A stretch of 64,000 nt of DNA, taken from assembly GCA_007132465.1 (NCBI GenBank), contig SLOP01000024.1, positions 1 to 64,000 on the forward strand, given 5' to 3'. The translations under genes were made by a program, and so were the position numbers. Shown piece by piece: positions 1 to 64,000 of the stretch (position 1 is the stretch's first letter; every line of letters begins with the position of its first letter). Source of the stretch: Candidatus Izemoplasma sp. GTDB lineage: Bacteria > Bacillota_I > Bacilli_A > Izemoplasmatales > Izemoplasmataceae. A model generated the notes under the pieces. That model did not search any database, was not told the origin of the DNA, and saw only the letters and a program-made list of their open reading frames with translations.

Positions 1-1547
1 GCGCGGCCTTCTAAAATGTTAACCATGGCGTGGGTGATCAGCACGGAGTTTTGAAACACGAGGAAGTCAAAATCGCCAAGCGCGCCAAGAAGATCCACTG
101 GATCGCCACCTTGCATTTGACCGACGGTAATACCGGTCTTCACCACTTCGGCGACGATATCGCCAACGGCTTTAAACTCGTTTTGCCAAAAATCTTCTTC
201 GCGGTCATCGACTGCTGGCACGGTCACTATTGCCTGAACCATGTCGCCGGCTTGTTCCAAAATCGGTTCAACGGCGACATACAGTGCCATGGTGATGACC
301 TCAGAATCGGCAAGTCCGTAGAAAAAGTCTTTGACATCGTTTTCATCGAGCGTGACGGTTTCCAAATCGGTTTCATCATCAAGCAATCCCGCGGTGTGCA
401 CAATGCGTGCGACGATGCCTGCGACGGTACCAATCTGACGAATTTCATTGTCCCATTCAATGTCTTCATACAAGTCGATGCCTTCGTCATCAAGGAAACT
501 TTGAAGGTCGAATTCCGCCTGAATTGCGGCCACTTCAATCGATAACGGCAACAGCGAGGTAACTAAGTCAGAGCGCGCGATGGCATCGAAGATGTCATCG
601 ACAACCGTCGGTGTGAGTTTTCCTATGTCGTTATCATCTAAAAACTCTGAGTCTATCATGATGCCGACGATTTCTGCCCCTAAGCTCAGTTCTTTTCGGA
701 GCGAAATGTCATTGTTACGGTAGTTGATGGAGAAAATCGAATCGAACAACGCGACGTTCAAGGGTTCTTGATGCCCGGTTTGATCATCGACCATGACAAT
801 CATCCCTGCAGCTTGCACGAACAGGTTCGTGTTATAGGCATTGACGATGTCGTTGAGCAAGGCGAGTTCCTCTTGCATCTCGCTGGCGATGACCGGGTCA
901 CCGTTGTCTGAATACTCCTGGTATTCTGTGATGTTGTGGGCTACTTCGGTGTCGTCGAGGATGTTGAGCAAACTTTCCGATATGCTCATCAACCCACCTA
1001 ACATGATTAACGACACAAAAACAGTAAGTGCCCCGTTCAAGGCACCAAATCCGGCACCCAGTGACCGTGAAAACATCGTTTTCTCTCCCTTGCCAAGCAG
1101 GCGGAAAACGAAGATTTTAACGATGAAAAAGAGCACGCGCCACAAGAAGTAAAGCACCGTGAACGCCAAGAGGGTGTACACCAGTTTCACCACGAACATA
1201 CCGATGCTTGAGGCGAAGGCCATCACCTCGACGTTCTCTGTGATGGCCGCCATGTCTTCACCGGCCATGTCGACAATGATTAAGGGCAACCCCTCCGCAA
1301 AACTCGTTGCCGATGCGGCCACCGGCGTGACCATCTGAAACAGTGATCCGATGCCGGGAAGGGTCATCGTCCACAGCATGTTGACCACGGCGTTTAACGT
1401 GAGAAAGAAAATCACGAAGAACGACAGTTTCACAAGAAAAGAATAAAGCGAATTGCGAAAACCACGGAGAAAGCCAATCAGCATTCCAACGGCGATGATC
1501 GCAAAAAACGCGATGTTTAAATACAATCCGTAATCTAAGTCCATCAT
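1..1547 (-). CDS. CvpA-like membrane protein with long outer domain (C-terminus cut by window edge)
   Basis: The frame opens with ATG ATG near 1547 and stays open to the left edge, giving at least 515 residues with no stop. The N-terminus holds about four hydrophobic segments. The first carries a Gly-rich stretch followed by GFLRGF, as in the CvpA family of small membrane proteins. A second segment, a strongly hydrophobic third one and a fourth near GFGALNGALTVF follow by roughly residue 190. The rest is a long acidic domain rich in Asp and Glu with no membrane segment. CvpA proteins are usually under 200 residues, so this is CvpA-like plus a large extension of unknown role, probably facing one side of the membrane. 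It lies downstream of the folC terminator and has its own AT-rich promoter region. Family call moderate; function unknown. Confidence 0.6.
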   Translation of the reverse strand, partial: MMDLDYGLYLNIAFFAIIAVGMLIGFLRGFRNSLYSFLVKLSFFVIFFLTLNAVVNMLWTMTLPGIGSLFQMVTPVAASATSFAEGLPLIIVDMAGEDMAAITENVEVMAFASSIGMFVVKLVYTLLAFTVLYFLWRVLFFIVKIFVFRLLGKGEKTMFSRSLGAGFGALNGALTVFVSLIMLGGLMSISESLLNILDDTEVAHNITEYQEYSDNGDPVIASEMQEELALLNDIVNAYNTNLFVQAAGMIVMVDDQTGHQEPLNVALFDSIFSINYRNNDISLRKELSLGAEIVGIMIDSEFLDDNDIGKLTPTVVDDIFDAIARSDLVTSLLPLSIEVAAIQAEFDLQSFLDDEGIDLYEDIEWDNEIRQIGTVAGIVARIVHTAGLLDDETDLETVTLDENDVKDFFYGLADSEVITMALYVAVEPILEQAGDMVQAIVTVPAVDDREEDFWQNEFKAVGDIVAEVVKTGITVGQMQGGDPVDLLGALGDFDFLVFQNSVLITHAMVNILEGR

Positions 1548-1610
1548 CAACACCCCATGTGTTTAAGATTAAGTGCGGTCGTAAGGCCTTGTTAATTTAT
1601 ATATATACTC

Positions 1611-1616
1611 ATTATA
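1611..1616 (-). promoter_or_regulatory. Putative -10 box for the CvpA-like gene
   Basis: A perfect TATAAT on the minus strand lies about 64 bases upstream of the CvpA-like start, in an AT-rich stretch. No good -35 box is seen at 16-18 bases. Confidence 0.35.
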
Positions 1617-1703
1617 TCGCAATTGCAAGCGGCGCAAAACAAAATACGCATTTTCATGGATGTTTTTTTCACATAGCGACTCGATAGAAGGGGGTTTTTC
1701 CCA

Positions 1704-1736
1704 ATAAAAAACGACCTCCATGGTCAATGGAGGTCG
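1704..1736 (-). terminator. Rho-independent terminator after folC
   Basis: A 10-bp perfect stem (CGACCTCCAT paired across a 5-base loop) is followed on the minus strand by TTTTTT. It starts 9 bases after the folC stop and ends the valS-folC transcript. Confidence 0.9.
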
Positions 1737-1744
1737 CCGCTATA

Positions 1745-3004
1745 TTATCCCATTAGGATTTTTCGCGCTTCGCTGATGAAGTACAGTGATCCCGTGATAA
1801 TCAATAAATCCATGGCATCTTTAGGGCGTGATTCAGCCAACGCTTGATGCAAATCAGCCATCGCTGACACGTCAGGATGATCGGTGTTGGCTTTCAGCAC
1901 GGCGGCTTTCTCGCCACGGGGATGGTTAATCTCAGTAAACACGATGCGGTCGACGTGAGACGCCAATACGTTAAGCATCGGTTGATAATCTTTGTCGGCC
2001 ATGACGGTAAAAAGCGACGTAACGCGATGGTTTGGGTAATAGGTTGCAACCGTTTTTAAACACGATGTTAACCCTTCAATGTTGTGGGCTCCATCGAGAA
2101 TGATGTTGCCGATGATTTCAAAGCGTCCCGGCCAAAAAGCTTTTTTAAGGGCTTCTCGTTTCGCTTGCTCGGAGATGGCGATGCCGTGTGTTTCGTCCAA
2201 TACTTCCGCCGTCGTTAAAGCGAGGGCGGCGTTTTGCACTTGGTGGAGCCCTGCCATGGTCACTTCGTAGGCAATGCCGTCAAAGGTAAAGCGTGAGGGT
2301 AGTCCCAGTTCAATGCCTTGAAGTCGCTGTGGATCCATGCGTATGAGCGGGCTCTTCATGGTCGCACACGTGGTTTCAAACAGCGGCCATAATGTGTCTT
2401 GTTCTACCGCTGTGACAAGCGGCACGCCGGGTTTAACAATACCCAGCTTGTTTCTCGCGACGTCTTCTAGCGTCGGACCGATAACGTGCAAATGGTCGGT
2501 GCCGATGTTGGTGATGACACTGACGAGCGGGGTGATGACGTTGGTCGCATCGAGGGTGCCACCCAATCCCACCTCAATTAAGGCGATGTCTGGTTGCGTG
2601 TCAGCAAAGCACAAAAACGCGATTAAGGTAACCAGCTCAAAAAAGGAGATCTGGTCGTGATGTTCTTGGTGGTAGCGTTGGTCAAAGGCATATATTTTGT
2701 TGATGTAACGCAAAAGTGTATCATCATCGATGTCCTCGCCGTTCACGGTGATGCGTTCGTTAAACCTCACCACGTAGGGACTGGTGTAGGTGCCAACCGA
2801 GTACCCGGCTTCCATCAACATGTGTTTTAAGTAGGTCAGCGTGGATCCTTTGCCGTTGGTGCCACCAATGTGAACGCTTTTGAAGCGCTGCTCTGGATGG
2901 TTGAGCATGGCGACCGCTTTTTCCATGCGAGACAGGTCGTATTTGTCGCCAAATCGGTAAACCGACTCAATCCACTGCTGGGCATCTTTTATGTTGTCAA
3001 ACAT
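1745..3004 (-). CDS. folC: Folylpolyglutamate synthase / dihydrofolate synthase
   Basis: This cytosolic ATP-dependent ligase of the Mur ligase superfamily adds glutamate to (dihydro)folate. The 419-residue length is normal for FolC. The P-loop reads GGTNGKGS at residues 47-54, and the family motif LDGAHN sits near residue 300 with the C-terminal domain after it. The ATG at 3004 overlaps the end of valS by 8 bases, so translation is probably coupled. It is the last gene of a T-box-controlled valS-folC unit, as in Bacillus, and ends at a strong terminator. It pairs logically with dfrA and thyA about 19 kb away. Very secure call. Confidence 0.96.
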   Translation of the reverse strand: MFDNIKDAQQWIESVYRFGDKYDLSRMEKAVAMLNHPEQRFKSVHIGGTNGKGSTLTYLKHMLMEAGYSVGTYTSPYVVRFNERITVNGEDIDDDTLLRYINKIYAFDQRYHQEHHDQISFFELVTLIAFLCFADTQPDIALIEVGLGGTLDATNVITPLVSVITNIGTDHLHVIGPTLEDVARNKLGIVKPGVPLVTAVEQDTLWPLFETTCATMKSPLIRMDPQRLQGIELGLPSRFTFDGIAYEVTMAGLHQVQNAALALTTAEVLDETHGIAISEQAKREALKKAFWPGRFEIIGNIILDGAHNIEGLTSCLKTVATYYPNHRVTSLFTVMADKDYQPMLNVLASHVDRIVFTEINHPRGEKAAVLKANTDHPDVSAMADLHQALAESRPKDAMDLLIITGSLYFISEARKILMG

Positions 3005-5597
3005 GGCTTTCCAAGGTATCTAGGCGGTTTTTTAGTTTCGCTTGTTGTGCCTTGTAGTCCTCGAGTTTACGGCGTTCTTCTTCAACCTTGGTCGCCGGAG
3101 CTTTTTCAACGAAGTTCGGATTGCTCAGCATGCCTTGGGCACGAGCGATTTCTTTGTCGACGCGCTCAATGGCTTCTTTGGTCTTGGTGATTTCAGCGTC
3201 GATGTCCACAAGGCTTCCCAGGGGGACTGACACCGTAAAAGCGGCTTCGGTAGCCGTGATGACTTCATCATCATGCGTGATTTTGTCGGCCGCGTTGAAC
3301 GACGCCGGGTTTAAGGTTCTATCGATAAAGTCGCGAATGCGATGCATGGTGTCACGCACATCGGCGGCGGCTTCAACCCGTATGTCGATGGGTTTGCTTG
3401 GCGGCACGTGGTACTCATTGCGGATGTTACGAACACGACCGATGAGTGTCTTCATGGTTTCAAAGGCTCGTGCATCGCGGGGATGCTTGGTGAAACGCGA
3501 TGTCGGCCAGGGGCTGATCATGATGGCTTCGGCATCTTTGTTGGGGAGACGCTCATAGATGGCGTCCGTCACAAACGGCATGAATGGATGCAACAGTTTA
3601 AGCATGTCGCGCCAAACCGTGGCCACGATGGCTTTGGTGTTGCGAACGATTTCAGCGTCACCTTGTTGTAACGTCAGTTTGGCGGCTTCAATGTACCAAC
3701 TGGCGAACTCGTCCCATATAAATGTGTATAGCTTTTTCGCCGCTTCACCAAACTCGAAGCGTTCATACAGTTCATCGACGCGCTCGAGGGTCTCTTCATA
3801 CAACGTGAGAATCCACTTGTCTTTGAGCGTGAGTGCATCGTCGTTAATCGTAAACGACTGAGCGTCGTCGCCTTCGACGTGCATGAGGATGAATCGCGAG
3901 ATATTCCAGATTTTGTTGATGTAGTTCCAGCTGGATTCAACCTTATCAAACTCAAAACGTAAATCTTGCCCTGGTGCTGAGTTCGTCGTCAGGTAGTAAC
4001 GCAGCGTATCCATGCCGTATGCTTCGCGAACATCCATCGGGTCGACGCCGTTGCCGAGGGATTTACTCATTTTTCGCCCTTGGTCATCGCGAATAAGGCC
4101 GTGGATTAAGACATGTTTAAACGGCGTTTTGCCGGTGAACTCAAGCCCTTGAAAAATCATCCGGGCAACCCAGAAAAAGATGATGTCATAACCCGTGACC
4201 ATGACGTCGGTTGGATAATATCGTTGATACGCCTCGGTTCGTTCAGGCCATCCTAGGGTTGAGAAAGGCCATAGCGCGGATGAAAACCAGGTGTCCAAGA
4301 CGTCTTCATCTTGTGTGTAGCCTTCAGGTGGGTTGTTGCCAACATAGATATCCTCGCCCTTGTAGTACGCAGGGATGCGGTGTCCCCACCATAGCTGACG
4401 GCTAATGCACCAGTCTTGAATGTTTTCCATCCAACGACGGAAAATCTTTTCAAAACGCGGCGGCACAAACGCGGCCGTCGAATCGCTTAACGCCTTCTCT
4501 GCGAGTGGCGTCATGTCGACAAACCACTGCATCGAAAGGCGCGGTTCGACAACCACGCCGGTGCGTTCGCTGTGGCCGACGCTATGCACGTGTTTTTCGG
4601 TCTTCACAAGCAAGCCAGCGTGGTTAAGATCGTCGATTAATCGTTGTCGGCAGGCAAAGCGGTTAAGGCCTTCGTATCGGTGAGCGCGTTCATTCATCGT
4701 GCCGTCCTCGTGCATGCAAAGTGGCATCGGTAAGTCGTGTCGTTCACCGACTTCAAAGTCGTTGGGATCGTGTGCCGGGGTCACTTTGACGGCGCCGGTG
4801 CCAAACGCCCGATCAACGATTGCATCTTCAATGATGGGAATCGCAACACGGGTGCCGGGAATGAAGGCTTTTTTGCCGATGAGATGGCGGCGTTCATCGT
4901 CGTCAGGATGAATCATTAAGGCGGTGTCGCCAAACATCGTTTCAGGGCGTGTGGTGGCAATCAAGACATGGTCAGAGCCGTCCTCTAGCGGGTATTTAAC
5001 GTAGTAAAGAGCTCCCTCAAGTTCTTTATGTTCAACTTCGATGTTCGACAGCGCGGTTTTCGCTTCGATATCCCAATTGATGATGCGTTCTTTTCGGTAA
5101 ATCAACCCTTTTTCATGCAGCCGAATAAACACCTCGTTGACGGCAGCTGACAGGCCCTCATCCAAGGTAAATCGTTCATGCTCATAGTCGACGCTGAGCC
5201 CGAGCGCTGCCCATTGTTCGCGAATGTGTTCGGCGTATTCTTCTTTCCACGCCCACGCTTCGTTGAGAAAACCCTCACGCCCAAGCTCAAAACGGCTGGT
5301 GCCACGTTCGCGCAAGCGTTCGTCAATCTTCGCTTGGGTAGCGATGCCGGCGTGATCCATGCCAGGAAGGTAGAGGGCGTCGAAACCTTGCATCCGTTTG
5401 CGGCGGATGAGGATGTCTTGTAAGGTGTTATCCCAGGCATGTCCCAGGTGCAGCTTGCCGGTAACGTTCGGCGGTGGAATCACAATCGTAAACGGGGGCT
5501 TGTCGGCGTCACCACTTTTAAAATAGCCGCGTCGCTTCCACGCGGCGTAGCGGCCTGTCTCGACCGTCTTGTGATGATATTTTTTGGGCATGTTCAT
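2997..5597 (-). CDS. valS: Valyl-tRNA synthetase
   Basis: This class I aminoacyl-tRNA synthetase charges tRNA-Val. The 866-residue protein has the HIGH-type motif HLGHAW at 50-55 and the KMSKS loop (GRKMSKSLGNG) in the second half. It ends in the charged coiled-coil arm typical of ValRS. The editing (CP1) domain lies between the two signatures. The start at 5597 is preceded by AGGAGG about 7 bases away. Expression is controlled by the T-box leader just upstream, whose specifier loop carries a GUC valine codon. folC follows with an 8-base overlap. Very secure. Confidence 0.97.
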   Translation of the reverse strand: MNMPKKYHHKTVETGRYAAWKRRGYFKSGDADKPPFTIVIPPPNVTGKLHLGHAWDNTLQDILIRRKRMQGFDALYLPGMDHAGIATQAKIDERLRERGTSRFELGREGFLNEAWAWKEEYAEHIREQWAALGLSVDYEHERFTLDEGLSAAVNEVFIRLHEKGLIYRKERIINWDIEAKTALSNIEVEHKELEGALYYVKYPLEDGSDHVLIATTRPETMFGDTALMIHPDDDERRHLIGKKAFIPGTRVAIPIIEDAIVDRAFGTGAVKVTPAHDPNDFEVGERHDLPMPLCMHEDGTMNERAHRYEGLNRFACRQRLIDDLNHAGLLVKTEKHVHSVGHSERTGVVVEPRLSMQWFVDMTPLAEKALSDSTAAFVPPRFEKIFRRWMENIQDWCISRQLWWGHRIPAYYKGEDIYVGNNPPEGYTQDEDVLDTWFSSALWPFSTLGWPERTEAYQRYYPTDVMVTGYDIIFFWVARMIFQGLEFTGKTPFKHVLIHGLIRDDQGRKMSKSLGNGVDPMDVREAYGMDTLRYYLTTNSAPGQDLRFEFDKVESSWNYINKIWNISRFILMHVEGDDAQSFTINDDALTLKDKWILTLYEETLERVDELYERFEFGEAAKKLYTFIWDEFASWYIEAAKLTLQQGDAEIVRNTKAIVATVWRDMLKLLHPFMPFVTDAIYERLPNKDAEAIMISPWPTSRFTKHPRDARAFETMKTLIGRVRNIRNEYHVPPSKPIDIRVEAAADVRDTMHRIRDFIDRTLNPASFNAADKITHDDEVITATEAAFTVSVPLGSLVDIDAEITKTKEAIERVDKEIARAQGMLSNPNFVEKAPATKVEEERRKLEDYKAQQAKLKNRLDTLESHV

Positions 5598-5616
5598 GGG
5601 GTTTCCTCCTTTAAAG

Positions 5617-5834
5617 AAAAAACGTCCTTAACCGAGTTAAGGACGATTGCTCGCGGTACCACCTTATTTCCGGCTTGCGCCGGCGCTTAGGGCCTTAACG
5701 CGGCGAACGACATCGGCTTATCACCGACGCTACTTCCGGGCGACTTTCAACACGTGTCCTTACCGATTCGCACCAACCACCGGCTCGCTTGAAGGGGAGC
5801 GTGTCTACTCCTCCCGTGCATCGTATTTATAGGT
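5617..5834 (-). promoter_or_regulatory. T-box leader (tRNA-Val sensing) of valS
   Basis: The minus strand carries the T-box core TGGTACCGCG (positions 5652-5663), which pairs with the uncharged tRNA acceptor end. Stem I has an AGTA bulge motif and a GGTGCGAA-type distal loop. A GTC triplet at 5742-5744 sits in the specifier loop and matches valine. The competing terminator is the 23-base hairpin at 5623-5645 followed by TTTTTT. Low charged tRNA-Val should favour readthrough into valS-folC. Confidence 0.93.
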
Positions 5835-5863
5835 ATTTTACCATAAGGGTGTGACGCTTTCAA
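5835..5863 (-). promoter_or_regulatory. Promoter of valS-folC
   Basis: Minus-strand TTGAAA, a 17-base spacer and TAAAAT preceded by TGG (extended -10). It overlaps the last codons of ysxC and gives a transcript starting just before the T-box leader. Confidence 0.7.
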
Positions 5864-6450
5864 GCCTCGTTTCGCGCAAACCGCATCAGGTTGTCCAAAA
5901 TTAGGTCCCGGTTTTGCCTGGTGACCGCTGAAAACATCACAATGGACGTGTACTCATCGAGCATGAGTTGTTTTTTTAGTTTTTCCATGTGGGCGTTTTG
6001 TTGGTTGTTTGAGAGTTTGTCGGCCTTCGTCGCGACAATCGTGAACGGCACGTTCAAATACTGTAGAAACTCGACCATTAAGAGGTCGTCTTTGGTTGGG
6101 TCATGCCGTGAATCAATCAGCAAAAACACGTGTCTGAGTTCGTCGCGGGCGGCGAGGTAGCGTTCAATCATGCGTCCGAACGCTTTGCGTTTTTCCTTGC
6201 TTCGACGCGCATACCCGTAACCGGGGACGTCGACGAGGTATAATGCGTCGTTGACCAAATAGAAGTTCAAGGTCTGCGTTTTTCCCGGGTTTTGCGATGT
6301 GTAGGCAACGTTCTTGCGGTTTAACAACGCGTTGATAAAGGAACTTTTGCCGACGTTCGACCGACCGAGTAGGCAAAACTCGGGATGGTTGGTCACGGGA
6401 AAATCGTGTGGTTCAACAACGGTAAGCGGTTTTTCCACGGAGCGTATCAT
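5860..6450 (-). CDS. ysxC: Ribosome biogenesis GTP-binding protein YsxC/EngB
   Basis: A P-loop GTPase needed for late assembly of the large ribosomal subunit; acts in the cytosol on pre-50S particles. At 196 residues it is full length. Visible motifs are G1 GRSNVGKSS at 29-37, the G3 stretch DVPGYG near residue 74 and G4 TKAD near residue 141. The start is preceded by AAGGAGG. It lies 48 bases downstream of lon, the same neighbour as in Bacillus. No terminator separates the two, so they are likely co-transcribed. Secure. Confidence 0.95.
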   Translation of the reverse strand: MIRSVEKPLTVVEPHDFPVTNHPEFCLLGRSNVGKSSFINALLNRKNVAYTSQNPGKTQTLNFYLVNDALYLVDVPGYGYARRSKEKRKAFGRMIERYLAARDELRHVFLLIDSRHDPTKDDLLMVEFLQYLNVPFTIVATKADKLSNNQQNAHMEKLKKQLMLDEYTSIVMFSAVTRQNRDLILDNLMRFARNEA

Positions 6451-6498
6451 CGCAAGACCTCCTTGTAAGGAAGGCGGGCAACTAAGGTTGCCCGCGTC

Positions 6499-8826
6499 TT
6501 ATGCTTCTAACGTGTGCTTGATGATTTCGTCGATGGTCTCGACGGGAATAATTTCAATCTCTTGACGGACCGATTCGGGCACATCGTCAATGTCTCGCGT
6601 GTTTTCTTTCGGGATGATGACTTTTTTCAGTCCGCTGCGGTGCGCGGCAATCGCTTTTTCCTTGAGACCACCAATCGGAAGCACGCGGCCACGCAAGGTG
6701 ATTTCACCGGTCATGCCGATGGTATGGTCAACCTTTTTATGGGTCAGAGCGCTGATGAGGGCGATGGCGATGGTCACCCCGGCTGAGGGGCCGTCTTTCG
6801 GAATGGCGCCTTCGGGGACGTGGATGTGGACGTCGGATTTATCGAACAAGGCTTTGTCAATCTTGTATTTCTCGTGGTTGGCGCGAATGTAAGACAGCGC
6901 CGCTTGCGCCGATTCTTTCATCACATCGCCAAGCTGGCCGGTGAGGACGAGCTTCCCACTGCCTTTGTAGTAGGCGACTTCAACGGGCAGGGTGTCGCCG
7001 CCAAACTGGGTGTATGCCAACCCGGTGGCGACGCCGATTTGGTCGTCTTTTTCTGCCTCGTGGTCGGTGTACTTGGCTTTGCCGAGGAAGTCGGTAAGGT
7101 TCGCTTCTTCAATGTCTACGTGTTCAACTTTGTCACCGAGGATAATCTTAATCGATTTACGGATAATCGAGCCAAAGAGCCGGTCGAGTTGGCGCACACC
7201 GGCTTCGCGAGTGTATTCGCGAATCATTTTCATGACAGCTTGGTCGGCGATGCTGATTTTTTCCTCATCAAGGCCATGGTTTTTCAGCTGTTTAGGGATG
7301 AGGTGTTTGCGGGCAATGTTGAACTTCTCGATTTCCGTGTAACTGGACAGCTCAATAATCTCCATCCGGTCGCGCAATGGCGCAGGAATATTGCCGAGAT
7401 AGTTTGCGGTGGAGATAAACAGCACTTGGCTGAGGTCGTATTGGTCTTCGAGGTAGTGGTCGCTGAAACGATGATTTTGCTCAGGATCGAGCACCTCGAG
7501 CATGGCCGCCGAAGGGTCTCCTTTGTAGTCATAACCGAGTTTATCAATTTCATCCAGCAAGAAAAGCGGGTTGATAACCTTCGCTTTTTTCATTCCTTGT
7601 AAAATGCGACCTGGCAGGGCGCCAAGGTAGGTACGCCGGTGCCCGCGAATCTCTGATTCATCCTTGATGCCGCCAAGCGAGGACTTGACGAACTTACGAT
7701 GGAGCGCCGATGCAATTGACTGCGCAAGCGATGTCTTCCCGACACCCGGCGGTCCGACGAGGCAAAGAATGGTTTGGGGGTTTTTACCTGTGAGCAGTTT
7801 CACCGCCAAGTACTCAATGATGCGTTCTTTAACTTTTTCAAGACCATAATGGGTTCTTTCAAGCTCTGCTTCGGCTTTGTTGATGTCGGTTTCATCGTCG
7901 GTTTGCTCATGCCACGGCAGTTCGATGAGAAAGTCCAAGTAAGTGCGAATAACACCGGACTCACCGCTTGAGGCGGGCAGAGTTTCATAGCGAGAAAGTT
8001 CGTAGAGCGCTTTTTCTTCGATGTGTTCAGGCATTTTCTTGGCTTTGATCTGCTTGCGAAGCTGTTCAATTTCTGATTCTTTTTTGACTTTGTCACCAAG
8101 TTCTTCTTGAATCGCGCGCAACTTTTCACGCAAGTAATATTCGCGTTGGTTTTCGTCGATGTTTTTCTTCACCGTGCGGTTGATTTTATCTTCGATTTCA
8201 CTCATGTGACGCTCTTTTTCTATGTCTTGAAGCAAGTAATTCAGTCGTTTTTCAATCGATGGTGCTTCAATGTACTTGAACTTGTGGTTTTCAGATATTT
8301 TTAAATTGCTCGCCAAAATATCCGCGAGTTTATCGCTTGACACGCCGGATTGAATGGCCTCGAGACATTGTTTTGGGTTGTTTAAAATGTTTTGCGCGTT
8401 ATCCATGACTTGTTTGACAATCATACGAACCAAGGCCACTTCTTCGTCGACGTCGTCACTTTTGGCAGGACGGGTCTCGAAGCCAGCTGAAAAATACGTC
8501 TTCATGTCGTCAAACGCTTTGAGCTCAGCGCGAACGATGGGATCAAATTTAACCTTGAAATTGCCGTTGGGCAATTTGATTTTAATGCCGATACGGGCAA
8601 CGAGCCCGGTAGATAACAAATCCGCTTGTTTCGGGTTTTCCACCATCGGGTTTTTTTGAATCAGCAAAAACACGTAGCCATCATGGTTACGCTCCGCTTC
8701 AAGCAATGCGGTTTTGCTGAGGGTGCGGCCGACTTCCGTGCGCACGTCGGTGTGTGGGAAAGGCGCGACACCACGTAAGGCGATGGCGGGCAGGGTTCCT
8801 TCGGTGGTTTTGTTTGCGTCGTACAT
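6499..8826 (-). CDS. lon: ATP-dependent protease Lon (LonA type)
   Basis: A cytosolic AAA+ serine protease that degrades damaged and regulatory proteins. I choose the ATG at 8826 (775 residues), because the in-frame GTG at 8835 lies inside the GAGGTG ribosome binding site. Counting from 8826: N-terminal LON substrate domain to about 200, then a coiled coil. Walker A GPPGVGKT is at 358-365, followed by Walker B LFLLDEID. The protease domain has Ser681 in DGPSAG and Lys724 in GGLKEK, the correct catalytic spacing of 43. A promoter and an unusual 9-bp direct repeat lie upstream. The clpX gene found beside lon and tig in Bacillus is missing. Secure. Confidence 0.97.
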   Translation of the reverse strand: MYDANKTTEGTLPAIALRGVAPFPHTDVRTEVGRTLSKTALLEAERNHDGYVFLLIQKNPMVENPKQADLLSTGLVARIGIKIKLPNGNFKVKFDPIVRAELKAFDDMKTYFSAGFETRPAKSDDVDEEVALVRMIVKQVMDNAQNILNNPKQCLEAIQSGVSSDKLADILASNLKISENHKFKYIEAPSIEKRLNYLLQDIEKERHMSEIEDKINRTVKKNIDENQREYYLREKLRAIQEELGDKVKKESEIEQLRKQIKAKKMPEHIEEKALYELSRYETLPASSGESGVIRTYLDFLIELPWHEQTDDETDINKAEAELERTHYGLEKVKERIIEYLAVKLLTGKNPQTILCLVGPPGVGKTSLAQSIASALHRKFVKSSLGGIKDESEIRGHRRTYLGALPGRILQGMKKAKVINPLFLLDEIDKLGYDYKGDPSAAMLEVLDPEQNHRFSDHYLEDQYDLSQVLFISTANYLGNIPAPLRDRMEIIELSSYTEIEKFNIARKHLIPKQLKNHGLDEEKISIADQAVMKMIREYTREAGVRQLDRLFGSIIRKSIKIILGDKVEHVDIEEANLTDFLGKAKYTDHEAEKDDQIGVATGLAYTQFGGDTLPVEVAYYKGSGKLVLTGQLGDVMKESAQAALSYIRANHEKYKIDKALFDKSDVHIHVPEGAIPKDGPSAGVTIAIALISALTHKKVDHTIGMTGEITLRGRVLPIGGLKEKAIAAHRSGLKKVIIPKENTRDIDDVPESVRQEIEIIPVETIDEIIKHTLEA

Positions 8827-8866
8827 TGTGTTCACCTCTCTTGAACGGTTCGTGGGGCCTAATGGT

Positions 8867-8886
8867 ATGCGGACCTCATGCGGACC
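8867..8886. repeat. Two direct copies of a 9-bp sequence in the lon leader
   Basis: ATGCGGACC occurs at 8867-8875 and again at 8878-8886 (GGTCCGCAT on the minus strand), with an 11-base period. It lies between the lon -10 box and its ribosome binding site. Position and layout resemble a heptad-repeat operator such as CtsR's, but the sequence is not the CtsR consensus. Confidence 0.6.
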
Positions 8887-8901
8887 AGTTGATTATATGA
8901 T

Positions 8902-8929
8902 ATTATACTTTATTTATAGACATTTACAA
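8902..8929 (-). promoter_or_regulatory. Promoter of lon
   Basis: Minus-strand TTGTAA, a 16-base spacer and a perfect TATAAT, about 75 bases upstream of the lon start. Confidence 0.75.
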
Positions 8930-8989
8930 AGTGAAACGACTGAGATTTTGCCAACATGCACGGGGGCCCACCGAGGTGCATTTCTCAAG

Positions 8990-9811
8990 CTATCGGCCAA
9001 ATACTCCCGTGTTCATCAACGTCTCCAGTGTGCGCGCGACACCGTCCGATTCGTTGTCGGCTTCGGCGATGTCATCGGCGGCGGTTTTGGCGCGGTCGCT
9101 GCCGTTTGGCATGGCAACCCCGCGGCCAACATACTCAAGCATGGCCGCGTCGTTATCGTTGTCGCCAAACGCGAGCACGTGCTGCGGGTCGATGTCGAGC
9201 TGTTTAAGCAGCACGTTGAGGGCGCTGGCTTTGGATGTGGCCGGTGGCAGGACGTCGAGGAAGGCGTCTTGACTTCGAATGACGACGGCGTCGTGACGCT
9301 GTTCGTGTTGTCGATAGCTGCGCATGAACCGTTCGCAATCATCATCCAACATCAACAGCTTGTAGGCCTCGATGCCAATCAGTGTGGCGGTGTTCTCGTG
9401 TTCATGAATGCGAACTGGGCTTTCGGGATGCGCTTTATTCCATTCGCGATACACGTGAATCCGTTCGGTGTCATTGGTGTAAAAACCATCTTCGGTGTAG
9501 GTCGTAAAGCCGAGCCCATGCTTACGCGCGTGCGAAAGCATGTCGCGCTTGGCGGTCGTTGTTAGCGTGCGTCGATGATGGATGGTGCCGTCTTTATCTT
9601 TTATCAGTGCGCCGTTGTTTGTGATGAACGGAATCGTGACACCGAGTGTGTTGGCGTAAGGAAGCGTCAGTTCAAAAGCACGTCCCGTGGCCACACTAAA
9701 CAGCACGCCGCGATTGGCAAGGTTTCGCACCGTCTGAACCGTGCGTTCGGTGATGCGTTTGTCAGCGGTTAACGTGGTGTTGTCTAAATCGAGCACGACA
9801 AGTTGAATCAT
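8990..9811 (-). CDS. Cof-type HAD-superfamily phosphatase
   Basis: A 273-residue HAD hydrolase of the Cof class, probably dephosphorylating sugar phosphates or similar metabolites; the substrate cannot be read from sequence. Motif I is VVLDLDNTTLT near residues 5-15. The usual second Asp is present as DxD, although the normal Gly after it is replaced by Asn. Motif II is the Thr in SVATGRAF, and motifs III/IV are the late Lys region and AFGDNDNDAAML. The start has AAGGAG 6 bases upstream. It sits between tig and lon, behind a hairpin that may partly terminate tig transcripts. Confidence 0.88.
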   Translation of the reverse strand: MIQLVVLDLDNTTLTADKRITERTVQTVRNLANRGVLFSVATGRAFELTLPYANTLGVTIPFITNNGALIKDKDGTIHHRRTLTTTAKRDMLSHARKHGLGFTTYTEDGFYTNDTERIHVYREWNKAHPESPVRIHEHENTATLIGIEAYKLLMLDDDCERFMRSYRQHEQRHDAVVIRSQDAFLDVLPPATSKASALNVLLKQLDIDPQHVLAFGDNDNDAAMLEYVGRGVAMPNGSDRAKTAADDIAEADNESDGVARTLETLMNTGVFGR

Positions 9812-9823
9812 GGTTTGCTCCTT

Positions 9824-9850
9824 AAAAGGGGCACTTCCTCAGAAGTGCCC
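9824..9850 (-). terminator. Hairpin between tig and the HAD gene
   Basis: A 9-bp stem (GGGCACTTC with its complement) is followed on the minus strand by CTTTT. It starts a few bases after the tig stop; the T tract is short, so termination may be partial. Confidence 0.65.
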
Positions 9851-9856
9851 ACGGCG

Positions 9857-11143
9857 TTATGCGGTTTTTAAGTTGTCGACGAGGAAGTCGATGGTTTTGC
9901 GGATGATGATCTGTTGTTCAACCGCGCGATCATTTACTTGTGCTTTGATTTGTTCGACGTCCATGTTGTACTGTTTTGAAAGGTCTTCATACATTTTCTC
10001 AACGTCCTCTTGTTGGGCCTCGATGCCTTCCTTTTCAGCGATGGCCTCAAGAGTGAGGTTATAACGGATTGAGCGCTTAGCGTCGTCAAGGAGCTTCGCT
10101 TCAAACGTTTCCTTATCGGTGCCCGTCAGTTGCAAGTAGGTGTCGAAGTCGATGCCGTATTGTTGGGCTTGACGCTTGGTGTTATCGAGCATCCGGTTTT
10201 TTTCTTCTTCGATCATTTCCTGAGGCACGGTGATGGTGGCGTTGGATGCCGCCTTGTCAACGGCGAAGTCGACAACTTTGTTGCGGGATTGTTCTTCTTT
10301 TTGTTTGGTTAAGGTGGCTTTGGTGTCGGTCTTGAGTTGATCAACCGTCTCGATGCCCTCGCGATCCAAATCTTTCACAAAGTCGTCGCTGAGTTCCGGT
10401 GTCTCTTTCACTTTGATTTCGTGGAGTTTGGTTTTAAACGTGGCGTCTTTGCCTTTGAGATGTTCGGCTTGGTAGTCTTCGGGAAAACTGACGTTGACGT
10501 CGCGTTCCTCGCCGGGTTTCATGCCGAGCATTTGGTCTTCAAACCCGGGAATAAACTGTCCGCTGCCAATCTGCAGTTCGTGATTCTCAGCTTTTCCGCC
10601 TTCGAACGTTTCGCCATCGACAAAGCCTTCAAAATCGAAGACCGCGGTGTCGTTTTTCTCAAGGGCACCGTCTTCTTTAACAACGAGTTCGGCGTTTTGC
10701 CCAAGCAAGCGTTCGATTTCCGCGTCGATTTCTTCGTCGCTGACGTCCACGCTTTCTTCGTCGTATTCGAAGCCTTTGTACTCGCCCAGTTCCACGTCGG
10801 GTTTGACGGCGACAGTCGCTGTGTAAGTAAAGCCTTTGCCTTTTTCAACGTTGTTGATGTCGAGGTCGATTTTCGGTTGTGCCACGACCTCAAGGTCGTG
10901 CGCTTGCACGGCGTCAAAATAGGTTTCCTGAACCACGTGGTTCAAAGCTTCTTCGTAAAGCGTTTCAACGCCTTTATGTTGTTCGTACACTTTGCGTGTC
11001 ACTTTGCCTTTTCGGAAGCCTTTGATTTCAACGTCGTCTTTGATTTTGTCGAACGCGTGGTCGAGTCCGTGATCAAATTGCTCAGCGGTGACATCGATTT
11101 CGATGCGTACGCGTGAGTCTTGTAATGTGTCGATTTTAGCCAT
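9857..11143 (-). CDS. tig: Trigger factor (ribosome-associated chaperone and prolyl isomerase)
   Basis: Binds at the ribosome exit tunnel and helps nascent chains fold. The 428-residue length is normal. The N-terminal ribosome-binding domain contains the family signature GFRKGKVTRKVYEQ near residues 40-55. The FKBP-like isomerase domain follows around 160-245 (DTAVFDFEGFVDGETFEGGK, then PGFEDQMLGMKPGEE). The C-terminal helical chaperone arms run to the end. The start has GGAGGT 9 bases upstream and a clear promoter. First gene of the tig-HAD-lon-ysxC stretch, syntenic with Bacillus. Secure. Confidence 0.97.
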   Translation of the reverse strand: MAKIDTLQDSRVRIEIDVTAEQFDHGLDHAFDKIKDDVEIKGFRKGKVTRKVYEQHKGVETLYEEALNHVVQETYFDAVQAHDLEVVAQPKIDLDINNVEKGKGFTYTATVAVKPDVELGEYKGFEYDEESVDVSDEEIDAEIERLLGQNAELVVKEDGALEKNDTAVFDFEGFVDGETFEGGKAENHELQIGSGQFIPGFEDQMLGMKPGEERDVNVSFPEDYQAEHLKGKDATFKTKLHEIKVKETPELSDDFVKDLDREGIETVDQLKTDTKATLTKQKEEQSRNKVVDFAVDKAASNATITVPQEMIEEEKNRMLDNTKRQAQQYGIDFDTYLQLTGTDKETFEAKLLDDAKRSIRYNLTLEAIAEKEGIEAQQEDVEKMYEDLSKQYNMDVEQIKAQVNDRAVEQQIIIRKTIDFLVDNLKTA

Positions 11144-11177
11144 AGATATGGTTACCTCCTAAGATTAATCCTGTTTA

Positions 11178-11205
11178 ATTATAACATACTGACGGTGTTT
11201 GTAAA
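11178..11205 (-). promoter_or_regulatory. Promoter of tig
   Basis: Minus-strand TTTACA, a 16-base spacer and TATAAT, about 35 bases upstream of the tig start codon. Confidence 0.7.
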
Positions 11206-11232
11206 CAGGAACGCTAAAATTGCAAAATGGCG

Positions 11233-11269
11233 CTAAAAAGAACGAATCCGCGCCCGTTTTCGGCGCGGA
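11233..11269 (-). terminator. Terminator after the RNase J-Nudix unit
   Basis: A GC-rich hairpin (TCCGCG paired with CGCGGA, extended by CCG/CGG around TTTT) lies just after the Nudix stop. On the minus strand it is followed by a T-rich stretch ending TCTTTTTA. Confidence 0.75.
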
Positions 11270-11276
11270 CATTTGT

Positions 11277-11759
11277 TTACAAACTGTGCATCAAACCAAG
11301 CAGTTCACGCTGCATGATGGCGTCGGCGTGTAGATGGTCGGTGTCATGCGTGCTGAAGATTTCAAGCGCTGTTTCCAGTGGCACTATGATGGTTTTCATG
11401 CCGGCGTGCTTTTCTGCCTCAGCGCGGTGCACCTTGCCGGGCGGTCCATCGGTTTTGCATGCGAACATGTGGTGTTCCCACACAGAATCACGGAAGTGTT
11501 CACGAACGATGAGTGTGGGCCGAACGGCCTTGATGGCGTAACCCGTCTCTTCTTTTACTTCCCGACGCAACGCGGCTTCAGGGGTTTCACCGGGTTCAAT
11601 GCCACCGCCGGGCAACGTGTACAGGTTCCATGCGGTGTTGTGGATTAAGACCAGGTTTTCGTCATGTTTTAGCACGGCGCGAGCACCGCGTCTCGGCGTG
11701 AGATGGGCCACATCGTCTTTGTCGAGGTTGGCCTCGAAGAGTTCGATGACAAAACTCAT
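11277..11759 (-). CDS. Nudix hydrolase
   Basis: A 160-residue protein of the Nudix fold, which hydrolyses nucleoside diphosphates linked to another group. The Nudix box is complete: GGIEPGETPEAALRREVKEETGY around residues 51-73, with all the Glu residues that bind the metal. Substrate cannot be assigned; oxidised nucleotides or RNA-cap-like ends are possibilities. The start overlaps the last 4 bases of the upstream RNase J gene, so the two are translationally coupled. That pairing hints at an RNA or nucleotide clean-up role (inference). Confidence 0.88.
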   Translation of the reverse strand: MSFVIELFEANLDKDDVAHLTPRRGARAVLKHDENLVLIHNTAWNLYTLPGGGIEPGETPEAALRREVKEETGYAIKAVRPTLIVREHFRDSVWEHHMFACKTDGPPGKVHRAEAEKHAGMKTIIVPLETALEIFSTHDTDHLHADAIMQRELLGLMHSL

Positions 11760-13429
11760 TTCTGCGTGTCGATAAGCACCGGAATAACAATCGGTCGGCG
11801 CTTGGTTTCGTGGTATAAGAATCGGCTCACTTCATCGCGTAACGCCTCTTTAAAGCTTCGCCAATCCACGTAGCGGGCGTTGAACTGTTTGGTGGCGACG
11901 CGTTCGTAGACGGCTTTGACGTCTTGGATAAGCGCTTCGTTTTCTTTCATGAACACAAATCCCCGGCTGAGGACTTCGACCTCGCCAAGCGTGATTTTCT
12001 TTTTTGGGTCGACGTTGGCAATCACCATGAGCACACCGTCTTGGGATAAAATCTCACGGTCTTTTAGCACCGCTTCGCTGAGGTCGCCTTCAAGAATCCC
12101 ATCGACAAGCACATCACCGGTGGTGATTGAATACACGTGTGGACGCGGCGTGCCGTTTTCAAACTCGAGCACGTCGCCGTTATCCAAGACATGCATCCGT
12201 TCGGCGTCAAAGCCGATGGCGCGAACGATGGTTTTCATTGCAAAAAAGTGTCGATGTTCACCAATCACGGGCACGATGTGGTTAGGGTTAAGAATGTTAA
12301 TGAGCAGTTTAATGTCCTCGCTTGAGGCATGCGACGGCGGCAATGCGTCTTTATCAATTTTCACCAGGCTGATGTCATTTCGGTAAAGCACATCAAGCGT
12401 GCGTGCAGCGATTTTTTCGGTGCCCGGCACGGGCGGGGTCATGAGGATCACGGTGTCGCTTTCGTTAAGGTGAATAAGGCGGTCGAGTTTCCGCACCATG
12501 CGCTGCAACATATGAAACGGCTCATGCCGGTCGCCGGTGACCAGCACAAGGCTGTTTTCCAGTAGGTTCTTGTTTTTTTCATCGATGAACTTAAGCGTGA
12601 CGAGTTTTTCGTTAGGGATTTTAATGTATCCCAAGTTAATCGCAATGTCGACCATGCGTTGCGCACGGCGTCCGATGATGGCGATGGTGCGGTCGTATTT
12701 CACGGCGATATCAATGACTTTTTGAATGCGGAAAATGTCCGTTGAGAACGCCGAAACCACCACGCGTTTTTCCGCGTTAAAGAACGCTTTTTCAAGCGCT
12801 TGATCGAGTGAACGGCTGGTGTGCGAGTGACCGGGGCGTTCGCTGCCGAGCGATTCTGTCAACAGCGCCAACACTTTCTTGCCGGCGATGTCGGCGAGGC
12901 GTTCAAAACTCGTTTGGTAGGCAACGTCGACGTTTTGATCGAAAGTGTAATCGGGCGCGTAGACGATGGCGCCATCCTCGGTTTCAACGACGATGCCAAA
13001 GGATTCGGGTATCGAATGGGTGGTCTGGTAAAAATTGACGCGGACTTTCCCGAACGATAAGGTATCGGTTTTTTTCACCACGTGCAACGCAAAATCCTCG
13101 GGATTCATGCCTTGTTCTTGCAGCGCGTCTTTTAACAGCGCGATGGTAAAGTTCGATCCGTACACCGGAGCGTTGACCGCACGTAAAAGCGCCGGTACAG
13201 CACCGATATGGTCTTCGTGACCGTGGCTTAAAAAGATGCCGCGGATGGCTTGATGACGTTTTTTTACATAAGAAAAGTCAGGCAAAATAGCGTCCACGCC
13301 GTACAGTTCTTGGCTCGGATACTTCAGCCCGGCATCGAGGATGAAAAGGCCTCCATCGATTTCGACGCAGTACATGTTCTTCCCGTCTTCACCCAGACCT
13401 CCAAGCGCGAATAGTTTAATATGTGCCAT
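11756..13429 (-). CDS. rnjA: Ribonuclease J
   Basis: A metallo-beta-lactamase / beta-CASP nuclease with 5'-exonuclease and endonuclease activity, central to mRNA decay and rRNA maturation in Gram-positives. It is 557 residues, the typical size. The metal motif is SHGHEDHIGAVP near residue 70, followed by the beta-CASP domain in the middle. The region containing ASGHAS-like PPSHASSED lies near 360, and a C-terminal dimerisation domain follows. AAAGGAGG precedes the ATG. A single RNase J gene is seen in this window; whether it is the J1 or J2 type is uncertain, but the intact HxHxDH motif favours the active J1. Confidence 0.95.
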   Translation of the reverse strand: MAHIKLFALGGLGEDGKNMYCVEIDGGLFILDAGLKYPSQELYGVDAILPDFSYVKKRHQAIRGIFLSHGHEDHIGAVPALLRAVNAPVYGSNFTIALLKDALQEQGMNPEDFALHVVKKTDTLSFGKVRVNFYQTTHSIPESFGIVVETEDGAIVYAPDYTFDQNVDVAYQTSFERLADIAGKKVLALLTESLGSERPGHSHTSRSLDQALEKAFFNAEKRVVVSAFSTDIFRIQKVIDIAVKYDRTIAIIGRRAQRMVDIAINLGYIKIPNEKLVTLKFIDEKNKNLLENSLVLVTGDRHEPFHMLQRMVRKLDRLIHLNESDTVILMTPPVPGTEKIAARTLDVLYRNDISLVKIDKDALPPSHASSEDIKLLINILNPNHIVPVIGEHRHFFAMKTIVRAIGFDAERMHVLDNGDVLEFENGTPRPHVYSITTGDVLVDGILEGDLSEAVLKDREILSQDGVLMVIANVDPKKKITLGEVEVLSRGFVFMKENEALIQDVKAVYERVATKQFNARYVDWRSFKEALRDEVSRFLYHETKRRPIVIPVLIDTQK

Positions 13430-13455
13430 GTGTGTTCCTCCTTTATATCGAACCC

Positions 13456-13464
13456 ATTATATCA
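13456..13464 (-). promoter_or_regulatory. Extended -10 promoter of rnjA
   Basis: Minus-strand TGATATAAT (extended -10), 27 bases upstream of the rnjA start; no convincing -35 box is present. Confidence 0.45.
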
Positions 13465-13538
13465 TATGGGAAGGCATTCGACGATTTTTTTCTCGCTCAA
13501 GTTCTTCCTCATGTGATAGACTGGATGTAGGTGATACG

Positions 13539-14117
13539 ATGATTAAATACCCAACCAAAAAGGGCGATTACGCCCGGCCAAGCGTCGGCGTGAAAAACCG
13601 AGGCATGGCCTTAGAGAAATTGATTGATGAGTCGAATGCCCACTATTTACGTGAAGGGCACGCCGTCATTCATAAAAAACCCACGCCCGTGCAAATTGTG
13701 CGGGTCGATTATCCAGCGCGGGAGAAAGCTAAAATCGTCGAAGCGTACTATAAGATTCCATCGACCACCGACTATAACGGAGTTTACCGTGGAGTCTACA
13801 TCGATTTTGACGTCAAAGAAACCCGCAACAAAACCGCGTTTCCCATCAACAACGTGCACGCTCATCAGATCGATCATCTCAAGGCCGTGGATGCGCAAGG
13901 TGGCGTGGCGTTTTTGTTGATTCGTTTCGTCCATCACGGCACGGTGCATCTGCTTCCTTACCAGGCGTTAAAGACGTTTGTGGCGCGTGCTGAAACAGGT
14001 CGAAAATCAATCGCTTATGATGAACTGAAACAAGAAGGCATCGCCATTGATGTGGGGTACCGACCGGCGGTTGATTACTTGCGAGCCGTGGACGCACTCC
14101 TAAAAGGAAGGCCTTAA
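13539..14117 (+). CDS. recU: Holliday junction resolvase RecU
   Basis: The Gram-positive enzyme that cleaves four-way DNA junctions during recombination and repair, acting after RuvAB branch migration. I choose the ATG at 13539 (192 residues): the frame is open further upstream, but the extra residues are low-complexity antisense of rnjA. The conserved start region KNRGMALEKLID is present, followed by the catalytic core STTDYNGVYRG and the metal-binding FDVKET. Gln and His residues around HAHQIDHLKAV match the family. It is divergent from rnjA and ends at a two-way terminator. ruvB lies about 32 kb away. Confidence 0.94.
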   Translation: MIKYPTKKGDYARPSVGVKNRGMALEKLIDESNAHYLREGHAVIHKKPTPVQIVRVDYPAREKAKIVEAYYKIPSTTDYNGVYRGVYIDFDVKETRNKTAFPINNVHAHQIDHLKAVDAQGGVAFLLIRFVHHGTVHLLPYQALKTFVARAETGRKSIAYDELKQEGIAIDVGYRPAVDYLRAVDALLKGRP

Positions 14118-14143
14118 GGCACACAACCGATTCATGATGCGTG

Positions 14144-14170
14144 AAAAAAGCGTCCGTGGACGCTTTTTTT
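14144..14170. terminator. Bidirectional terminator between recU and glgC
   Basis: A stem GCGTCC/GGACGC with AAAAAA on the left and TTTTTTT on the right, so it can serve recU on the plus strand and glgC on the minus strand. Confidence 0.85.
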
Positions 14171-15398
14171 ATCGCAAGGTGCTGCCGCTTGGAATCATTT
14201 TCTCTTTAATCGTGACCCCGGGGCTGATGCGGCAGTTGCGTTCGATGGTCGTGCCATCGGGTATGGTGATGCCTTTGCCCACCACATTGATGCCGCTTTC
14301 AAGTAAGTCGGGTTTTTCCTTGTTTGGGGTGTAATCATTGCCGTGACCGAGTTTCACGTTAAAACCAACGACGACCTTCTTGTCCAAAATGGCGCGATCA
14401 ACCGTCGCACCGGGCATGATTTCACAGTCGTTTAAAATGACGCTGTCTTTGACTTTGGCGCCCGGATGTACGATGACACCGGGGCTTAACACTGAGCGTT
14501 CAACGTCACCGGCGATGATGCAGCCATTGGCAATCAGGGCTTGACTAATCTTGGCCTTAGAACCGATTTTAACCGCAGGCATTTCAACGCTGCGCGTGTA
14601 GATGCGCCAATGACGATCATACATGTCTAACGGGATTTTGTCGACGGTGGCGGTGAGTTCGAGGTTGGCTTCGAGGTACGCGTCGTAGGTGCCGACGTCT
14701 TTCCAATAGTCGTTGAAGACATGGGCGTAGATTGATGCGTCCTTTGAAAGCAAATAAGGAATGACGTGCTTGCCAAAATCGAGGTCTTCTTGTTCCAGTG
14801 TGGTGATCGCATCGAGGAGGACGTGTTTGTCGAAAACATAAATGCCCATCGAGGCGAGGTTGCTGTCGGCGTCGGTGGGTTTTTCGCTAAACTTTGTGAT
14901 GCGCGTGTCCTCGTCGGTCGACAAAATGCCAAAGCGATGCGTGTCTTCCCACGGCACGGGCTGCACGGCGATGGTGAGCGCGGCGCCAGTAGTCTTGTGA
15001 TGCGCAAGCATCTTTTGGTAGTTCATTTTATAAACGTGGTCGCCCGACAATATCAGCACCGTGTCCGCGGTTGAGCGTTGCATGTATTGGATGTTTTGGC
15101 GAACGGCATCGGCGGTGCCGTGGTACCATTCCTTGTAAGGTTGAAGCAACGTCAATCGCGAGTCGCGTCGGTCAAAATCCCACGGTTTGCCTGTGCCGAT
15201 GTGCTCATTAAGTGACAAGGGCAAGTACTGGGTTAAAATCGCAATGTCGTAGATGCCGGAATTTGACAGGTTGCTTAGGGTGAAATCAATGATGCGGTAC
15301 TTCCCGGCAAAAGGCACCGCCGGTTTGACGCGGTGTTCAGAAAGCAAATCGAGCCGCGAGCCGCGTCCGCCCGCTAAAATAAGTGCCAATGTGTGCAT
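14169..15398 (-). CDS. glgC: Glucose-1-phosphate adenylyltransferase (ADP-glucose pyrophosphorylase)
   Basis: Makes ADP-glucose from ATP and glucose-1-phosphate for glycogen synthesis. I place the start at 15398 (409 residues), preceded by GGAGG and 1 base after the glgA stop; upstream codons only re-read glgA. The nucleotide-binding motif is LILAGGRGSRL, followed by the FAGKYRIIDFTLSN block, GTADAVRQN and the catalytic Asp in SGDHVYKMNY. The C-terminal third has the left-handed beta-helix repeats of the family. These intact motifs favour GlgC rather than the regulatory GlgD. No glgB or glgP is in the window. Confidence 0.93.
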   Translation of the reverse strand: MHTLALILAGGRGSRLDLLSEHRVKPAVPFAGKYRIIDFTLSNLSNSGIYDIAILTQYLPLSLNEHIGTGKPWDFDRRDSRLTLLQPYKEWYHGTADAVRQNIQYMQRSTADTVLILSGDHVYKMNYQKMLAHHKTTGAALTIAVQPVPWEDTHRFGILSTDEDTRITKFSEKPTDADSNLASMGIYVFDKHVLLDAITTLEQEDLDFGKHVIPYLLSKDASIYAHVFNDYWKDVGTYDAYLEANLELTATVDKIPLDMYDRHWRIYTRSVEMPAVKIGSKAKISQALIANGCIIAGDVERSVLSPGVIVHPGAKVKDSVILNDCEIMPGATVDRAILDKKVVVGFNVKLGHGNDYTPNKEKPDLLESGINVVGKGITIPDGTTIERNCRISPGVTIKEKMIPSGSTLR

Positions 15399-15399
15399 G

Positions 15400-16824
15400 T
15401 CATGCCTCCAATATGTCGTGATATAGTCGAACGTAACGCATGGCGCTACGGTCCCAGCCAAAATCTTCTTTCATCACCCGACGGATAAGCTGCCGGTGAC
15501 GCTTGGTGTCACGATACAGCGCAAGCGCGTGTTGGAGTACGCTAGAAAGCGCCTCAGGGGTGTAATCAAAGAAACTGAACCCTGTGCCGTCATGGGTGTA
15601 TTTGTTGTAGGGGAGCACCGAATCCTTGAGACCGCCAGTCTCATGGACAATGGGCAAGGTGCCATAACGCATCGCAATCAGTTGTGCCAGACCGCACGGC
15701 TCTGTGCGTGATGGCATCAAGAAAAAGTCCGAAGCGGCGTATATTTGTCTGGCAAGGGCATCGCTGTAACCAAAATGCACGGCAACGCGGCTTGGGTAGT
15801 GACGGCTCAAGGCATCGAAATAGCCCTCGATGTCAGCCTCGCCGCTGCCAAGCAACACAAAACGTAGGTGGCGGTTTTCCAGAAACTTCTCGAGCACCCC
15901 TTCGACGATGGGGAATCCTTTTGCTTCGGTGAGGCGGCTGACCACGCCAATCAATGGCGTGTCTTCTTCGACAAGGTTAAAAGCGTCGATCAGCGTTTGT
16001 TTGTTTTCACGCTTACCTTGAACGTAGTTGTTTAACCCATAGTTATGCGCGATATCCGAATCACGACGCGGGTCGAACTGTTCGGGGTCGATGCCGTTCA
16101 TGATGCCGATGAAATCGCGGCGGCGCACGTTGAGCACGGTGTGCATGCCCTCGGCGTAGGCCTCATGCATCAGCTCTTCAGCGTAGGTTTTGGACACCGT
16201 GGTAACTCGGTCAGCCGTGGCGATGCCGGTTTTCAAGAAGTTGACGTGACCATCAAACATCAGTCGTGCGTCTTCAGGGGCATTGAGGTAAGGTAGCACG
16301 CCTGTGTCAAAATGTCCTTGATAGGCAATGTTGTGGATGGTGAAGACGGTTTTTACGCTCGCAAAGGCGAGATTGGTTTGGTATTGGGTGTCCAGATAAA
16401 AGGGGATGAGACCGGTTTGCCAGTCGTGGAGATGCAAAATGTCCGGATAGATTTTTCGCTTGTCGATGGTGGCGAGGACTGCTTGATTAAAATAGCCGTA
16501 GCGTTCACCATCGTCGTAATGACCATACAACGTGTCTCGGGCCCCAAAATAATAATCGTTGTCAATCAAGGTGATTTTCACCTTGCCGTGCGTCAGTTGA
16601 TACACACCGACATACTCTTGTTTAGTGTGAATTGGTATCTCAAACGCTTCGAGGAACGTCGCTTGATCAAGGTACTGGCGTTTAATGGTTCGGTGCATCG
16701 GTAAAATCAATTCGACATCAAGCCCACGTTTGGCCAACGCTTGAGGCAAACTGCCGAGCACGTCGGCGAGGCCGCCGGTTTTGGCAAACGGGGTCGCTTC
16801 GCTTCCAACAAACACGATGCGCAT
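15400..16824 (-). CDS. glgA: Glycogen synthase (ADP-glucose)
   Basis: Family GT5 glycosyltransferase that extends alpha-1,4-glucan from ADP-glucose in the cytosol. I choose the ATG at 16824 (474 residues), with GGGAGG upstream; it starts MRIVFVGSEATPFAKTGG, the normal GlgA N-terminus. The substrate motif KTGGLADV is near residue 15, the HNIAYQG stretch is in the middle, and the C-terminal catalytic block PSRTEPCGLAQL is present. Operon order is glgA then glgC, touching ends. Secure. Confidence 0.95.
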   Translation of the reverse strand: MRIVFVGSEATPFAKTGGLADVLGSLPQALAKRGLDVELILPMHRTIKRQYLDQATFLEAFEIPIHTKQEYVGVYQLTHGKVKITLIDNDYYFGARDTLYGHYDDGERYGYFNQAVLATIDKRKIYPDILHLHDWQTGLIPFYLDTQYQTNLAFASVKTVFTIHNIAYQGHFDTGVLPYLNAPEDARLMFDGHVNFLKTGIATADRVTTVSKTYAEELMHEAYAEGMHTVLNVRRRDFIGIMNGIDPEQFDPRRDSDIAHNYGLNNYVQGKRENKQTLIDAFNLVEEDTPLIGVVSRLTEAKGFPIVEGVLEKFLENRHLRFVLLGSGEADIEGYFDALSRHYPSRVAVHFGYSDALARQIYAASDFFLMPSRTEPCGLAQLIAMRYGTLPIVHETGGLKDSVLPYNKYTHDGTGFSFFDYTPEALSSVLQHALALYRDTKRHRQLIRRVMKEDFGWDRSAMRYVRLYHDILEA

Positions 16825-16851
16825 CACAAACACCTCCCTTGGTATAGTTTC

Positions 16852-16857
16852 ATTATA
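16852..16857 (-). promoter_or_regulatory. Putative -10 box of glgA-glgC
   Basis: A perfect TATAAT on the minus strand, about 28 bases upstream of the glgA start; the -35 region is weak. Confidence 0.35.
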
Positions 16858-16883
16858 CACCATTTTCGGCGCAGCACGCACAA

Positions 16884-16906
16884 AGAAAAAGCCGCCCGAG
16901 GGCGGC
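16884..16906 (-). terminator. Terminator after thiT
   Basis: Stem GCCGCC/GGCGGC followed on the minus strand by TTTTTCTTT, about 25 bases after the thiT stop. Confidence 0.85.
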
Positions 16907-16929
16907 CGTGTCGACAAACAGGGAAGCAA

Positions 16930-17520
16930 CTAGAAAAGATTGCGGTTGAGCAGTTCTTCGGTAAGCATCGGTTTTAGGCGTTTCCAAATCCAGACAATGA
17001 TGATGGCACTTAAGACGATTGAGGGCACCATGTACCAAGCATTATAGGTCAAGGAATACAGCCACACTGGCGTTCCCTCAGGGGCGAACTCGCCATAAAA
17101 CAACACTCCCGAGGCATAGTGCGACATAAACTGCAAGAGGCCGACGACGATGACCGACACGACAAACGGTGTGGTCTTGTTGCGACCAAGCCACAGGAAA
17201 AACAGCGCGCTCAATCCCCAAACGCCCGCGGGAATGAAGTAATCGAGGAAAATCGATGCCCAATGCACAGCATAGAATCCGGCCAAGATGGCGTTGAGAA
17301 GGCCAAAGGCCAACCCGGCGCCGATGCCTGCAAGCAAGCCCCGACGGTAAGCCAACACGATAATCGGCACCATGGATACGCTCACTGAACCGCCCTGGGG
17401 CATCGATGGAAAGATTTTGGAAATGACTTCAAGGACAAACGCAAACGCCACGAATATTGCGATTTCGGTCATCGCGCGGGTCCGCTCGTTTTGCGGGTTA
17501 ACACGGGTGGTGTCACTCAC
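16930..17520 (-). CDS. thiT: Thiamine-binding S component of an ECF transporter
   Basis: A membrane protein that binds thiamine and works with a shared ECF energising module, which is not in this window. I choose the GTG at 17520 (196 residues) because AAGGAG lies 7 bases upstream; an upstream TTG in the same frame would fall inside the riboswitch terminator. Six hydrophobic segments are visible. The conserved ThiT features include EVISKIFPSMPQGGSVS, the Arg-rich YRRGLLAG and the aromatic HWASIFLDY and YNAWYMVPS stretches that line the thiamine pocket. A TPP riboswitch upstream confirms the substrate. Confidence 0.93.
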   Translation of the reverse strand: MSDTTRVNPQNERTRAMTEIAIFVAFAFVLEVISKIFPSMPQGGSVSVSMVPIIVLAYRRGLLAGIGAGLAFGLLNAILAGFYAVHWASIFLDYFIPAGVWGLSALFFLWLGRNKTTPFVVSVIVVGLLQFMSHYASGVLFYGEFAPEGTPVWLYSLTYNAWYMVPSIVLSAIIIVWIWKRLKPMLTEELLNRNLF

Positions 17521-17535
17521 GGTATCACTCCTTAA

Positions 17536-17568
17536 AAGAAAAAGTTTTGTCCCGATCAGAGACAAAAC
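17536..17568 (-). terminator. Expression-platform terminator of the TPP riboswitch
   Basis: Stem GTTTTGTC/GGACAAAAC followed on the minus strand by TTTTTCTTTT, directly upstream of the thiT ribosome binding site. TPP binding to the aptamer should promote this hairpin and stop transcription. Confidence 0.85.
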
Positions 17569-17581
17569 CTGCGTGAAAAAA

Positions 17582-17667
17582 CGTTCCTACGCTGGCATTA
17601 CCCAGATCAGGTCGGGTCTATTCTCGTATCAAGAATATTCTCAGCCCGGTTCTCCGAGCTCCCCTGT
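17582..17667 (-). promoter_or_regulatory. TPP riboswitch (THI element)
   Basis: On the minus strand the aptamer shows GGGGAGCTC, GGGCTGAGA, then GACCTGATCTGGGTAATG and CCAGCGTAGGAACG. These are the hallmark conserved blocks of the thiamine pyrophosphate riboswitch, in the right order. It controls thiT through the terminator just downstream. Confidence 0.97.
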
Positions 17668-17683
17668 TTTGTTCGACAATCGT

Positions 17684-17711
17684 ATTATACCAGATACCAA
17701 GGAAATCGCAA
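17684..17711 (-). promoter_or_regulatory. Promoter of the TPP riboswitch-thiT transcript
   Basis: Minus-strand TTGCGA, a 16-base spacer and TATAAT with an extended TGG element, ending about 17 bases before the aptamer. Confidence 0.75.
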
Positions 17712-17733
17712 GCGAAACCCTTAGCGGTTTTTA

Positions 17734-18084
17734 TCATAAAAAGACTTGAAATTCGAGTGTCAACCCCGCGTGATCACGGGCGAAAAAGTGGTAGATGCGA
17801 AACCGTTCATTGACTGTGGGTTCACCAAGGGATTTAACGTGTGTTTTGACGTTCGCATGCATCGCGTCCACCGCTTCTTTGGTGTCGTAAACAAAGGTGA
17901 TACAGGTGGCGCTAGCCGTTTGTTTGGGGTGGTGCGTGCAAAACCCGATGTTGCCGTGGCCGTCGCAATCGTAGATTAAGCACACGCCTTGGTCTTTCAC
18001 CAAGCGGAGGCCAAGCACATCTCCGTAAAAGTGTCTGACCGCGTCGAGGTCTTCGACCCGATAAAAATGAATAACATCAATCAT
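17734..18084 (-). CDS. VOC-family (glyoxalase / bleomycin resistance fold) protein
   Basis: A small 116-residue protein with the vicinal oxygen chelate fold: VIHFYRVEDLDAVRHFYGDVLGL at the start and LTLEFQVF at the end. These place a metal-ligand His at residue 6 and a Glu near the C-terminus. A central GNIGF-type stretch is present. Substrate unknown; lactoylglutathione lyase activity is not implied by this alone. It starts 12 bases after the ion-channel gene and is probably its operon partner. AGGAGG precedes the start. Confidence 0.82.
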   Translation of the reverse strand: MIDVIHFYRVEDLDAVRHFYGDVLGLRLVKDQGVCLIYDCDGHGNIGFCTHHPKQTASATCITFVYDTKEAVDAMHANVKTHVKSLGEPTVNERFRIYHFFARDHAGLTLEFQVFL

Positions 18085-18096
18085 ACGTAACCCTCC

Positions 18097-19899
18097 TTAT
18101 AATTTCATGAGAATGATGCGATCATCGGATTCGATGACGCATGCTTTTTCGGCGTGAAGGTTGCCTTCAAACAGCGTCGCTTCATGGCCTTTGACAAACC
18201 CCATCGGCATCAATCGTTTGTCGCTGGCTTGATAGACGCTGAGGATAAAGTGTTTAACCGACCCGGTTTGCCATGGGAAAGCGACGTCAAAGAGCGTCTC
18301 AGCACGCTTGACGACAATGGCGTAATCATCCCGGCCTTCGGCGCTCGGTTCGATGGTCAACAAGTGGTCATAAAACGAAGCGGTTTCAGGAAACAAGGCG
18401 ATTTTTGAAAGCATCAGGGAGATGAGTTTGTTGCTGATGATGGTGTTTTCTATGTTAAAGTTTTTGATTAGACGATCGTTTTTTGGATCAAGCAGTTCAA
18501 CGATGATGTGTCGTTTTTCTTTTGGCAAGGCGCTTTCAAGACGAATTAATGCATCGATAACCTGGGCGTCAAGCGCGTCGCTTTCCTTGGCATCTTCGCT
18601 CAAAAGCAGCACCGTGGCCGGCGTGGTTTTGCCGTTAAGTTCGTGAATCAGCTCATCCAAGCGATCATAAGGCATGTGGGTGGCGTGAAACGCGCTGTTG
18701 TGAAGGCGTTCATACGCGTCAAACGCCTCGAGAATAAAGGGCAGTTTGTTGTTTTCGCCAACGATGTAGACATCGTCCATGCGCTTTTCATCCCATGGCT
18801 TCATCGTAATATTTTCAGCGGTAAATGGGGTGGGCTCACGCATCATCTTGTCTTTATTGTTGTCGGCGAGCACGTAGACATCGTCGCCTTCTTTAGCAAG
18901 CGGTGTCACATGGCTGTGCTGCATTAGCACGTCGTTGAACGTGATGTTCTCGATGCGGTACGCTTCGCTGCCAGCAAACGAAAAGAGCGCGAGATAAACG
19001 TCTTCCATCGTTCGTTCGATGATCGTTTGAGCTATGATTTGACCGAGCCGCCGGTCGAAACATATCGGAAGGATGTCGAAATCCCTTAGACGATCGACGA
19101 CACGGTTCATCGTCTCCAGCTTAGCTTTGGTTCGGTAATCTTTGATTTCAGCGACGATGTTCGGTTTGCGTGCTAAGTCCAACTGGGCGATGCCAAGGAT
19201 GATTTTCACGATGTTAAGGTCGCTTTTGGCCACGCCGCCCTCACTGCTTGGAAACTCCTTGTTCATGGCGAGCACGGCGCGTGCTTCGGCAATCGAGACA
19301 TCCTCGAGGTCGGCTTTAAGAAGTGGATCGCCCGTTTTCACGAGCACGTTTAGGTTGGCACGCATTTTCTTGCTTGCATCCGTCTTATCGATGGCATCTC
19401 GCAGTTGTCGTTCGGCGTGGGTTTTATCAACGTCCGAAAGAATAATGACCGTGACGCGACGGCTTTTCACATAAAGCAAGTCCGCCACGAGCGCCGGGAT
19501 TTTATGGTTCCAGTTAAGCACAAGGATATGGTCTTCGAGGTACACTTTTCCGCTGCCCGCTTGCTTTTTATCAAAGTACGACTTAAGGGTGTTGGTCGTC
19601 AAGGCGATGATGGTGCCCGAAAAAAGCACAAGGCCAATAATCAGCACACCGACCGCAAGCACCAAGGTTGCGGGGTCGTTAATCGTTAAGATGGCGTTGG
19701 GCGTCAACATCCATTTGACGCTGCCGTCGGTGAAGGCGGTGATGATGTTGGAGTAATCATTTTCAATCACCACGGCGATGATGGCTGCGACAATAAGGAT
19801 GAGGATGTTGATTATCACCATGGATAGGATGATGAAAATCCGCGGATGTTTAAAGGTTTGAACGCTCAGTTTCGAACGGGCGTTCTTGAATTTTTTCAT
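18097..19899 (-). CDS. CASTOR/POLLUX-like ion channel with tandem RCK-type domains
   Basis: A 600-residue protein with two N-terminal membrane segments (about residues 20-50 and 78-105) flanking a short pore-like loop. A large cytosolic part follows. It begins with the CASTOR/POLLUX signature EDHILVLNWNHKIPALVADLL, then a TrkA-N/RCK-like Rossmann fold. A second such fold starts around DDVYIVGENNKLPFILEAFD. Plant CASTOR and POLLUX (DMI1) are cation channels; bacterial relatives are little studied and probably move potassium or calcium. It has its own good promoter and precedes the VOC gene. Family call good, ion unknown. Confidence 0.82.
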   Translation of the reverse strand: MKKFKNARSKLSVQTFKHPRIFIILSMVIINILILIVAAIIAVVIENDYSNIITAFTDGSVKWMLTPNAILTINDPATLVLAVGVLIIGLVLFSGTIIALTTNTLKSYFDKKQAGSGKVYLEDHILVLNWNHKIPALVADLLYVKSRRVTVIILSDVDKTHAERQLRDAIDKTDASKKMRANLNVLVKTGDPLLKADLEDVSIAEARAVLAMNKEFPSSEGGVAKSDLNIVKIILGIAQLDLARKPNIVAEIKDYRTKAKLETMNRVVDRLRDFDILPICFDRRLGQIIAQTIIERTMEDVYLALFSFAGSEAYRIENITFNDVLMQHSHVTPLAKEGDDVYVLADNNKDKMMREPTPFTAENITMKPWDEKRMDDVYIVGENNKLPFILEAFDAYERLHNSAFHATHMPYDRLDELIHELNGKTTPATVLLLSEDAKESDALDAQVIDALIRLESALPKEKRHIIVELLDPKNDRLIKNFNIENTIISNKLISLMLSKIALFPETASFYDHLLTIEPSAEGRDDYAIVVKRAETLFDVAFPWQTGSVKHFILSVYQASDKRLMPMGFVKGHEATLFEGNLHAEKACVIESDDRIILMKL

Positions 19900-19926
19900 G
19901 ACTTCCTCCTAAACTGTGCTACCCTC

Positions 19927-19955
19927 ATTATACGTGGCTTTGTCCGCTGTCGCAA
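19927..19955 (-). promoter_or_regulatory. Promoter of the ion channel-VOC operon
   Basis: Minus-strand TTGCGA, a 17-base spacer and TATAAT, 28 bases upstream of the channel start. Confidence 0.75.
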
Positions 19956-19972
19956 GCACGTCGTTGTCAGAT

Positions 19973-20000
19973 GAAAAAGGCAACCGCTCATGCGGTTGCC
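19973..20000 (-). terminator. Terminator after pdp
   Basis: Nine-base stem GGCAACCGC/GCGGTTGCC followed by TTTTT on the minus strand, just after the pdp stop; it ends the thyA-dfrA-plsC-pdp unit. Confidence 0.9.
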
Positions 20001-20003
20001 AGA

Positions 20004-21296
20004 TTAGGCAATGATTTCTAAAATCAATGGTTGTTTTTCGACGGCGTGTTCAACGATGGTGTAGGCGCTGAGCACCATTTTCACTTCGTCGGTGATGTCG
20101 TCTTTGTTGTTGTAGATGTAGGCAAGTACGTCGTCTTTTTCGACTTTATCGCCTACTTTTTTGTTGAGGACAATCCCGACATCGGTGTCAATGACGTCGT
20201 CTTTGGTTTCACGTCCGGCGCCAAGGCGCATGGCCGCCAACCCGATATCAAGCGCATTAAGTTTCTCCACGTAGCCACCCGTCTCGCTTTTGACGGCGAT
20301 GAGATCGCGGGTGTGGATGTAATCGTTAAGGTCGGGCAGTTTACCTCCTTGGGCTTCGATGAGCGCTTGGAACTTATCGTTTGCTTCAAGCGACGCGATC
20401 TTTTGCTCAATCATCTTTCTCGCGTCTTTGAGGGAGTCGGTTAAACCGGCATGGTGCACGAGGTAGCTGCCAATCTCTGTCGAAAGCTTTTGCAGGTCGC
20501 TTGGGCCGTTGCCTTGGAGTGTGCGTATCGCTTCGATGACCTCGAGTTTATTGCCGACGGCGTTGCCAAGCGGTTCGCTCATGTCGGTGATGAAGGCGAT
20601 GACTTTTTTACCGAAATTCTCGCCGATTTTTACCATTAAGCGGCTTAAATTTCTTGCGTCTTCGATGGTTTTCATGAAGGCGCCCTCACCGATTTTAACG
20701 TCAAGCACAATGACATCGGCGCCAGCGGCGAGCTTTTTGCTCATGATGGAGCTGGCTATCAAGGGTATGCTCGGCACGGTGCCGGTGACGTCGCGTAAGG
20801 CATAGAGCATTTTGTCGGCTGGCGCGAGTTTGCTCGTTTGGCCGGCAACGGCAATGTTGAGCGTGTTTACCTGTGCGACGAAACGGTCGTTGTCAAGGTT
20901 CACGTTAAAGCCGTCGATGCTCTCTAGTTTGTCGAGGGTGCCTCCCGTGTGACCGAGGCCACGTCCGGACAGTTTGGCAAATTTTGCGCCACACGAAGCC
21001 ACGAGGGGACCGAGCACAAGCGTTGTTTTATCGCCGACTCCTCCGGTTGAATGTTTATCCACTTTGGTGCCGGAGATGGCCGAAAGATCAATGATGTTCC
21101 CGCTTTGCAGCATTGCTTCGGTGAGAAAGGTGGCTTCATCGTCGGTCATGCCATTGAAGTAAATTGCCATCAATAGGGCGCTCGCTTGATAATCTGGAAT
21201 CCGTTCACGAACGTAGCCTTCAATGAAGTGGGTAATTTCCTTTTTCGAGAGTGGTTTATTGTCGCGTTTTTTTTCGATGATGTCGACCATACGCAT
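20004..21296 (-). CDS. pdp: Pyrimidine-nucleoside phosphorylase
   Basis: Splits uridine, thymidine or deoxyuridine with phosphate into base and (deoxy)ribose-1-phosphate. The ATG at 21296 (430 residues) has AAGGAGATG upstream and starts MRMVDIIEKKRDNKPLS, the normal Pdp N-terminus. Visible motifs are KVDKHSTGGVGDK (phosphate site) near residue 80 and the family signature SGRGLGHTGGTLDKLES near 110. The C-terminal domain follows. The short Gram-positive form fits Pdp better than DeoA. It ends a four-gene operon and feeds deoB and deoC elsewhere in the window. Confidence 0.93.
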   Translation of the reverse strand: MRMVDIIEKKRDNKPLSKKEITHFIEGYVRERIPDYQASALLMAIYFNGMTDDEATFLTEAMLQSGNIIDLSAISGTKVDKHSTGGVGDKTTLVLGPLVASCGAKFAKLSGRGLGHTGGTLDKLESIDGFNVNLDNDRFVAQVNTLNIAVAGQTSKLAPADKMLYALRDVTGTVPSIPLIASSIMSKKLAAGADVIVLDVKIGEGAFMKTIEDARNLSRLMVKIGENFGKKVIAFITDMSEPLGNAVGNKLEVIEAIRTLQGNGPSDLQKLSTEIGSYLVHHAGLTDSLKDARKMIEQKIASLEANDKFQALIEAQGGKLPDLNDYIHTRDLIAVKSETGGYVEKLNALDIGLAAMRLGAGRETKDDVIDTDVGIVLNKKVGDKVEKDDVLAYIYNNKDDITDEVKMVLSAYTIVEHAVEKQPLILEIIA

Positions 21297-21321
21297 GGTA
21301 TCATCTCCTTCTATCAAGGTG

Positions 21322-22140
21322 TTAGAGCGTTGCTTCGTAACGGTCAAGCTGTGTTTGAATCATGCTTTTGACCTGTTTGGAGAGTTCGATGCTGTTCAAA
21401 CCCTCATACGTGTCGCTTGGCATGATGGGATGAATATGCAAGTAAATGGTTTGTCGCTTGAAAGGCCAACCCTTAAAGATGTTTGAAAAGTTGTAGATGG
21501 TGCCAACCAAAATGTCCGCCTTTGGTTTCATTGCCAGTTTAAAGGCGCCGGGTTTAAAGGCAATCATCGTGTTGCTGAAGGTGCGTTTGCCTTCGGGAAA
21601 TATCGCCATGGGAATACCGGATTTGATAAGCTTGATGCCTTTGACGATGCTTTCGGCCGCGCTACGATCAGCGTCACGGGCAATTGGCACATTGCCAAGG
21701 ACCCACGCAAGACGGCCGATGATGGGCCAGTCAAAAATCGTCTGTTTGGCAATAAAGTTGAGGGGATGGTCTTTGAACACCGGTTTAATGGCTATAATAT
21801 CATAGTTTTCCTGATGATTGCAAACAAACACGAATGTTTTTCCCGCCTCAGGAATGTTTTCTTTCCCGGTGACGACGAGTTTAACGTTGAGCAATGTAAG
21901 CGCCAAACGAAGAATGCTGTTGACGATTCGATGCCCTCTCAGGTTATGCGCATTGACCTTCCGTGTTGTCAATCCCCATACGTACATAAACAACAAAAAC
22001 ACTATGAATGCCGCCACGCCGCTCACCAAGAGCGCCACCGGCCAAAGCGCCAGCCGCCACGACAGCGTCACCATTCCGAACAGGAATCCACTGGCCAGCG
22101 TGCCCGTCAACGTTAGGATGATAAAGATAAATGTCGCCAT
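21322..22140 (-). CDS. plsC: 1-acyl-sn-glycerol-3-phosphate acyltransferase
   Basis: Membrane-bound enzyme that makes phosphatidic acid, the precursor of membrane lipids. It is 272 residues, with two or three N-terminal hydrophobic segments. The catalytic motif NHQENYD matches the NHx4D box, NVPIARD is the second block, and IFPEGKRTFSN matches the EGTR block with Lys for Thr. The start follows dfrA by 3 bases with GAGAGG upstream, so it lies in the thyA-dfrA-plsC-pdp operon. Confidence 0.9.
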   Translation of the reverse strand: MATFIFIILTLTGTLASGFLFGMVTLSWRLALWPVALLVSGVAAFIVFLLFMYVWGLTTRKVNAHNLRGHRIVNSILRLALTLLNVKLVVTGKENIPEAGKTFVFVCNHQENYDIIAIKPVFKDHPLNFIAKQTIFDWPIIGRLAWVLGNVPIARDADRSAAESIVKGIKLIKSGIPMAIFPEGKRTFSNTMIAFKPGAFKLAMKPKADILVGTIYNFSNIFKGWPFKRQTIYLHIHPIMPSDTYEGLNSIELSKQVKSMIQTQLDRYEATL

Positions 22141-22143
22141 GCG

Positions 22144-22614
22144 TTATATCCTCTCATACAGCGCAAAACAAAGATCGCCACGGTCGTTGTGATACACGCG
22201 TTCGAACTTCGAAAAATCAACATCGGGGAAGAATGTGTCGCCCTCGTGCGTGCCTTTAACGTGGGTAATATAGAGCCTTTTTGCATGCCGCAGCGTCGCG
22301 CGATAGAGCTGCTCACCACCAATGATAAACACCTCTTCATCGCTGTGCTTGTGGCGGTCGATGAAGTCGTCAAGATTGTTGACGAGGATGATGTCATCAT
22401 CGATTGAACGGCTGGTCACCACATAGTTTGTGCGTTCGGGAAGCGGTGTGCCTAGACGTTGCTTAATTGATTCATAGGTTTTGCGTCCCATCAGGCACGC
22501 GTGGTTCTTTGTCAATCTGCGAAAGTGTTTCAGATCTTCTTCGTGGTGCCAGGGAAGGTCGTTGTTTTTTCCAATGACTTTGCCTTCATCGTACGCTACT
22601 AAAATCGATAACAT
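22144..22614 (-). CDS. dfrA: Dihydrofolate reductase
   Basis: Reduces dihydrofolate to tetrahydrofolate with NADPH, regenerating the cofactor used up by ThyA. It is 156 residues, a normal size. The N-terminal VAYDEGKVIGKNNDLPWHHEEDL contains the active-site acidic residue and the flexible loop. The NADPH motif MGRKTYESI and the block IIGGEQLYRATL follow. The ATG overlaps the thyA stop by 1 base (TGATG), giving tight coupling of the pair. Also called folA; secure. Confidence 0.95.
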   Translation of the reverse strand: MLSILVAYDEGKVIGKNNDLPWHHEEDLKHFRRLTKNHACLMGRKTYESIKQRLGTPLPERTNYVVTSRSIDDDIILVNNLDDFIDRHKHSDEEVFIIGGEQLYRATLRHAKRLYITHVKGTHEGDTFFPDVDFSKFERVYHNDRGDLCFALYERI

Positions 22615-23480
22615 CAGACACTCACCTTTCCTTTCAATGCGGGATGCGGGTCGTAATCGCGTAGTTCGATGTCGTTTGCCGTGAACGCAAAGAGATCAGT
22701 CACGTCCGGGTTTAGCCAAAGCGTCGGCAACGCTCTTGGCGTCCGTCCGAGTTGAGTTTTCACTTGCGTAAGGTGGTTCTTATAGATGTGCGCGTCGCCG
22801 ATAGAATGAACGAAGACCCCCACATCAAGGTCAAGGGCTTGCGCCATCATGTGTGTTAGGAGCGCATAACTTGCAATGTTGAAGGGAACCCCGAGAAACG
22901 CATCGGCGCTGCGCTGATACAGTTGACATGACAGTTTTCCATCGGCGATGTAAAACTGAAAAAGCACGTGACAAGGAGGCAGAGCCATTGCTTCAATGCG
23001 GTATGGATTCCAGCTGCTGATAAGCAAGCGACGAGAGTCGGGATTTTTTCTGGCTTCATTAAGCACGCGTTTCAGTTGGTCAACGCCTTCAAAATTCCGC
23101 CATTGGTGGCCGTAAAGCGGCCCGAGGCCACCGTGCTGTCGGGCGAAGGCTTCGTCTTCGCGGATTGTATCGACAAACGCCTCAAGCGTTTCGCCGTTAT
23201 ATTCTGGTGATTGCTTGAAGCGTTCGTAAGGCCATTCGTTCCAAATGCGCACGTTCTCAAGGACGAGCGGTCGAATGTTTGTTTCGCCGCGAATAAACCA
23301 AAGCAGTTCGTGTAGCACGCTTTTGAAATGCACTTTTTTCGTGGTCAACAACGGAAAACCTGCTGACAAATCAAAGCGCATCTGATACCCAAAGGTGGAA
23401 ATGGTGCCGGTGTTCGTGCGATCTTGCTTCTCTATGCCGTTTTCAAGAATATGATTTAAAAACGCTAAGTATTGTTTCAT
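22614..23480 (-). CDS. thyA: Thymidylate synthase (ThyA type)
   Basis: Converts dUMP to dTMP using methylene-tetrahydrofolate in the cytosol. The 288-residue length is standard for the short bacterial form. The catalytic Cys is in [12 protein letters not shown], preceded by [11 protein letters not shown], and the substrate-binding [20 protein letters not shown] block follows. The N-terminal Arg loop DRTNTGTIS is present. First gene of the thyA-dfrA-plsC-pdp operon, with an extended -10 promoter. Confidence 0.97.
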
Positions 23481-23503
23481 GTTTCCACCCCTTTTCGAAT
23501 TAC

Positions 23504-23512
23504 ATTATACCA
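23504..23512 (-). promoter_or_regulatory. Extended -10 promoter of thyA operon
   Basis: Minus-strand TGGTATAAT (extended -10), about 24 bases upstream of the thyA start. A 9-base direct repeat (GCTTGTGGT) overlaps it. Confidence 0.55.
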
Positions 23513-23532
23513 CAAGCGACCACAAGCAACCA

Positions 23533-23569
23533 GAAAAAGCGCGTCCGAGGATAGGGTTCCTCGGACGCT
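23533..23569 (-). terminator. Terminator after ssb
   Basis: Ten-base stem CGTCCGAGGA/TCCTCGGACG followed on the minus strand by GCGCTTTTTC; lies between ssb and thyA. Confidence 0.85.
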
Positions 23570-23587
23570 AGGAAGGGGGAGAATCCG

Positions 23588-23938
23588 TCAAGACGATGCG
23601 TCGTTTGAAGGTTTGTTGGGATGGTTGATGAACGTGACCTTCTCGGCGATGATTTCAGGATAGGAAAAGGATTGTTCGTCCCCGTACTCAAAGAAGCGTT
23701 GCGCGAGGCGGCCTTTAACGCCAATGGTCGATCCTTTCTTGCAGTATTGCACGGTGTTTTCAGCGATGCCACTCCACAGAGTGCAGCGAAGAAAGTCGGT
23801 GTCGTAGGTGCCGGTTTCAGCGTTCTTGAAACTGCGCTGCAACGCAAGCGTAATCGTGGCGACACGCTTTCCATCATCGAGCACACGCAGTTCGGGGTCG
23901 TAAACCAACCGTCCGACCATGATAACTTGATTAACCAT
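23588..23938 (-). CDS. ssb: Short single-stranded DNA-binding protein without the usual acidic tail
   Basis: An OB-fold protein that binds single-stranded DNA. I choose the ATG at 23938 (116 residues), with AAGGAGG 6 bases upstream; the longer open frame before it has no binding site. MVNQVIMVGRLVYDPELR is the SSB N-terminus, and aromatic and basic residues follow through FLRCTLWSG. The protein ends ...HPNKPSNDASS and lacks the DDDIPF-like C-terminal tip that recruits partner proteins. It therefore resembles the short SsbB type used in transformation more than the replicative SSB. Confidence 0.85.
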   Translation of the reverse strand: MVNQVIMVGRLVYDPELRVLDDGKRVATITLALQRSFKNAETGTYDTDFLRCTLWSGIAENTVQYCKKGSTIGVKGRLAQRFFEYGDEQSFSYPEIIAEKVTFINHPNKPSNDASS

Positions 23939-24053
23939 GTTGTCCTCCTTTTTGACTCCATCATACGCAGAAGCGCGCGCATATGCACGGAGCGTTAGCG
24001 GTGGCTTTGACGCCGTTTTGCGGCAATTGTCTGTTGATTTTTCATGTTCACCA

Positions 24054-24080
24054 CAAAAAAAGACACCAAACCTTGGTGTC
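24054..24080 (-). terminator. Terminator after the DUF3137-like gene
   Basis: Stem GACACCAA/TTGGTGTC followed by TTTTTTTG on the minus strand, about 27 bases past the stop codon. Confidence 0.85.
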
Positions 24081-24106
24081 TGATGGGACTTTCTCAAGAT
24101 TGATTG

Positions 24107-24943
24107 CTAACGTAAAGTTGGTTTTTCCTTCACAAACAACGAATCGTTGCCTTTGATGTCTTCGATTAACCGCTTAATGAAGACAATGTCTTGTTGTAGG
24201 GAGTGAAATAGCGATTCGTCAAGCGGCTTAAACAGCTGAAAACGGAGCACGCGCTTTTTGTTGATGATGACAGTCAGCTTGTCATCGTGCACGGTGAGAG
24301 ACACGTTCCCACGGTTTAGATTATGAAGCCTTATGACAGTATCGGTGACGTGTGGCGTAAATAAGTGCGAGATGAACCGTTCATGGATGGGCCGCACGGT
24401 GAAGTGTTCGCTAAACACGGTGCGCGCTGTGGTGTCATCACTCGCCGTACCGCCATCGCCATTGGTCGTTTTCGGTGTGCAAACGAGGCGCTGTTTAAAC
24501 GCGTGAGGAAACGCGAAAACATAGATGCGTCCCGCGAAACGATCGGGCTGTTCGGTGTCGATAATGACATCGCTAGAAACAAACGGCACCGATGCCATGT
24601 CGCCGATAATCATGTTCTTCCGCCATGTACGTTGTCCCGATTTTAACTGCGCGTACGTGGCCAGTTGCGTCGGCGAAAGCCCGTGATGGGGATCAAAGGT
24701 AAATGCGATGCCTCGTGGCGCCAACCAGTGAAACAGCATACCACGTTTGACATCATAAAGCATGCGGGAAAGACGCATCCCGCCGACAATAATCAACACT
24801 AAACCCGCCACCGCAAACGCAATCGCCAAGGTAATCCCAAACACGACGGCCAAAAAGGCTGGCACAAACATCAACGTGCCGATAAACACGGCCATTTCAG
24901 CCGAACGTTTTTGACGATTCAAGCCGCGAATCGGTCCACTCAT
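24107..24943 (-). CDS. DUF3137-like membrane protein
   Basis: A 278-residue protein with two hydrophobic segments near residues 18-55 and a long soluble C-terminal part. The soluble part follows the DUF3137 pattern: a GDM...VPFVSSDVII stretch, then FAGRIYVFAFPHAFKQRL, then FSEHFTVRPIHERFISHLFTP. Members are uncharacterised proteins of Gram-positive and mollicute genomes. The family call comes from recalled pattern, not a search. It forms a single-gene unit with its own terminator. Confidence 0.55.
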   Translation of the reverse strand: MSGPIRGLNRQKRSAEMAVFIGTLMFVPAFLAVVFGITLAIAFAVAGLVLIIVGGMRLSRMLYDVKRGMLFHWLAPRGIAFTFDPHHGLSPTQLATYAQLKSGQRTWRKNMIIGDMASVPFVSSDVIIDTEQPDRFAGRIYVFAFPHAFKQRLVCTPKTTNGDGGTASDDTTARTVFSEHFTVRPIHERFISHLFTPHVTDTVIRLHNLNRGNVSLTVHDDKLTVIINKKRVLRFQLFKPLDESLFHSLQQDIVFIKRLIEDIKGNDSLFVKEKPTLR

Positions 24944-25044
24944 GATTATCGCTCCTTGGGGTTATTATATCAGATACGCTGTGGAAGACCAAGGCGTTGG
25001 TTCATTCTTACCCACCATGAACGCGTTTGTTTTTCACATAATCA

Positions 25045-25053
25045 TGGTATAAT
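25045..25053 (+). promoter_or_regulatory. Extended -10 promoter of the alpha/beta hydrolase gene
   Basis: TGGTATAAT, 23 bases upstream of the start; the -35 region is weak. Confidence 0.5.
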
Positions 25054-25076
25054 TGGGTGAGGAAAGGGGCCTGCAC

Positions 25077-26012
25077 ATGAGAATCGAAAAAGCGGTCGTG
25101 CAAGACCGCTATGGATTTGACCTGCACGTTGAGATGTATCGACCAAAAGACCTTCCCGAAGCCGTCATCCAACTGGTTCACGGCTTGGGCGAACACGCCG
25201 GGCGATACCGCGAGTTCGCTTCGACGTTGTGCGAAGCGGGTTATTTCGTTTTCGTCCATGACCAACACGGTCATGGGAAAAGCGCCCTTTACGACGATAG
25301 AATCCACATCGCCGATGCCGATGGTGAGACCTTGCTGATTGAAGGGGTTCGGGTGGTGCGTGAACGGGTTCGCAACGAATTTCCTCAATTGCCGATGGTG
25401 GCAATTGGCCATTCGATGGGTGCGTTTGTCTTACGCGCGTTGATGTTTGAACATAAAGATTTATACGACGGCGTCGTGCTCATCGGCAGCGGGATTGTGC
25501 CCGCCCACCACTTGCTAATCGCCAGCCGAATCGCACGCTGGATTCGGCGCGTCAAAGGACCACAACACCTCAGCCCTTTTTTCACACGCTTCATGCATGA
25601 AAAACCGATTCGTTCAATGCAAAAAGATGGGCTCATCGAACAACGTCATGAATGGACAACCAGCGACACCGATAAACAACGCGAATACTTAGACGACCCC
25701 ATGACCGGCCGCTCACCAACCATCGCCACGCAACTGGCGCTGATTAACATGCTCATGAAAGCACAAAATCGGCGTGCGGCCCGCATCAACCACACAGACC
25801 ATCTAGTGGCGTTGCTCTGCGGGGATGAAGATGCGCTTTGCGAGTATGGTGTCGGCCTTAAACGCCTCTATCATTTTTTCCAACACGCTGGGTTTACGAA
25901 TGCCCGGTTTCGCGTGTACGCCAACGCCAGACACGAGCTTTTGAACGAGCGGTCACGTCAGAACATTTACACAGACATCTTCACCTTGGTTCGCACCGCG
26001 GCCAAACCATGA
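25077..26012 (+). CDS. Alpha/beta hydrolase (monoglyceride lipase / lysophospholipase-like)
   Basis: A serine hydrolase of about 311 residues; the start at 25077 follows GAAAGGGG. The oxyanion motif VHGLGEHAGRY is near residue 37, and the nucleophile elbow GHSMGA is near 115. The acid is probably Asp in CGDEDALC, and the His is in ANARHELLNE near 285. This layout (HGLGEHxxRY then GHSMGG) is that of the serine aminopeptidase S33 / monoacylglycerol lipase group. The substrate is probably an acyl ester. It is one of few plus-strand genes here and stands alone. Confidence 0.85.
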   Translation: MRIEKAVVQDRYGFDLHVEMYRPKDLPEAVIQLVHGLGEHAGRYREFASTLCEAGYFVFVHDQHGHGKSALYDDRIHIADADGETLLIEGVRVVRERVRNEFPQLPMVAIGHSMGAFVLRALMFEHKDLYDGVVLIGSGIVPAHHLLIASRIARWIRRVKGPQHLSPFFTRFMHEKPIRSMQKDGLIEQRHEWTTSDTDKQREYLDDPMTGRSPTIATQLALINMLMKAQNRRAARINHTDHLVALLCGDEDALCEYGVGLKRLYHFFQHAGFTNARFRVYANARHELLNERSRQNIYTDIFTLVRTAAKP

Positions 26013-26081
26013 AAAAACACGCCCCGATGATCGAGCCCCACATAGTGGACATATCCAATCCAGTTGACAGGGTGCCGTTCA

Positions 26082-27380
26082 TCACAACGTGTTCTTTTTT
26101 TGTTTCGCGTTCGGCACGGCCAAGGTCACGGCAATGCGTTCTTCGGCGACGTCTTGTTTCAGCGCCAGCACATCGTCGAAGGTAACGCTTCGGGCGATGT
26201 CAAGCACATCGTGGAACAGCAAGCCGTCTTTGATGTGGCGTGCGGTTTCATGCGCGATGTATTCTAAACTGTCAAGTGACATCACAAATCCCCCGAGGGT
26301 TTGTTTTTTATAGCGCGCGAAATCATCATGCGAAGTGGGATGGGTGGACAAGGTCATCAGCACGTCGTGCAGTCGCTGAATGAGCGCATCTGGTTGATGG
26401 CTTTCGCTGCCGATCAGCACGTAACCGTAGGAGGCTTCAAGCTGAATGTCAAGTCCATACGAGTCATTGATGAGTCCATCGTCAAGCAACGTTTCATACA
26501 AATCAGTGCTTTTGCCAAACACGAGGTCGTATAGCATCGTCATCGCCAAATGACGTTTGATACGTCGGCGTGGGTTCATCGGTCCTTCGGGAAGGGTTTT
26601 GATGCCGAGAAGCACGTTTGGCACGAGCACGTCGAGAGCTAGTGTTTGGTGGCGCGTGCGCACGTGATGAGGTTCATCGATGAGAGGATGATACGGACGT
26701 CGTGTGGTGGTATTAGGCAAGGTAACCTGGGTGCTAAGAGCATCGTGAAAGGCCGTGATGTCGATGTCACCAACCACGGTGAGCGTGCACACATCAGGAC
26801 GATAATAAGCCTGATGCATGGTTCTTAATGCGTCGGTGGTGATGGCCTGAATGCTCGTGTTTGTGCCAAGAATGTCTTCACGCACGGGGTGCTTGTGAAA
26901 AAGCTGATTCAGCACCGCGTGGTATTGTTGGTAATAAGGGTCGTCGAGGTGCATGTTCAACTCTTCGGCGATGATGTTTTTTTCTTTCGCCACCCCGGCG
27001 TCGGTGAAATCGGGCTGAAAAAACATCGTCAGCAGCCGTTTGACGTGCTCAAACACGTTAGCGGTGGCGTGAAACAGGTAGGTGGTTTTGGTGTGTTCGG
27101 TGTAGGCGTTGACTTGTGCTTCATCGCGCGCAAACTCACTTGACACATCCACGCCGTTTTTCTCAAACACTTTGTGTTCGAGAAAATGGGCGATGCCCGC
27201 CGGCGTCTCATGCGTGCCTGCCTCGTCGCGATAATGGCGATGAATGGAGCCGAGTGGTGTCGTTAAGGTCACATACGTCTTAGAAAAGCGCGGTTTGTGA
27301 ATGACGACGACATCCAACCGGTCGTGCAAACGAAACTTGGTAATGCGCTCATCAAAGGCTTTGTACTCAATCGTTTGCAT
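26082..27380 (-). CDS. ymfH: M16-family zinc peptidase (YmfH-like)
   Basis: The catalytic half of a two-gene M16 peptidase pair. I choose the ATG at 27380 (432 residues), with GGAGGAG upstream. The inverted zinc motif HxxEH reads HFLEHKVF, and the distal Glu lies in KEKNIIAEELNMHLDDPYYQ. The N-terminal ITKFRLHDRLDVVVIHKPRFSK is typical. It overlaps the end of the ymfF-like gene by 14 bases. In Bacillus this pair sits near pgsA and recA, and its substrate is unknown. Confidence 0.88.
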   Translation of the reverse strand: MQTIEYKAFDERITKFRLHDRLDVVVIHKPRFSKTYVTLTTPLGSIHRHYRDEAGTHETPAGIAHFLEHKVFEKNGVDVSSEFARDEAQVNAYTEHTKTTYLFHATANVFEHVKRLLTMFFQPDFTDAGVAKEKNIIAEELNMHLDDPYYQQYHAVLNQLFHKHPVREDILGTNTSIQAITTDALRTMHQAYYRPDVCTLTVVGDIDITAFHDALSTQVTLPNTTTRRPYHPLIDEPHHVRTRHQTLALDVLVPNVLLGIKTLPEGPMNPRRRIKRHLAMTMLYDLVFGKSTDLYETLLDDGLINDSYGLDIQLEASYGYVLIGSESHQPDALIQRLHDVLMTLSTHPTSHDDFARYKKQTLGGFVMSLDSLEYIAHETARHIKDGLLFHDVLDIARSVTFDDVLALKQDVAEERIAVTLAVPNAKQKKNTL

Positions 27381-28623
27381 CAAACTCCTCCTTCCCGAGG
27401 CGGTAGTGAAACAGCGGTTGTAGTTTTTGGGCGAGGCGAACGATGGTGTCTTTGCCCACACCTTCCACCGTTTGCAACATGGTTTTTTCGTTAAAAGGCA
27501 CGTTGAACAGTGCCGTGCGCAGCGCGCGTAGCGATAACCCGGCGGCGCTGTCGTAACTTTGTTTGAACTGGCTTTTGACGTTCGTTTTAGCGAGCGCTAA
27601 ATCGGTGTCCGTGAAGTCACCTGCGCGCACGCGCTTAAGCACATCACGCATCGCCTCGAGTCCTTGGGAGACGTTGGATGAGGTCATGCCCGATGCCATC
27701 GTCACCAACCCGGTGTTTGGCGAGTAGGAGGAATACACATAATACGCCAACCCGAGTGTCTCGCGGACATATTGAAACAGCAGCGAATCGCTGCCTTCCC
27801 CTAGCAGATGGTTGAAGACAATCATCGCCACGTAGTCGGGATCGCGGTAATACACACCGCTTTGATAGGTCAAAAAGACACGATCTTGACTGACGTCTTC
27901 GGTCTCAAATACATCAGCTTTTGGCTCAAAATCGTGCCGATACATTATCGGCGTGCGTAACGCGGATCCGTGTAAGGGCAATGCCTCGGCTAAGGTTCGT
28001 TCATACGCCTTAGGTGACGCTGCGCTCATGGCAGTGACATAGATGTGGTTATCATGGATCATTGCGCGATGGCACGCCTTGATGTCGTCGAGGGTGATGG
28101 CATCGATGTGCCGCAGTGTGCCGTAAGCGCGCGTTTTGTACGGATAATCGGCATACAGCAAATCATGGTGACGTCGCTGAGCGTAGCGAGTTTTGTTGGC
28201 GTATTCGGCAGAAAAGTAATCACGTAAGAAGCGTTTCTCCTCATCGAGCGTTTTTTGATCGAAATCGGGGGTAAAAATGGTCTCACGCAAGAAAGCCAAG
28301 GCGTCGGTTTCCAGCGTCGCATCATCAGCGTAACGCGGGTCGATGTAGACGATTGATAACTGGTTGACGTGTTGGGTGCCAAGCTTGGTTGAACTGCCGT
28401 GCAACACCGCGTCGTATAATTGCTCCAACCGTTTGGTGGCGAGTTTACGCGATGGGTAACTGACATTTTTTGACTTCATCATCGCCACGGTTAAGGCACG
28501 AGCGGTTGCCGTTTTGTCTGAAAGCTTGCTGAAAAACCGCACCGTGACGATGCGGGTTTTAAACTGGTCTGTGTGGATGTGTTGGTACGTGACGTGGTGA
28601 TGGCTTGTGGTGTATAGCTTCAT
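27367..28623 (-). CDS. ymfF: M16-family peptidase-like partner (YmfF-like, no zinc motif)
   Basis: A 418-residue protein of the M16 fold in which the HxxEH motif is absent, so it is probably the non-catalytic partner of the ymfH product. The ATG at 28623 has TGGAGG upstream. The C-terminal half contains the family's conserved Arg/Tyr block SDSLLFQYVRETLGLAYYVYSSY, which contacts substrate in M16 enzymes. The last 14 bases overlap ymfH. A terminator separates it from deoD. Confidence 0.85.
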   Translation of the reverse strand: MKLYTTSHHHVTYQHIHTDQFKTRIVTVRFFSKLSDKTATARALTVAMMKSKNVSYPSRKLATKRLEQLYDAVLHGSSTKLGTQHVNQLSIVYIDPRYADDATLETDALAFLRETIFTPDFDQKTLDEEKRFLRDYFSAEYANKTRYAQRRHHDLLYADYPYKTRAYGTLRHIDAITLDDIKACHRAMIHDNHIYVTAMSAASPKAYERTLAEALPLHGSALRTPIMYRHDFEPKADVFETEDVSQDRVFLTYQSGVYYRDPDYVAMIVFNHLLGEGSDSLLFQYVRETLGLAYYVYSSYSPNTGLVTMASGMTSSNVSQGLEAMRDVLKRVRAGDFTDTDLALAKTNVKSQFKQSYDSAAGLSLRALRTALFNVPFNEKTMLQTVEGVGKDTIVRLAQKLQPLFHYRLGKEEFDAND

Positions 28624-28633
28624 ATAACCTCCA

Positions 28634-28654
28634 GAAAAAAAGTGCCGAAGCACT
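28634..28654 (-). terminator. Short terminator between deoD and ymfF
   Basis: Five-base stem AGTGC/GCACT with T tracts on the minus strand (TTTTTT after the stem), immediately past the deoD stop. Partial termination is possible. Confidence 0.7.
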
Positions 28655-28656
28655 TT

Positions 28657-29367
28657 TTATTCGGCGAGCGAAAGTGCGATTTCCATCATGTTGGTGAACG
28701 CGTTTTGACGCTCTTTGGCCGAGGTCGCTTCTTTGGTCACAAGCGAATCCGACACCGTTAACAAACACGCGGCGTTTTTACCGAGTTGTTTGGCGTTGTG
28801 AAACAGCGCAAACGCTTCCATTTCCACGGCGATGGCACCGTGGTCATCGCGAATCGTTTTGTAGTCGTCGAAACGTTCGCGATAAAAGACATCACTCGAA
28901 TGAATCGTGCCTTTGGTGATGGGGATGGCAAGCTCGTGGGCCGCCGCTTCAAGTCGTTCGTTTAAGTGTTTTGACGGGTAGGTGTAGTGTTGTTTATACG
29001 TGCCTGATTGAACGTATGCGTAAGTTGACTCGCTGTAGGCGCTTTCGGCAAGCAAGACGTCGTAAAGATTCAGCGTGTCACTGTAGGCGCCACACGAGCC
29101 GATGCGGACAATGTTTTCAACGTCGTACTTAGTGTAAAGTTCGTAGGAGTAGATTCCAATTGATGGCATGCCCATACCGCTTCCCATGACGCTTATGACC
29201 TTGCCTTTATAGGTTCCGGTGTAGCCAAACATGTTGCGAACAGTGTTGAACTGTGTGACGTTGTCGAGGTACGTGTCCGCAATCGTCTTTGCGCGTAAAG
29301 GATCGCCCGGCATGAGAACGGTTTTGGCAATGTCGCCTTGTGTCGCTTCAATGTGTGGTGTGCTCAT
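28657..29367 (-). CDS. deoD: Purine-nucleoside phosphorylase (DeoD type)
   Basis: Cleaves purine (deoxy)nucleosides with phosphate to free base and (deoxy)ribose-1-phosphate; cytosolic hexamer in the family. The ATG at 29367 (236 residues) has AGGAGG upstream and starts MSTPHIEATQGDIAKTVLMPGDPLRAK, the DeoD N-terminus. The motif GSGMGMPSIGIYSYEL and the active-site Asp in LLTVSDSL are present. It follows deoC by 11 bases in one transcript. Confidence 0.95.
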   Translation of the reverse strand: MSTPHIEATQGDIAKTVLMPGDPLRAKTIADTYLDNVTQFNTVRNMFGYTGTYKGKVISVMGSGMGMPSIGIYSYELYTKYDVENIVRIGSCGAYSDTLNLYDVLLAESAYSESTYAYVQSGTYKQHYTYPSKHLNERLEAAAHELAIPITKGTIHSSDVFYRERFDDYKTIRDDHGAIAVEMEAFALFHNAKQLGKNAACLLTVSDSLVTKEATSAKERQNAFTNMMEIALSLAE

Positions 29368-29378
29368 AAGTCCTCCTA

Positions 29379-30038
29379 TCAATAATCGCTTTCCGTGGTT
29401 TTGCCTTGCATGAGTGAGACGCCGCTGCTGGTGCCAATGCGGGTGGCGCCCGCTTCAATCATCATCTCGACATCTTCACGTGTTTTTACGCCACCGCTGG
29501 CTTTCACACCACGGCCTTTGGCGACATCCGCCATGATTTTGACCGCGTTTAAGGTGGCGCCGCCTGACCCGAAGCCGGTGGATGTTTTGACGAAGTCGGC
29601 GGCAGCCGCAAAACTCGCTTCGCTGGCGCGACGAATTTCGTCGTCGGTTAAATAACACGTTTCCAAAATAACTTTAAGAACGCGATTACCGCAGGCATCT
29701 TTGACGGCGCGAACTTCTTTTTCCACGTCGTCGAAGTGACCGGCCTTTACCCAACCGACGTTGATTACCATGTCGATTTCGTGTGCGCCATTGCGCAACG
29801 CATCTTCGGTTTCATAAACTTTTGTGCGCGTGGTGCTTGCGCCTAAGGGAAAACCGATGACCGTGCACACGAGTACGTCCGATTTCTTTAGACTGTCGCT
29901 TGCGTAAGCGACCCAAGCGGGGTTGACACACACGCTTTTGAAGTCGTGTTCAATGGCTTCTTCAAGCAGCGCGTCGATGTCTTCTTTGGTTCCGACGGGC
30001 TTAAGGTAAGTGTGGTCAATCATTTTATTCAGTTTCAT
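29379..30038 (-). CDS. deoC: Deoxyribose-phosphate aldolase (internal start within the fusion frame)
   Basis: Splits 2-deoxyribose-5-phosphate into acetaldehyde and glyceraldehyde-3-phosphate. From the ATG at 30038 it is 219 residues, the exact family size. TTAGGAGGT lies 6 bases upstream of that ATG. The catalytic Lys is in VKTSTGFGSGGAT near residue 150, and a second Lys occurs in VKASGGVKT. The N-terminal MIDHTYLKPVGT is the normal DeoC start. It pairs with deoD 11 bases downstream, and pdp and deoB complete the pathway. Confidence 0.92.
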   Translation of the reverse strand: MKLNKMIDHTYLKPVGTKEDIDALLEEAIEHDFKSVCVNPAWVAYASDSLKKSDVLVCTVIGFPLGASTTRTKVYETEDALRNGAHEIDMVINVGWVKAGHFDDVEKEVRAVKDACGNRVLKVILETCYLTDDEIRRASEASFAAAADFVKTSTGFGSGGATLNAVKIMADVAKGRGVKASGGVKTREDVEMMIEAGATRIGTSSGVSLMQGKTTESDY

Positions 30039-30662
30039 CAAATACCTCCTAAAGGATTTCACATACGTTTTTAATAGCGGACCGACGAGCACCACAAAAA
30101 GCAACGTGCCCGGTCCTGCCGTGCCAATGTCGCGGTAAGAAACCCACGTGATGAGCACCGCGAGGGTGAGCGGGGTGGCGTCTTGAATGATGCGAACAAG
30201 CACAAGTCGCTGTGTTTTAAACAGGTGCATCAAGGCATACATCGATTCGTCGAATACCCCCGCGGGATACGTTGAGATAATCAACAAAGAACCGCCGAGA
30301 GGCATAATCGCGAGGGCTAAGGCAAAAAGCGCAATGCGCACGGTAATCAGGTTGGGCCAAAAGCGCGCGAAAATCACCAAATCGAACACGTCGATGGCGA
30401 CGCCCACGAGCACGATTGGTACTGCCATTAACGCATACTTAAGGCGACGTCGGGTGATTGTCACAAACAGCGTCACGGTGGTGGCGACGACGACAGTCGA
30501 GGCGCCGATGGTCAGTGGGGTGCGCCGACCCATGGCCACGTGCAACGCATCCCAAGGACTCGTGCCGATGTCGGCGCGAATCATCATGACGACACCAAAG
30601 GCGATGAACAGGCATCCCAACACGTAAAACATGCTGTGTTTCCAAGTGATGGTGACAGTCAC
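29379..30662 (-). CDS. In-frame fusion of a YczE-like membrane protein and deoxyribose-phosphate aldolase
   Basis: A single open frame joins an N-terminal membrane domain to a complete DeoC, with no stop between. I choose the GTG at 30662, because GGAGG precedes it and the promoter at 30687-30715 puts the transcript start close to the ATG codons above it. The membrane part (about 208 residues, five or so hydrophobic segments) has the YczE/YitT-type motif GTSPWDALHVAMG and GGSLLIISTYPAG. It would normally end around residue 208. The DeoC part is full length. A strong AGGAGG lies inside the junction codons, so both a fusion and a free DeoC could be made. Fusion versus separate translation is not settled from sequence. 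Confidence 0.75.
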   Translation of the reverse strand: MTVTITWKHSMFYVLGCLFIAFGVVMMIRADIGTSPWDALHVAMGRRTPLTIGASTVVVATTVTLFVTITRRRLKYALMAVPIVLVGVAIDVFDLVIFARFWPNLITVRIALFALALAIMPLGGSLLIISTYPAGVFDESMYALMHLFKTQRLVLVRIIQDATPLTLAVLITWVSYRDIGTAGPGTLLFVVLVGPLLKTYVKSFRRYLMKLNKMIDHTYLKPVGTKEDIDALLEEAIEHDFKSVCVNPAWVAYASDSLKKSDVLVCTVIGFPLGASTTRTKVYETEDALRNGAHEIDMVINVGWVKAGHFDDVEKEVRAVKDACGNRVLKVILETCYLTDDEIRRASEASFAAAADFVKTSTGFGSGGATLNAVKIMADVAKGRGVKASGGVKTREDVEMMIEAGATRIGTSSGVSLMQGKTTESDY

Positions 30663-30686
30663 CGTGCTCACCTCCATTGTGTACAT

Positions 30687-30715
30687 AGTTTACTTGATTT
30701 TGCGGTGAAATGCAA
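30687..30715 (-). promoter_or_regulatory. Promoter of the YczE-deoC-deoD operon
   Basis: Minus-strand TTGCAT, a 17-base spacer and TAAACT. The expected start of transcription lies near 30680, about 18 bases before the GTG at 30662. The promoter's -35 end touches the ileS stop region. Confidence 0.7.
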
Positions 30716-30719
30716 CGCG

Positions 30720-33443
30720 TTATCCGTTGAGCACGGTGTCACAACGCGGGCAGAGTTCGTCGTCATTAAGTGTGCGCACATGCCAACACCGGCTGCACGT
30801 ATCGCCTTTCGCGCGACGGACGTCGATGGACAGTTCGTCAAAGACGTACTCGCCTTTGCCTTCAGCGATTGTCACGGCGCTGACGATGAACAATTTGTCG
30901 AGACGGTCGATGGAATCAAGCAAGGCTTTCGCCTGGTCGCCCGGGTAAAGCACAATTTCGGCTTCCAAGCTTTTGCCGATGGTTTTACGTTCGCGCGCTT
31001 CTTCAAGCGCTTTGAGTACACGGTCACGCAGCTTCATGAAAGCATCATACTTTTCAACCAACGCCCGATCATGCGTAAAACGCGGTTCAGGCATGTTTTC
31101 TAAATAGACGCTCTTTTCTTGCCGACCCGGAAGGTGTTGATACGCTTCTTCGGTGGTGTGCGGCATGATTGGTGTCATCAAGGTCAACATCCGCCGCAGC
31201 GCTTCATGAATGACGGTCTGTGCGCCCCGGCGAAGCGGGTCTTCTTTGGCTTCGATGTAGAGCACGTCTTTAGCATAATCGAGATAAAACGCCGACAACT
31301 CACGGGTGGTAAAGTTGATGATGAGCCGCGTGACGTCATCGTATTCATACGCGTGATAGCTACGGTTCACGCGGGTCGTTAACTCGTCAATTTTAAGCAT
31401 CATGTAACGGTCGACGTCGCGGAGTGAATCCACCTCTACGGCATCGCGGGCAGGGTCAAAGTCGGCGAGATTGCCGAGCATGAAGCGAACGGTGTTGCGG
31501 ATTTTTCGGTACGTTTCGGAGACTTGACGAATCATTTTTTCGCTGATTCGTACGTCGCTTTGATAATCGACCGAGGCGACCCAAAGACGCAGAATATCGG
31601 CGCCGAGTTGGTTCATGACTTTAATCGGGTCGACGACGTTGCCGATGGATTTACTCATTTTTCGCCCGGCGCCATCAAGCACGAATCCGTGGGTCAAAAC
31701 CCCTTTGTATGGACTCTTGCCGGTGAGGGCGATGCCGGTGGACAAACTCGAGTTAAACCACCCGCGGTATTGATCCGATCCTTCAAGATACAGGTCAGCC
31801 GGATAGGGAAGGCCTTTATCGACCATGCCACCCTGGTGGCTGGTTCCCGAGTCAAACCAGACATCGAGGATGTCAGTTTCTTTCTTGAACTGGCCCTTTG
31901 GGCTGCGCTTTTTGTCTTCAAAACCGGCCGGCAAAAGGGCTTTCGCCTCGCGGTCAAACCACACGTTTGAACCGTGGGTTTCAAACAAACCTGCCACATG
32001 GCGGATGACCTCCGCGTCAAGGATGGGGGTGCCGTCTTCGTGATAAAACACCGGAATCGGCACGCCCCATGTGCGTTGACGGCTGATGCACCAGGCCTCG
32101 CGGTCTTTAATCATGTTTTCCATGCGAATCTCGCCCCATTTAGGGACCCATTTGACCTCGCTAATCGCTTGCAGCATCTTGCTTTTAAGCGTTTCGATGG
32201 AGGCAAACCATTGGTCCGTTGCCCGGAAAATGACCGGTTGTTTGGTGCGCCAGTCATGCGGGTAACTGTGGGTGACGAAGGTGAAGTGCATCAGGTGTCC
32301 TGAGGCTTTTAAGTCATGGACGACAGCTTTTGAACAATCGTCGATAAACAGCCCTTCGTACTGACCAGCTTCGTGTGTCATGACGCCTTTTTCATCGACC
32401 GGACAAAGGATGTCTAAGCCAACTTGTTGGCCAATGAGATAGTCATCTTCACCGTGACCTGGCGCGATGTGCACAAGCCCGGTGCCGGATTCGGTGGTGA
32501 CGTGGTGCCCACTGACAATCGGTGATTCACGGTCGTAAAGCGGGTGTTTGTATGTCATGCCAAGCAGCGCGCTGCCTGGCATGCGCTCGATAATCTCAAG
32601 GGATTCCCAACCAAGGTCACGCGCCAAGGTGTCTTTCAACGCGTCGGCAAAGACGACGCGTTTTCCATTGACTTTGGCGAGCACGTAAGTAAGGGTTTCT
32701 GACACGGCCACGGCGAGATTGGCAGGCAAGGTCCACGGGGTGGTGGTCCAAATCAAGAACGCAAACGGTGTGTCGATTGCACCTGTTTTTTCGGCATCCA
32801 AGGCCACCGTGATGGATGGTGAGCGTTTATCGTGGTACTCGATTTCCGCTTCGGCGAGGGCTGTTTCGCTTGAAGGAGACCAGAACACGGGTTTCAATCC
32901 TTTGAAAATCAGCCCTTGTTCGACCATCGAGGCGAACACGCGCAGTTGGCTCGCTTCGTAGCGACGATCAAGTGTCATGTAGGGGTTCTCCCACTCGCCG
33001 AGGATGCCGAGGCGTTTGAACTGCTCACGTTGACGATCGATCTGTTCGAGGGCGTAGTTTTCACACGCGGTGCGGAACTCGCTCACGGTCATTTGCTTCC
33101 GGTCGACCTTCTTGTTTTTCACCAGCGCCGATTCAATCGGCAGCCCGTGGGTATCCCAACCGGGGACATAACGGGTGTAATACCCACGCATGCTTCTATC
33201 TCGGACAATAATGTCCTTGAGCACTTTATTGAGGGCGTGCCCGATATGGATGTCGCCGTTGGCATACGGCGGTCCATCGGGAAGCACGAAGGGCGTGTTC
33301 TCCTTGTTTTTTTCCAGGCGTTTCTCATACACGGCTTCGTTGTCCCAAAGCGCATGGCGCTCGGGTTCGTTCTGGCCGAGGTTGCCGCGCATCGGAAAGT
33401 CCGTCTGCGGCATAAGTAAGGTGTCTTTGTAATTTTTCATCAT
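30720..33443 (-). CDS. ileS: Isoleucyl-tRNA synthetase
   Basis: Class I synthetase charging tRNA-Ile. The 907-residue form has HIGH at 66-69 ([11 protein letters not shown]) and KMSKS in [14 protein letters not shown]. The CP1 editing domain lies in the first third, and the C-terminal zinc finger has Cys pairs in CSRCWHVRT and CPRCDTVL. The start may be the ATG at 33443 or the next at 33440; AGGAG lies 4 or 7 bases upstream, favouring the second. It is under T-box control with an AUC isoleucine specifier. This is the bacterial, mupirocin-sensitive-type length. Confidence 0.97.
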
Positions 33444-33458
33444 TTCACTCCTAACAAT

Positions 33459-33685
33459 TAAAAACGTTCACCCTTACCAAAGGGCGAACGTGTCCGCGGT
33501 ACCACCTTTTTTCCGGCTGTCAGCCGGCGCTTAACCCCTTAACGCGGGGAACGGACGCGGCTACGTTGTCGACGCGTCATCTTCACGGTGATACCCTCGC
33601 ACGCGCCCATCCGACTTTTCAGCTGCCGTCGGTCTCTGTTAATGGACGTGCGTGCGCGGACGTGTCCGCTGCATCGATTATTGTC
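33459..33685 (-). promoter_or_regulatory. T-box leader (tRNA-Ile sensing) of ileS
   Basis: The minus strand carries GGTGGTACCGCG (positions 33495-33506), the T-box core that pairs with the tRNA acceptor end. An ATC triplet at 33590-33592 lies in the specifier region and matches isoleucine. The terminator is the 26-base hairpin at 33465-33490 followed by TTTTTA. The stem I distal loop keeps the AGAGA and GAAA elements but in a shorter form than in valS. Confidence 0.92.
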
Positions 33686-33687
33686 TT

Positions 33688-33715
33688 ATTATACCAGAGT
33701 CTTGATCTTTTGCAA
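33688..33715 (-). promoter_or_regulatory. Promoter of ileS
   Basis: Minus-strand TTGCAA, a 16-base spacer and TATAAT with TGG before it (extended -10). Confidence 0.8.
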
Positions 33716-33719
33716 GCGT

Positions 33720-34487
33720 TTAATACTCGCTGTCAAGGTAAAACATCGTGTTCATTTTTTCACGATTGAAGGTGTCAAAATCGCTTTCGTCAAGTTGTTC
33801 GTGTTTGGTCAGCACGTAGAAAATCGCCGCGTTCACAAACGGGTTATCTTCTTTCATGCGCGCTTGGGCTGCTTCAATGGTGACGTTCTCTTCACGGTAA
33901 AGCACTTCGTAAAGCAACGTCATCATGTGGAAAATCGAGTATGGGTTGTCGCGCACATGTTGGACATCGCCAGGCGGCATCTGGTTGAGAATGTCATCGA
34001 TGCGTTCGTAAGCTGACTTGAACCGGTCTTTATCGAAGGTGAAAAGCCCAATCATGGCGTCCATGAGCCCGTGAGAGAACTTCACTTTTGGATCGTGTTC
34101 AATCGCTTCTTTGTAGGTTTTTTGGTACTGGTCAAAGTAGGTTTTTGCTTGGGTGTAATCGCCGGCGAAAACATACGCCATGATGAGGTTTTGCAGTTTG
34201 ACGCCATGCACGTCGCGACGACGTGCGGTTTTGGTGTGCATCCGCTCGACGGCTTCTAGGTATCCTTTGGCGTCGGCATAGATAAACAAACGTTGATGGA
34301 TAGCTCGGTAGCCGTTAATGGCAACCGATCGCATGACGCGACCGAGGATGAACACATACCCAAACGTGAGCACCAACAACAACAACGGGTGCACTTGCGC
34401 ACCAGCCATGAAGCCGTATAAAAATCCGGCGAGGCCGAGCAGTCCGAGAACAGCGATGAAACGGTTAGCTTTAAAATCAAATAACAT
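33720..34487 (-). CDS. Unknown two-segment membrane protein with TPR-like cytosolic domain
   Basis: Not recognised. The protein is about 255 residues (an alternative ATG 6 bases upstream is also possible; both ribosome binding sites are weak). Two hydrophobic segments lie near residues 10-28 and 35-55, followed by about 200 soluble residues rich in helix and tyrosine. Repeating patterns such as LIMAYVFAGDYTQAKTYFDQ and MMTLLYEVLYREENVTIEAAQ resemble TPR-like helical pairs. No catalytic motif is seen. It sits between yggT and ileS, where Bacillus carries ylmH and divIVA, so a cell-division or membrane-organising role is possible (inference). Confidence 0.6.
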   Translation of the reverse strand: MLFDFKANRFIAVLGLLGLAGFLYGFMAGAQVHPLLLLVLTFGYVFILGRVMRSVAINGYRAIHQRLFIYADAKGYLEAVERMHTKTARRRDVHGVKLQNLIMAYVFAGDYTQAKTYFDQYQKTYKEAIEHDPKVKFSHGLMDAMIGLFTFDKDRFKSAYERIDDILNQMPPGDVQHVRDNPYSIFHMMTLLYEVLYREENVTIEAAQARMKEDNPFVNAAIFYVLTKHEQLDESDFDTFNREKMNTMFYLDSEY

Positions 34488-34517
34488 GAGCATTCACTCT
34501 TTCTTTAGTATAGTATG

Positions 34518-34775
34518 TTATAGCCCAGCAATGAACATCTGAAATGCCCGAAGGCCGAACATGTAAAGCATAAACCCGACAATCGGGGTGAAATCCATTT
34601 GGCCAAACACGAGAATCCCACGAAACAATCGCATGTACGGGTCAGCAATTTGATGAAGGTAATAATAAAACCGCGTGTTGCGAATGTCGGGTATCCAACT
34701 TAACAAAATGTAACCGATCAGGATGTAGAAATAAATCTGTAGCACGTAGTAAAGGCCTTGCAAGAAAAGCACCAT
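34518..34775 (-). CDS. yggT: YggT-family membrane protein
   Basis: An 85-residue protein with two hydrophobic segments: YYVLQIYFYILIGYILLSW at the start and a second near FTPIVGFMLYMFGLRAF. The conserved DPYMRLFRGIL stretch between them is the YggT/YlmG signature. Homologues affect cell division or membrane integrity, but their mechanism is unclear. It follows sepF by 3 bases in the yggS-sepF-yggT unit. Confidence 0.9.
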   Translation of the reverse strand: MVLFLQGLYYVLQIYFYILIGYILLSWIPDIRNTRFYYYLHQIADPYMRLFRGILVFGQMDFTPIVGFMLYMFGLRAFQMFIAGL

Positions 34776-34778
34776 GGT

Positions 34779-35072
34779 TTATGTCTCCTTGTGTTTCTTG
34801 ATGAAATCACGCAACGACTTATCCTTGAAATCCGGTTTTGTCGCAAAGACCATCACTTTTTCTTTAATGACTTCGACATCGCCATCAAGCGCATAGATGA
34901 CGCCACTCAAAAAGACGATGACGCGGTTGCTTTCGACGACGTTGTAGTCTTCGAAATTGATGATCAGCGGGTTGCGTCGCAACAGTTTATCGGCCAGTTC
35001 AAAGGCCGTGTGTTCGTCCGACATGCGAACGAACTCAGTGCGATCATACGCCGATTTCCCTTTACGTCCCAT
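34779..35072 (-). CDS. sepF: Short SepF-like cell-division protein
   Basis: SepF normally anchors FtsZ to the membrane and bundles it. This copy is 97 residues, against about 150 in Bacillus. The conserved core is present: FVRMSDEHTAFELADKLL, then IINFEDYNVVESNRVIVFLSGVIYALDG, then a final region. The N-terminal amphipathic membrane anchor seen in typical SepF is missing; the start here is charged and basic. It overlaps the yggS end by 11 bases. Confidence 0.82.
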   Translation of the reverse strand: MGRKGKSAYDRTEFVRMSDEHTAFELADKLLRRNPLIINFEDYNVVESNRVIVFLSGVIYALDGDVEVIKEKVMVFATKPDFKDKSLRDFIKKHKET

Positions 35073-35712
35073 GCGAATCCTCCCTCAGCATCACGCGGCC
35101 GAGCCGTAACACCTTAGCACCAAGGTCAAGCGCGATACGATAATCTTGCGTCATTCCCATCGACAGATGTTTGACGGTGGGATGGCGTTTCACGGCGTCG
35201 TCGCGAAGCCGAACCAGGGTGGTGAACTGTTCGCGTATACGCGCCTCGTCGACGGTTTCTTCAGCCATGCCCATCAAACCGATGATTGTGAGGTTGTCAC
35301 ACCCTTGAACGGCATCTAAAAACGTCATGACTTCCCCGGGATCTACGCCGTGTTTTTGCGGTTCACCGGAAATGTTCACTTGAACGAAGCAGGGCAAGGG
35401 ATCGCCATGGCGACGTTTGTCAATTTCTCGGGCCAATTTCATTCGGTCGAGCGAATGGAGGACGTCGATGCGGTCGATTACCTGCTTAACTTTTTTCGTC
35501 TGCAAGGTACCGATGTAATGCCAGACGATGTCGGCATCGGGAAACCACGCTTGCTTCTCAAGCAACGTTTCCACGCGGTTTTCGCCGAACTCACGATGGC
35601 CGGCGTCCAAAAACGGTGCGAAATCGTCCGGGGTGGTCAAGTATTTGCTGGCGATGACAATCGTCACACCGGGATGGTTTTGCTCAATGGTTGTTTTCAA
35701 CGTCCGGTTCAT
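35062..35712 (-). CDS. yggS: PLP homeostasis protein (YggS / YlmE family)
   Basis: A pyridoxal-phosphate-binding protein without known catalytic activity, which keeps PLP and amino-acid balance. I choose the ATG at 35712 (216 residues), with GAGGG upstream; an in-frame TTG 12 bases before it is also possible. The PLP lysine is in VIASKYLT near residue 24. HREFGENRVETLLEK and WHYIGTLQTKKVK are family blocks, and the phosphate loop is near GMTQDYRIAL. In Bacillus ylmE lies in the same ftsZ-to-divIVA cluster. Confidence 0.93.
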   Translation of the reverse strand: MNRTLKTTIEQNHPGVTIVIASKYLTTPDDFAPFLDAGHREFGENRVETLLEKQAWFPDADIVWHYIGTLQTKKVKQVIDRIDVLHSLDRMKLAREIDKRRHGDPLPCFVQVNISGEPQKHGVDPGEVMTFLDAVQGCDNLTIIGLMGMAEETVDEARIREQFTTLVRLRDDAVKRHPTVKHLSMGMTQDYRIALDLGAKVLRLGRVMLREDSHGT

Positions 35713-35785
35713 AGCATCCCTCAATGTTGGGTTTTTTCGTGATTTGTGGTGGGGCTTTCGCCACGGTTAGGTCGGCGCTAAAACC

Positions 35786-35794
35786 ATTATAACA
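35786..35794 (-). promoter_or_regulatory. Extended -10 promoter of the yggS-sepF-yggT unit
   Basis: Minus-strand TGTTATAAT (extended -10) lies just downstream of the ftsZ terminator and about 75 bases before yggS. Confidence 0.5.
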
Positions 35795-35796
35795 TA

Positions 35797-35826
35797 AAAG
35801 AAAAAGTATGCAGGCATACTTTTTCG
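35797..35826 (-). terminator. Terminator after ftsZ
   Basis: A palindromic stem AAAGTATGC/GCATACTTT with A and T tracts on both sides, just past the ftsZ stop. Confidence 0.85.
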
Positions 35827-35834
35827 TGGTGACT

Positions 35835-37013
35835 TTACTTGAAACGGGAGCGGAGCCAAGAAGGGATGTTTGTCTTTGAAGGCTCTTCTTCCTTCGCTTC
35901 CTCGGCTTTGCTCGCTTCATCAGCTTTTTTCTTACGTTTCTTTTTCGCTTTGGCCTTTTTCTTTGATCGGCTGTCATCGTCGTCTTCGTCGTCGACGTCC
36001 GGCGCGTCCGATGGTTTGACGTAATCGTGTTCGCCAAGCTTGTCGAGTTCAATTTTGTGGTTCTCATCGAAGCCTGCCGCAATCACCGTCACGATGACTT
36101 CATCGTCCAAGTCTTGGTTGATAGTGGTGCCATAAATGACGTTGATTTCGGTTGAACTCGACGCCTGAATCGCTTCGATGGCTTCGGTGACTTCCCACAA
36201 GGCGATGTTCGTGCCGCTGGTGACGTTGACGATGGCGTCGGTTGCGCCGTCAATGTTGGCGTCGAGCAATGGTGAGTGAATCGCTTTTTTCGCCGCTTCG
36301 ACTGCGCGATTTTCGCCTTCGGCAATGCCGATGCCCATCAGCGCGGTGCCTTTATCTTTCATAACCGTTTTAACGTCGGCGAAATCAAGGTTGATTAACC
36401 CGGGTACGGTGATTACCTCGGCGATGCCCTGCACACCTTGACGAAGGACGTTGTCGGCTTCACGGAAAGCTTCGAGCATCGACGTGTTGCGGTCGGTCAC
36501 GTAAAGTAACCGATCGTTGGGGACGATGATCATGGTGTCGACGTACGGTTTGAGCGCATCGAGTCCTTCAAGCGCGGTGCCGACGCGACGACGGCCTTCG
36601 AATTTAAACGGTTTGGTGACAATCCCAACGGTTAAGCAACCGGCTTCCCGGGCAATTTTAGCGATGACCGGTGCGGCCCCTGTGCCGGTGCCGCCACCCA
36701 TGCCAGCGGTGATGAAAACCATGTCCGTGTCTTGAAGCATTTCACGAATTTCGTCTTCGCTTTCAAGCGCGGCGCGTCGGCCGATTTCCGGGTCTGCCCC
36801 AGCGCCGAGTCCACGCGTTAACAGTTTCCCGATTTGCAGGCGAATGTTGGCCTTCGATTGTCTGAGTACTTGTGCGTCCGTGTTAATGGCGACAAAATCA
36901 ACGCCTTGAACTTCGTTTTCAATCATCCGGTTGACGGCATTCCCACCGCCACCACCGACGCCGATGACTTTAATCGAAGGTTTCTGGCTGAAATGGTCGT
37001 TTTGTTCGAACAT
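35835..37013 (-). CDS. ftsZ: Cell-division protein FtsZ
   Basis: Tubulin-like GTPase that forms the division ring. I choose the ATG at 37013 (392 residues), with GGGAGG upstream. The GTP motif [13 protein letters not shown] is present, together with the N-terminal [15 protein letters not shown]. The T7-type catalytic stretch [10 protein letters not shown] is also there. The C-terminal linker is short and unusually charged: an acidic run (DVDDEDDDD) followed by a Lys-rich run. The end reads [11 protein letters not shown], close to the Gram-positive C-terminal peptide that binds SepF and FtsA. A promoter lies upstream. Confidence 0.97.
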
Positions 37014-37041
37014 GGTATGACCTCCCACAAATCTTTACTCT

Positions 37042-37070
37042 ATTATAACGTATTTACCGCGATAATAAAA
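37042..37070 (-). promoter_or_regulatory. Promoter of ftsZ
   Basis: Minus-strand TATAAT with a weak -35 (TTTTAT) at 17 bases, about 30 bases upstream of ftsZ. No terminator lies between tgt and ftsZ, so readthrough from tgt is possible. Confidence 0.5.
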
Positions 37071-37085
37071 CCAATTTTGCTAAAC

Positions 37086-39461
<2,376 letters not shown>

Positions 39462-39469
<8 letters not shown>

Positions 39470-42425
39470 GGCTTTTCACCCCTTCCATCGTCGACAGCAA
39501 GCTCCGCAAACGAATGTTGACGGCGCCAAGGTTGGAAATTTCATCAATTTTAATCTGTGTGTACAGTTTGTGGTTGCGTTCCAAAATTGCTTTCACTTCG
39601 TCGGTGGTGATGGCATCAAGGCCACAACCAAAACTCACCAGTTGCACCAGGTTGACACGCTCATCGAGGCCGGCCACGTACTCGGCCACATCATAGAGCC
39701 GCGTGTGATAGGTCCATTGATTGAGCACATCGACGTGATCGCGGCGCGCACGGTGGTTGAGGGCATCCTCGCTAAGGACCACGACGTTAAGCGAGCGAAT
39801 CAGTTTCGGGATGCCATGATTGACTTCCGGATCAATGTGGTAGGGTCGTCCGGCGAGGACAATCACGTTTAAATCATGCTCACGCGCGTATTCAAGCGCT
39901 TTATCGCCTTCCTTTTGCACCGCTTTCCGAAACGCTTTGTAGGCGATGATGCCGGTGTGGTAGGCTTTTTTGAGTTGCTTCGTGGTGACATCGACTAGTG
40001 GTCTGAGCGCCTTTTTCATCGATTTAACAAAAGCAGCGTCATCGTTCAGCGTCACGTAAGGCTGCAAAAACATGCCCATGTTCAGGTGATCGAGATTCGC
40101 TTCAATGACTTCGGGGTAATGCGCGACGACAGGGCAGTTGTAATGGTTTTGGGCATGGGCGCTTTCATCAAAGTTAAACGGCATGTTTGGATAGAAGATA
40201 AAATCAATGCCTTTGTCGTACAGGGATTCAATGTGCCCATGAGCCAGTTTCGCAGGATAACAGATAGTGTCGGAAGGAATGCTGTCTTGGCCGCGCTCGT
40301 ATAACGCTTTGGTCGATCGATCAGAATAGACCACTTCGATGTTAAGCGCCTCGAAGAACGGTTGCCAAAACGGCGCGTTTTCATACATGTTCATGACCAT
40401 GGGCAACCCAACTCTCGCCTGTGGATCAGTGAGATTTTGCTTCTTTTCGTAGGCCATGATTTTATCATACTTATAAAGATATAGATTGGGAATGTCATCA
40501 TAACTGACGTTGATGCCGGCGCCTTTTTCACACCGATTGCCGCTGATGTACTTCTCGCCGTCGTTGAATATGTTAATGGTCAGTGCACATAGGTTGTGGC
40601 AACGGTGACATGTGGCGCGTTTACGCGTGTAAGTAAAGGCCTTAAGTCGTGCTTCATCCAGCATCGTGCTTCGCGTGTCAAGCCGACTTCGTTCCCGTGC
40701 GATGAGGGCGGCACCAAACGCGCCCATCAAGTGCGCGATGCGCGGGCGAACAACCTCAACCCCGGTTTCACGTTCAAACGCGCGGAGCACGGCGTCGTTT
40801 TGGAACGTGCCGCCTTGCACGAGAATGTGCTCGCCATATTCGGCACGCACGTCGTGCGCACGGATGACTTTGTAAAGCGCGTTCTTCACAACACTGATGG
40901 CCAAGCCGGCACTGATGTCTTTGTTGGTGGCAGCCTCAGACTGCGCCTGTTTAACACTTGAGTTCATAAAGACAGTGCAACGGCTTCCGAGGTCGACCGG
41001 GTGTTTTGCCTCAACGGCCATGTCAGCAAACGTCTCGACGGTATGTCCGAGGCTTTCAGCGAACGTCTCAACAAACGAACCGCACCCGCTCGAGCACGCT
41101 TCATTAAGCACAATCGAAGTGATGACGCCGTTGGTGATTTTGAAACACTTCATGTCTTGACCACCAATGTCGACGACAAAACTGACGTCGGGGTCGAAGT
41201 ACTTGGCCGCCTCGTAGTGACAGATGGTTTCAACTTCGCCATCATCTAAGGCATAAGCGTGTTTGATCAGCGCTTCCCCATAGCCGGTTGAAACAGCGTA
41301 CCGAATAACGATGTCCGAATGCATTTGCGATAGCATCTCACGCAGCGCATTTTTGACTGTTTCCAGCGGGTTTCCACGGTTGTGTCGATAGAACGAATAC
41401 AAAATTTCGCCCGTGTGTGTCAGCAACACCAACTTCGTCGTCGTGCTTCCAGCGTCGATGCCGAGGTACGCATTGCCACGGTAATCACGAGGATTATGGC
41501 GTGGCACATCCGCCTGGGCATGGCGCGCTTTAAAGGCCTCAAGGTCAGCGTTGGCAGCGAAAAGCGGCGGCATGGTTTTACGTGCGCTGTCATTGTGGCG
41601 TCGTCGGTAGCTGTCAACCTGTCGAAAGAGCGCACGCACGGTCATCGGCGCGCGTTCTGCTTCAAGCGCTGCGCCATAAGCGACAAACACTTCCCCGTGG
41701 TCTGGCAGGTAAGGGTTCTCAAGCGAGAGAAACTCAGTGAACCGTTTGCGAAGTTCGCTGGAAAACGTAAGCGGTCCGCCAAGGAAGGCGACGCGGCCAC
41801 GGATTTTTTTGCCTTGGCTCAACCCACCGACCGTTTGATTGACGATGGCTTGATAAATAGAGGCGGCAATGTCGCTTTTTGCTGCACCTTGATTGAGCAA
41901 AGGCTGAATGTCGGTCTTGGCAAACACCCCGCAACGCGAGGCAATGTCGTAGAGCTTATCGTATGATTTAGCCATGTCGTTTAAGCCACTAGCATCGGTA
42001 TCAAGCAACGTTGCCATTTGATCGATGAACGCCCCGGTGCCTCCCGCGCAGGTGCCGTTCATGCGCATTTCAATGTTATCGCCTTCAAAAAACATGATTT
42101 TCGCGTCTTCGCCACCCAGTTCGACACAGACATCGGTATCCGGAGCATGTTTGCGTAGCGCGCTTGAGGCAGCAATGACTTCCTGGGTGAACTGGGCACC
42201 CAAATATTTGGCAAGCCGAAGCCCCGCGCTGCCGGTAAAATTAAAACGCATTGCTTGTGCCGACAACGCGTTGTCGGCGTTTTCAAGCAATGCTTTAAGC
42301 GCACGTGAGACGCTGCTCATGTGGCGTTCATAGGCTTTGTATACAATTGTGTTATCAGCGTCGATGGCGACCATCTTGATGGTGGTGCTGCCGATGTCGA
42401 TACCGACGCGCAGTGGTGTGTCCAT
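39462..42425 (-). CDS. Acyl-CoA dehydratase activase-like protein with two BadF/BcrA ATPase domains
   Basis: The ATG at 42425 (987 residues) has AGGTGA upstream; a longer open frame before it lacks support. Two ATPase domains of the BadF/BadG/BcrA/BcrD type lie in tandem. The first starts VGIDIGSTTIKMVAID near residue 7, with FTGSAGLRLAK and GGEDAKIMFFEG. The second starts LGIDAGSTTTKLVLL near 325, with GGQDMKCFKI and CSSGCGSFVETFAESLG. A C-terminal region has CHRCHNLCALTIN with several Cys (iron-sulfur site likely) and TICYPAKLAHGHIE. Such proteins activate radical dehydratases at the cost of ATP. The substrate in this lineage is unknown. Confidence 0.88.
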
Positions 42426-42621
42426 GGTCTCACCTGAGTGAATGGCATGCGTGTGGCTTTTATTTATTATATATGATATCACGAAAAATAGCCACCGCAA
42501 CAGCGTCTTTAGAAAGCATGATTATAGCAACAAGATTTATCTAACATTGACTTTTTGACGTGTTTTTATTGTATTAGATTAATTTTTTTAATGTTTATAT
42601 TAATTTATTTAATTTTACCCT

Positions 42622-42650
42622 TGACATCATATCAATCAATGCTTACAATA
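42622..42650 (+). promoter_or_regulatory. Strong promoter of the SHOCT-DUF2089-MFS operon
   Basis: TTGACA (consensus -35), a 17-base spacer and TACAAT, 30 bases before the first start codon. It lies in an AT-rich stretch that also separates this operon from the divergent activase gene. Confidence 0.85.
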
Positions 42651-42680
42651 ATGGTATAAGACAACAAGCGAGGTGACGTC

Positions 42681-43145
42681 ATGATTGCTTTGGAGAAAAC
42701 CGCGTCGAAACACGAGGTTCTCAACACGCTTTATCAAGGCAAAACCAGCCCCGAAGATGCGTTGAAGACGCTTGAGAACCCGGCCGCCTTCAAAGGGTTC
42801 AAAAAAGCCCGTTTCATTCGTATTAAGATGAAACTGCCCAACGAATCAACACGGTTGAACTTGTTTTTGCGTTCGCTTTTTGCCTTCCCGATTCCCATCG
42901 GCATGGCCCGTTTCTTCTTGAACATTGCCGGGAAGCATGCGCCCCAGGCCGTTCAAAAAACCACCAAACACCTTGATCACATCGACGAAGCGAAGCGCGA
43001 CGATGTCAAAGCGAAAATTCGGTCCTCAAGCGAAGAGCTCGAAACCATTGATTTTCAAGAAATCGGCCGTTACTTACGGTACGCTCGCGGCACACGCATC
43101 AAGATTGAGAGCACCGACGCCATCATCACCATTACGATACGATAA
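42681..43145 (+). CDS. SHOCT-like domain protein, first gene of the DUF2089 operon
   Basis: A 154-residue protein of unknown function. The first 30 residues include EVLNTLYQGKTSPEDALKTLENP, a short helix-turn-helix of the SHOCT-like kind that recurs in the next two proteins. A basic region, a weakly hydrophobic stretch (LNLFLRSLFAFPIPIGMARFFLNIAG) and a C-terminal part (LRYARGTRIKIESTDAIITITIR) follow. The last part resembles the C-terminal strand region of the third protein. GAGGTG precedes the start, and it is the first of four plus-strand genes. Confidence 0.55.
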   Translation: MIALEKTASKHEVLNTLYQGKTSPEDALKTLENPAAFKGFKKARFIRIKMKLPNESTRLNLFLRSLFAFPIPIGMARFFLNIAGKHAPQAVQKTTKHLDHIDEAKRDDVKAKIRSSSEELETIDFQEIGRYLRYARGTRIKIESTDAIITITIR

Positions 43146-43157
43146 AGGAGTGTTTTT

Positions 43158-43520
43158 ATGCAAAAACATGTCATCGGCGAATGCCCCATCTGCAAGCACG
43201 ATCTATTTGTAACAAAACTGGAATGCACACACTGTCATACAGAAATCAGTGGGCAGTTCCAGCTATCGAAGTTCAACTACTTGTCAAAAGAACACTTGTA
43301 TTTCATTGAGTTGTTCATCAAAAACAAAGGCAGCATCAAACAACTCGAAAAAGAACTTAAGGTCTCTTACCCAACGGTCAAGAAAATGCTTGACGAGGTC
43401 ATCATCCACCTCGGCTACACCGTACAAGATGACGAAGACCAAGCCAAAAAAGATGAAATCCTTCAAAAGCTCTCGGACGGCGAAATCACCTCCGAAGAAG
43501 CGTTGAAAATGTTGAAATAG
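43158..43520 (+). CDS. DUF2089-family protein (zinc finger and helix-turn-helix), probable regulator
   Basis: A 120-residue protein. The N-terminus holds a zinc ribbon, CPICKHDL and CTHCHTEISGQF, with four Cys. A helix-turn-helix follows, FIKNKGSIKQLEKELKVSYPTVKKML, with the recognition helix ending near residue 80. The last 20 residues, EILQKLSDGEITSEEALKML, repeat the SHOCT-like module of the flanking genes. DUF2089 proteins are probable DNA-binding regulators of nearby operons. AAAGGAG precedes the start. Confidence 0.82.
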   Translation: MQKHVIGECPICKHDLFVTKLECTHCHTEISGQFQLSKFNYLSKEHLYFIELFIKNKGSIKQLEKELKVSYPTVKKMLDEVIIHLGYTVQDDEDQAKKDEILQKLSDGEITSEEALKMLK

Positions 43521-43532
43521 CGAGGTGTTATC

Positions 43533-43910
43533 ATGAGCCAAGAAAAACTGAAGATTTTGGAAATGATCCAACAAAAACAAATCACGCCTCAAGAAGGCGC
43601 TGAACTGCTCGGTGCCATCGATAAGAGCAAAGGTGAACCCGTGGCGAAAAAACAAGCCTTTAAGATGTTTAAGATACGTATCTTGAGTCACGACGGCGAC
43701 AAAGTTAACGTGCAGATTCCGCTGGAGTTTGCGAAGGTTGCGCTAAAAAGCGGCGGAAAGCGCGGTTTCATGAAGTTCGACAAGATGCAAGACATGGACG
43801 TAGACCTTGATTTTGACGCCATTCTCGATGCGGTGGAACAAGGCACCGATGGAAAAATCGTCGACATCGAATCTGGCGACGGTGACAAAGTCGAAATCAC
43901 AATCGAATAA
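43533..43910 (+). CDS. SHOCT-like domain protein (YvlB/LiaX-like N-terminus)
   Basis: A 125-residue protein. The N-terminal EKLKILEMIQQKQITPQEGAELLGAI is a SHOCT-like module as in YvlB and LiaX. The rest (FKIRILSHDGDKVNVQIPLEFAKVALKSGG) matches the small strand domain that accompanies it, ending in an acidic GDGDKVEITIE tail. Related proteins act in Gram-positive envelope-stress responses; transfer of that role here is inference. GAGGTG precedes the start. Confidence 0.7.
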   Translation: MSQEKLKILEMIQQKQITPQEGAELLGAIDKSKGEPVAKKQAFKMFKIRILSHDGDKVNVQIPLEFAKVALKSGGKRGFMKFDKMQDMDVDLDFDAILDAVEQGTDGKIVDIESGDGDKVEITIE

Positions 43911-43912
43911 TC

Positions 43913-45172
43913 ATGGTTGCCCTCGTAAGGAACAAAAACTTCTCACTGCTTTTTATCGGCAGTTTCGTCTCACACATCGGCACAGCGTTTTACAATTTCG
44001 CCGTCGGCTGGTTCATCCTCGAGCTGACCGCATCGCCGTTGATTGCCGGGTTATACATCGCCACCGGTGCGATTGTGCAAGTCTTAATGACGCCAATTGC
44101 CGGCGTGTTTGTCGATCGACTTCACAAGGTCCGCATTTTGTATGTCACCGACTTTATCCGCGGGATGACCGTGCTCTTAGGTGGTGGGGTCATCGTCTTG
44201 TTGTCGAGCACGTTCATCATTCCACTGCTCTTTGTCATCACCATCGTGCTCGCCCTAAACAACGCCTTCTTCTATCCTGCCGTCGCGGCCATTCGTCCTG
44301 ACATTGTCCATCGTGATCGACTCAATCAAGCCAACGCGCTGTTCAGTTTTATCAACAGCGTGCAAGCCATCATCGGCATCTTGCTCGCGGGCATTCTCTA
44401 TGCGTTTTTGGGCATTGAACTGATTTTTATCATCAACGGTTTGAGTTTCATTATCAGCGCCATCAGCGAGATGTTTATCAAAACCCCACATCCGAAGCGT
44501 TCGCTTGACAAGCACGCGGCGACGATTGTTACAGACTTGAAAGCAGGGTTTGCTTACATCATTCAAAAACAAGGTCTGATGACGTTCATGTTCGCTGTGC
44601 TCGCCATCAATTTTGCGGTCATGCCGATTTTTGCAAACGGCTTCCCTTACCTCTTTAACATCGTGCTTGAAAAAGAAGCGTATCACCTCTCAATCGCGCA
44701 AGCCACATTTTCTGCCGGGATGCTCGTGGGCGGACTGCTCGTGGGCGTGATCGGTGCCAAGCTGATCATCGCCAAAAGCATCCGGGCAGGATTGACGGCC
44801 ACCGTCATCGGCATTGCCATCATCGGCTTTCTGATGATTGGCGTCTCACTTGACCGTCTCACCTACACCACGTTCTTGGTTTTGTTTCTCCCAACGCTGT
44901 TTTTGACAACCTTCGCCAACGTGTTTTTAAACGTGCCGTTTATGACCGGCTTAATGCGTGCGGTCGATGACGAGGTTCGCGGTCGCGTGCTCGCCATCAT
45001 GGAGACGCTATCTGGCGCGTTGATACCTATCGCCATTGCCTTGGCAGGCGTCGTGCTAGAATTTGGTTCAATCGGCGCGTTGGTCTCAGGCTCAATGGTC
45101 CTGATGCTCATCCCGTATTACATCATGATGTTCAGTCGACCTTCACGGGTGTTTCTAAACAGTTTAACCTAA
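43913..45172 (+). CDS. Major facilitator superfamily exporter
   Basis: A 419-residue membrane protein with about 12 hydrophobic segments. It begins NKNFSLLFIGSFVSHIGTAFYNFAVGWFILELT, and the loop GVFVDRLHKVRILYVTDFIRG fits the MFS motif A region. It belongs to the Mef/NreB-like drug exporter group by overall pattern. There is no clear ribosome binding site, and it starts 2 bases after the upstream stop, so it is probably coupled to it. Its place behind the DUF2089 and SHOCT genes suggests export linked to an envelope or drug response (inference). Confidence 0.85.
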   Translation: MVALVRNKNFSLLFIGSFVSHIGTAFYNFAVGWFILELTASPLIAGLYIATGAIVQVLMTPIAGVFVDRLHKVRILYVTDFIRGMTVLLGGGVIVLLSSTFIIPLLFVITIVLALNNAFFYPAVAAIRPDIVHRDRLNQANALFSFINSVQAIIGILLAGILYAFLGIELIFIINGLSFIISAISEMFIKTPHPKRSLDKHAATIVTDLKAGFAYIIQKQGLMTFMFAVLAINFAVMPIFANGFPYLFNIVLEKEAYHLSIAQATFSAGMLVGGLLVGVIGAKLIIAKSIRAGLTATVIGIAIIGFLMIGVSLDRLTYTTFLVLFLPTLFLTTFANVFLNVPFMTGLMRAVDDEVRGRVLAIMETLSGALIPIAIALAGVVLEFGSIGALVSGSMVLMLIPYYIMMFSRPSRVFLNSLT

Positions 45173-45178
45173 CGATAT

Positions 45179-45200
45179 GCCGGGCGATAGCCCGGTTTTT
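45179..45200 (+). terminator. Terminator after the MFS gene
   Basis: Stem GCCGGGC/GCCCGG with TTTTT, just past the MFS stop codon. Confidence 0.88.
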
Positions 45201-45207
45201 CTTTGCG

Positions 45208-45232
45208 AAAAAAAAGCCCGCGCCACCGCGCG
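45208..45232 (-). terminator. Terminator after queA
   Basis: Stem CGCGC/GCGCG around GGTG, followed on the minus strand by TTTTTTTT. Confidence 0.88.
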
Positions 45233-45236
45233 AACT

Positions 45237-46268
45237 TCATAAACGGGTCAACAACATGGCGTCGCCAAAGGAGAAAAATCGGTAGTTTAACTCGATGGCA
45301 TGTCGATAGGCATCAAGGATGATCTCTTGGCTGGAAAACGCACTCACCAGCATCAAAAGCGTCGACTCGGGAAGATGAAAGTTCGTCAACAGCGCGTCGA
45401 CAACCTGAAAGGTGAATCCCGGGTAGATGAACAGGTTGCTGAAGCCGGCATCCGCCTGGATGTGTCCATGCTTGCGTGCCACGGTTTCAAGCGTACGCAT
45501 CGAGGTTGTTCCAACCGCCACAATGCGGCGCCTGGCTTGGATCGCTTGCCGAATAGTCGTCGCTGCGTCATCGTTCACGCGGTAAAACTCTTCGTGCATC
45601 GTGTGATCTTCGACGTTCTCCACCGATACCGGCCTGAATGTTCCTAACCCGACATGCAACGTGATGCGCACCACCTCAACCCCCATGCTTTGAAGTGCCG
45701 CTAAGTAGGATTTGGTGAAATGCAGTCCCGCCGTCGGCGCGGCAGCGCTCCCGGGTTCATCGCGATACACCGTCTGATAGCGGTCTTTGTCGTCAAGTTT
45801 TTCTTTGATGTACGGAGGCAAGGGCATCTCTCCGAGGGCTTCAAGCACCTCGAGAAAGATCCCGTTGTACTGCATCTTCATGCGCCTCAATCCTTGATCG
45901 AGCACCTCGACGCATTCGGCGATGAGCTGGCCTTTTCCAAAGATAACGCGCGTCCCGCGGCGTACTTTCTTCGCGCGTTTCACCAGACATTCCCACGCAT
46001 CATCGGTCTCTTGACGCAACAACAGCACCTCAACGACACCGCCAGTATCTTCTTTCTGACCAATCAAGCGTGCCGGCAAGACGGCCGTGTCGTTAATGAC
46101 GAGCACGTCTCCCTTTCGCAGGTGATTTTTCAGCGCCGTAAACGTGGTGTCGATGCGCTCACCAGTGTCACGATCAACAACGAGCAATTTAGACGCCGTG
46201 CGATCTTTCAGCGGTGTCTGAGCGATTAGGCGTTCGGGGAGGTTATAACGAAAGCGTTTCACCTTCAT
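45237..46268 (-). CDS. queA: S-adenosylmethionine:tRNA ribosyltransferase-isomerase
   Basis: Adds the epoxycyclopentane ring to preQ1-modified tRNA using the ribosyl part of SAM, the second-last step to queuosine. It is 343 residues. The N-terminal [18 protein letters not shown], the block [14 protein letters not shown] and [12 protein letters not shown] are diagnostic, as is [20 protein letters not shown]. It overlaps the ruvB stop by 4 bases, as in many bacteria. tgt lies about 7 kb away. Confidence 0.97.
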
Positions 46269-47272
46269 CCGAACAAGCCGCCTTGAAAGGGGATGTTCAT
46301 GTGCTTGTAGGCTTTTTCGGTCGCCACGCGTCCACGCGGTGTGCGCTGCACGAAACCAATTTTCAGCAAATACGGTTCATAGACGTCTTCCACCGTCGTC
46401 ACCTCTTCACCAATCGACGTCGCCAAGCTTTCCACACCGACGGGCCCGCCTCCATAGTTTTCAATGAGCCCTCGTAAATAATCGTGGTCTTTTTGATCGA
46501 GGCCAAGTGCGTCGATGCCGAGTTTATCGAGCGCGGTTTTGGTGATGTTAGTATCGATTTTTCCCTCGTTAAGCACGTCGGCAAAATCGCGGATGCGTCG
46601 AAACAACCGGTTGGTGATGCGCGGGGTGCCTCGGCTTCGCCTTGCGATTTCTTTCAAGCTGTCTCCGGCCACGACCGCTTCGTATATTTTTGCGGTTCGA
46701 GCGGCGATTTTCTCAAGCGACGCTTGGTCGTAGTATTCCAACTTATGCACCACGCCAAAACGTTCCCGAAGCGGCGCCGTCAAATCGCCAAAACGCGTCG
46801 TCGCCCCGATTAACGTAAACGGCGGCAAGTCCACCCGAATCGATCGGCTGGTTTCATCCTTGCCGACGATAAGATCAATGACAAAGTCTTCCATCGCTGG
46901 ATACAGCACCTCTTCAACAACGCGAGGCAGCCGATGTATTTCATCTATAAACAAGATATCGCCCGGTTCCAGGCTGGTGAGCAGCACGGCCAAATCCCCG
47001 CTTTTTTCAATGCTCGGTCCACTGGTAACCTTTATTTGCACACCGATTTCATTGGCGACGATGTTCGCAAGCGTCGTTTTACCAAGCCCTGGTGGCCCAT
47101 ATAGCAGCACGTGATCCAGACTTTCACGTCGCCCCTTGGCGGCGCGGATAAAAATGTCCATCATTTCTTTGACGTGATCTTGCCCGATGTACTCCGCTAA
47201 CGTCCTGGGACGTAAGCTCAGGGGTTCGATGTCAGTGTCGTGTCGTTCGGCGGACACGAGTCGTTCGTCCAT
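46265..47272 (-). CDS. ruvB: Holliday junction branch migration helicase RuvB
   Basis: AAA+ motor that drives Holliday junction migration with RuvA. I choose the ATG at 47272 (335 residues), because GAGGTG is then 6 bases upstream. The Walker A motif is [12 protein letters not shown], Walker B is LFIDEIHRL, and the Arg finger region [15 protein letters not shown] is present, followed by the winged helix domain. No ruvA precedes it, which is unusual. recU supplies the resolvase in this window. It is divergent from the giant coiled-coil genes. Confidence 0.97.
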
Positions 47273-47291
47273 GGCCATCACCTCAGTAAAA

Positions 47292-47320
47292 ATTATACAC
47301 CAAACCGGCAACATTACCAA
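47292..47320 (-). promoter_or_regulatory. Promoter of ruvB-queA
   Basis: Minus-strand TTGGTA, a 17-base spacer and TATAAT, about 20 bases upstream of the ruvB start. Confidence 0.65.
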
Positions 47321-47347
47321 CGAAAGCCCGCAAAAGGATAAACGCAA

Positions 47348-47376
47348 TTGTCACTTACGCCTTTCTATGTTAAAAT
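47348..47376 (+). promoter_or_regulatory. Promoter of the giant coiled-coil operon
   Basis: TTGTCA, a 17-base spacer and TAAAAT; transcription is expected near 47383, which supports the GTG start at 47417. Confidence 0.75.
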
Positions 47377-47416
47377 AAGGGCAACATTTATGCCACAGCC
47401 GGAGGAGGTCAGCACG

Positions 47417-50400
47417 GTGAAAAATCCATTCGCCAACGACGCAGGCACAACCACGCGTTACGACATCGAAAAAAAATACAACCGGCACATCAAGCGCGAC
47501 TACCAAGCCCTATCTGACATCAACAAACGTTTCGACGCGCTGACCAAGGACTCCGAAGCTGCCTACGAACAAAAAGAGCGCGCTTTTACCAAAGAAAAAG
47601 TGCGCCTTGAAAAACAACACCAAGAAACCATTGACGCTCTCAAACGCACGCAAGCCAATGACATTGCGACGATTGAAAAAACAATTGCCGGACTGAAAGC
47701 CACCATACGCACCGACATCGAAGCGTTTAAACTCGATCACAAAAAATCAGCAATGTTAATTGAAGACGATATCGAAGCGCTTGAAAACGAGCGAAAAGTC
47801 AAGGTTAAGGAAATTGAAAAACGCCACCTTGAAGCGATTAAGACCTACGAAGATAAACTTAACAAGTTCAAGCTAAACCTTAAGAAAAATCTCAAACGCA
47901 TGGCCGATTGCGTCGATGAAGAAATCGACGCCCTTTCACGTGTTGTCAACGATGAGAACGCCGTCTCACAAGCTCAATACGACGCCCTCCAAGAAGACCT
48001 TAAGGCCCATCGTGAAGCGCTTGAAAAAAGCTTGCATGACGAAAAGCAGGCCGCCGGTCACCACATGAAAGCCGTCATCAACGCCACCAATGCGTTTCGT
48101 CGACGCTTCAACCAACGCCTCAAAGACATCGATGCACAGATTACCAATGAGCGCACCGCCATGGAAGCACCGTTTGTTGAGTGTCAAACAACGCTCCAAA
48201 CTTTACTAGAGGACACCAAGGCCTACCTCAACCGAATCAAAGAGGCACTTAAACTCGACTTCGATTTCGAGAAAACCCGTCTCGAAAACGCCATCAAGGC
48301 TGCACCACAATCCGGACTCACCAAAGAAGACATTCGCGACCTTAATCAACGGCTAAAATTAGCCGAAATGCGAAAATCAGCCCTTGAGACCCAAGCGTCC
48401 ACGGTCATTGAATTGATTGGTCGCCACGCCAAGGCCGCCGACAAAGCCATCACCAGTTCTCTAAGCACCGTCGGCCACGCCTTTGACGCCTTCAGCGAAG
48501 GCCTCAAAGCTAACCACAACCGCATTAAGGCCATCTTCGCCGTCGTCGAAGACCACGTCGAACAAACCGAAGCCAAAGCGGCACGAACCACCGAAGCGTT
48601 GCATCCCCAAGCCACTTTCAAAACGTTAAACGCCTTTGTTGAGCGCTGCTTTGTGGCGCTCAACGAGCACGAAAAAAACCGTGCGGCCCTACACATCGAC
48701 GCCATCAAAAAACTCGAACAGGTTCACCGTCAAATCGATGACATCGAGGGATTTCTTGACAGTTTGGACGCACGCAAAAAAATCAAAATCAATAATCAAA
48801 AACTTCACGTCGAACAAGAAGACGCCGCGTTGCGTTATGACATGCGCATCGCCAAGTTGCGCTTTGATCTTGACAAGCTAACGTGCGAACACGAGGCGCG
48901 CATAAAAAAACATCAACACCTGAGCCACATCAAAGTGCTCCGTGAACAAGAGCGCCTCAATAATACTAAGGCTGAGCACGACCATGCCATCACCATCAGA
49001 CAAATCGAACTTACCCGCTCGGTATCACACGCCGTCCACCAACTCCGAAAGACTCATGTCGAACGTGACATTGCGTTACTTGAAACCCGACGCGACATTG
49101 AAAAAGAGAAACATCGCGTCGAGACGTCGATTGAAAAACACGCCATCAACCGCGAGTTCGACATGGAGATTAATGAACTCGTCGGCGAAACACGTGAAAC
49201 CATCACCAAACTCGACTACGAGATCGACGCCATCGAACAAACCTTGCAGTTGGCCCATGAAAAACGCAAAAAACGACGCGACATTGAACGCGACAACCAT
49301 GACAAAGCGAAACGCACCTTGGTTCGCACCTTCGAACGCGACCAGCAAACATTGAAAGACGACATCGCAGACGCCAAGCGTCGTCGTGATGATCGCCTCG
49401 CCTTTATCGACCGCGCCCTAGAACGAGAAACCGAGGCCGCCCTCAAAAACATTCGAGGAATGCACGACACCATCAACCATGAACGCGCCCTTATAAAGCC
49501 CCACTTCGAACCACTACGGCACATGCTTAAAGCGTATGAACACACCATGAATGACCCTGAATCCAGCTTGAAATCTTTGCTCGTGCTGGTCTCTAGACCA
49601 TTTACCAAACAGCTTGAAACCTGGCTTGAGCATGCTTATGAACGCGTCTTTGAAGCCACGCGATTTCAACACGACGTCGTGCTTAAACGCAAACTTGAAG
49701 GCATCGACGACAACAAAAAACAACAAGCCATTCGCGATAAAGCCCATCAAGAACACGATCGTCAAATACAGAAAATCACGAAACAAAAAGAGCACGTGCT
49801 TGAAGCCTTCTTACGTCGCCTTGAAGAGGCGAAGAAAAAGATTAGCAGCGATCAAAAAACCACCATCCGCATCATCAAAGACCGTCTCGCCCCAGCCTAT
49901 CAATTCATCCATGAGAACGTTGAGGCCGAACACCGAAGCCTCGATGAAGCCATCGTCGCCATTTACGAAAGTTTGATTGTTGCCGATCGTGCGCTCCTCG
50001 AGCGCGCTCGAGAAAACCATAAAAAGGCGCGCGCGCAAACCACCGCCAAGTTCGACGCGGAAATCCGTCCGCTCGAAGTCGCCCTTGAAGAAAACCAAGC
50101 CACTCACCAAGCCGCCCTTGAGGAACATCACGCCACCTTTGAGGCGAAACTGGCCGAACGCACCACCACCGTCGATAAGCAAATCAACGCCCTAAAAACG
50201 GAAAGCGAGCGCCTAAACACTTCCAAGCAGCATCAAGAAAAGCGAACCCTTGAAGCCATCGATCGGCTCAATGCTGAACGCGATCAAGCGCTGGCTGAAA
50301 TTGACCAACAACACCGACGCGTCCAAGCAGAGCGCGAGAAGCAAACCACGCAGAAACTTGACAAGCTTAAAAGTCGGCTTGACGATGCCGGACAAATCCT

Positions 50401-50920
50401 CGACTACGAGCAAAAAGCACACCAAAGCAAACTCGATGCGGCCGACAACCTCCGTCAAGAGACGCTTGATCGCAATGCCCAAACCACCGAAAGCCGTATT
50501 CTTGAAGAACGCGAAGCCATCGAAGCCATTGAAGGCGCGACCAAACAACAGCTCGATGTGCTGAACGCGAAGCTAAAAGAAACCAACGATGCGCACGAAG
50601 CACAAATGCTCTCAGGCGCACAGCGCTTAGAAGAGAGCCTCGATGAAGCCGCTCGAAGCATCGACCGTGACGCTCGAGTGCAACGCGAAAAACTCACCAC
50701 CTTAATCGCCGATGTGCACGCGCATCGCGATGCGCTCAGACACGCCGAAACCAACAACTTCAAGAAACTGAAACAAGCCTTGGTCGACGCCACCGACATC
50801 TTGCGTGACACCTTCCATATCGAAGCCACGGCACCGGCTAAAGCACTCACCGCCTTACAAGATGATTTTATTGACCGCCTCGTTCGCGAGACAGCCCGCA
50901 CCATCGCCGAACGCGACTGA
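47417..50920 (+). CDS. Giant coiled-coil protein 1, unknown function
   Basis: Not recognised. From the GTG at 47417 the protein has 1,167 residues; GGAGGAGG lies 8 bases upstream, and the ATG at 47390 would sit almost at the transcript start. Nearly the whole chain is a charged helix pattern rich in Glu, Lys, Ala, Arg, Asp and His, with very few Cys and a single Trp (near LETWLEHAY). No signal peptide, membrane segment or P-loop is seen. Short hydrophobic breaks, such as KSLLVLVSRPFTKQLETWLEHAYERV, mark possible hinges. It lacks the head and hinge domains of SMC proteins. A structural or scaffold role is possible; it is followed 16 bases later by a second such gene. Confidence 0.75.
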   Translation: MKNPFANDAGTTTRYDIEKKYNRHIKRDYQALSDINKRFDALTKDSEAAYEQKERAFTKEKVRLEKQHQETIDALKRTQANDIATIEKTIAGLKATIRTDIEAFKLDHKKSAMLIEDDIEALENERKVKVKEIEKRHLEAIKTYEDKLNKFKLNLKKNLKRMADCVDEEIDALSRVVNDENAVSQAQYDALQEDLKAHREALEKSLHDEKQAAGHHMKAVINATNAFRRRFNQRLKDIDAQITNERTAMEAPFVECQTTLQTLLEDTKAYLNRIKEALKLDFDFEKTRLENAIKAAPQSGLTKEDIRDLNQRLKLAEMRKSALETQASTVIELIGRHAKAADKAITSSLSTVGHAFDAFSEGLKANHNRIKAIFAVVEDHVEQTEAKAARTTEALHPQATFKTLNAFVERCFVALNEHEKNRAALHIDAIKKLEQVHRQIDDIEGFLDSLDARKKIKINNQKLHVEQEDAALRYDMRIAKLRFDLDKLTCEHEARIKKHQHLSHIKVLREQERLNNTKAEHDHAITIRQIELTRSVSHAVHQLRKTHVERDIALLETRRDIEKEKHRVETSIEKHAINREFDMEINELVGETRETITKLDYEIDAIEQTLQLAHEKRKKRRDIERDNHDKAKRTLVRTFERDQQTLKDDIADAKRRRDDRLAFIDRALERETEAALKNIRGMHDTINHERALIKPHFEPLRHMLKAYEHTMNDPESSLKSLLVLVSRPFTKQLETWLEHAYERVFEATRFQHDVVLKRKLEGIDDNKKQQAIRDKAHQEHDRQIQKITKQKEHVLEAFLRRLEEAKKKISSDQKTTIRIIKDRLAPAYQFIHENVEAEHRSLDEAIVAIYESLIVADRALLERARENHKKARAQTTAKFDAEIRPLEVALEENQATHQAALEEHHATFEAKLAERTTTVDKQINALKTESERLNTSKQHQEKRTLEAIDRLNAERDQALAEIDQQHRRVQAEREKQTTQKLDKLKSRLDDAGQILDYEQKAHQSKLDAADNLRQETLDRNAQTTESRILEEREAIEAIEGATKQQLDVLNAKLKETNDAHEAQMLSGAQRLEESLDEAARSIDRDARVQREKLTTLIADVHAHRDALRHAETNNFKKLKQALVDATDILRDTFHIEATAPAKALTALQDDFIDRLVRETARTIAERD

Positions 50921-50936
50921 GAAAGGATGACCCCGG

Positions 50937-53807
50937 ATGGCCAAAAAACATGAACTCGCGACTCTGTCAAAAGCGAACCGCGATTTGGCCCTGCTCATCG
51001 ATGAAGATTTGCAAAAAGAATCCGAACTCCTGCAAAAACTCATCAAAGAGGTTTACGAAGCGAATCAGAAGGTCAAAGAAGGACACCTTCGTCGCGTTGA
51101 GGAGACCAACGAAAAACTGGATGCCCTCAACCGCGAAATCGATGCCCTAAAAAAGGACATCGACACCCGTGAAACCTCGACCACAGAGCAGTTCCAACAT
51201 CTGCTAGACGCCCGCGACGACATCCACGCCGCGCTACGTTCGTTGCGTCTTTTTGATGCGCGTTATTTGCGCGACCATCCGCTCGCCACGCATCTTGCAA
51301 TGCTAAAAAATCGCATCAAAGCGTTTTTCGTCACCGAACGACAAAGCGACATTGACATCGGCGATGCCATCATCGAACCCCTTAAAACCCACACCCTCGC
51401 TTGGGTTGAACAATTGTTTGACACCACCGAAGAGGTGTTTGCTACACGCTTGGATGGCGAGCAAGCCCTCCCGACCCTCATCAAACGACACAACGAAACC
51501 TTCACGTCGTTTCAATCATCGCTCGAATGCCTCACCAAAGGCTTAACCATCATCGATAACGAACGCACCCACTTCTACTACACCTCGACCGATGATGACT
51601 TTTTCAGTGAAAAAATCGACCGCATGTACGAACGGGCCGTCGGGAAACTCGAACAAAGAATCGCCGAGAGCGAATCCACACGCGACGAAAAATTAACGCG
51701 AATCGACGCCGAACTCGAGACCCTCGAGAGCGATACCCTCGGCGGATTTAAACAAAAGTATCAAAAACGGCTTGAAGCCGAAGAAAAACTTCGAAACAGC
51801 TTGCAAGACGATTTAAAACAACTGCGATTTGATATTATGACAGCCGAAAAACAAGGCGATGAGAAAAAACTCGCCAGCCTGCTTAAAACCTACGATCGCA
51901 AAGAAAAACAAAACTTGTCGCTATACGAGGAAAAAGTGAAGCGGTTGGCGAAACAAAAGACCAAACGTCAACGCGATAAACTGCAAGCTCAACGCAAACT
52001 CATTGAGCGCAAACATGAAGACGAACTGTACAAACTAAAACTGCAGCGAGAAACCGAGAAGCTAAAATTCAAAGAATCGACAGCGCTTTTCAAAGTTCGT
52101 GAAGACCACAAAGCCCTCGAAGGCGATCGCAAAGTGAACGCACGCTTTATCGACGAACTCAAAGGCTTCCACCAAGGCCTCAGCGACTACAAAAAAACGT
52201 TGGTTCGCTTCGCCGAAAGCCTACAAAAACTGGTGCTCGCCGAACACGGGGACTTTGCGCTCGGAGAACTTAAAGCTCTGGAACAATTAACCGGCTTAAA
52301 GAAGGCCTTTAAAACGCTTGAGCTCGACCTCGCCGAACGGCTAAAAAAGAAAGCCGACGACGAAGACCGTTTCGTTTTGACGCTACAAAAAGCGCTCGAC
52401 GAGACGGCTGAGAACATCCACTTTTCGGAACGCCACAAAGCCCTATTAGAGAAACAGAACCGCGAGGTTAAGCGAGCCGACATCGACCGCATCCGCGCAC
52501 AGGAGGATGCGAAGAACGATCGCATCTACTACGAAGGTCAAGTCGAAATCGCCGAAAAAGAATACGAGTTGCAGTTGCTGAAAATTCGCTCGCTTTATCA
52601 AGGCGAAATCGACATCACCAAAAGCCAAGCCGAACGACTCAATGTCGGCATGGGCGTGAATGAAGCGATGGTGCGCACGACCGTTGAAAGTCAACGGTTG
52701 TTTGCTGAACAACAAATTAAGTTTGCCCACAAGGAGTACGACGCCCGTGTTGAAAACATCGAACGCGCCCGCGCTCAAGAACTTGAATACGCTCAACAAA
52801 AACTCGCCAAAGCCGAACAACCTTACTTGTATGAAAGAAAGGCTTTGCTTGAGGAACGTGATGAAAAACTCGAGACCATCGAGTACCGTCTAGCGCTCTT
52901 CGTCGAAGAAGAAGATAAAGAAGCGCTGGAGGCACAAAAAGCTCGACTGCTTGATCACTACGGCGAACGCCTTAATGAACTCGACGAAGCCAAAGCGAAC
53001 GATGCCCACATCATCCGTTATAAAAAACAGATTGCCGCGGCCGAACAGCGGGCTGAAAACGCCACGAAAGACGCCGAAGGGCTAAAACAAAAAACCGTGG
53101 AAACGTTTGAGTCCTTGCTGAAACAAAGCGAAGAAAAGCTTCAGCTTTTTGAACGTCGCGAAGACTCGAAACTGATTCCCTACATCGAATCAGAATCCAC
53201 TTCTACAGCAAAAACCCGCCTCAACGAAGCACTCGCAGAAGCCAAAGCGCAACGCGATGAAAAAGTTGCCGAACCACAGCAACGCATCGCTGACATCGAC
53301 GCCAGACTCCAGGAACTTGAAGCCGATACCGCCATCGACCACGCCTCCCTCGAGGCCGACAAAAACACGCTTGCCAAGGAACACCACGAGGCAATGCAAG
53401 CCATTGAAACGCGTTATCGTGAGGCGTTTGACGACCTTGACAAGAAGACCAAAGAAACCGAACATAGTTTCGGTGAAGCGCGTGAGAAACTAACCAATGA
53501 GGAATCAAGCATGTCTGTTGAAACCCTTAAAAGTGCCTTACTTAAAGAGCTAAAGGCAACAAAAACTTCGCTTGAGGGCACCACCAAAAAGCAGCTGCTT
53601 GACATTCAAGCAGACTTGAAGAACGCGCTTAACGAACTGGACGACGAACGCGTCAAACTCGAAAAGAATATCCAACCCACCATTCGCGCCTTTAAACGTT
53701 ACTTGAAAACGGTCACACGGGCACAAGACCCTAAACTCAAGCCCATTCAGAAGCGGCTTGAAGACGAACACAAAGCGAACGTGGCCGCCATCGATAGCCG
53801 GTATTAG
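50937..53807 (+). CDS. Giant coiled-coil protein 2, unknown function
   Basis: Not recognised. A 956-residue protein with GAAAGGATG before its ATG, 16 bases after protein 1. It is again almost all charged coiled coil, with no membrane segment, signal or nucleotide site. A less regular region at about 100-230 (LRLFDARYLRDHPLATHL and DIDIGDAIIEPLKTHTLAW) may be a small folded domain. The central part is a long Lys/Glu/Arg helix, and Tyr-containing patches such as YEGQVEIAEKEYELQLLKI follow. The two proteins are different in sequence but of one style, so they probably act together. A strong terminator closes the operon. Confidence 0.75.
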   Translation: MAKKHELATLSKANRDLALLIDEDLQKESELLQKLIKEVYEANQKVKEGHLRRVEETNEKLDALNREIDALKKDIDTRETSTTEQFQHLLDARDDIHAALRSLRLFDARYLRDHPLATHLAMLKNRIKAFFVTERQSDIDIGDAIIEPLKTHTLAWVEQLFDTTEEVFATRLDGEQALPTLIKRHNETFTSFQSSLECLTKGLTIIDNERTHFYYTSTDDDFFSEKIDRMYERAVGKLEQRIAESESTRDEKLTRIDAELETLESDTLGGFKQKYQKRLEAEEKLRNSLQDDLKQLRFDIMTAEKQGDEKKLASLLKTYDRKEKQNLSLYEEKVKRLAKQKTKRQRDKLQAQRKLIERKHEDELYKLKLQRETEKLKFKESTALFKVREDHKALEGDRKVNARFIDELKGFHQGLSDYKKTLVRFAESLQKLVLAEHGDFALGELKALEQLTGLKKAFKTLELDLAERLKKKADDEDRFVLTLQKALDETAENIHFSERHKALLEKQNREVKRADIDRIRAQEDAKNDRIYYEGQVEIAEKEYELQLLKIRSLYQGEIDITKSQAERLNVGMGVNEAMVRTTVESQRLFAEQQIKFAHKEYDARVENIERARAQELEYAQQKLAKAEQPYLYERKALLEERDEKLETIEYRLALFVEEEDKEALEAQKARLLDHYGERLNELDEAKANDAHIIRYKKQIAAAEQRAENATKDAEGLKQKTVETFESLLKQSEEKLQLFERREDSKLIPYIESESTSTAKTRLNEALAEAKAQRDEKVAEPQQRIADIDARLQELEADTAIDHASLEADKNTLAKEHHEAMQAIETRYREAFDDLDKKTKETEHSFGEAREKLTNEESSMSVETLKSALLKELKATKTSLEGTTKKQLLDIQADLKNALNELDDERVKLEKNIQPTIRAFKRYLKTVTRAQDPKLKPIQKRLEDEHKANVAAIDSRY

Positions 53808-53838
53808 CAGAAGCCTCCCGCAGGCTTCTGCTTTTTTT
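53807..53838 (+). terminator. Terminator after the coiled-coil operon
   Basis: Ten-base stem GCAGAAGCCT/AGGCTTCTGC followed by TTTTTTT, starting at the stop codon of protein 2. Confidence 0.92.
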
Positions 53839-53870
53839 TACACCATACATCATATTAAATCCCCACAAAA

Positions 53871-53938
53871 AAGCAGCCCAATGTGGGACACGTGTTTCAA
53901 GGTATGTGCTCGCTTCGTTAAATAAGCAGCCGAATGTG
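53871..53938. repeat. Imperfect direct repeat upstream of the lipoprotein gene
   Basis: AAGCAGCCCAATGTG at 53871-53885 and AAGCAGCCGAATGTG at 53924-53938 differ by one base, with a 53-base period. No known site matches. The 274-base gap it sits in holds little else. Confidence 0.5.
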
Positions 53939-54081
53939 AATGATGGGCGTATCGCATCAATTCGCGAAAATGTCGTGCTAAAATGTATGCGTGATACCCA
54001 TGGTATGGTGGCCACATGCCGTGGCTGTTCTGCTTAGGCTATCAATCAAGCTTCACAAATCTATCTCAATGAGGTGGTTAT

Positions 54082-54591
54082 ATGACCAAGATTTATGTGT
54101 TGTTCATCAGTCTATTTGCCGCGCTTGCGCTCGTTGCGTGTGGCGGACAAGAAGAAATCGAACTGACAATCATCGATTTGCTCGAGTATGACGGCAGCGG
54201 CGATAAGGCGTATTTTGCTTACGAGGGCGTTATTTATGACGTGACCGATTCAGACCTGTGGGAAGATGGTAGCCATTTCGGACGTTATGCCGGTTACGAT
54301 TTAACCAGTCAACTTGAGGGAGCGCCTCACGGCACGGAAATGTTTGATAACGTGCCTCAGGTCGGTGTCATGATTCCGCTCGAACTCTCCACAGAGGACC
54401 TTACTGAGTACGATGGTGCATCGCATGTCTACATGTTCATTGCTTTCGAGGGAACCATTTATAACGTGACTAACGCCGAAGCCTGGGAAGATGGCGAGTT
54501 CAATGGCCTCTTGCCCGGAAACGACCTAAGCGATGAACTCACCGCAGACGATGTAGAAGGCCTGCCTGAAGTCGGCGTCTTGGTGGACTGA
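54082..54591 (+). CDS. Lipoprotein with two cytochrome b5-like (heme/steroid-binding) domains
   Basis: A 169-residue secreted lipoprotein: the signal peptide ends in the lipobox LVAC, putting the lipid-carrying Cys at residue 20. Two tandem domains follow. Each has the pattern LxEYDG...AYxAxEGxIYxVT...W.DG. The first continues GSHFGRYAGYDLTSQLEGAPHG and holds both His residues expected of a heme site. The second reads GEFNGLLPGNDLSDELTADDVEG, where both His are lost. Such small b5-like domains bind heme or other ligands at the cell surface. GAGGTGG precedes the start; the upstream promoter is unclear. Confidence 0.82.
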   Translation: MTKIYVLFISLFAALALVACGGQEEIELTIIDLLEYDGSGDKAYFAYEGVIYDVTDSDLWEDGSHFGRYAGYDLTSQLEGAPHGTEMFDNVPQVGVMIPLELSTEDLTEYDGASHVYMFIAFEGTIYNVTNAEAWEDGEFNGLLPGNDLSDELTADDVEGLPEVGVLVD

Positions 54592-54749
54592 GGTAAAGCA
54601 CCCTTTGTTGTCTTAGGCACGGTCGGCGACGTGAACTCCACGGCTGTGTGACCAGGAGTCTAGGCGCTGGTTAAAGCGTTGTCTTTCAGGATACACAGGC
54701 TGCTTCCATGGGGCAAAAGGCACCGTGTTTCGTGCGTGGCTTGCACAAT

Positions 54750-54785
54750 CAAAAAGCCATCCGGAGTGGTCCGGATGGCTTTTGT
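54750..54785. terminator. Two-way terminator after deoB and the lipoprotein
   Basis: An 11-base stem AGCCATCCGGA/TCCGGATGGCT with TTTTT on the minus strand for deoB and TTTTGTTATTT on the plus strand for the lipoprotein transcript. Confidence 0.88.
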
Positions 54786-55960
54786 TATTTCAAGTGTTTA
54801 AGGAAACTGCTACCGACGTCGGTGGTGGGGACATTGAAATTTTCGGAAATCGTGGCACCGATGTCGGCAAACGACGAGCGCGTCGCAAGCGCGCCGCCTT
54901 TCAGTCGTGGATTGTAGACGAGCAATGGCACGTATTCGCGCGTGTGGTCGGTGCCGGTGTGCGTTGGATCGTTACCGTGGTCGGCGGTCACCATCAGCAA
55001 ATCGCGTTCACCAATAAGATCAATCAGATCGGCGAGTTGTCGATCGAAGGCTTCGAGCGCTTTTTTGTAGCCTTCTGGGTCACGACGATGCCCGTAGAGG
55101 GCGTCGAAATCCACAAGGTTCAAAAACGCTAAACCGGTAAACGGTTTGTGTGCGTAGGCGATGACATTGTTCATGCCTTCGTCGTTGTTTTTTTGCTTGT
55201 GGCTTTCGGTGATGCCTTCGCCGTCGTAGATATCGTTGATTTTCCCAAAGGCGATGACGTCTTTCCCGCTTTCTTTAAGGTAATCGAGCGTGGTCTTCGC
55301 AAAGGGCTTCAACGCGTAGTCTCGCCGGTTTGATGTCCGCTCAAAAGCACCTTGCTTATCGCCGATAAACGGACGGGCAATGACACGACCAACCTTATAC
55401 TTTTCATCCAACGTCAGTTCGCGCGCGATTTCACACGCCTCATAAAGAGCGTCCAACCCAACTTTGTCTTCGTGTCCCGCAATCTGCAACACGCTGTCGG
55501 CGCTTGTGTAGACAATCAAATCCCCGGTTTTTAGCTGATGCTCGCCCAGTTCATCAAGGATGACGGTGCCGCTTGAGGCTTTGTTGCCAACGATGTTTCG
55601 GCCGGTTCGGCGGGCCAGCTCATCGATTAATGAATCGGGAAACCCTGTTTCGGTGAAGGTTTGGAAGGGCTCGGTAACGCGCAACCCCATCAGTTCCCAA
55701 TGGCCGGTCATCGTGTCTTTTCCAACGCTTAGTTCTGCCATTTTTCCATAGTAACCGAGCGGTTTTTTCATGGGGCTAACGCCTTGAATCTCCGTCAAAT
55801 TTCCATACCCGAGTTTTTCCATCGTCGGCAGAGCGATACCACCGGTGGCTTCAGCCAGGTTTTTGATGGTGTTAGCGCCGACATCGCCATACTCGGCTGC
55901 GTCTGGCATCTCACCGACACCGACGCTGTCGATGACAACGAGAAAGATGCGTTCGTACAT
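54785..55960 (-). CDS. deoB: Phosphopentomutase
   Basis: Converts (deoxy)ribose-1-phosphate to the 5-phosphate, linking the nucleoside phosphorylases to deoC. I choose the ATG at 55960 (391 residues), with AAGGAG 8 bases upstream. Alkaline-phosphatase-fold motifs are [15 protein letters not shown] near residue 6 (metal Asp), the nucleophile Thr in [13 protein letters not shown], and the metal His/Asp in [20 protein letters not shown]. It is 5 bases downstream of xerD, in the same order as in Bacillus. Confidence 0.96.
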
Positions 55961-55965
55961 GATAA

Positions 55966-56865
55966 TCACTCCTTGTTTTTCGCGTGTGGGTGGTAGGCAT
56001 CGTACACGGCAATCAGTTGTTTACGGTTGATGTGTGTGTAGATTTCTGTGGTTGAGACATCCTGGTGACCCAGCATCTCTTGCACGTAGCGAAGGTCGAC
56101 GCCGTTTTCCAGCAAGTGTGTGGCAAAGCTATGCCTAAGCGTATGCGGGCTCACGTCTTTGTCGATGCCTGCATCGGCGGCTGTCGCTTTGAGAATTTTG
56201 TAAAAACCGACGCGGCCAATGGGCCGTCCATGACGGTTTAAAAACACATACGGTGTTGGGGCTTTAAGCAAGGTTGGTCGGGCGGCTTCGAGGTAGCGTT
56301 TGAGCGCGGATGCAGCCTCGCTTCCAATGGGTACAATACGCTCAGCACCACCTTTGCCGGTGACGTTAATGAACCCCATGTTAATGTGAAGATCATCAAT
56401 CTGTAAAGCGATGAGTTCGCCGATTCGCAGCCCTGAGCCATAAAGCAGTTCAACCATCGCGACGTTGCGACGCGCCAACGGTGAATCACCTTGGGCAGCA
56501 TCGAGCAATGCCTCTATTTCTTCCACGCTCAGCACGGCAGGTAGTTTTTTGGCGCGTTTTGGTCGTCTGATGGCGAGGATGATGTTGTCGTTGACCAGCT
56601 TTTCTTCCAACAAAAACTGATGGAACTTGTTCAATGCACTCAGTTTTCGATTGACGCTTGAGGCCGCAACATGTTTTTTTCGTAACGTCATTAAGTAATT
56701 ATGCACGTGGTCTTTGGTGATGTGCTCGGGGCCGTCAATGCCTCGCGCTTCTAAGTAGTTGACGTAAGCCGAAAGATCGCTCATGTAGGCGCTCACAGAA
56801 TTCTTCGAGAGCGCGTGTGAGGCTTTGAGTTCATACTCGTACTCTTTTAACAACCTACTTAACAT
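55966..56865 (-). CDS. xerD: Tyrosine recombinase XerD
   Basis: Site-specific recombinase that resolves chromosome dimers at dif. I choose the ATG at 56865 (299 residues) with GAGGTG upstream. The core-binding domain is N-terminal. The catalytic residues are Arg in GLRIGEL, HxxR in [15 protein letters not shown], His in [15 protein letters not shown], and the Tyr in that last block. XerD is the closest label; XerC is a possible alternative, but the deoB neighbour favours XerD. Operon: hemW, xerD, deoB. Confidence 0.92.
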
Positions 56866-56873
56866 GGCCCACC

Positions 56874-57980
56874 TCAAAAAATCATGAAGACTTCGTTGCC
56901 GAGTAGCATGCCTTTATGGGTTAGACGAAGGTTTCCCTTCACCACTTCAATCAATCCGTTGTCGCGGGCTTTTTCAAGCGCCGGGTAGTGTGTGAAAACA
57001 TCGACGCCATGCCGTGTATGCATGGTTTTTAGCGATACACCCTCACGGAGACGAAGGCCCATGATTAACGTGTCTTTAATCCCCTCATCAGGATCGTCAG
57101 CGACCACCGGACTCGTGTGGTTTTCCAAGCGTTCCAGGTAATCTTTTACCCGCGGTGTGTTGAGGAGACGGCGATTGCCTTCGTGTCCATGCGCACCCAC
57201 GCCGAGACCGACGTACTCACGGTTTTCCCAATACATGCGGTTATGGGCCGATTCGCAACTTGGTTTGGCGAAGTTGCTGATTTCATAATGGGTGTATCCA
57301 TGGGTTGTCAAGGTGTCGATGACTGCGTTGAACATGTCGGCTTCGGTGTCTTCATCGGCTGGCGTCACCTCGCCTTGATCAATCAACGTCTTCAGACGTG
57401 TTCCTTCTTCAACAATGAGGCTATAAGCAGAGACGTGGGTTGGGTCGAGACGCACAATCTCATCAAGGTCGTGGCGGAGTTCCGCCATGGTCTGATTGGG
57501 AAGCGCAAAGATTAGATCGAGGTTAATGTTCATGATGCCGGCTGTTTGCAAACGCAAAACGGCCTGGAAAACGTCGGCGGGTTCATGGGTACGACGCAAA
57601 AAGCGAAGCGCGTCAGGATGGAAGGTTTGAACACCCAGTGAGACGCGATTGATGCCCAAGCGCTTAAAGAGCGCTGCCTTAGCTTCGGTGATGTCTTCGG
57701 GGTTGGCTTCAATGGTGACTTCTTGCAAACTCGCAGGAAGGATGACCTCGGCGATGGCATCAAATATCAAACGAAGGTCGTCATCGTCTAAAAGCGATGG
57801 TGTGCCACCGCCAAGGTAAAGGGTGGTCGCGCCGTTGAGTCGATCGGCCGCCATGGCGATTTCACGACAGAGCGCCTCGACGTAGCGGCGATGTCTTTTG
57901 GGTTTGGCGACCTCTTTGATGAAATCACAGTACGTACAAATTACGCGACAAAACGGGATGTGAACGTAGATGCCTTTCAT
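56874..57980 (-). CDS. hemW: Heme chaperone / radical SAM protein HemW
   Basis: A radical SAM protein thought to deliver heme (formerly called an oxygen-independent coproporphyrinogen oxidase). From the ATG at 57980 it has 368 residues. The cluster motif is CRVICTYCDF (CX3CX2C) near residue 10. The HemW-type Glu-Gly block YLGGGTPSLL and the C-terminal HNRMYWENREYVGLGVGAHG are present. That set fits HemW rather than true HemN. It lies directly after lepA as in Bacillus. The ribosome binding site (GGGTGAT) is weak. Confidence 0.92.
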   Translation of the reverse strand: MKGIYVHIPFCRVICTYCDFIKEVAKPKRHRRYVEALCREIAMAADRLNGATTLYLGGGTPSLLDDDDLRLIFDAIAEVILPASLQEVTIEANPEDITEAKAALFKRLGINRVSLGVQTFHPDALRFLRRTHEPADVFQAVLRLQTAGIMNINLDLIFALPNQTMAELRHDLDEIVRLDPTHVSAYSLIVEEGTRLKTLIDQGEVTPADEDTEADMFNAVIDTLTTHGYTHYEISNFAKPSCESAHNRMYWENREYVGLGVGAHGHEGNRRLLNTPRVKDYLERLENHTSPVVADDPDEGIKDTLIMGLRLREGVSLKTMHTRHGVDVFTHYPALEKARDNGLIEVVKGNLRLTHKGMLLGNEVFMIF

Positions 57981-58001
57981 GCCATCACCCGCCTTCATTG
58001 T

Positions 58002-58029
58002 ATCATACAACCGTTTCTTGTCGTGCGAA
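58002..58029 (-). promoter_or_regulatory. Putative promoter of hemW-xerD-deoB
   Basis: Minus-strand TTCGCA, a 16-base spacer and TATGAT, about 22 bases upstream of hemW. Confidence 0.5.
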
Positions 58030-58056
58030 AAGGCACCCCTAGGCGGGATGCCATGA

Positions 58057-59889
58057 TTAATCGTCAAGAGAAAGCACGGTCAAAAACGCTTCTTGGGGCA
58101 CGTCAACGTTGCCGACGCTTTTCATGCGCTTTTTGCCTTCTTTTTGTTTTTCAAGCAGTTTCTTCTTGCGGCTCACGTCGCCGCCATAACATTTGGCAAG
58201 GACGTTTTTTCGCATCGCACGGATGGTGCTTCGCGCGATGATTTTATTGTGGATTGCGGCTTGGACAGGCACTTCAAACATGTGCCTCGGGATTAAGTCT
58301 TTCAGTTTTTCAGTGATGGCTTTGCCGCGACGATAAGCAAACTCACGGTGCACAATCGTCGACAGCGCGTCGACCGAATGGCCGTTGATTAAGATGTCCA
58401 TCTTTACCAGTTTACTGGCTTGATAACTGTGAAACTCATAATCGAGTGACGCGTAGCCTTTGCTTTGTGATTTCAGTTTATCAAAGAAATCATACACAAT
58501 TTCTAACAGCGGCATATGATAGATGAGTTGGACGCGTGCGTCGCCTAAGTATTTCATGGTTTGGAACCGGCCGCGTTTGCTTTGGCACAGTTCCATGATG
58601 TTGCCCACGTAATCCTTGGGCGTCAATAAGGTCGCTTCAACGAACGGCTCTTCGATGCGGTCGATGTGTTGGGTTTCCGGCATCAGCGACGGGTTGTCGA
58701 TTTTCTTCATCGTGCCATCGGTTTGATGCACGTGATACACGACGCTGGGTGCGGTGGCGATTAAGTCAATCTTAAACTCGCGTTCAATGCGTTCTTGGAT
58801 GATCTCCATGTGCAACATCCCTAAAAACCCGGTGCGGAACCCAAACCCAAGGGCTTGAGACGTTTCCGGTTCGTAGATGAGGCTCGCATCGTTCAGTTTC
58901 AGTCGTTCGAGCGCTTCACGTAGGTCATTGTAGTCGTTTGAATCAATCGGAAATAACCCGCAATACACCATTGGACTAAGCGGACGATACCCGGGGAGTG
59001 GTGCGTCGGCTGCCTTCTTTTTTAAGGTGATGGTATCGCCGACGCGAACGTCTGAGGCGTTCTTAATTGACGCGGTAAGGTAGCCGACGTCGCCGGGTCC
59101 TAAGGCAGCACGCGGGGTTTGTTTGGGAGTCATCACCCCGACTTCCACCACTTCAAAGGTTTTACCTGTTGACATAATTTTGATAATGTCACCTTTTTCA
59201 ACGGTGCCATCTACGATACGGATGGAAGGCACGATGCCGCGATAGGGGTCGTAAAACGAATCGAATATAAGCGCCTTAAGTGGTTTATCCACGTCGCCTT
59301 TAGGGGCAGGAATGTCGGTGACGAGTCGGTTGATGATTTCCTCGATGCCGATGCCTTCTTTGGCGCTTGTCAAAACCGCGTGGGAGGCGTCAAGCCCGAT
59401 GACGTCTTCGATGTCCTTACGGACTTTCTCGACGTCGGCGGCGGGAAGGTCAATTTTATTGATGACGGGAATGATTTCGAGGTTATTGTCTATGGCGAGG
59501 TAGACGTTGGCTAAGGTTTGTGCTTCAATCCCCTGGGCGGCGTCCACAACCAAAAGCGCGCCTTCGCAGGCGGCGAGGCTTCGGGAAACTTCATAGGTGA
59601 AATCGACGTGCCCCGGTGTATCGATCAAATGAAATACGTAGGCGTTGCCATCGCTGTGAACGTGGTTGATTTCCACTGCGTTCAGTTTGATGGTGATGCC
59701 GCGTTCGCGTTCGAGGTCCATCGAGTCCAGCATCTGTTCGCGCATCTCTCGTGCCGTAATCGATTTGGTGTGTTCCAAAATACGATCAGCGAGGGTGCTT
59801 TTGCCGTGATCAATGTGCGCGATGATGGAGAAATTTCTGATGCGCTGTTGGCGCGCTTTAAGCGCGTCGATTTGTGCTTTGTCGGCCAT
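58057..59889 (-). CDS. lepA: Elongation factor 4 (LepA)
   Basis: A ribosome-bound GTPase that back-translocates stalled ribosomes and aids subunit assembly. The 610-residue length is normal. The P-loop [13 protein letters not shown] is at about 23-35, and the G-domain block DTPGHVDF and the NKIDLPAA box are present. The C-terminal domain typical of LepA ([15 protein letters not shown] and the basic tail) distinguishes it from EF-G. GGAAG precedes the ATG. It has its own promoter. Confidence 0.97.
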
Positions 59890-59917
59890 GTGAATCTTCC
59901 TTTCAACGCCGTAGATT

Positions 59918-59946
59918 ATTGTACACTATCCCAGGCGTTTATGCAA
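59918..59946 (-). promoter_or_regulatory. Promoter of lepA
   Basis: Minus-strand TTGCAT, a 17-base spacer and TACAAT, 28 bases upstream of the lepA start. Confidence 0.75.
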
Positions 59947-59967
59947 TTCTCAAACGTGAAAAGTGAA

Positions 59968-59993
59968 AAGGAAAAGGCGCCCGAAGGCGCCTT
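59968..59993 (-). terminator. Terminator of rnpB
   Basis: Stem AAGGCGCC/GGCGCCTT around TTCG followed on the minus strand by TTCCTTTTC, directly after the RNA's 3' end. Confidence 0.85.
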
Positions 59994-59997
59994 TGAT

Positions 59998-60352
59998 AAA
60001 CCACGTTTTCATAAGCCATGTTCTGTGCCTTTTCAGGCGACAATCATTTATCTGCGGTCGATGACCGCCCCTTCGTCGGTTCGTTTCCCGTTGAAGGGCG
60101 CCCCTACCATGTTTTGGGTTTCTAGCTTGCGGGGTTTACCCGTTCCACTCCGAAGATTGCTCCTCGGCATCGTCACTGTGGCACTTTTAAAGGGTCCAAC
60201 GCCCTGAAGGGCGCCTACCCAGCCGTCACCCTTGCGGGTGCCTGACGTTATGGTTTCCGTCAGCACAATCACTACGGGCATCACAGCCCGTGCTAGCATG
60301 GACTTTCCTAACCCGCCCGAAGGCGAGCTCGATTGTCAAAAACGTAGTTTAC
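59998..60352 (-). ncRNA. rnpB: RNase P RNA (Bacillus-type, class B)
   Basis: The minus strand shows the conserved RNase P blocks in order: GGAAAGTCCATGCTAGCACG, then GTGCCACAGTGACGATG, GGAGTGGAACGGGTAAACCCC, AGAAACCCAAAACATGGTAGG, AGATAAATGATTG and ACAGAACATGGCTTAT. These match the Bacillus class B RNA closely. The ends pair as helix P1 (AAACTACGTTTT with AAAACGTGGTTT, one G-U). That sets the RNA near 60352 to 59998. The 5' end lies only about 4 bases after the pnp stop, and I see no good promoter there. Confidence 0.97.
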
Positions 60353-60355
60353 AAA

Positions 60356-62545
60356 CTATTTCTTGTCTTTGTCGCGACGCGGTGGTCTGGGTCGCGGGTT
60401 TCCTCTTGGTTTATCGTCTTGTTCAGGCATGCCTTCTGGACGGGGAAGCACGGCCTTGCGTGACAAATCAATGCGGCCGCGATCATCGATGCCGATGACC
60501 TTGACCTTAACCACATCGTTGAGCTTCACCACATCTTCCACGCGGTTGACACGTTCGTGGGCGAGCTTCGAAATATGACACAATCCATCGGTGCCTTTCC
60601 ACAGTTCAATGAAGCATCCAAACTTTTCGATGCGCACGACTTTACCGTCGTAAATTTCGCCAACTTCGGCGACACGGACCAGCTCTTCGATGCGTTTCAT
60701 GGCGCAATTAATCGGGTCCATCTCGGTGTGCATGATGGTCACTTGACCGTCTTGCTCGATGTCGATGCTAACGTTGTCGCACTCATCGATGATTTTCGAA
60801 ATGATTTTCCCACCCGGTCCGATGACGTCACGGATTTTGTCTGGATCGATGACCATCACTTTCACCTTCGGTGCATGTTTCGACACTTCAGGACGCGGTT
60901 CAGGAATCGCTTCAAGCATGTTATCAAGCACTTTCAATCGTGCCACACGAGCTTGTTCAAGCGCTTCTTCAAGAATTTCGCGGCTTAAGCCATCAATTTT
61001 GATGTCCATTTGCAACGCGGTAATGCCGGCTTTTGAACCGGCCACTTTGAAATCCATGTCTCCAAGGTGATCTTCGAGTCCTTGAATGTCGGTGAGCACA
61101 CGGTTTGTGTCACCGTCTTTGATGAGGCCCATGGCAATGCCGGCAATCGGTGCTTTGAGCGGCACACCGGCAGCCATCAAGCTCATGCACGCGGCACAGA
61201 TGGATGCTTGTGACGTGGACCCGTTGCTTTCAAGGATTTCCGAAACCACTCGTACCGTGTAAGGAAAGTCCTCTTCATTGGGCATGACTTGCGCGATGGC
61301 GCGTTCACCAAGGGCTCCATGACCAATTTCGCGGCGACCTGGTGGACCGTAGCGTCCGTTTTCACCGACGCTATATGCAGGGAAGTTATAATGCAACATG
61401 AAGCGTTTGTTTTCCACTTCGGTTAGACCATCGATGATTTGGTACTCACCGCGGGCACCGAGCGTGGTAAGCGATAGCGCCTGAGTTTGGCCACGGGTGA
61501 ACATGGCGCTTCCGTGTGTTAGTTCGAATAAATCGACTTCGGATTTAAGCGCGCGCACTTCGGTGAGTGGGCGCCCGTCGGGACGGATTGTCTCTTCGAC
61601 GATGCGGCGACGCACTTCGGCCTTGACGATGTCGTCCATGTACGTTTTGGCTTGTTTGCGTTTCTTTTTGAAATCTTCTTTGTCGAGATCACCGTACTTG
61701 TTTTCAAGGCCTTCGTCGATGACATTGTGGATCGCCTCAAAAGCTATGGAACGTTCTTCGCGATCCGTGACTCGTGCCGCTTGAATAAGGTTTTCACGCG
61801 CTTCATCGTCGATGAAACGCTTGAGGGTTTCATCTGGCTGCGGTGTCTCAAAGGCGATGTTTTCTTGTCCCAGTTCGGCGACGATGTTTTCTTGGAACGC
61901 GACGAGTTTCTTAATCCATTCATGCCCAAAAAGCATCGCATCGAGCATGTCGGCTTCCGGCACTTGTTTGGCACCGGCTTCAACCATGTTGATGGCGTGT
62001 TTGGTGCCCGCCACAATCAAGTCGATGTCCGATTTTTCGAGATCTTCTTCGGTTGGGTTGAGGACGAACTCTCCATCAAGGCGACCGACGTGCACACCAG
62101 CAATCGGGCCATCGAAAGGCATCGGGCTCAAGGCGAGCGTCAAACTGCTTCCGAACATCGCCGTCATCGGCGGTGTGCGATCATAGTTCCCTGATAAGAC
62201 GGTGTTGATGATTTGGACGTCATGACGGAATCCGTCCGGGAACAACGGGCGGAGCGGACGGTCGATTAGCCGCGCTGTCAACGTCTCTTGATCTGAAGGT
62301 TTCCCTTCTCGTTTGAAAAATCCCCCCGGGATTTTCCCGGCCGCATACAGTTTCTCAGTGTACATCACGTGCAGCGGGAAGAAATCGAGTTCCACAGGTT
62401 TTCTTGATGCCTGTGTCACGCTTAACACCGCGGTATCATCGTAACGGATGATCGCGGCTGCGGTCGCTTGTTTGGCGACACCGCCGATTTCGACGCTGAG
62501 ATTACGGCCGTTGAAGTCCATCGTGTAAATTTTGGCTTCTGACAT
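60356..62545 (-). CDS. pnp: Polyribonucleotide nucleotidyltransferase
   Basis: 3'-5' phosphorolytic exoribonuclease for mRNA decay. The 729-residue protein has two RNase PH-like domains, an alpha domain between them, then KH (VMVIDPDKIRDVIGPGGKIISKIIDE) and S1 (GEIYDGKVVRIEKFGCFIEL). The second PH core has the catalytic block LKAPIAGIAMGLI and DHLGDMDFKVAGSKAGITALQMDIK. A short basic, Pro/Arg-rich tail ends the protein. GAGAGGA precedes the ATG. rnpB follows almost directly. Confidence 0.97.
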   Translation of the reverse strand: MSEAKIYTMDFNGRNLSVEIGGVAKQATAAAIIRYDDTAVLSVTQASRKPVELDFFPLHVMYTEKLYAAGKIPGGFFKREGKPSDQETLTARLIDRPLRPLFPDGFRHDVQIINTVLSGNYDRTPPMTAMFGSSLTLALSPMPFDGPIAGVHVGRLDGEFVLNPTEEDLEKSDIDLIVAGTKHAINMVEAGAKQVPEADMLDAMLFGHEWIKKLVAFQENIVAELGQENIAFETPQPDETLKRFIDDEARENLIQAARVTDREERSIAFEAIHNVIDEGLENKYGDLDKEDFKKKRKQAKTYMDDIVKAEVRRRIVEETIRPDGRPLTEVRALKSEVDLFELTHGSAMFTRGQTQALSLTTLGARGEYQIIDGLTEVENKRFMLHYNFPAYSVGENGRYGPPGRREIGHGALGERAIAQVMPNEEDFPYTVRVVSEILESNGSTSQASICAACMSLMAAGVPLKAPIAGIAMGLIKDGDTNRVLTDIQGLEDHLGDMDFKVAGSKAGITALQMDIKIDGLSREILEEALEQARVARLKVLDNMLEAIPEPRPEVSKHAPKVKVMVIDPDKIRDVIGPGGKIISKIIDECDNVSIDIEQDGQVTIMHTEMDPINCAMKRIEELVRVAEVGEIYDGKVVRIEKFGCFIELWKGTDGLCHISKLAHERVNRVEDVVKLNDVVKVKVIGIDDRGRIDLSRKAVLPRPEGMPEQDDKPRGNPRPRPPRRDKDKK

Positions 62546-62584
62546 TTGTTTTCCTCTCTTCTCTTATCTTTTCTACATTTAATT

Positions 62585-62608
62585 ATCATAACATATTAAG
62601 CGCTTAAT
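62585..62608. promoter_or_regulatory. Palindromic site and -10 box upstream of pnp
   Basis: A 14-base palindrome ATTAAGCGCTTAAT at 62595-62608 lies just upstream of a minus-strand TATGAT (62585-62590), about 40 bases before pnp. It would overlap the -35 region, so it could be an operator. No regulator is assigned. Confidence 0.45.
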
Positions 62609-62684
62609 GTATAGTAATAGCTTTTCACAAGCGGCTTCTCACACGGTGTGCATTTTTCTTTTTTTCCCATCCATCCACCCGAAT

Positions 62685-62716
62685 GAAAACCCGTCCAACG
62701 CAGAGCCGTTGGACGG
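62685..62716 (-). terminator. Terminator after the UPF0316 gene
   Basis: Ten-base stem CCGTCCAACG/CGTTGGACGG followed by GTTTTC on the minus strand, shortly past the stop codon. Confidence 0.85.
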
Positions 62717-62721
62717 ATTGA

Positions 62722-63291
62722 TTATTTTCGTAAGATGCCGTGACCACCGTACATGGGGCGAATGTCGTTGACGCTGATGACGACGTCTTTTTGGAAAGAC
62801 TTTATCAGGTCAATGGTTTTGTCGATGTTGCGGCGTGGGACGTGCATGTAGAGTATTTCTTTGCGATCGTCTCGTCCATAAGCATCCACGGCGGTGATGG
62901 CAAGGCCGAGTTGGCGAAGTTCTTTCGACAGTTGTTTGCCATGGATTTTTTTGACGATGGCTTGGATGCTGACGCTGCCCAAGGCAAGCCTGTTTTCGAT
63001 GGTGCTGCCAAGGTAGTTTCCGAGTGAGAAAGCCGCGGCGTAAACGATGACTTGATAAGGATCTGTGGTGATGTTGGTCAGCACGCTGGCCGCAAGGATG
63101 ACCCAGATGACAACCTCGAAAAAGCCGATGATTGATCCGAGCAGTTTCACGCCCTTGGTAATGAGCACAATGCGAACGATGGCCATGGCCACTTCGATGA
63201 TTTTGACGAAGAAAATGGCAATGTAGACCCAGGCCGGGGATGAGGGAAGCCAAAACGAGTTTAGCAACGTAAACGCGGTGTCTGATATCAC
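62722..63291 (-). CDS. UPF0316-family membrane protein (DUF2179/DUF5698)
   Basis: A 189-residue protein with about three N-terminal hydrophobic segments (VYIAIFFVKIIEVAMAIVRIV, IIGFFEVVIWVILAA and the next). A soluble DUF2179 domain follows, AIVKKIHGKQLSKELRQLGLAITAVDAYGRDDRKEILYMHVPRR. This is the YebE-type UPF0316 pattern; the function is unknown. The start is a GTG at 63291, with GAGGTG nine bases upstream inside the end of the amidohydrolase gene. Probably co-transcribed with it. Confidence 0.85.
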   Translation of the reverse strand: MISDTAFTLLNSFWLPSSPAWVYIAIFFVKIIEVAMAIVRIVLITKGVKLLGSIIGFFEVVIWVILAASVLTNITTDPYQVIVYAAAFSLGNYLGSTIENRLALGSVSIQAIVKKIHGKQLSKELRQLGLAITAVDAYGRDDRKEILYMHVPRRNIDKTIDLIKSFQKDVVISVNDIRPMYGGHGILRK

Positions 63292-63294
63292 TGG

Positions 63295-64000
63295 TTAACT
63301 CACCTCGTGCACAACGCGACCATCAAGCACCACCAGGGCCGGACGCGTCATGAGATCAAACGGATCGCCGTCCCACATCACGACGTCTGCGTCTTTACCT
63401 TGACTCAGGGATCCGACGCGATCGTCAATGCCATTGAGGCGTGCGGCGTTGATGGTGACGGCTTCGAGCGCTTTTTGTCGGCTCAGACCCTCTTTGACAT
63501 AGAGCCCTGCATGGACCATCGTGACGTCGACGGTGACCACAGGATGGTCGGTCATCAGCGCAAAATCAATGTCGAACTGTTCAAGGACACGGCCGGCCGT
63601 AAAGGATCGATGAATCAATTCGTATTTTGATGAATACCCCAACGTTGGACCAATGATGATGGGCACACCGCTTTCCTTGACCGCTTCGGGAATCAAGTAC
63701 GCTTCGGTGGCGTGATCGATGGTGACGTTCAGGTCAAACTCCTTGGCGATGCGAATGGCAGTCATGATGTCGTCGCTACGGTGAGCGTGGATTTTCACAA
63801 GCATGCCGTCAAACACGCGCATCAGGCTGTGGAGTTTCATGTCGAAATTTGGCTTGTTTGCGCCTTCTTCGCCGGCTTCATGCGCTTTGAGTTGCGCGCG
63901 ATACTCTTTTGCTCTTTGCAGCCACTCACGCATGAGTGCGGCGCTGGCCATCCGTGTTGATGGCGCTTTTTTTTGTTGTGAATAGACGCGCTTCGGGTTT
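63295..64000 (-). CDS. Amidohydrolase, imidazolonepropionase-like (N-terminus cut by window edge)
   Basis: The frame stays open to the right edge: the residues before the first Met read NPKRVYSQQKKAPSTR, a known conserved stretch of the imidazolonepropionase-like amidohydrolases, so the true start lies beyond the window. About 235 residues are seen. The metal-site His pair is in VKIHAHRSDDI, a further His is in DHATEA, and the catalytic Asp is probably in MTDHP. The C-terminal NAARLNGIDDRVGSLSQGKDADVVMWDGDP is typical. Substrate unknown. The UPF0316 gene follows 3 bases later. Confidence 0.88.
   Translation of the reverse strand, partial: NPKRVYSQQKKAPSTRMASAALMREWLQRAKEYRAQLKAHEAGEEGANKPNFDMKLHSLMRVFDGMLVKIHAHRSDDIMTAIRIAKEFDLNVTIDHATEAYLIPEAVKESGVPIIIGPTLGYSSKYELIHRSFTAGRVLEQFDIDFALMTDHPVVTVDVTMVHAGLYVKEGLSRQKALEAVTINAARLNGIDDRVGSLSQGKDADVVMWDGDPFDLMTRPALVVLDGRVVHEVS

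Follow-up and report, generated by a model that had tools for sequence, protein, structure and literature searches.

It is an open problem how free-living cells manage to live and divide when they have no cell wall, and a locus from the order Izemoplasmatales raises it in molecular terms: could a pair of giant helical proteins give such cells internal support? The stretch of DNA that we analyzed (64,000 nucleotides, hereafter the window) comes from an Izemoplasmatales MAG of 1.43 Mb with about 51% GC, and it encodes two large proteins, CC1 and CC2, that make a concrete candidate for this role. Their merit as a candidate is that the giant rods are inherited by a whole wall-less order, are absent elsewhere and are in none of the family libraries searched. 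The absence of SMC from the same order raises a second question, namely what organizes its chromosome.

A two-gene operon beside ruvB

A reading of the sequence alone had described two plus-strand genes of 1,167 and 956 residues, preceded by a clear promoter and strong ribosome binding sites and followed by a terminator. The coordinates and the orthologues bear this out, and we conclude that CC1 and CC2, which are separated by a gap of 16 bp, form an operon. The features of the locus are as follows.

46265 to 47272, minus strand: ruvB, divergent neighbor, conserved synteny
47348 to 47376, plus strand: promoter TTGTCA-17-TAAAAT with extended TG, in the divergent ruvB-CC1 intergenic region
47403 to 47410, plus strand: ribosome binding site AGGAGGTC, 5' of the CC1 GTG start
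47417 to 50920, plus strand: CC1, all-helical rod protein of 1,167 aa, GTG start at 47417
50937 to 53807, plus strand: CC2, all-helical rod protein of 956 aa
53806 to 53838, plus strand: intrinsic terminator, 11-bp stem and T-run (53806 to 53832), directly after CC2
54785 to 55969, minus strand: deoB, convergent neighbor, conserved synteny in families f1 and f3

The CC1 promoter (-35 and -10 boxes, spacing and extended TG) and the ribosome binding site are kept in L036, from the same genus, and in L037, from another genus; the promoter is found in three genera. L036 has its own, different terminator stem at the same place after CC2. An alternative CC1 start at the TTG in 47348, which would give 1,190 aa, was rejected because that TTG falls within the promoter. 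Between the window and L036, dN is 0.17 for CC1 and 0.13 for CC2, with synonymous sites saturated, and dN/dS is about 0.11 and 0.07, respectively. These ratios, similar to those of queA and an MFS gene, point to purifying selection on both genes. Given the low dN/dS and the orthologues across the order, the two reading frames are not chance.

Some other elements of the window deserve mention. Between CC2 and deoB (54082-54591, plus strand) lies a gene for a lipoprotein-like protein of 169 aa. This protein carries a cytochrome b5-like domain (PF00173, E 6e-7), apparently with a second copy of it, and does not appear at this place in the gene maps of relatives. On the minus strand lie a T-box leader (5636-5830), a TPP riboswitch (17566-17675) and a class B bacterial RNase P RNA (60007-60344).

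Straight helices with conserved predicted turns

The sequence-only reading called both proteins heptad-like, and this part has to be revised. Hydrophobicity recurs with a period of about 3.62 residues (3.63 in CC1, with a power of 6.9 vs at most 1.2 in shuffles; 3.62-3.69 in CC2), and its autocorrelation peaks at lags 7, 11, 18 and 29, with lags 21, 28 and 35 at or below zero. An SMC coil used as a control in the same test gave a period of 3.51. CC1 and CC2 are therefore straight or hendecad-type helices, not heptad coiled coils. Hydrophobic residues make up 40-80% of a single face (about -60 to +60 degrees), and the rest of the helix mixes acidic and basic residues; the pI is mostly 5.1-7.1. 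As had been claimed, the window proteins contain no transmembrane segment (maximal 19-residue hydropathy 1.05 in CC1 and 0.63 in CC2), and no nucleotide-binding site in the form of a Walker A motif (GxxxxGK[ST]) occurs in any of 57 orthologues.

AlphaFold models, built from three sequences and of low confidence (pLDDT 62-64, pTM 0.26-0.33), are all helical, with single helices of up to 261 residues. Helix breaks are predicted at residues 438-452 and 712-718 of CC1 and at residues 555-575 of CC2. Conservation concentrates in two segments:

48731 to 48790, plus strand: most conserved segment of CC1 (aa 439-458), at a predicted helix break
52551 to 52793, plus strand: conserved core of CC2 (aa 539-619), around the predicted hairpin turn at aa 555-575

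Conservation in the two proteins is strongest at the CC2 break: R567, E600 and R604 are each kept in at least 90% of 29 sequences, and the core block carries 2.4-2.5 bits of information vs a median of 1.6. Since the conserved segments coincide with the first break of CC1 and that of CC2, it is residues at predicted rod turns that are conserved, while the rods drift.

Distribution across the order

We searched 395 Bacilli genomes, 55 from Izemoplasmatales and 340 others, with profiles that combine sequences of the order's three families (f1, f2 and f3). Within the order, CC1 was found in 50 of the 55 genomes, CC2 in 49 and both in 48. The recurrence of the two genes as neighbors in related genomes had been named beforehand as support for a functional pair, and it holds, for they are side by side nearly throughout. 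Neither protein was found in the other Bacilli (0/340 at E<=1e-9), so that, as judged by profile search, the pair is restricted to one order within this sample. Beyond Izemoplasmatales, a small local search gave an ORF for a helical protein of 639 aa (L105:4988-6907, minus strand, in G145 of family f9) that matches both profiles weakly (E 1e-11 to 1e-12 in that search).

In each of the three families sampled, the pair is next to ruvB or close to it. The gene order in f1 and f3 is nearly always queA and ruvB on one strand, CC1 and CC2 on the other, and then deoB, xerD and hemW on the strand of ruvB, sometimes with at least one extra gene before deoB. Initial sequence searches gave no match for orthologues in f2, where two large ORFs poor in proline and glycine occupy the place beside ruvB. 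Their sizes are:

L108: 1113 + 931 aa
L128 (G043): 1114 + 956 aa; three further genes in between
L130 (G041): 1108 + 965 aa; three further genes in between
L132 (G039): about 1110 + 971 aa; three further genes in between

Comparing profiles with profiles aligned these ORFs collinearly with their counterparts, f2-CC2 with CC2 at E 3e-14 (columns 11-744 on 19-753) and f2-CC1 with CC1 at E 1.6e-9 (columns 13-455 on 9-465). The crossed comparisons of CC1 with CC2 were weak (E 0.051 and 4e-4), and reversed decoys gave E 0.07 and 0.028. Another f2 genome (G049) encodes a 609-aa coiled-coil-like ORF, also poor in proline and glycine, beside ruvA (L129:2964-4793, minus strand), which is either unrelated or another rod protein. 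Across the order the identity of the pair drops to about 11%, and lengths vary by only about 2% (2.2% and 1.6%). Both cultured species, X. coldseepsis zrk13 (taken as G025) and H. nucleasis zrk29 (taken as G040), have the pair.

The sequence-only reading took absence of the genes next to an intact ruvB as evidence against its proposal. Such absence does occur in three MAGs. In G015, ruvB and deoB are 12 bp apart and the pair is gone; in G036, both genes are gone and the extra gene before deoB is retained; G007 keeps a shortened CC1 of 702 aa (L097:7679-9787) and no CC2, a partial loss that we call real. Because the same contigs also carry the flanking genes, secondary loss is the simplest reading of these cases. 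The proposal is partly supported, and losses in three lineages with intact flanks make the pair dispensable and not strictly essential. Four further genomes (G001, G003, G004 and G053) were rejected as true absences: their assemblies also lack ruvB and are uninformative. Incomplete pair counts come also from G056, whose contig starts inside CC2, and from G045, whose contig starts about 1 kb away from CC1.

Searches for known families

The same reading had named a clear match to a known family as evidence against its proposal. The window proteins gave no hit in Pfam, NCBIfam or PHROGs, and Pfam over all orthologues and PADLOC on the window proteins returned chance-level matches only. As it had stated, the head domains of SMC and RecN are lacking, with no Pfam hit to the N- or C-terminal ABC head of SMC, RecN or MukB. 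Foldseek with both low-confidence models gave no match below E 1e-3. A sequence search of the PDB retrieved only apolipoproteins, designed bundles and viral fusion helices, which we judged compositional; the apolipoprotein family PF01442 matched 2 of 23 CC1 members (best E 7e-4) and 0 of 25 CC2 members at E<=0.001. The DivIVA-like domain PF05103 was not among the Pfam matches up to E=10 for f2 CC1, nor among the matches listed for 28 CC1 and 29 CC2 sequences. Membership in that family was rejected: the N terminus of the f2 CC1 in L108, GFGYSPAEVERYF, loosely resembles the GYD motif, a likeness that the others do not share. No description of these proteins was found in open-access papers. These results support the view that the pair is undescribed, as far as family libraries and the open-access literature go.

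CC1 and CC2 had been said to differ from each other, in agreement with BLASTP, which gives no match between them (best E 0.13). A profile match at E 2e-11 might suggest paralogy, but we distrust it, as the CC1 profile hits its own reverse at 5e-13.

Coupled evolution and a possible scaffold

Evolutionary distances of CC1 and CC2 in 19 genomes, controlled for ruvB, deoB, xerD and lepA, have a partial correlation of 0.82, the highest of 28 gene pairs (the next is 0.62). This coupling supports a shared function for the putative partners, though the common composition and the alignment noise of two fast coiled-coil genes may inflate it. The pair has no enzyme, membrane or ATPase features, and its straight rods are of fixed length, with conserved turns and coupled evolution. 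The best reading is therefore a structural scaffold: CC1 and CC2 could be co-transcribed, co-evolving subunits of one cytoplasmic structure specific to Izemoplasmatales, a reading to which we give a probability of about 0.5. Each chain would form long, straight rods that double back at hairpin turns, and CC1 and CC2 would pack laterally through their hydrophobic faces to give a heteromeric bundle or filament. Such a bundle may support shape, division or partitioning in wall-less cells, acting like Scy/FilP of Streptomyces or HMW2 of Mycoplasma.

Published work infers that peptidoglycan was lost in the common ancestor of Izemoplasmatales (PMC10868615), and the pair first appears at this node as well. 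This is one coincidence, from a single event, not a correlation. Several points count against a scaffold: the structure models are of low confidence, the cultured species are wall-less and coccoid, with no obvious shape needing a skeleton, and the pair is not universally needed, being lost in some members (G015 and G036, and partially G007). A bolder proposal, which we consider a long shot, is that a new kind of skeleton emerged when the wall was lost and, in this SMC-less order, assumed bulk chromosome positioning as well. It would consist of two giant rods of straight helix that build a defined heteromeric strut, with a conserved hinge in CC2.

Alternative explanations

The pair might instead organize or tether the chromosome and partly replace the missing SMC, with long rods that bridge DNA or hold the origin or ParA in place. 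Among 90 Izemoplasmatales genomes, 89 have no match to a full-length SMC model, and a search for the SMC hinge matches, within the order, only G033, on a 4.6-kb contig (G033:C29, L120) with 43.7% GC vs 49.9%, which is probably contamination. The rod lengths of CC1 and CC2 are SMC-like, and the binding of ParA by Scy (PMC3718342) also counts for a tether. Yet 156 of the 340 Bacilli genomes outside the order lack both a hinge match and the pair, and because SMC loss is thus common without the pair, replacement is possible and not indicated. CC1 and CC2 have no DNA-binding motif, head or ATPase, their pI is not basic and some members have lost them, so we consider a chromosomal role unlikely. A coat on the membrane surface strikes us as similarly doubtful. 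Here, extended amphipathic helices would lie on the inner membrane face and stabilize it without a wall, like apolipoproteins or PspA/Vipp1, whose period is near 3.6. The straight-helix period, the one broad hydrophobic face and the wall-less hosts would suit such a coat, and apolipoproteins are the only recurrent weak profile matches. Class A lipid-binding helices are defined by Lys/Arg at the border between the polar and nonpolar faces; in CC1 and CC2, unlike these, Lys/Arg is not enriched there and charges are evenly mixed. Moreover, the apolipoprotein matches, at E 1e-3 to 1e-4, are weak and reflect composition, and the near-invariant polar residues of CC2 suggest specific contacts.

The patchy losses could also fit lineage-specific defense genes or mobile cargo at a favored integration site, and CC1 matches the coils of LmuB in PADLOC, at chance level (E 2e-4). 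This idea is disfavored, and we hold it very improbable: the position is fixed, inheritance is vertical and order-wide, CC1 and CC2 appear to be under purifying selection, neither was found in viral contigs or phages, and the neighbors (ruvB, queA, deoB and xerD) include no ATPase or nuclease partner. Identity with Lamassu LmuB was rejected, the match being to the coil only, with no Walker A and no partner of the LmuA or LmuC type.

Comparison with known systems

For the scaffold reading, the nearest working analogue is Scy/FilP, an analogy that does not imply superfamily membership. Scy is an almost all-hendecad cytoskeletal protein of more than 1,000 residues encoded next to FilP (PMC9858780; PMC3718342), and its repeat of 51 residues over 14 turns gives a period of 3.64 (PMC9858780). 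CC1 and CC2 resemble this system in their adjacent genes, long all-helical rods and restriction to one lineage, and as predicted soluble scaffolds; the hendecad-type rod, with a period of 3.62 vs 3.64, is a shared feature, not proof of homology. They differ in that they have no match to a DivIVA-like domain, are similar to each other in size (FilP is about a quarter of the size of Scy) and occur in hosts that are wall-less and from a different phylum. HMW2/HMW1 of Mycoplasma pneumoniae provides a giant soluble coiled-coil internal scaffold in a wall-less relative among the Bacilli (PMC4923136). Unlike CC1 and CC2, HMW2 (1,818 residues) forms coiled coils intermittently along its length and is a component of an attachment organelle, whereas the cultured Izemoplasmatales are free-living coccoids; we set it beside the pair by description only.

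The likeness to SMC, RecN and MukB lies in the rod length, the predicted long helices and the conserved hairpin turn of CC2, which recalls a hinge. CC1 and CC2 lack the heads, the Walker A motif and the SMC hinge, and their period of 3.62 vs 3.51 in the SMC control departs from heptad arms. Foldseek matches to SMC-type rods were all above E 1e-3, with a TM of at most 0.15 against whole rods. A MukB/JetC-like ATPase of 1,078 aa is encoded in G037 (L133:2619-5855, plus strand) after ORFs of 474 and 201 aa, an arrangement that resembles a Wadjet-type system.
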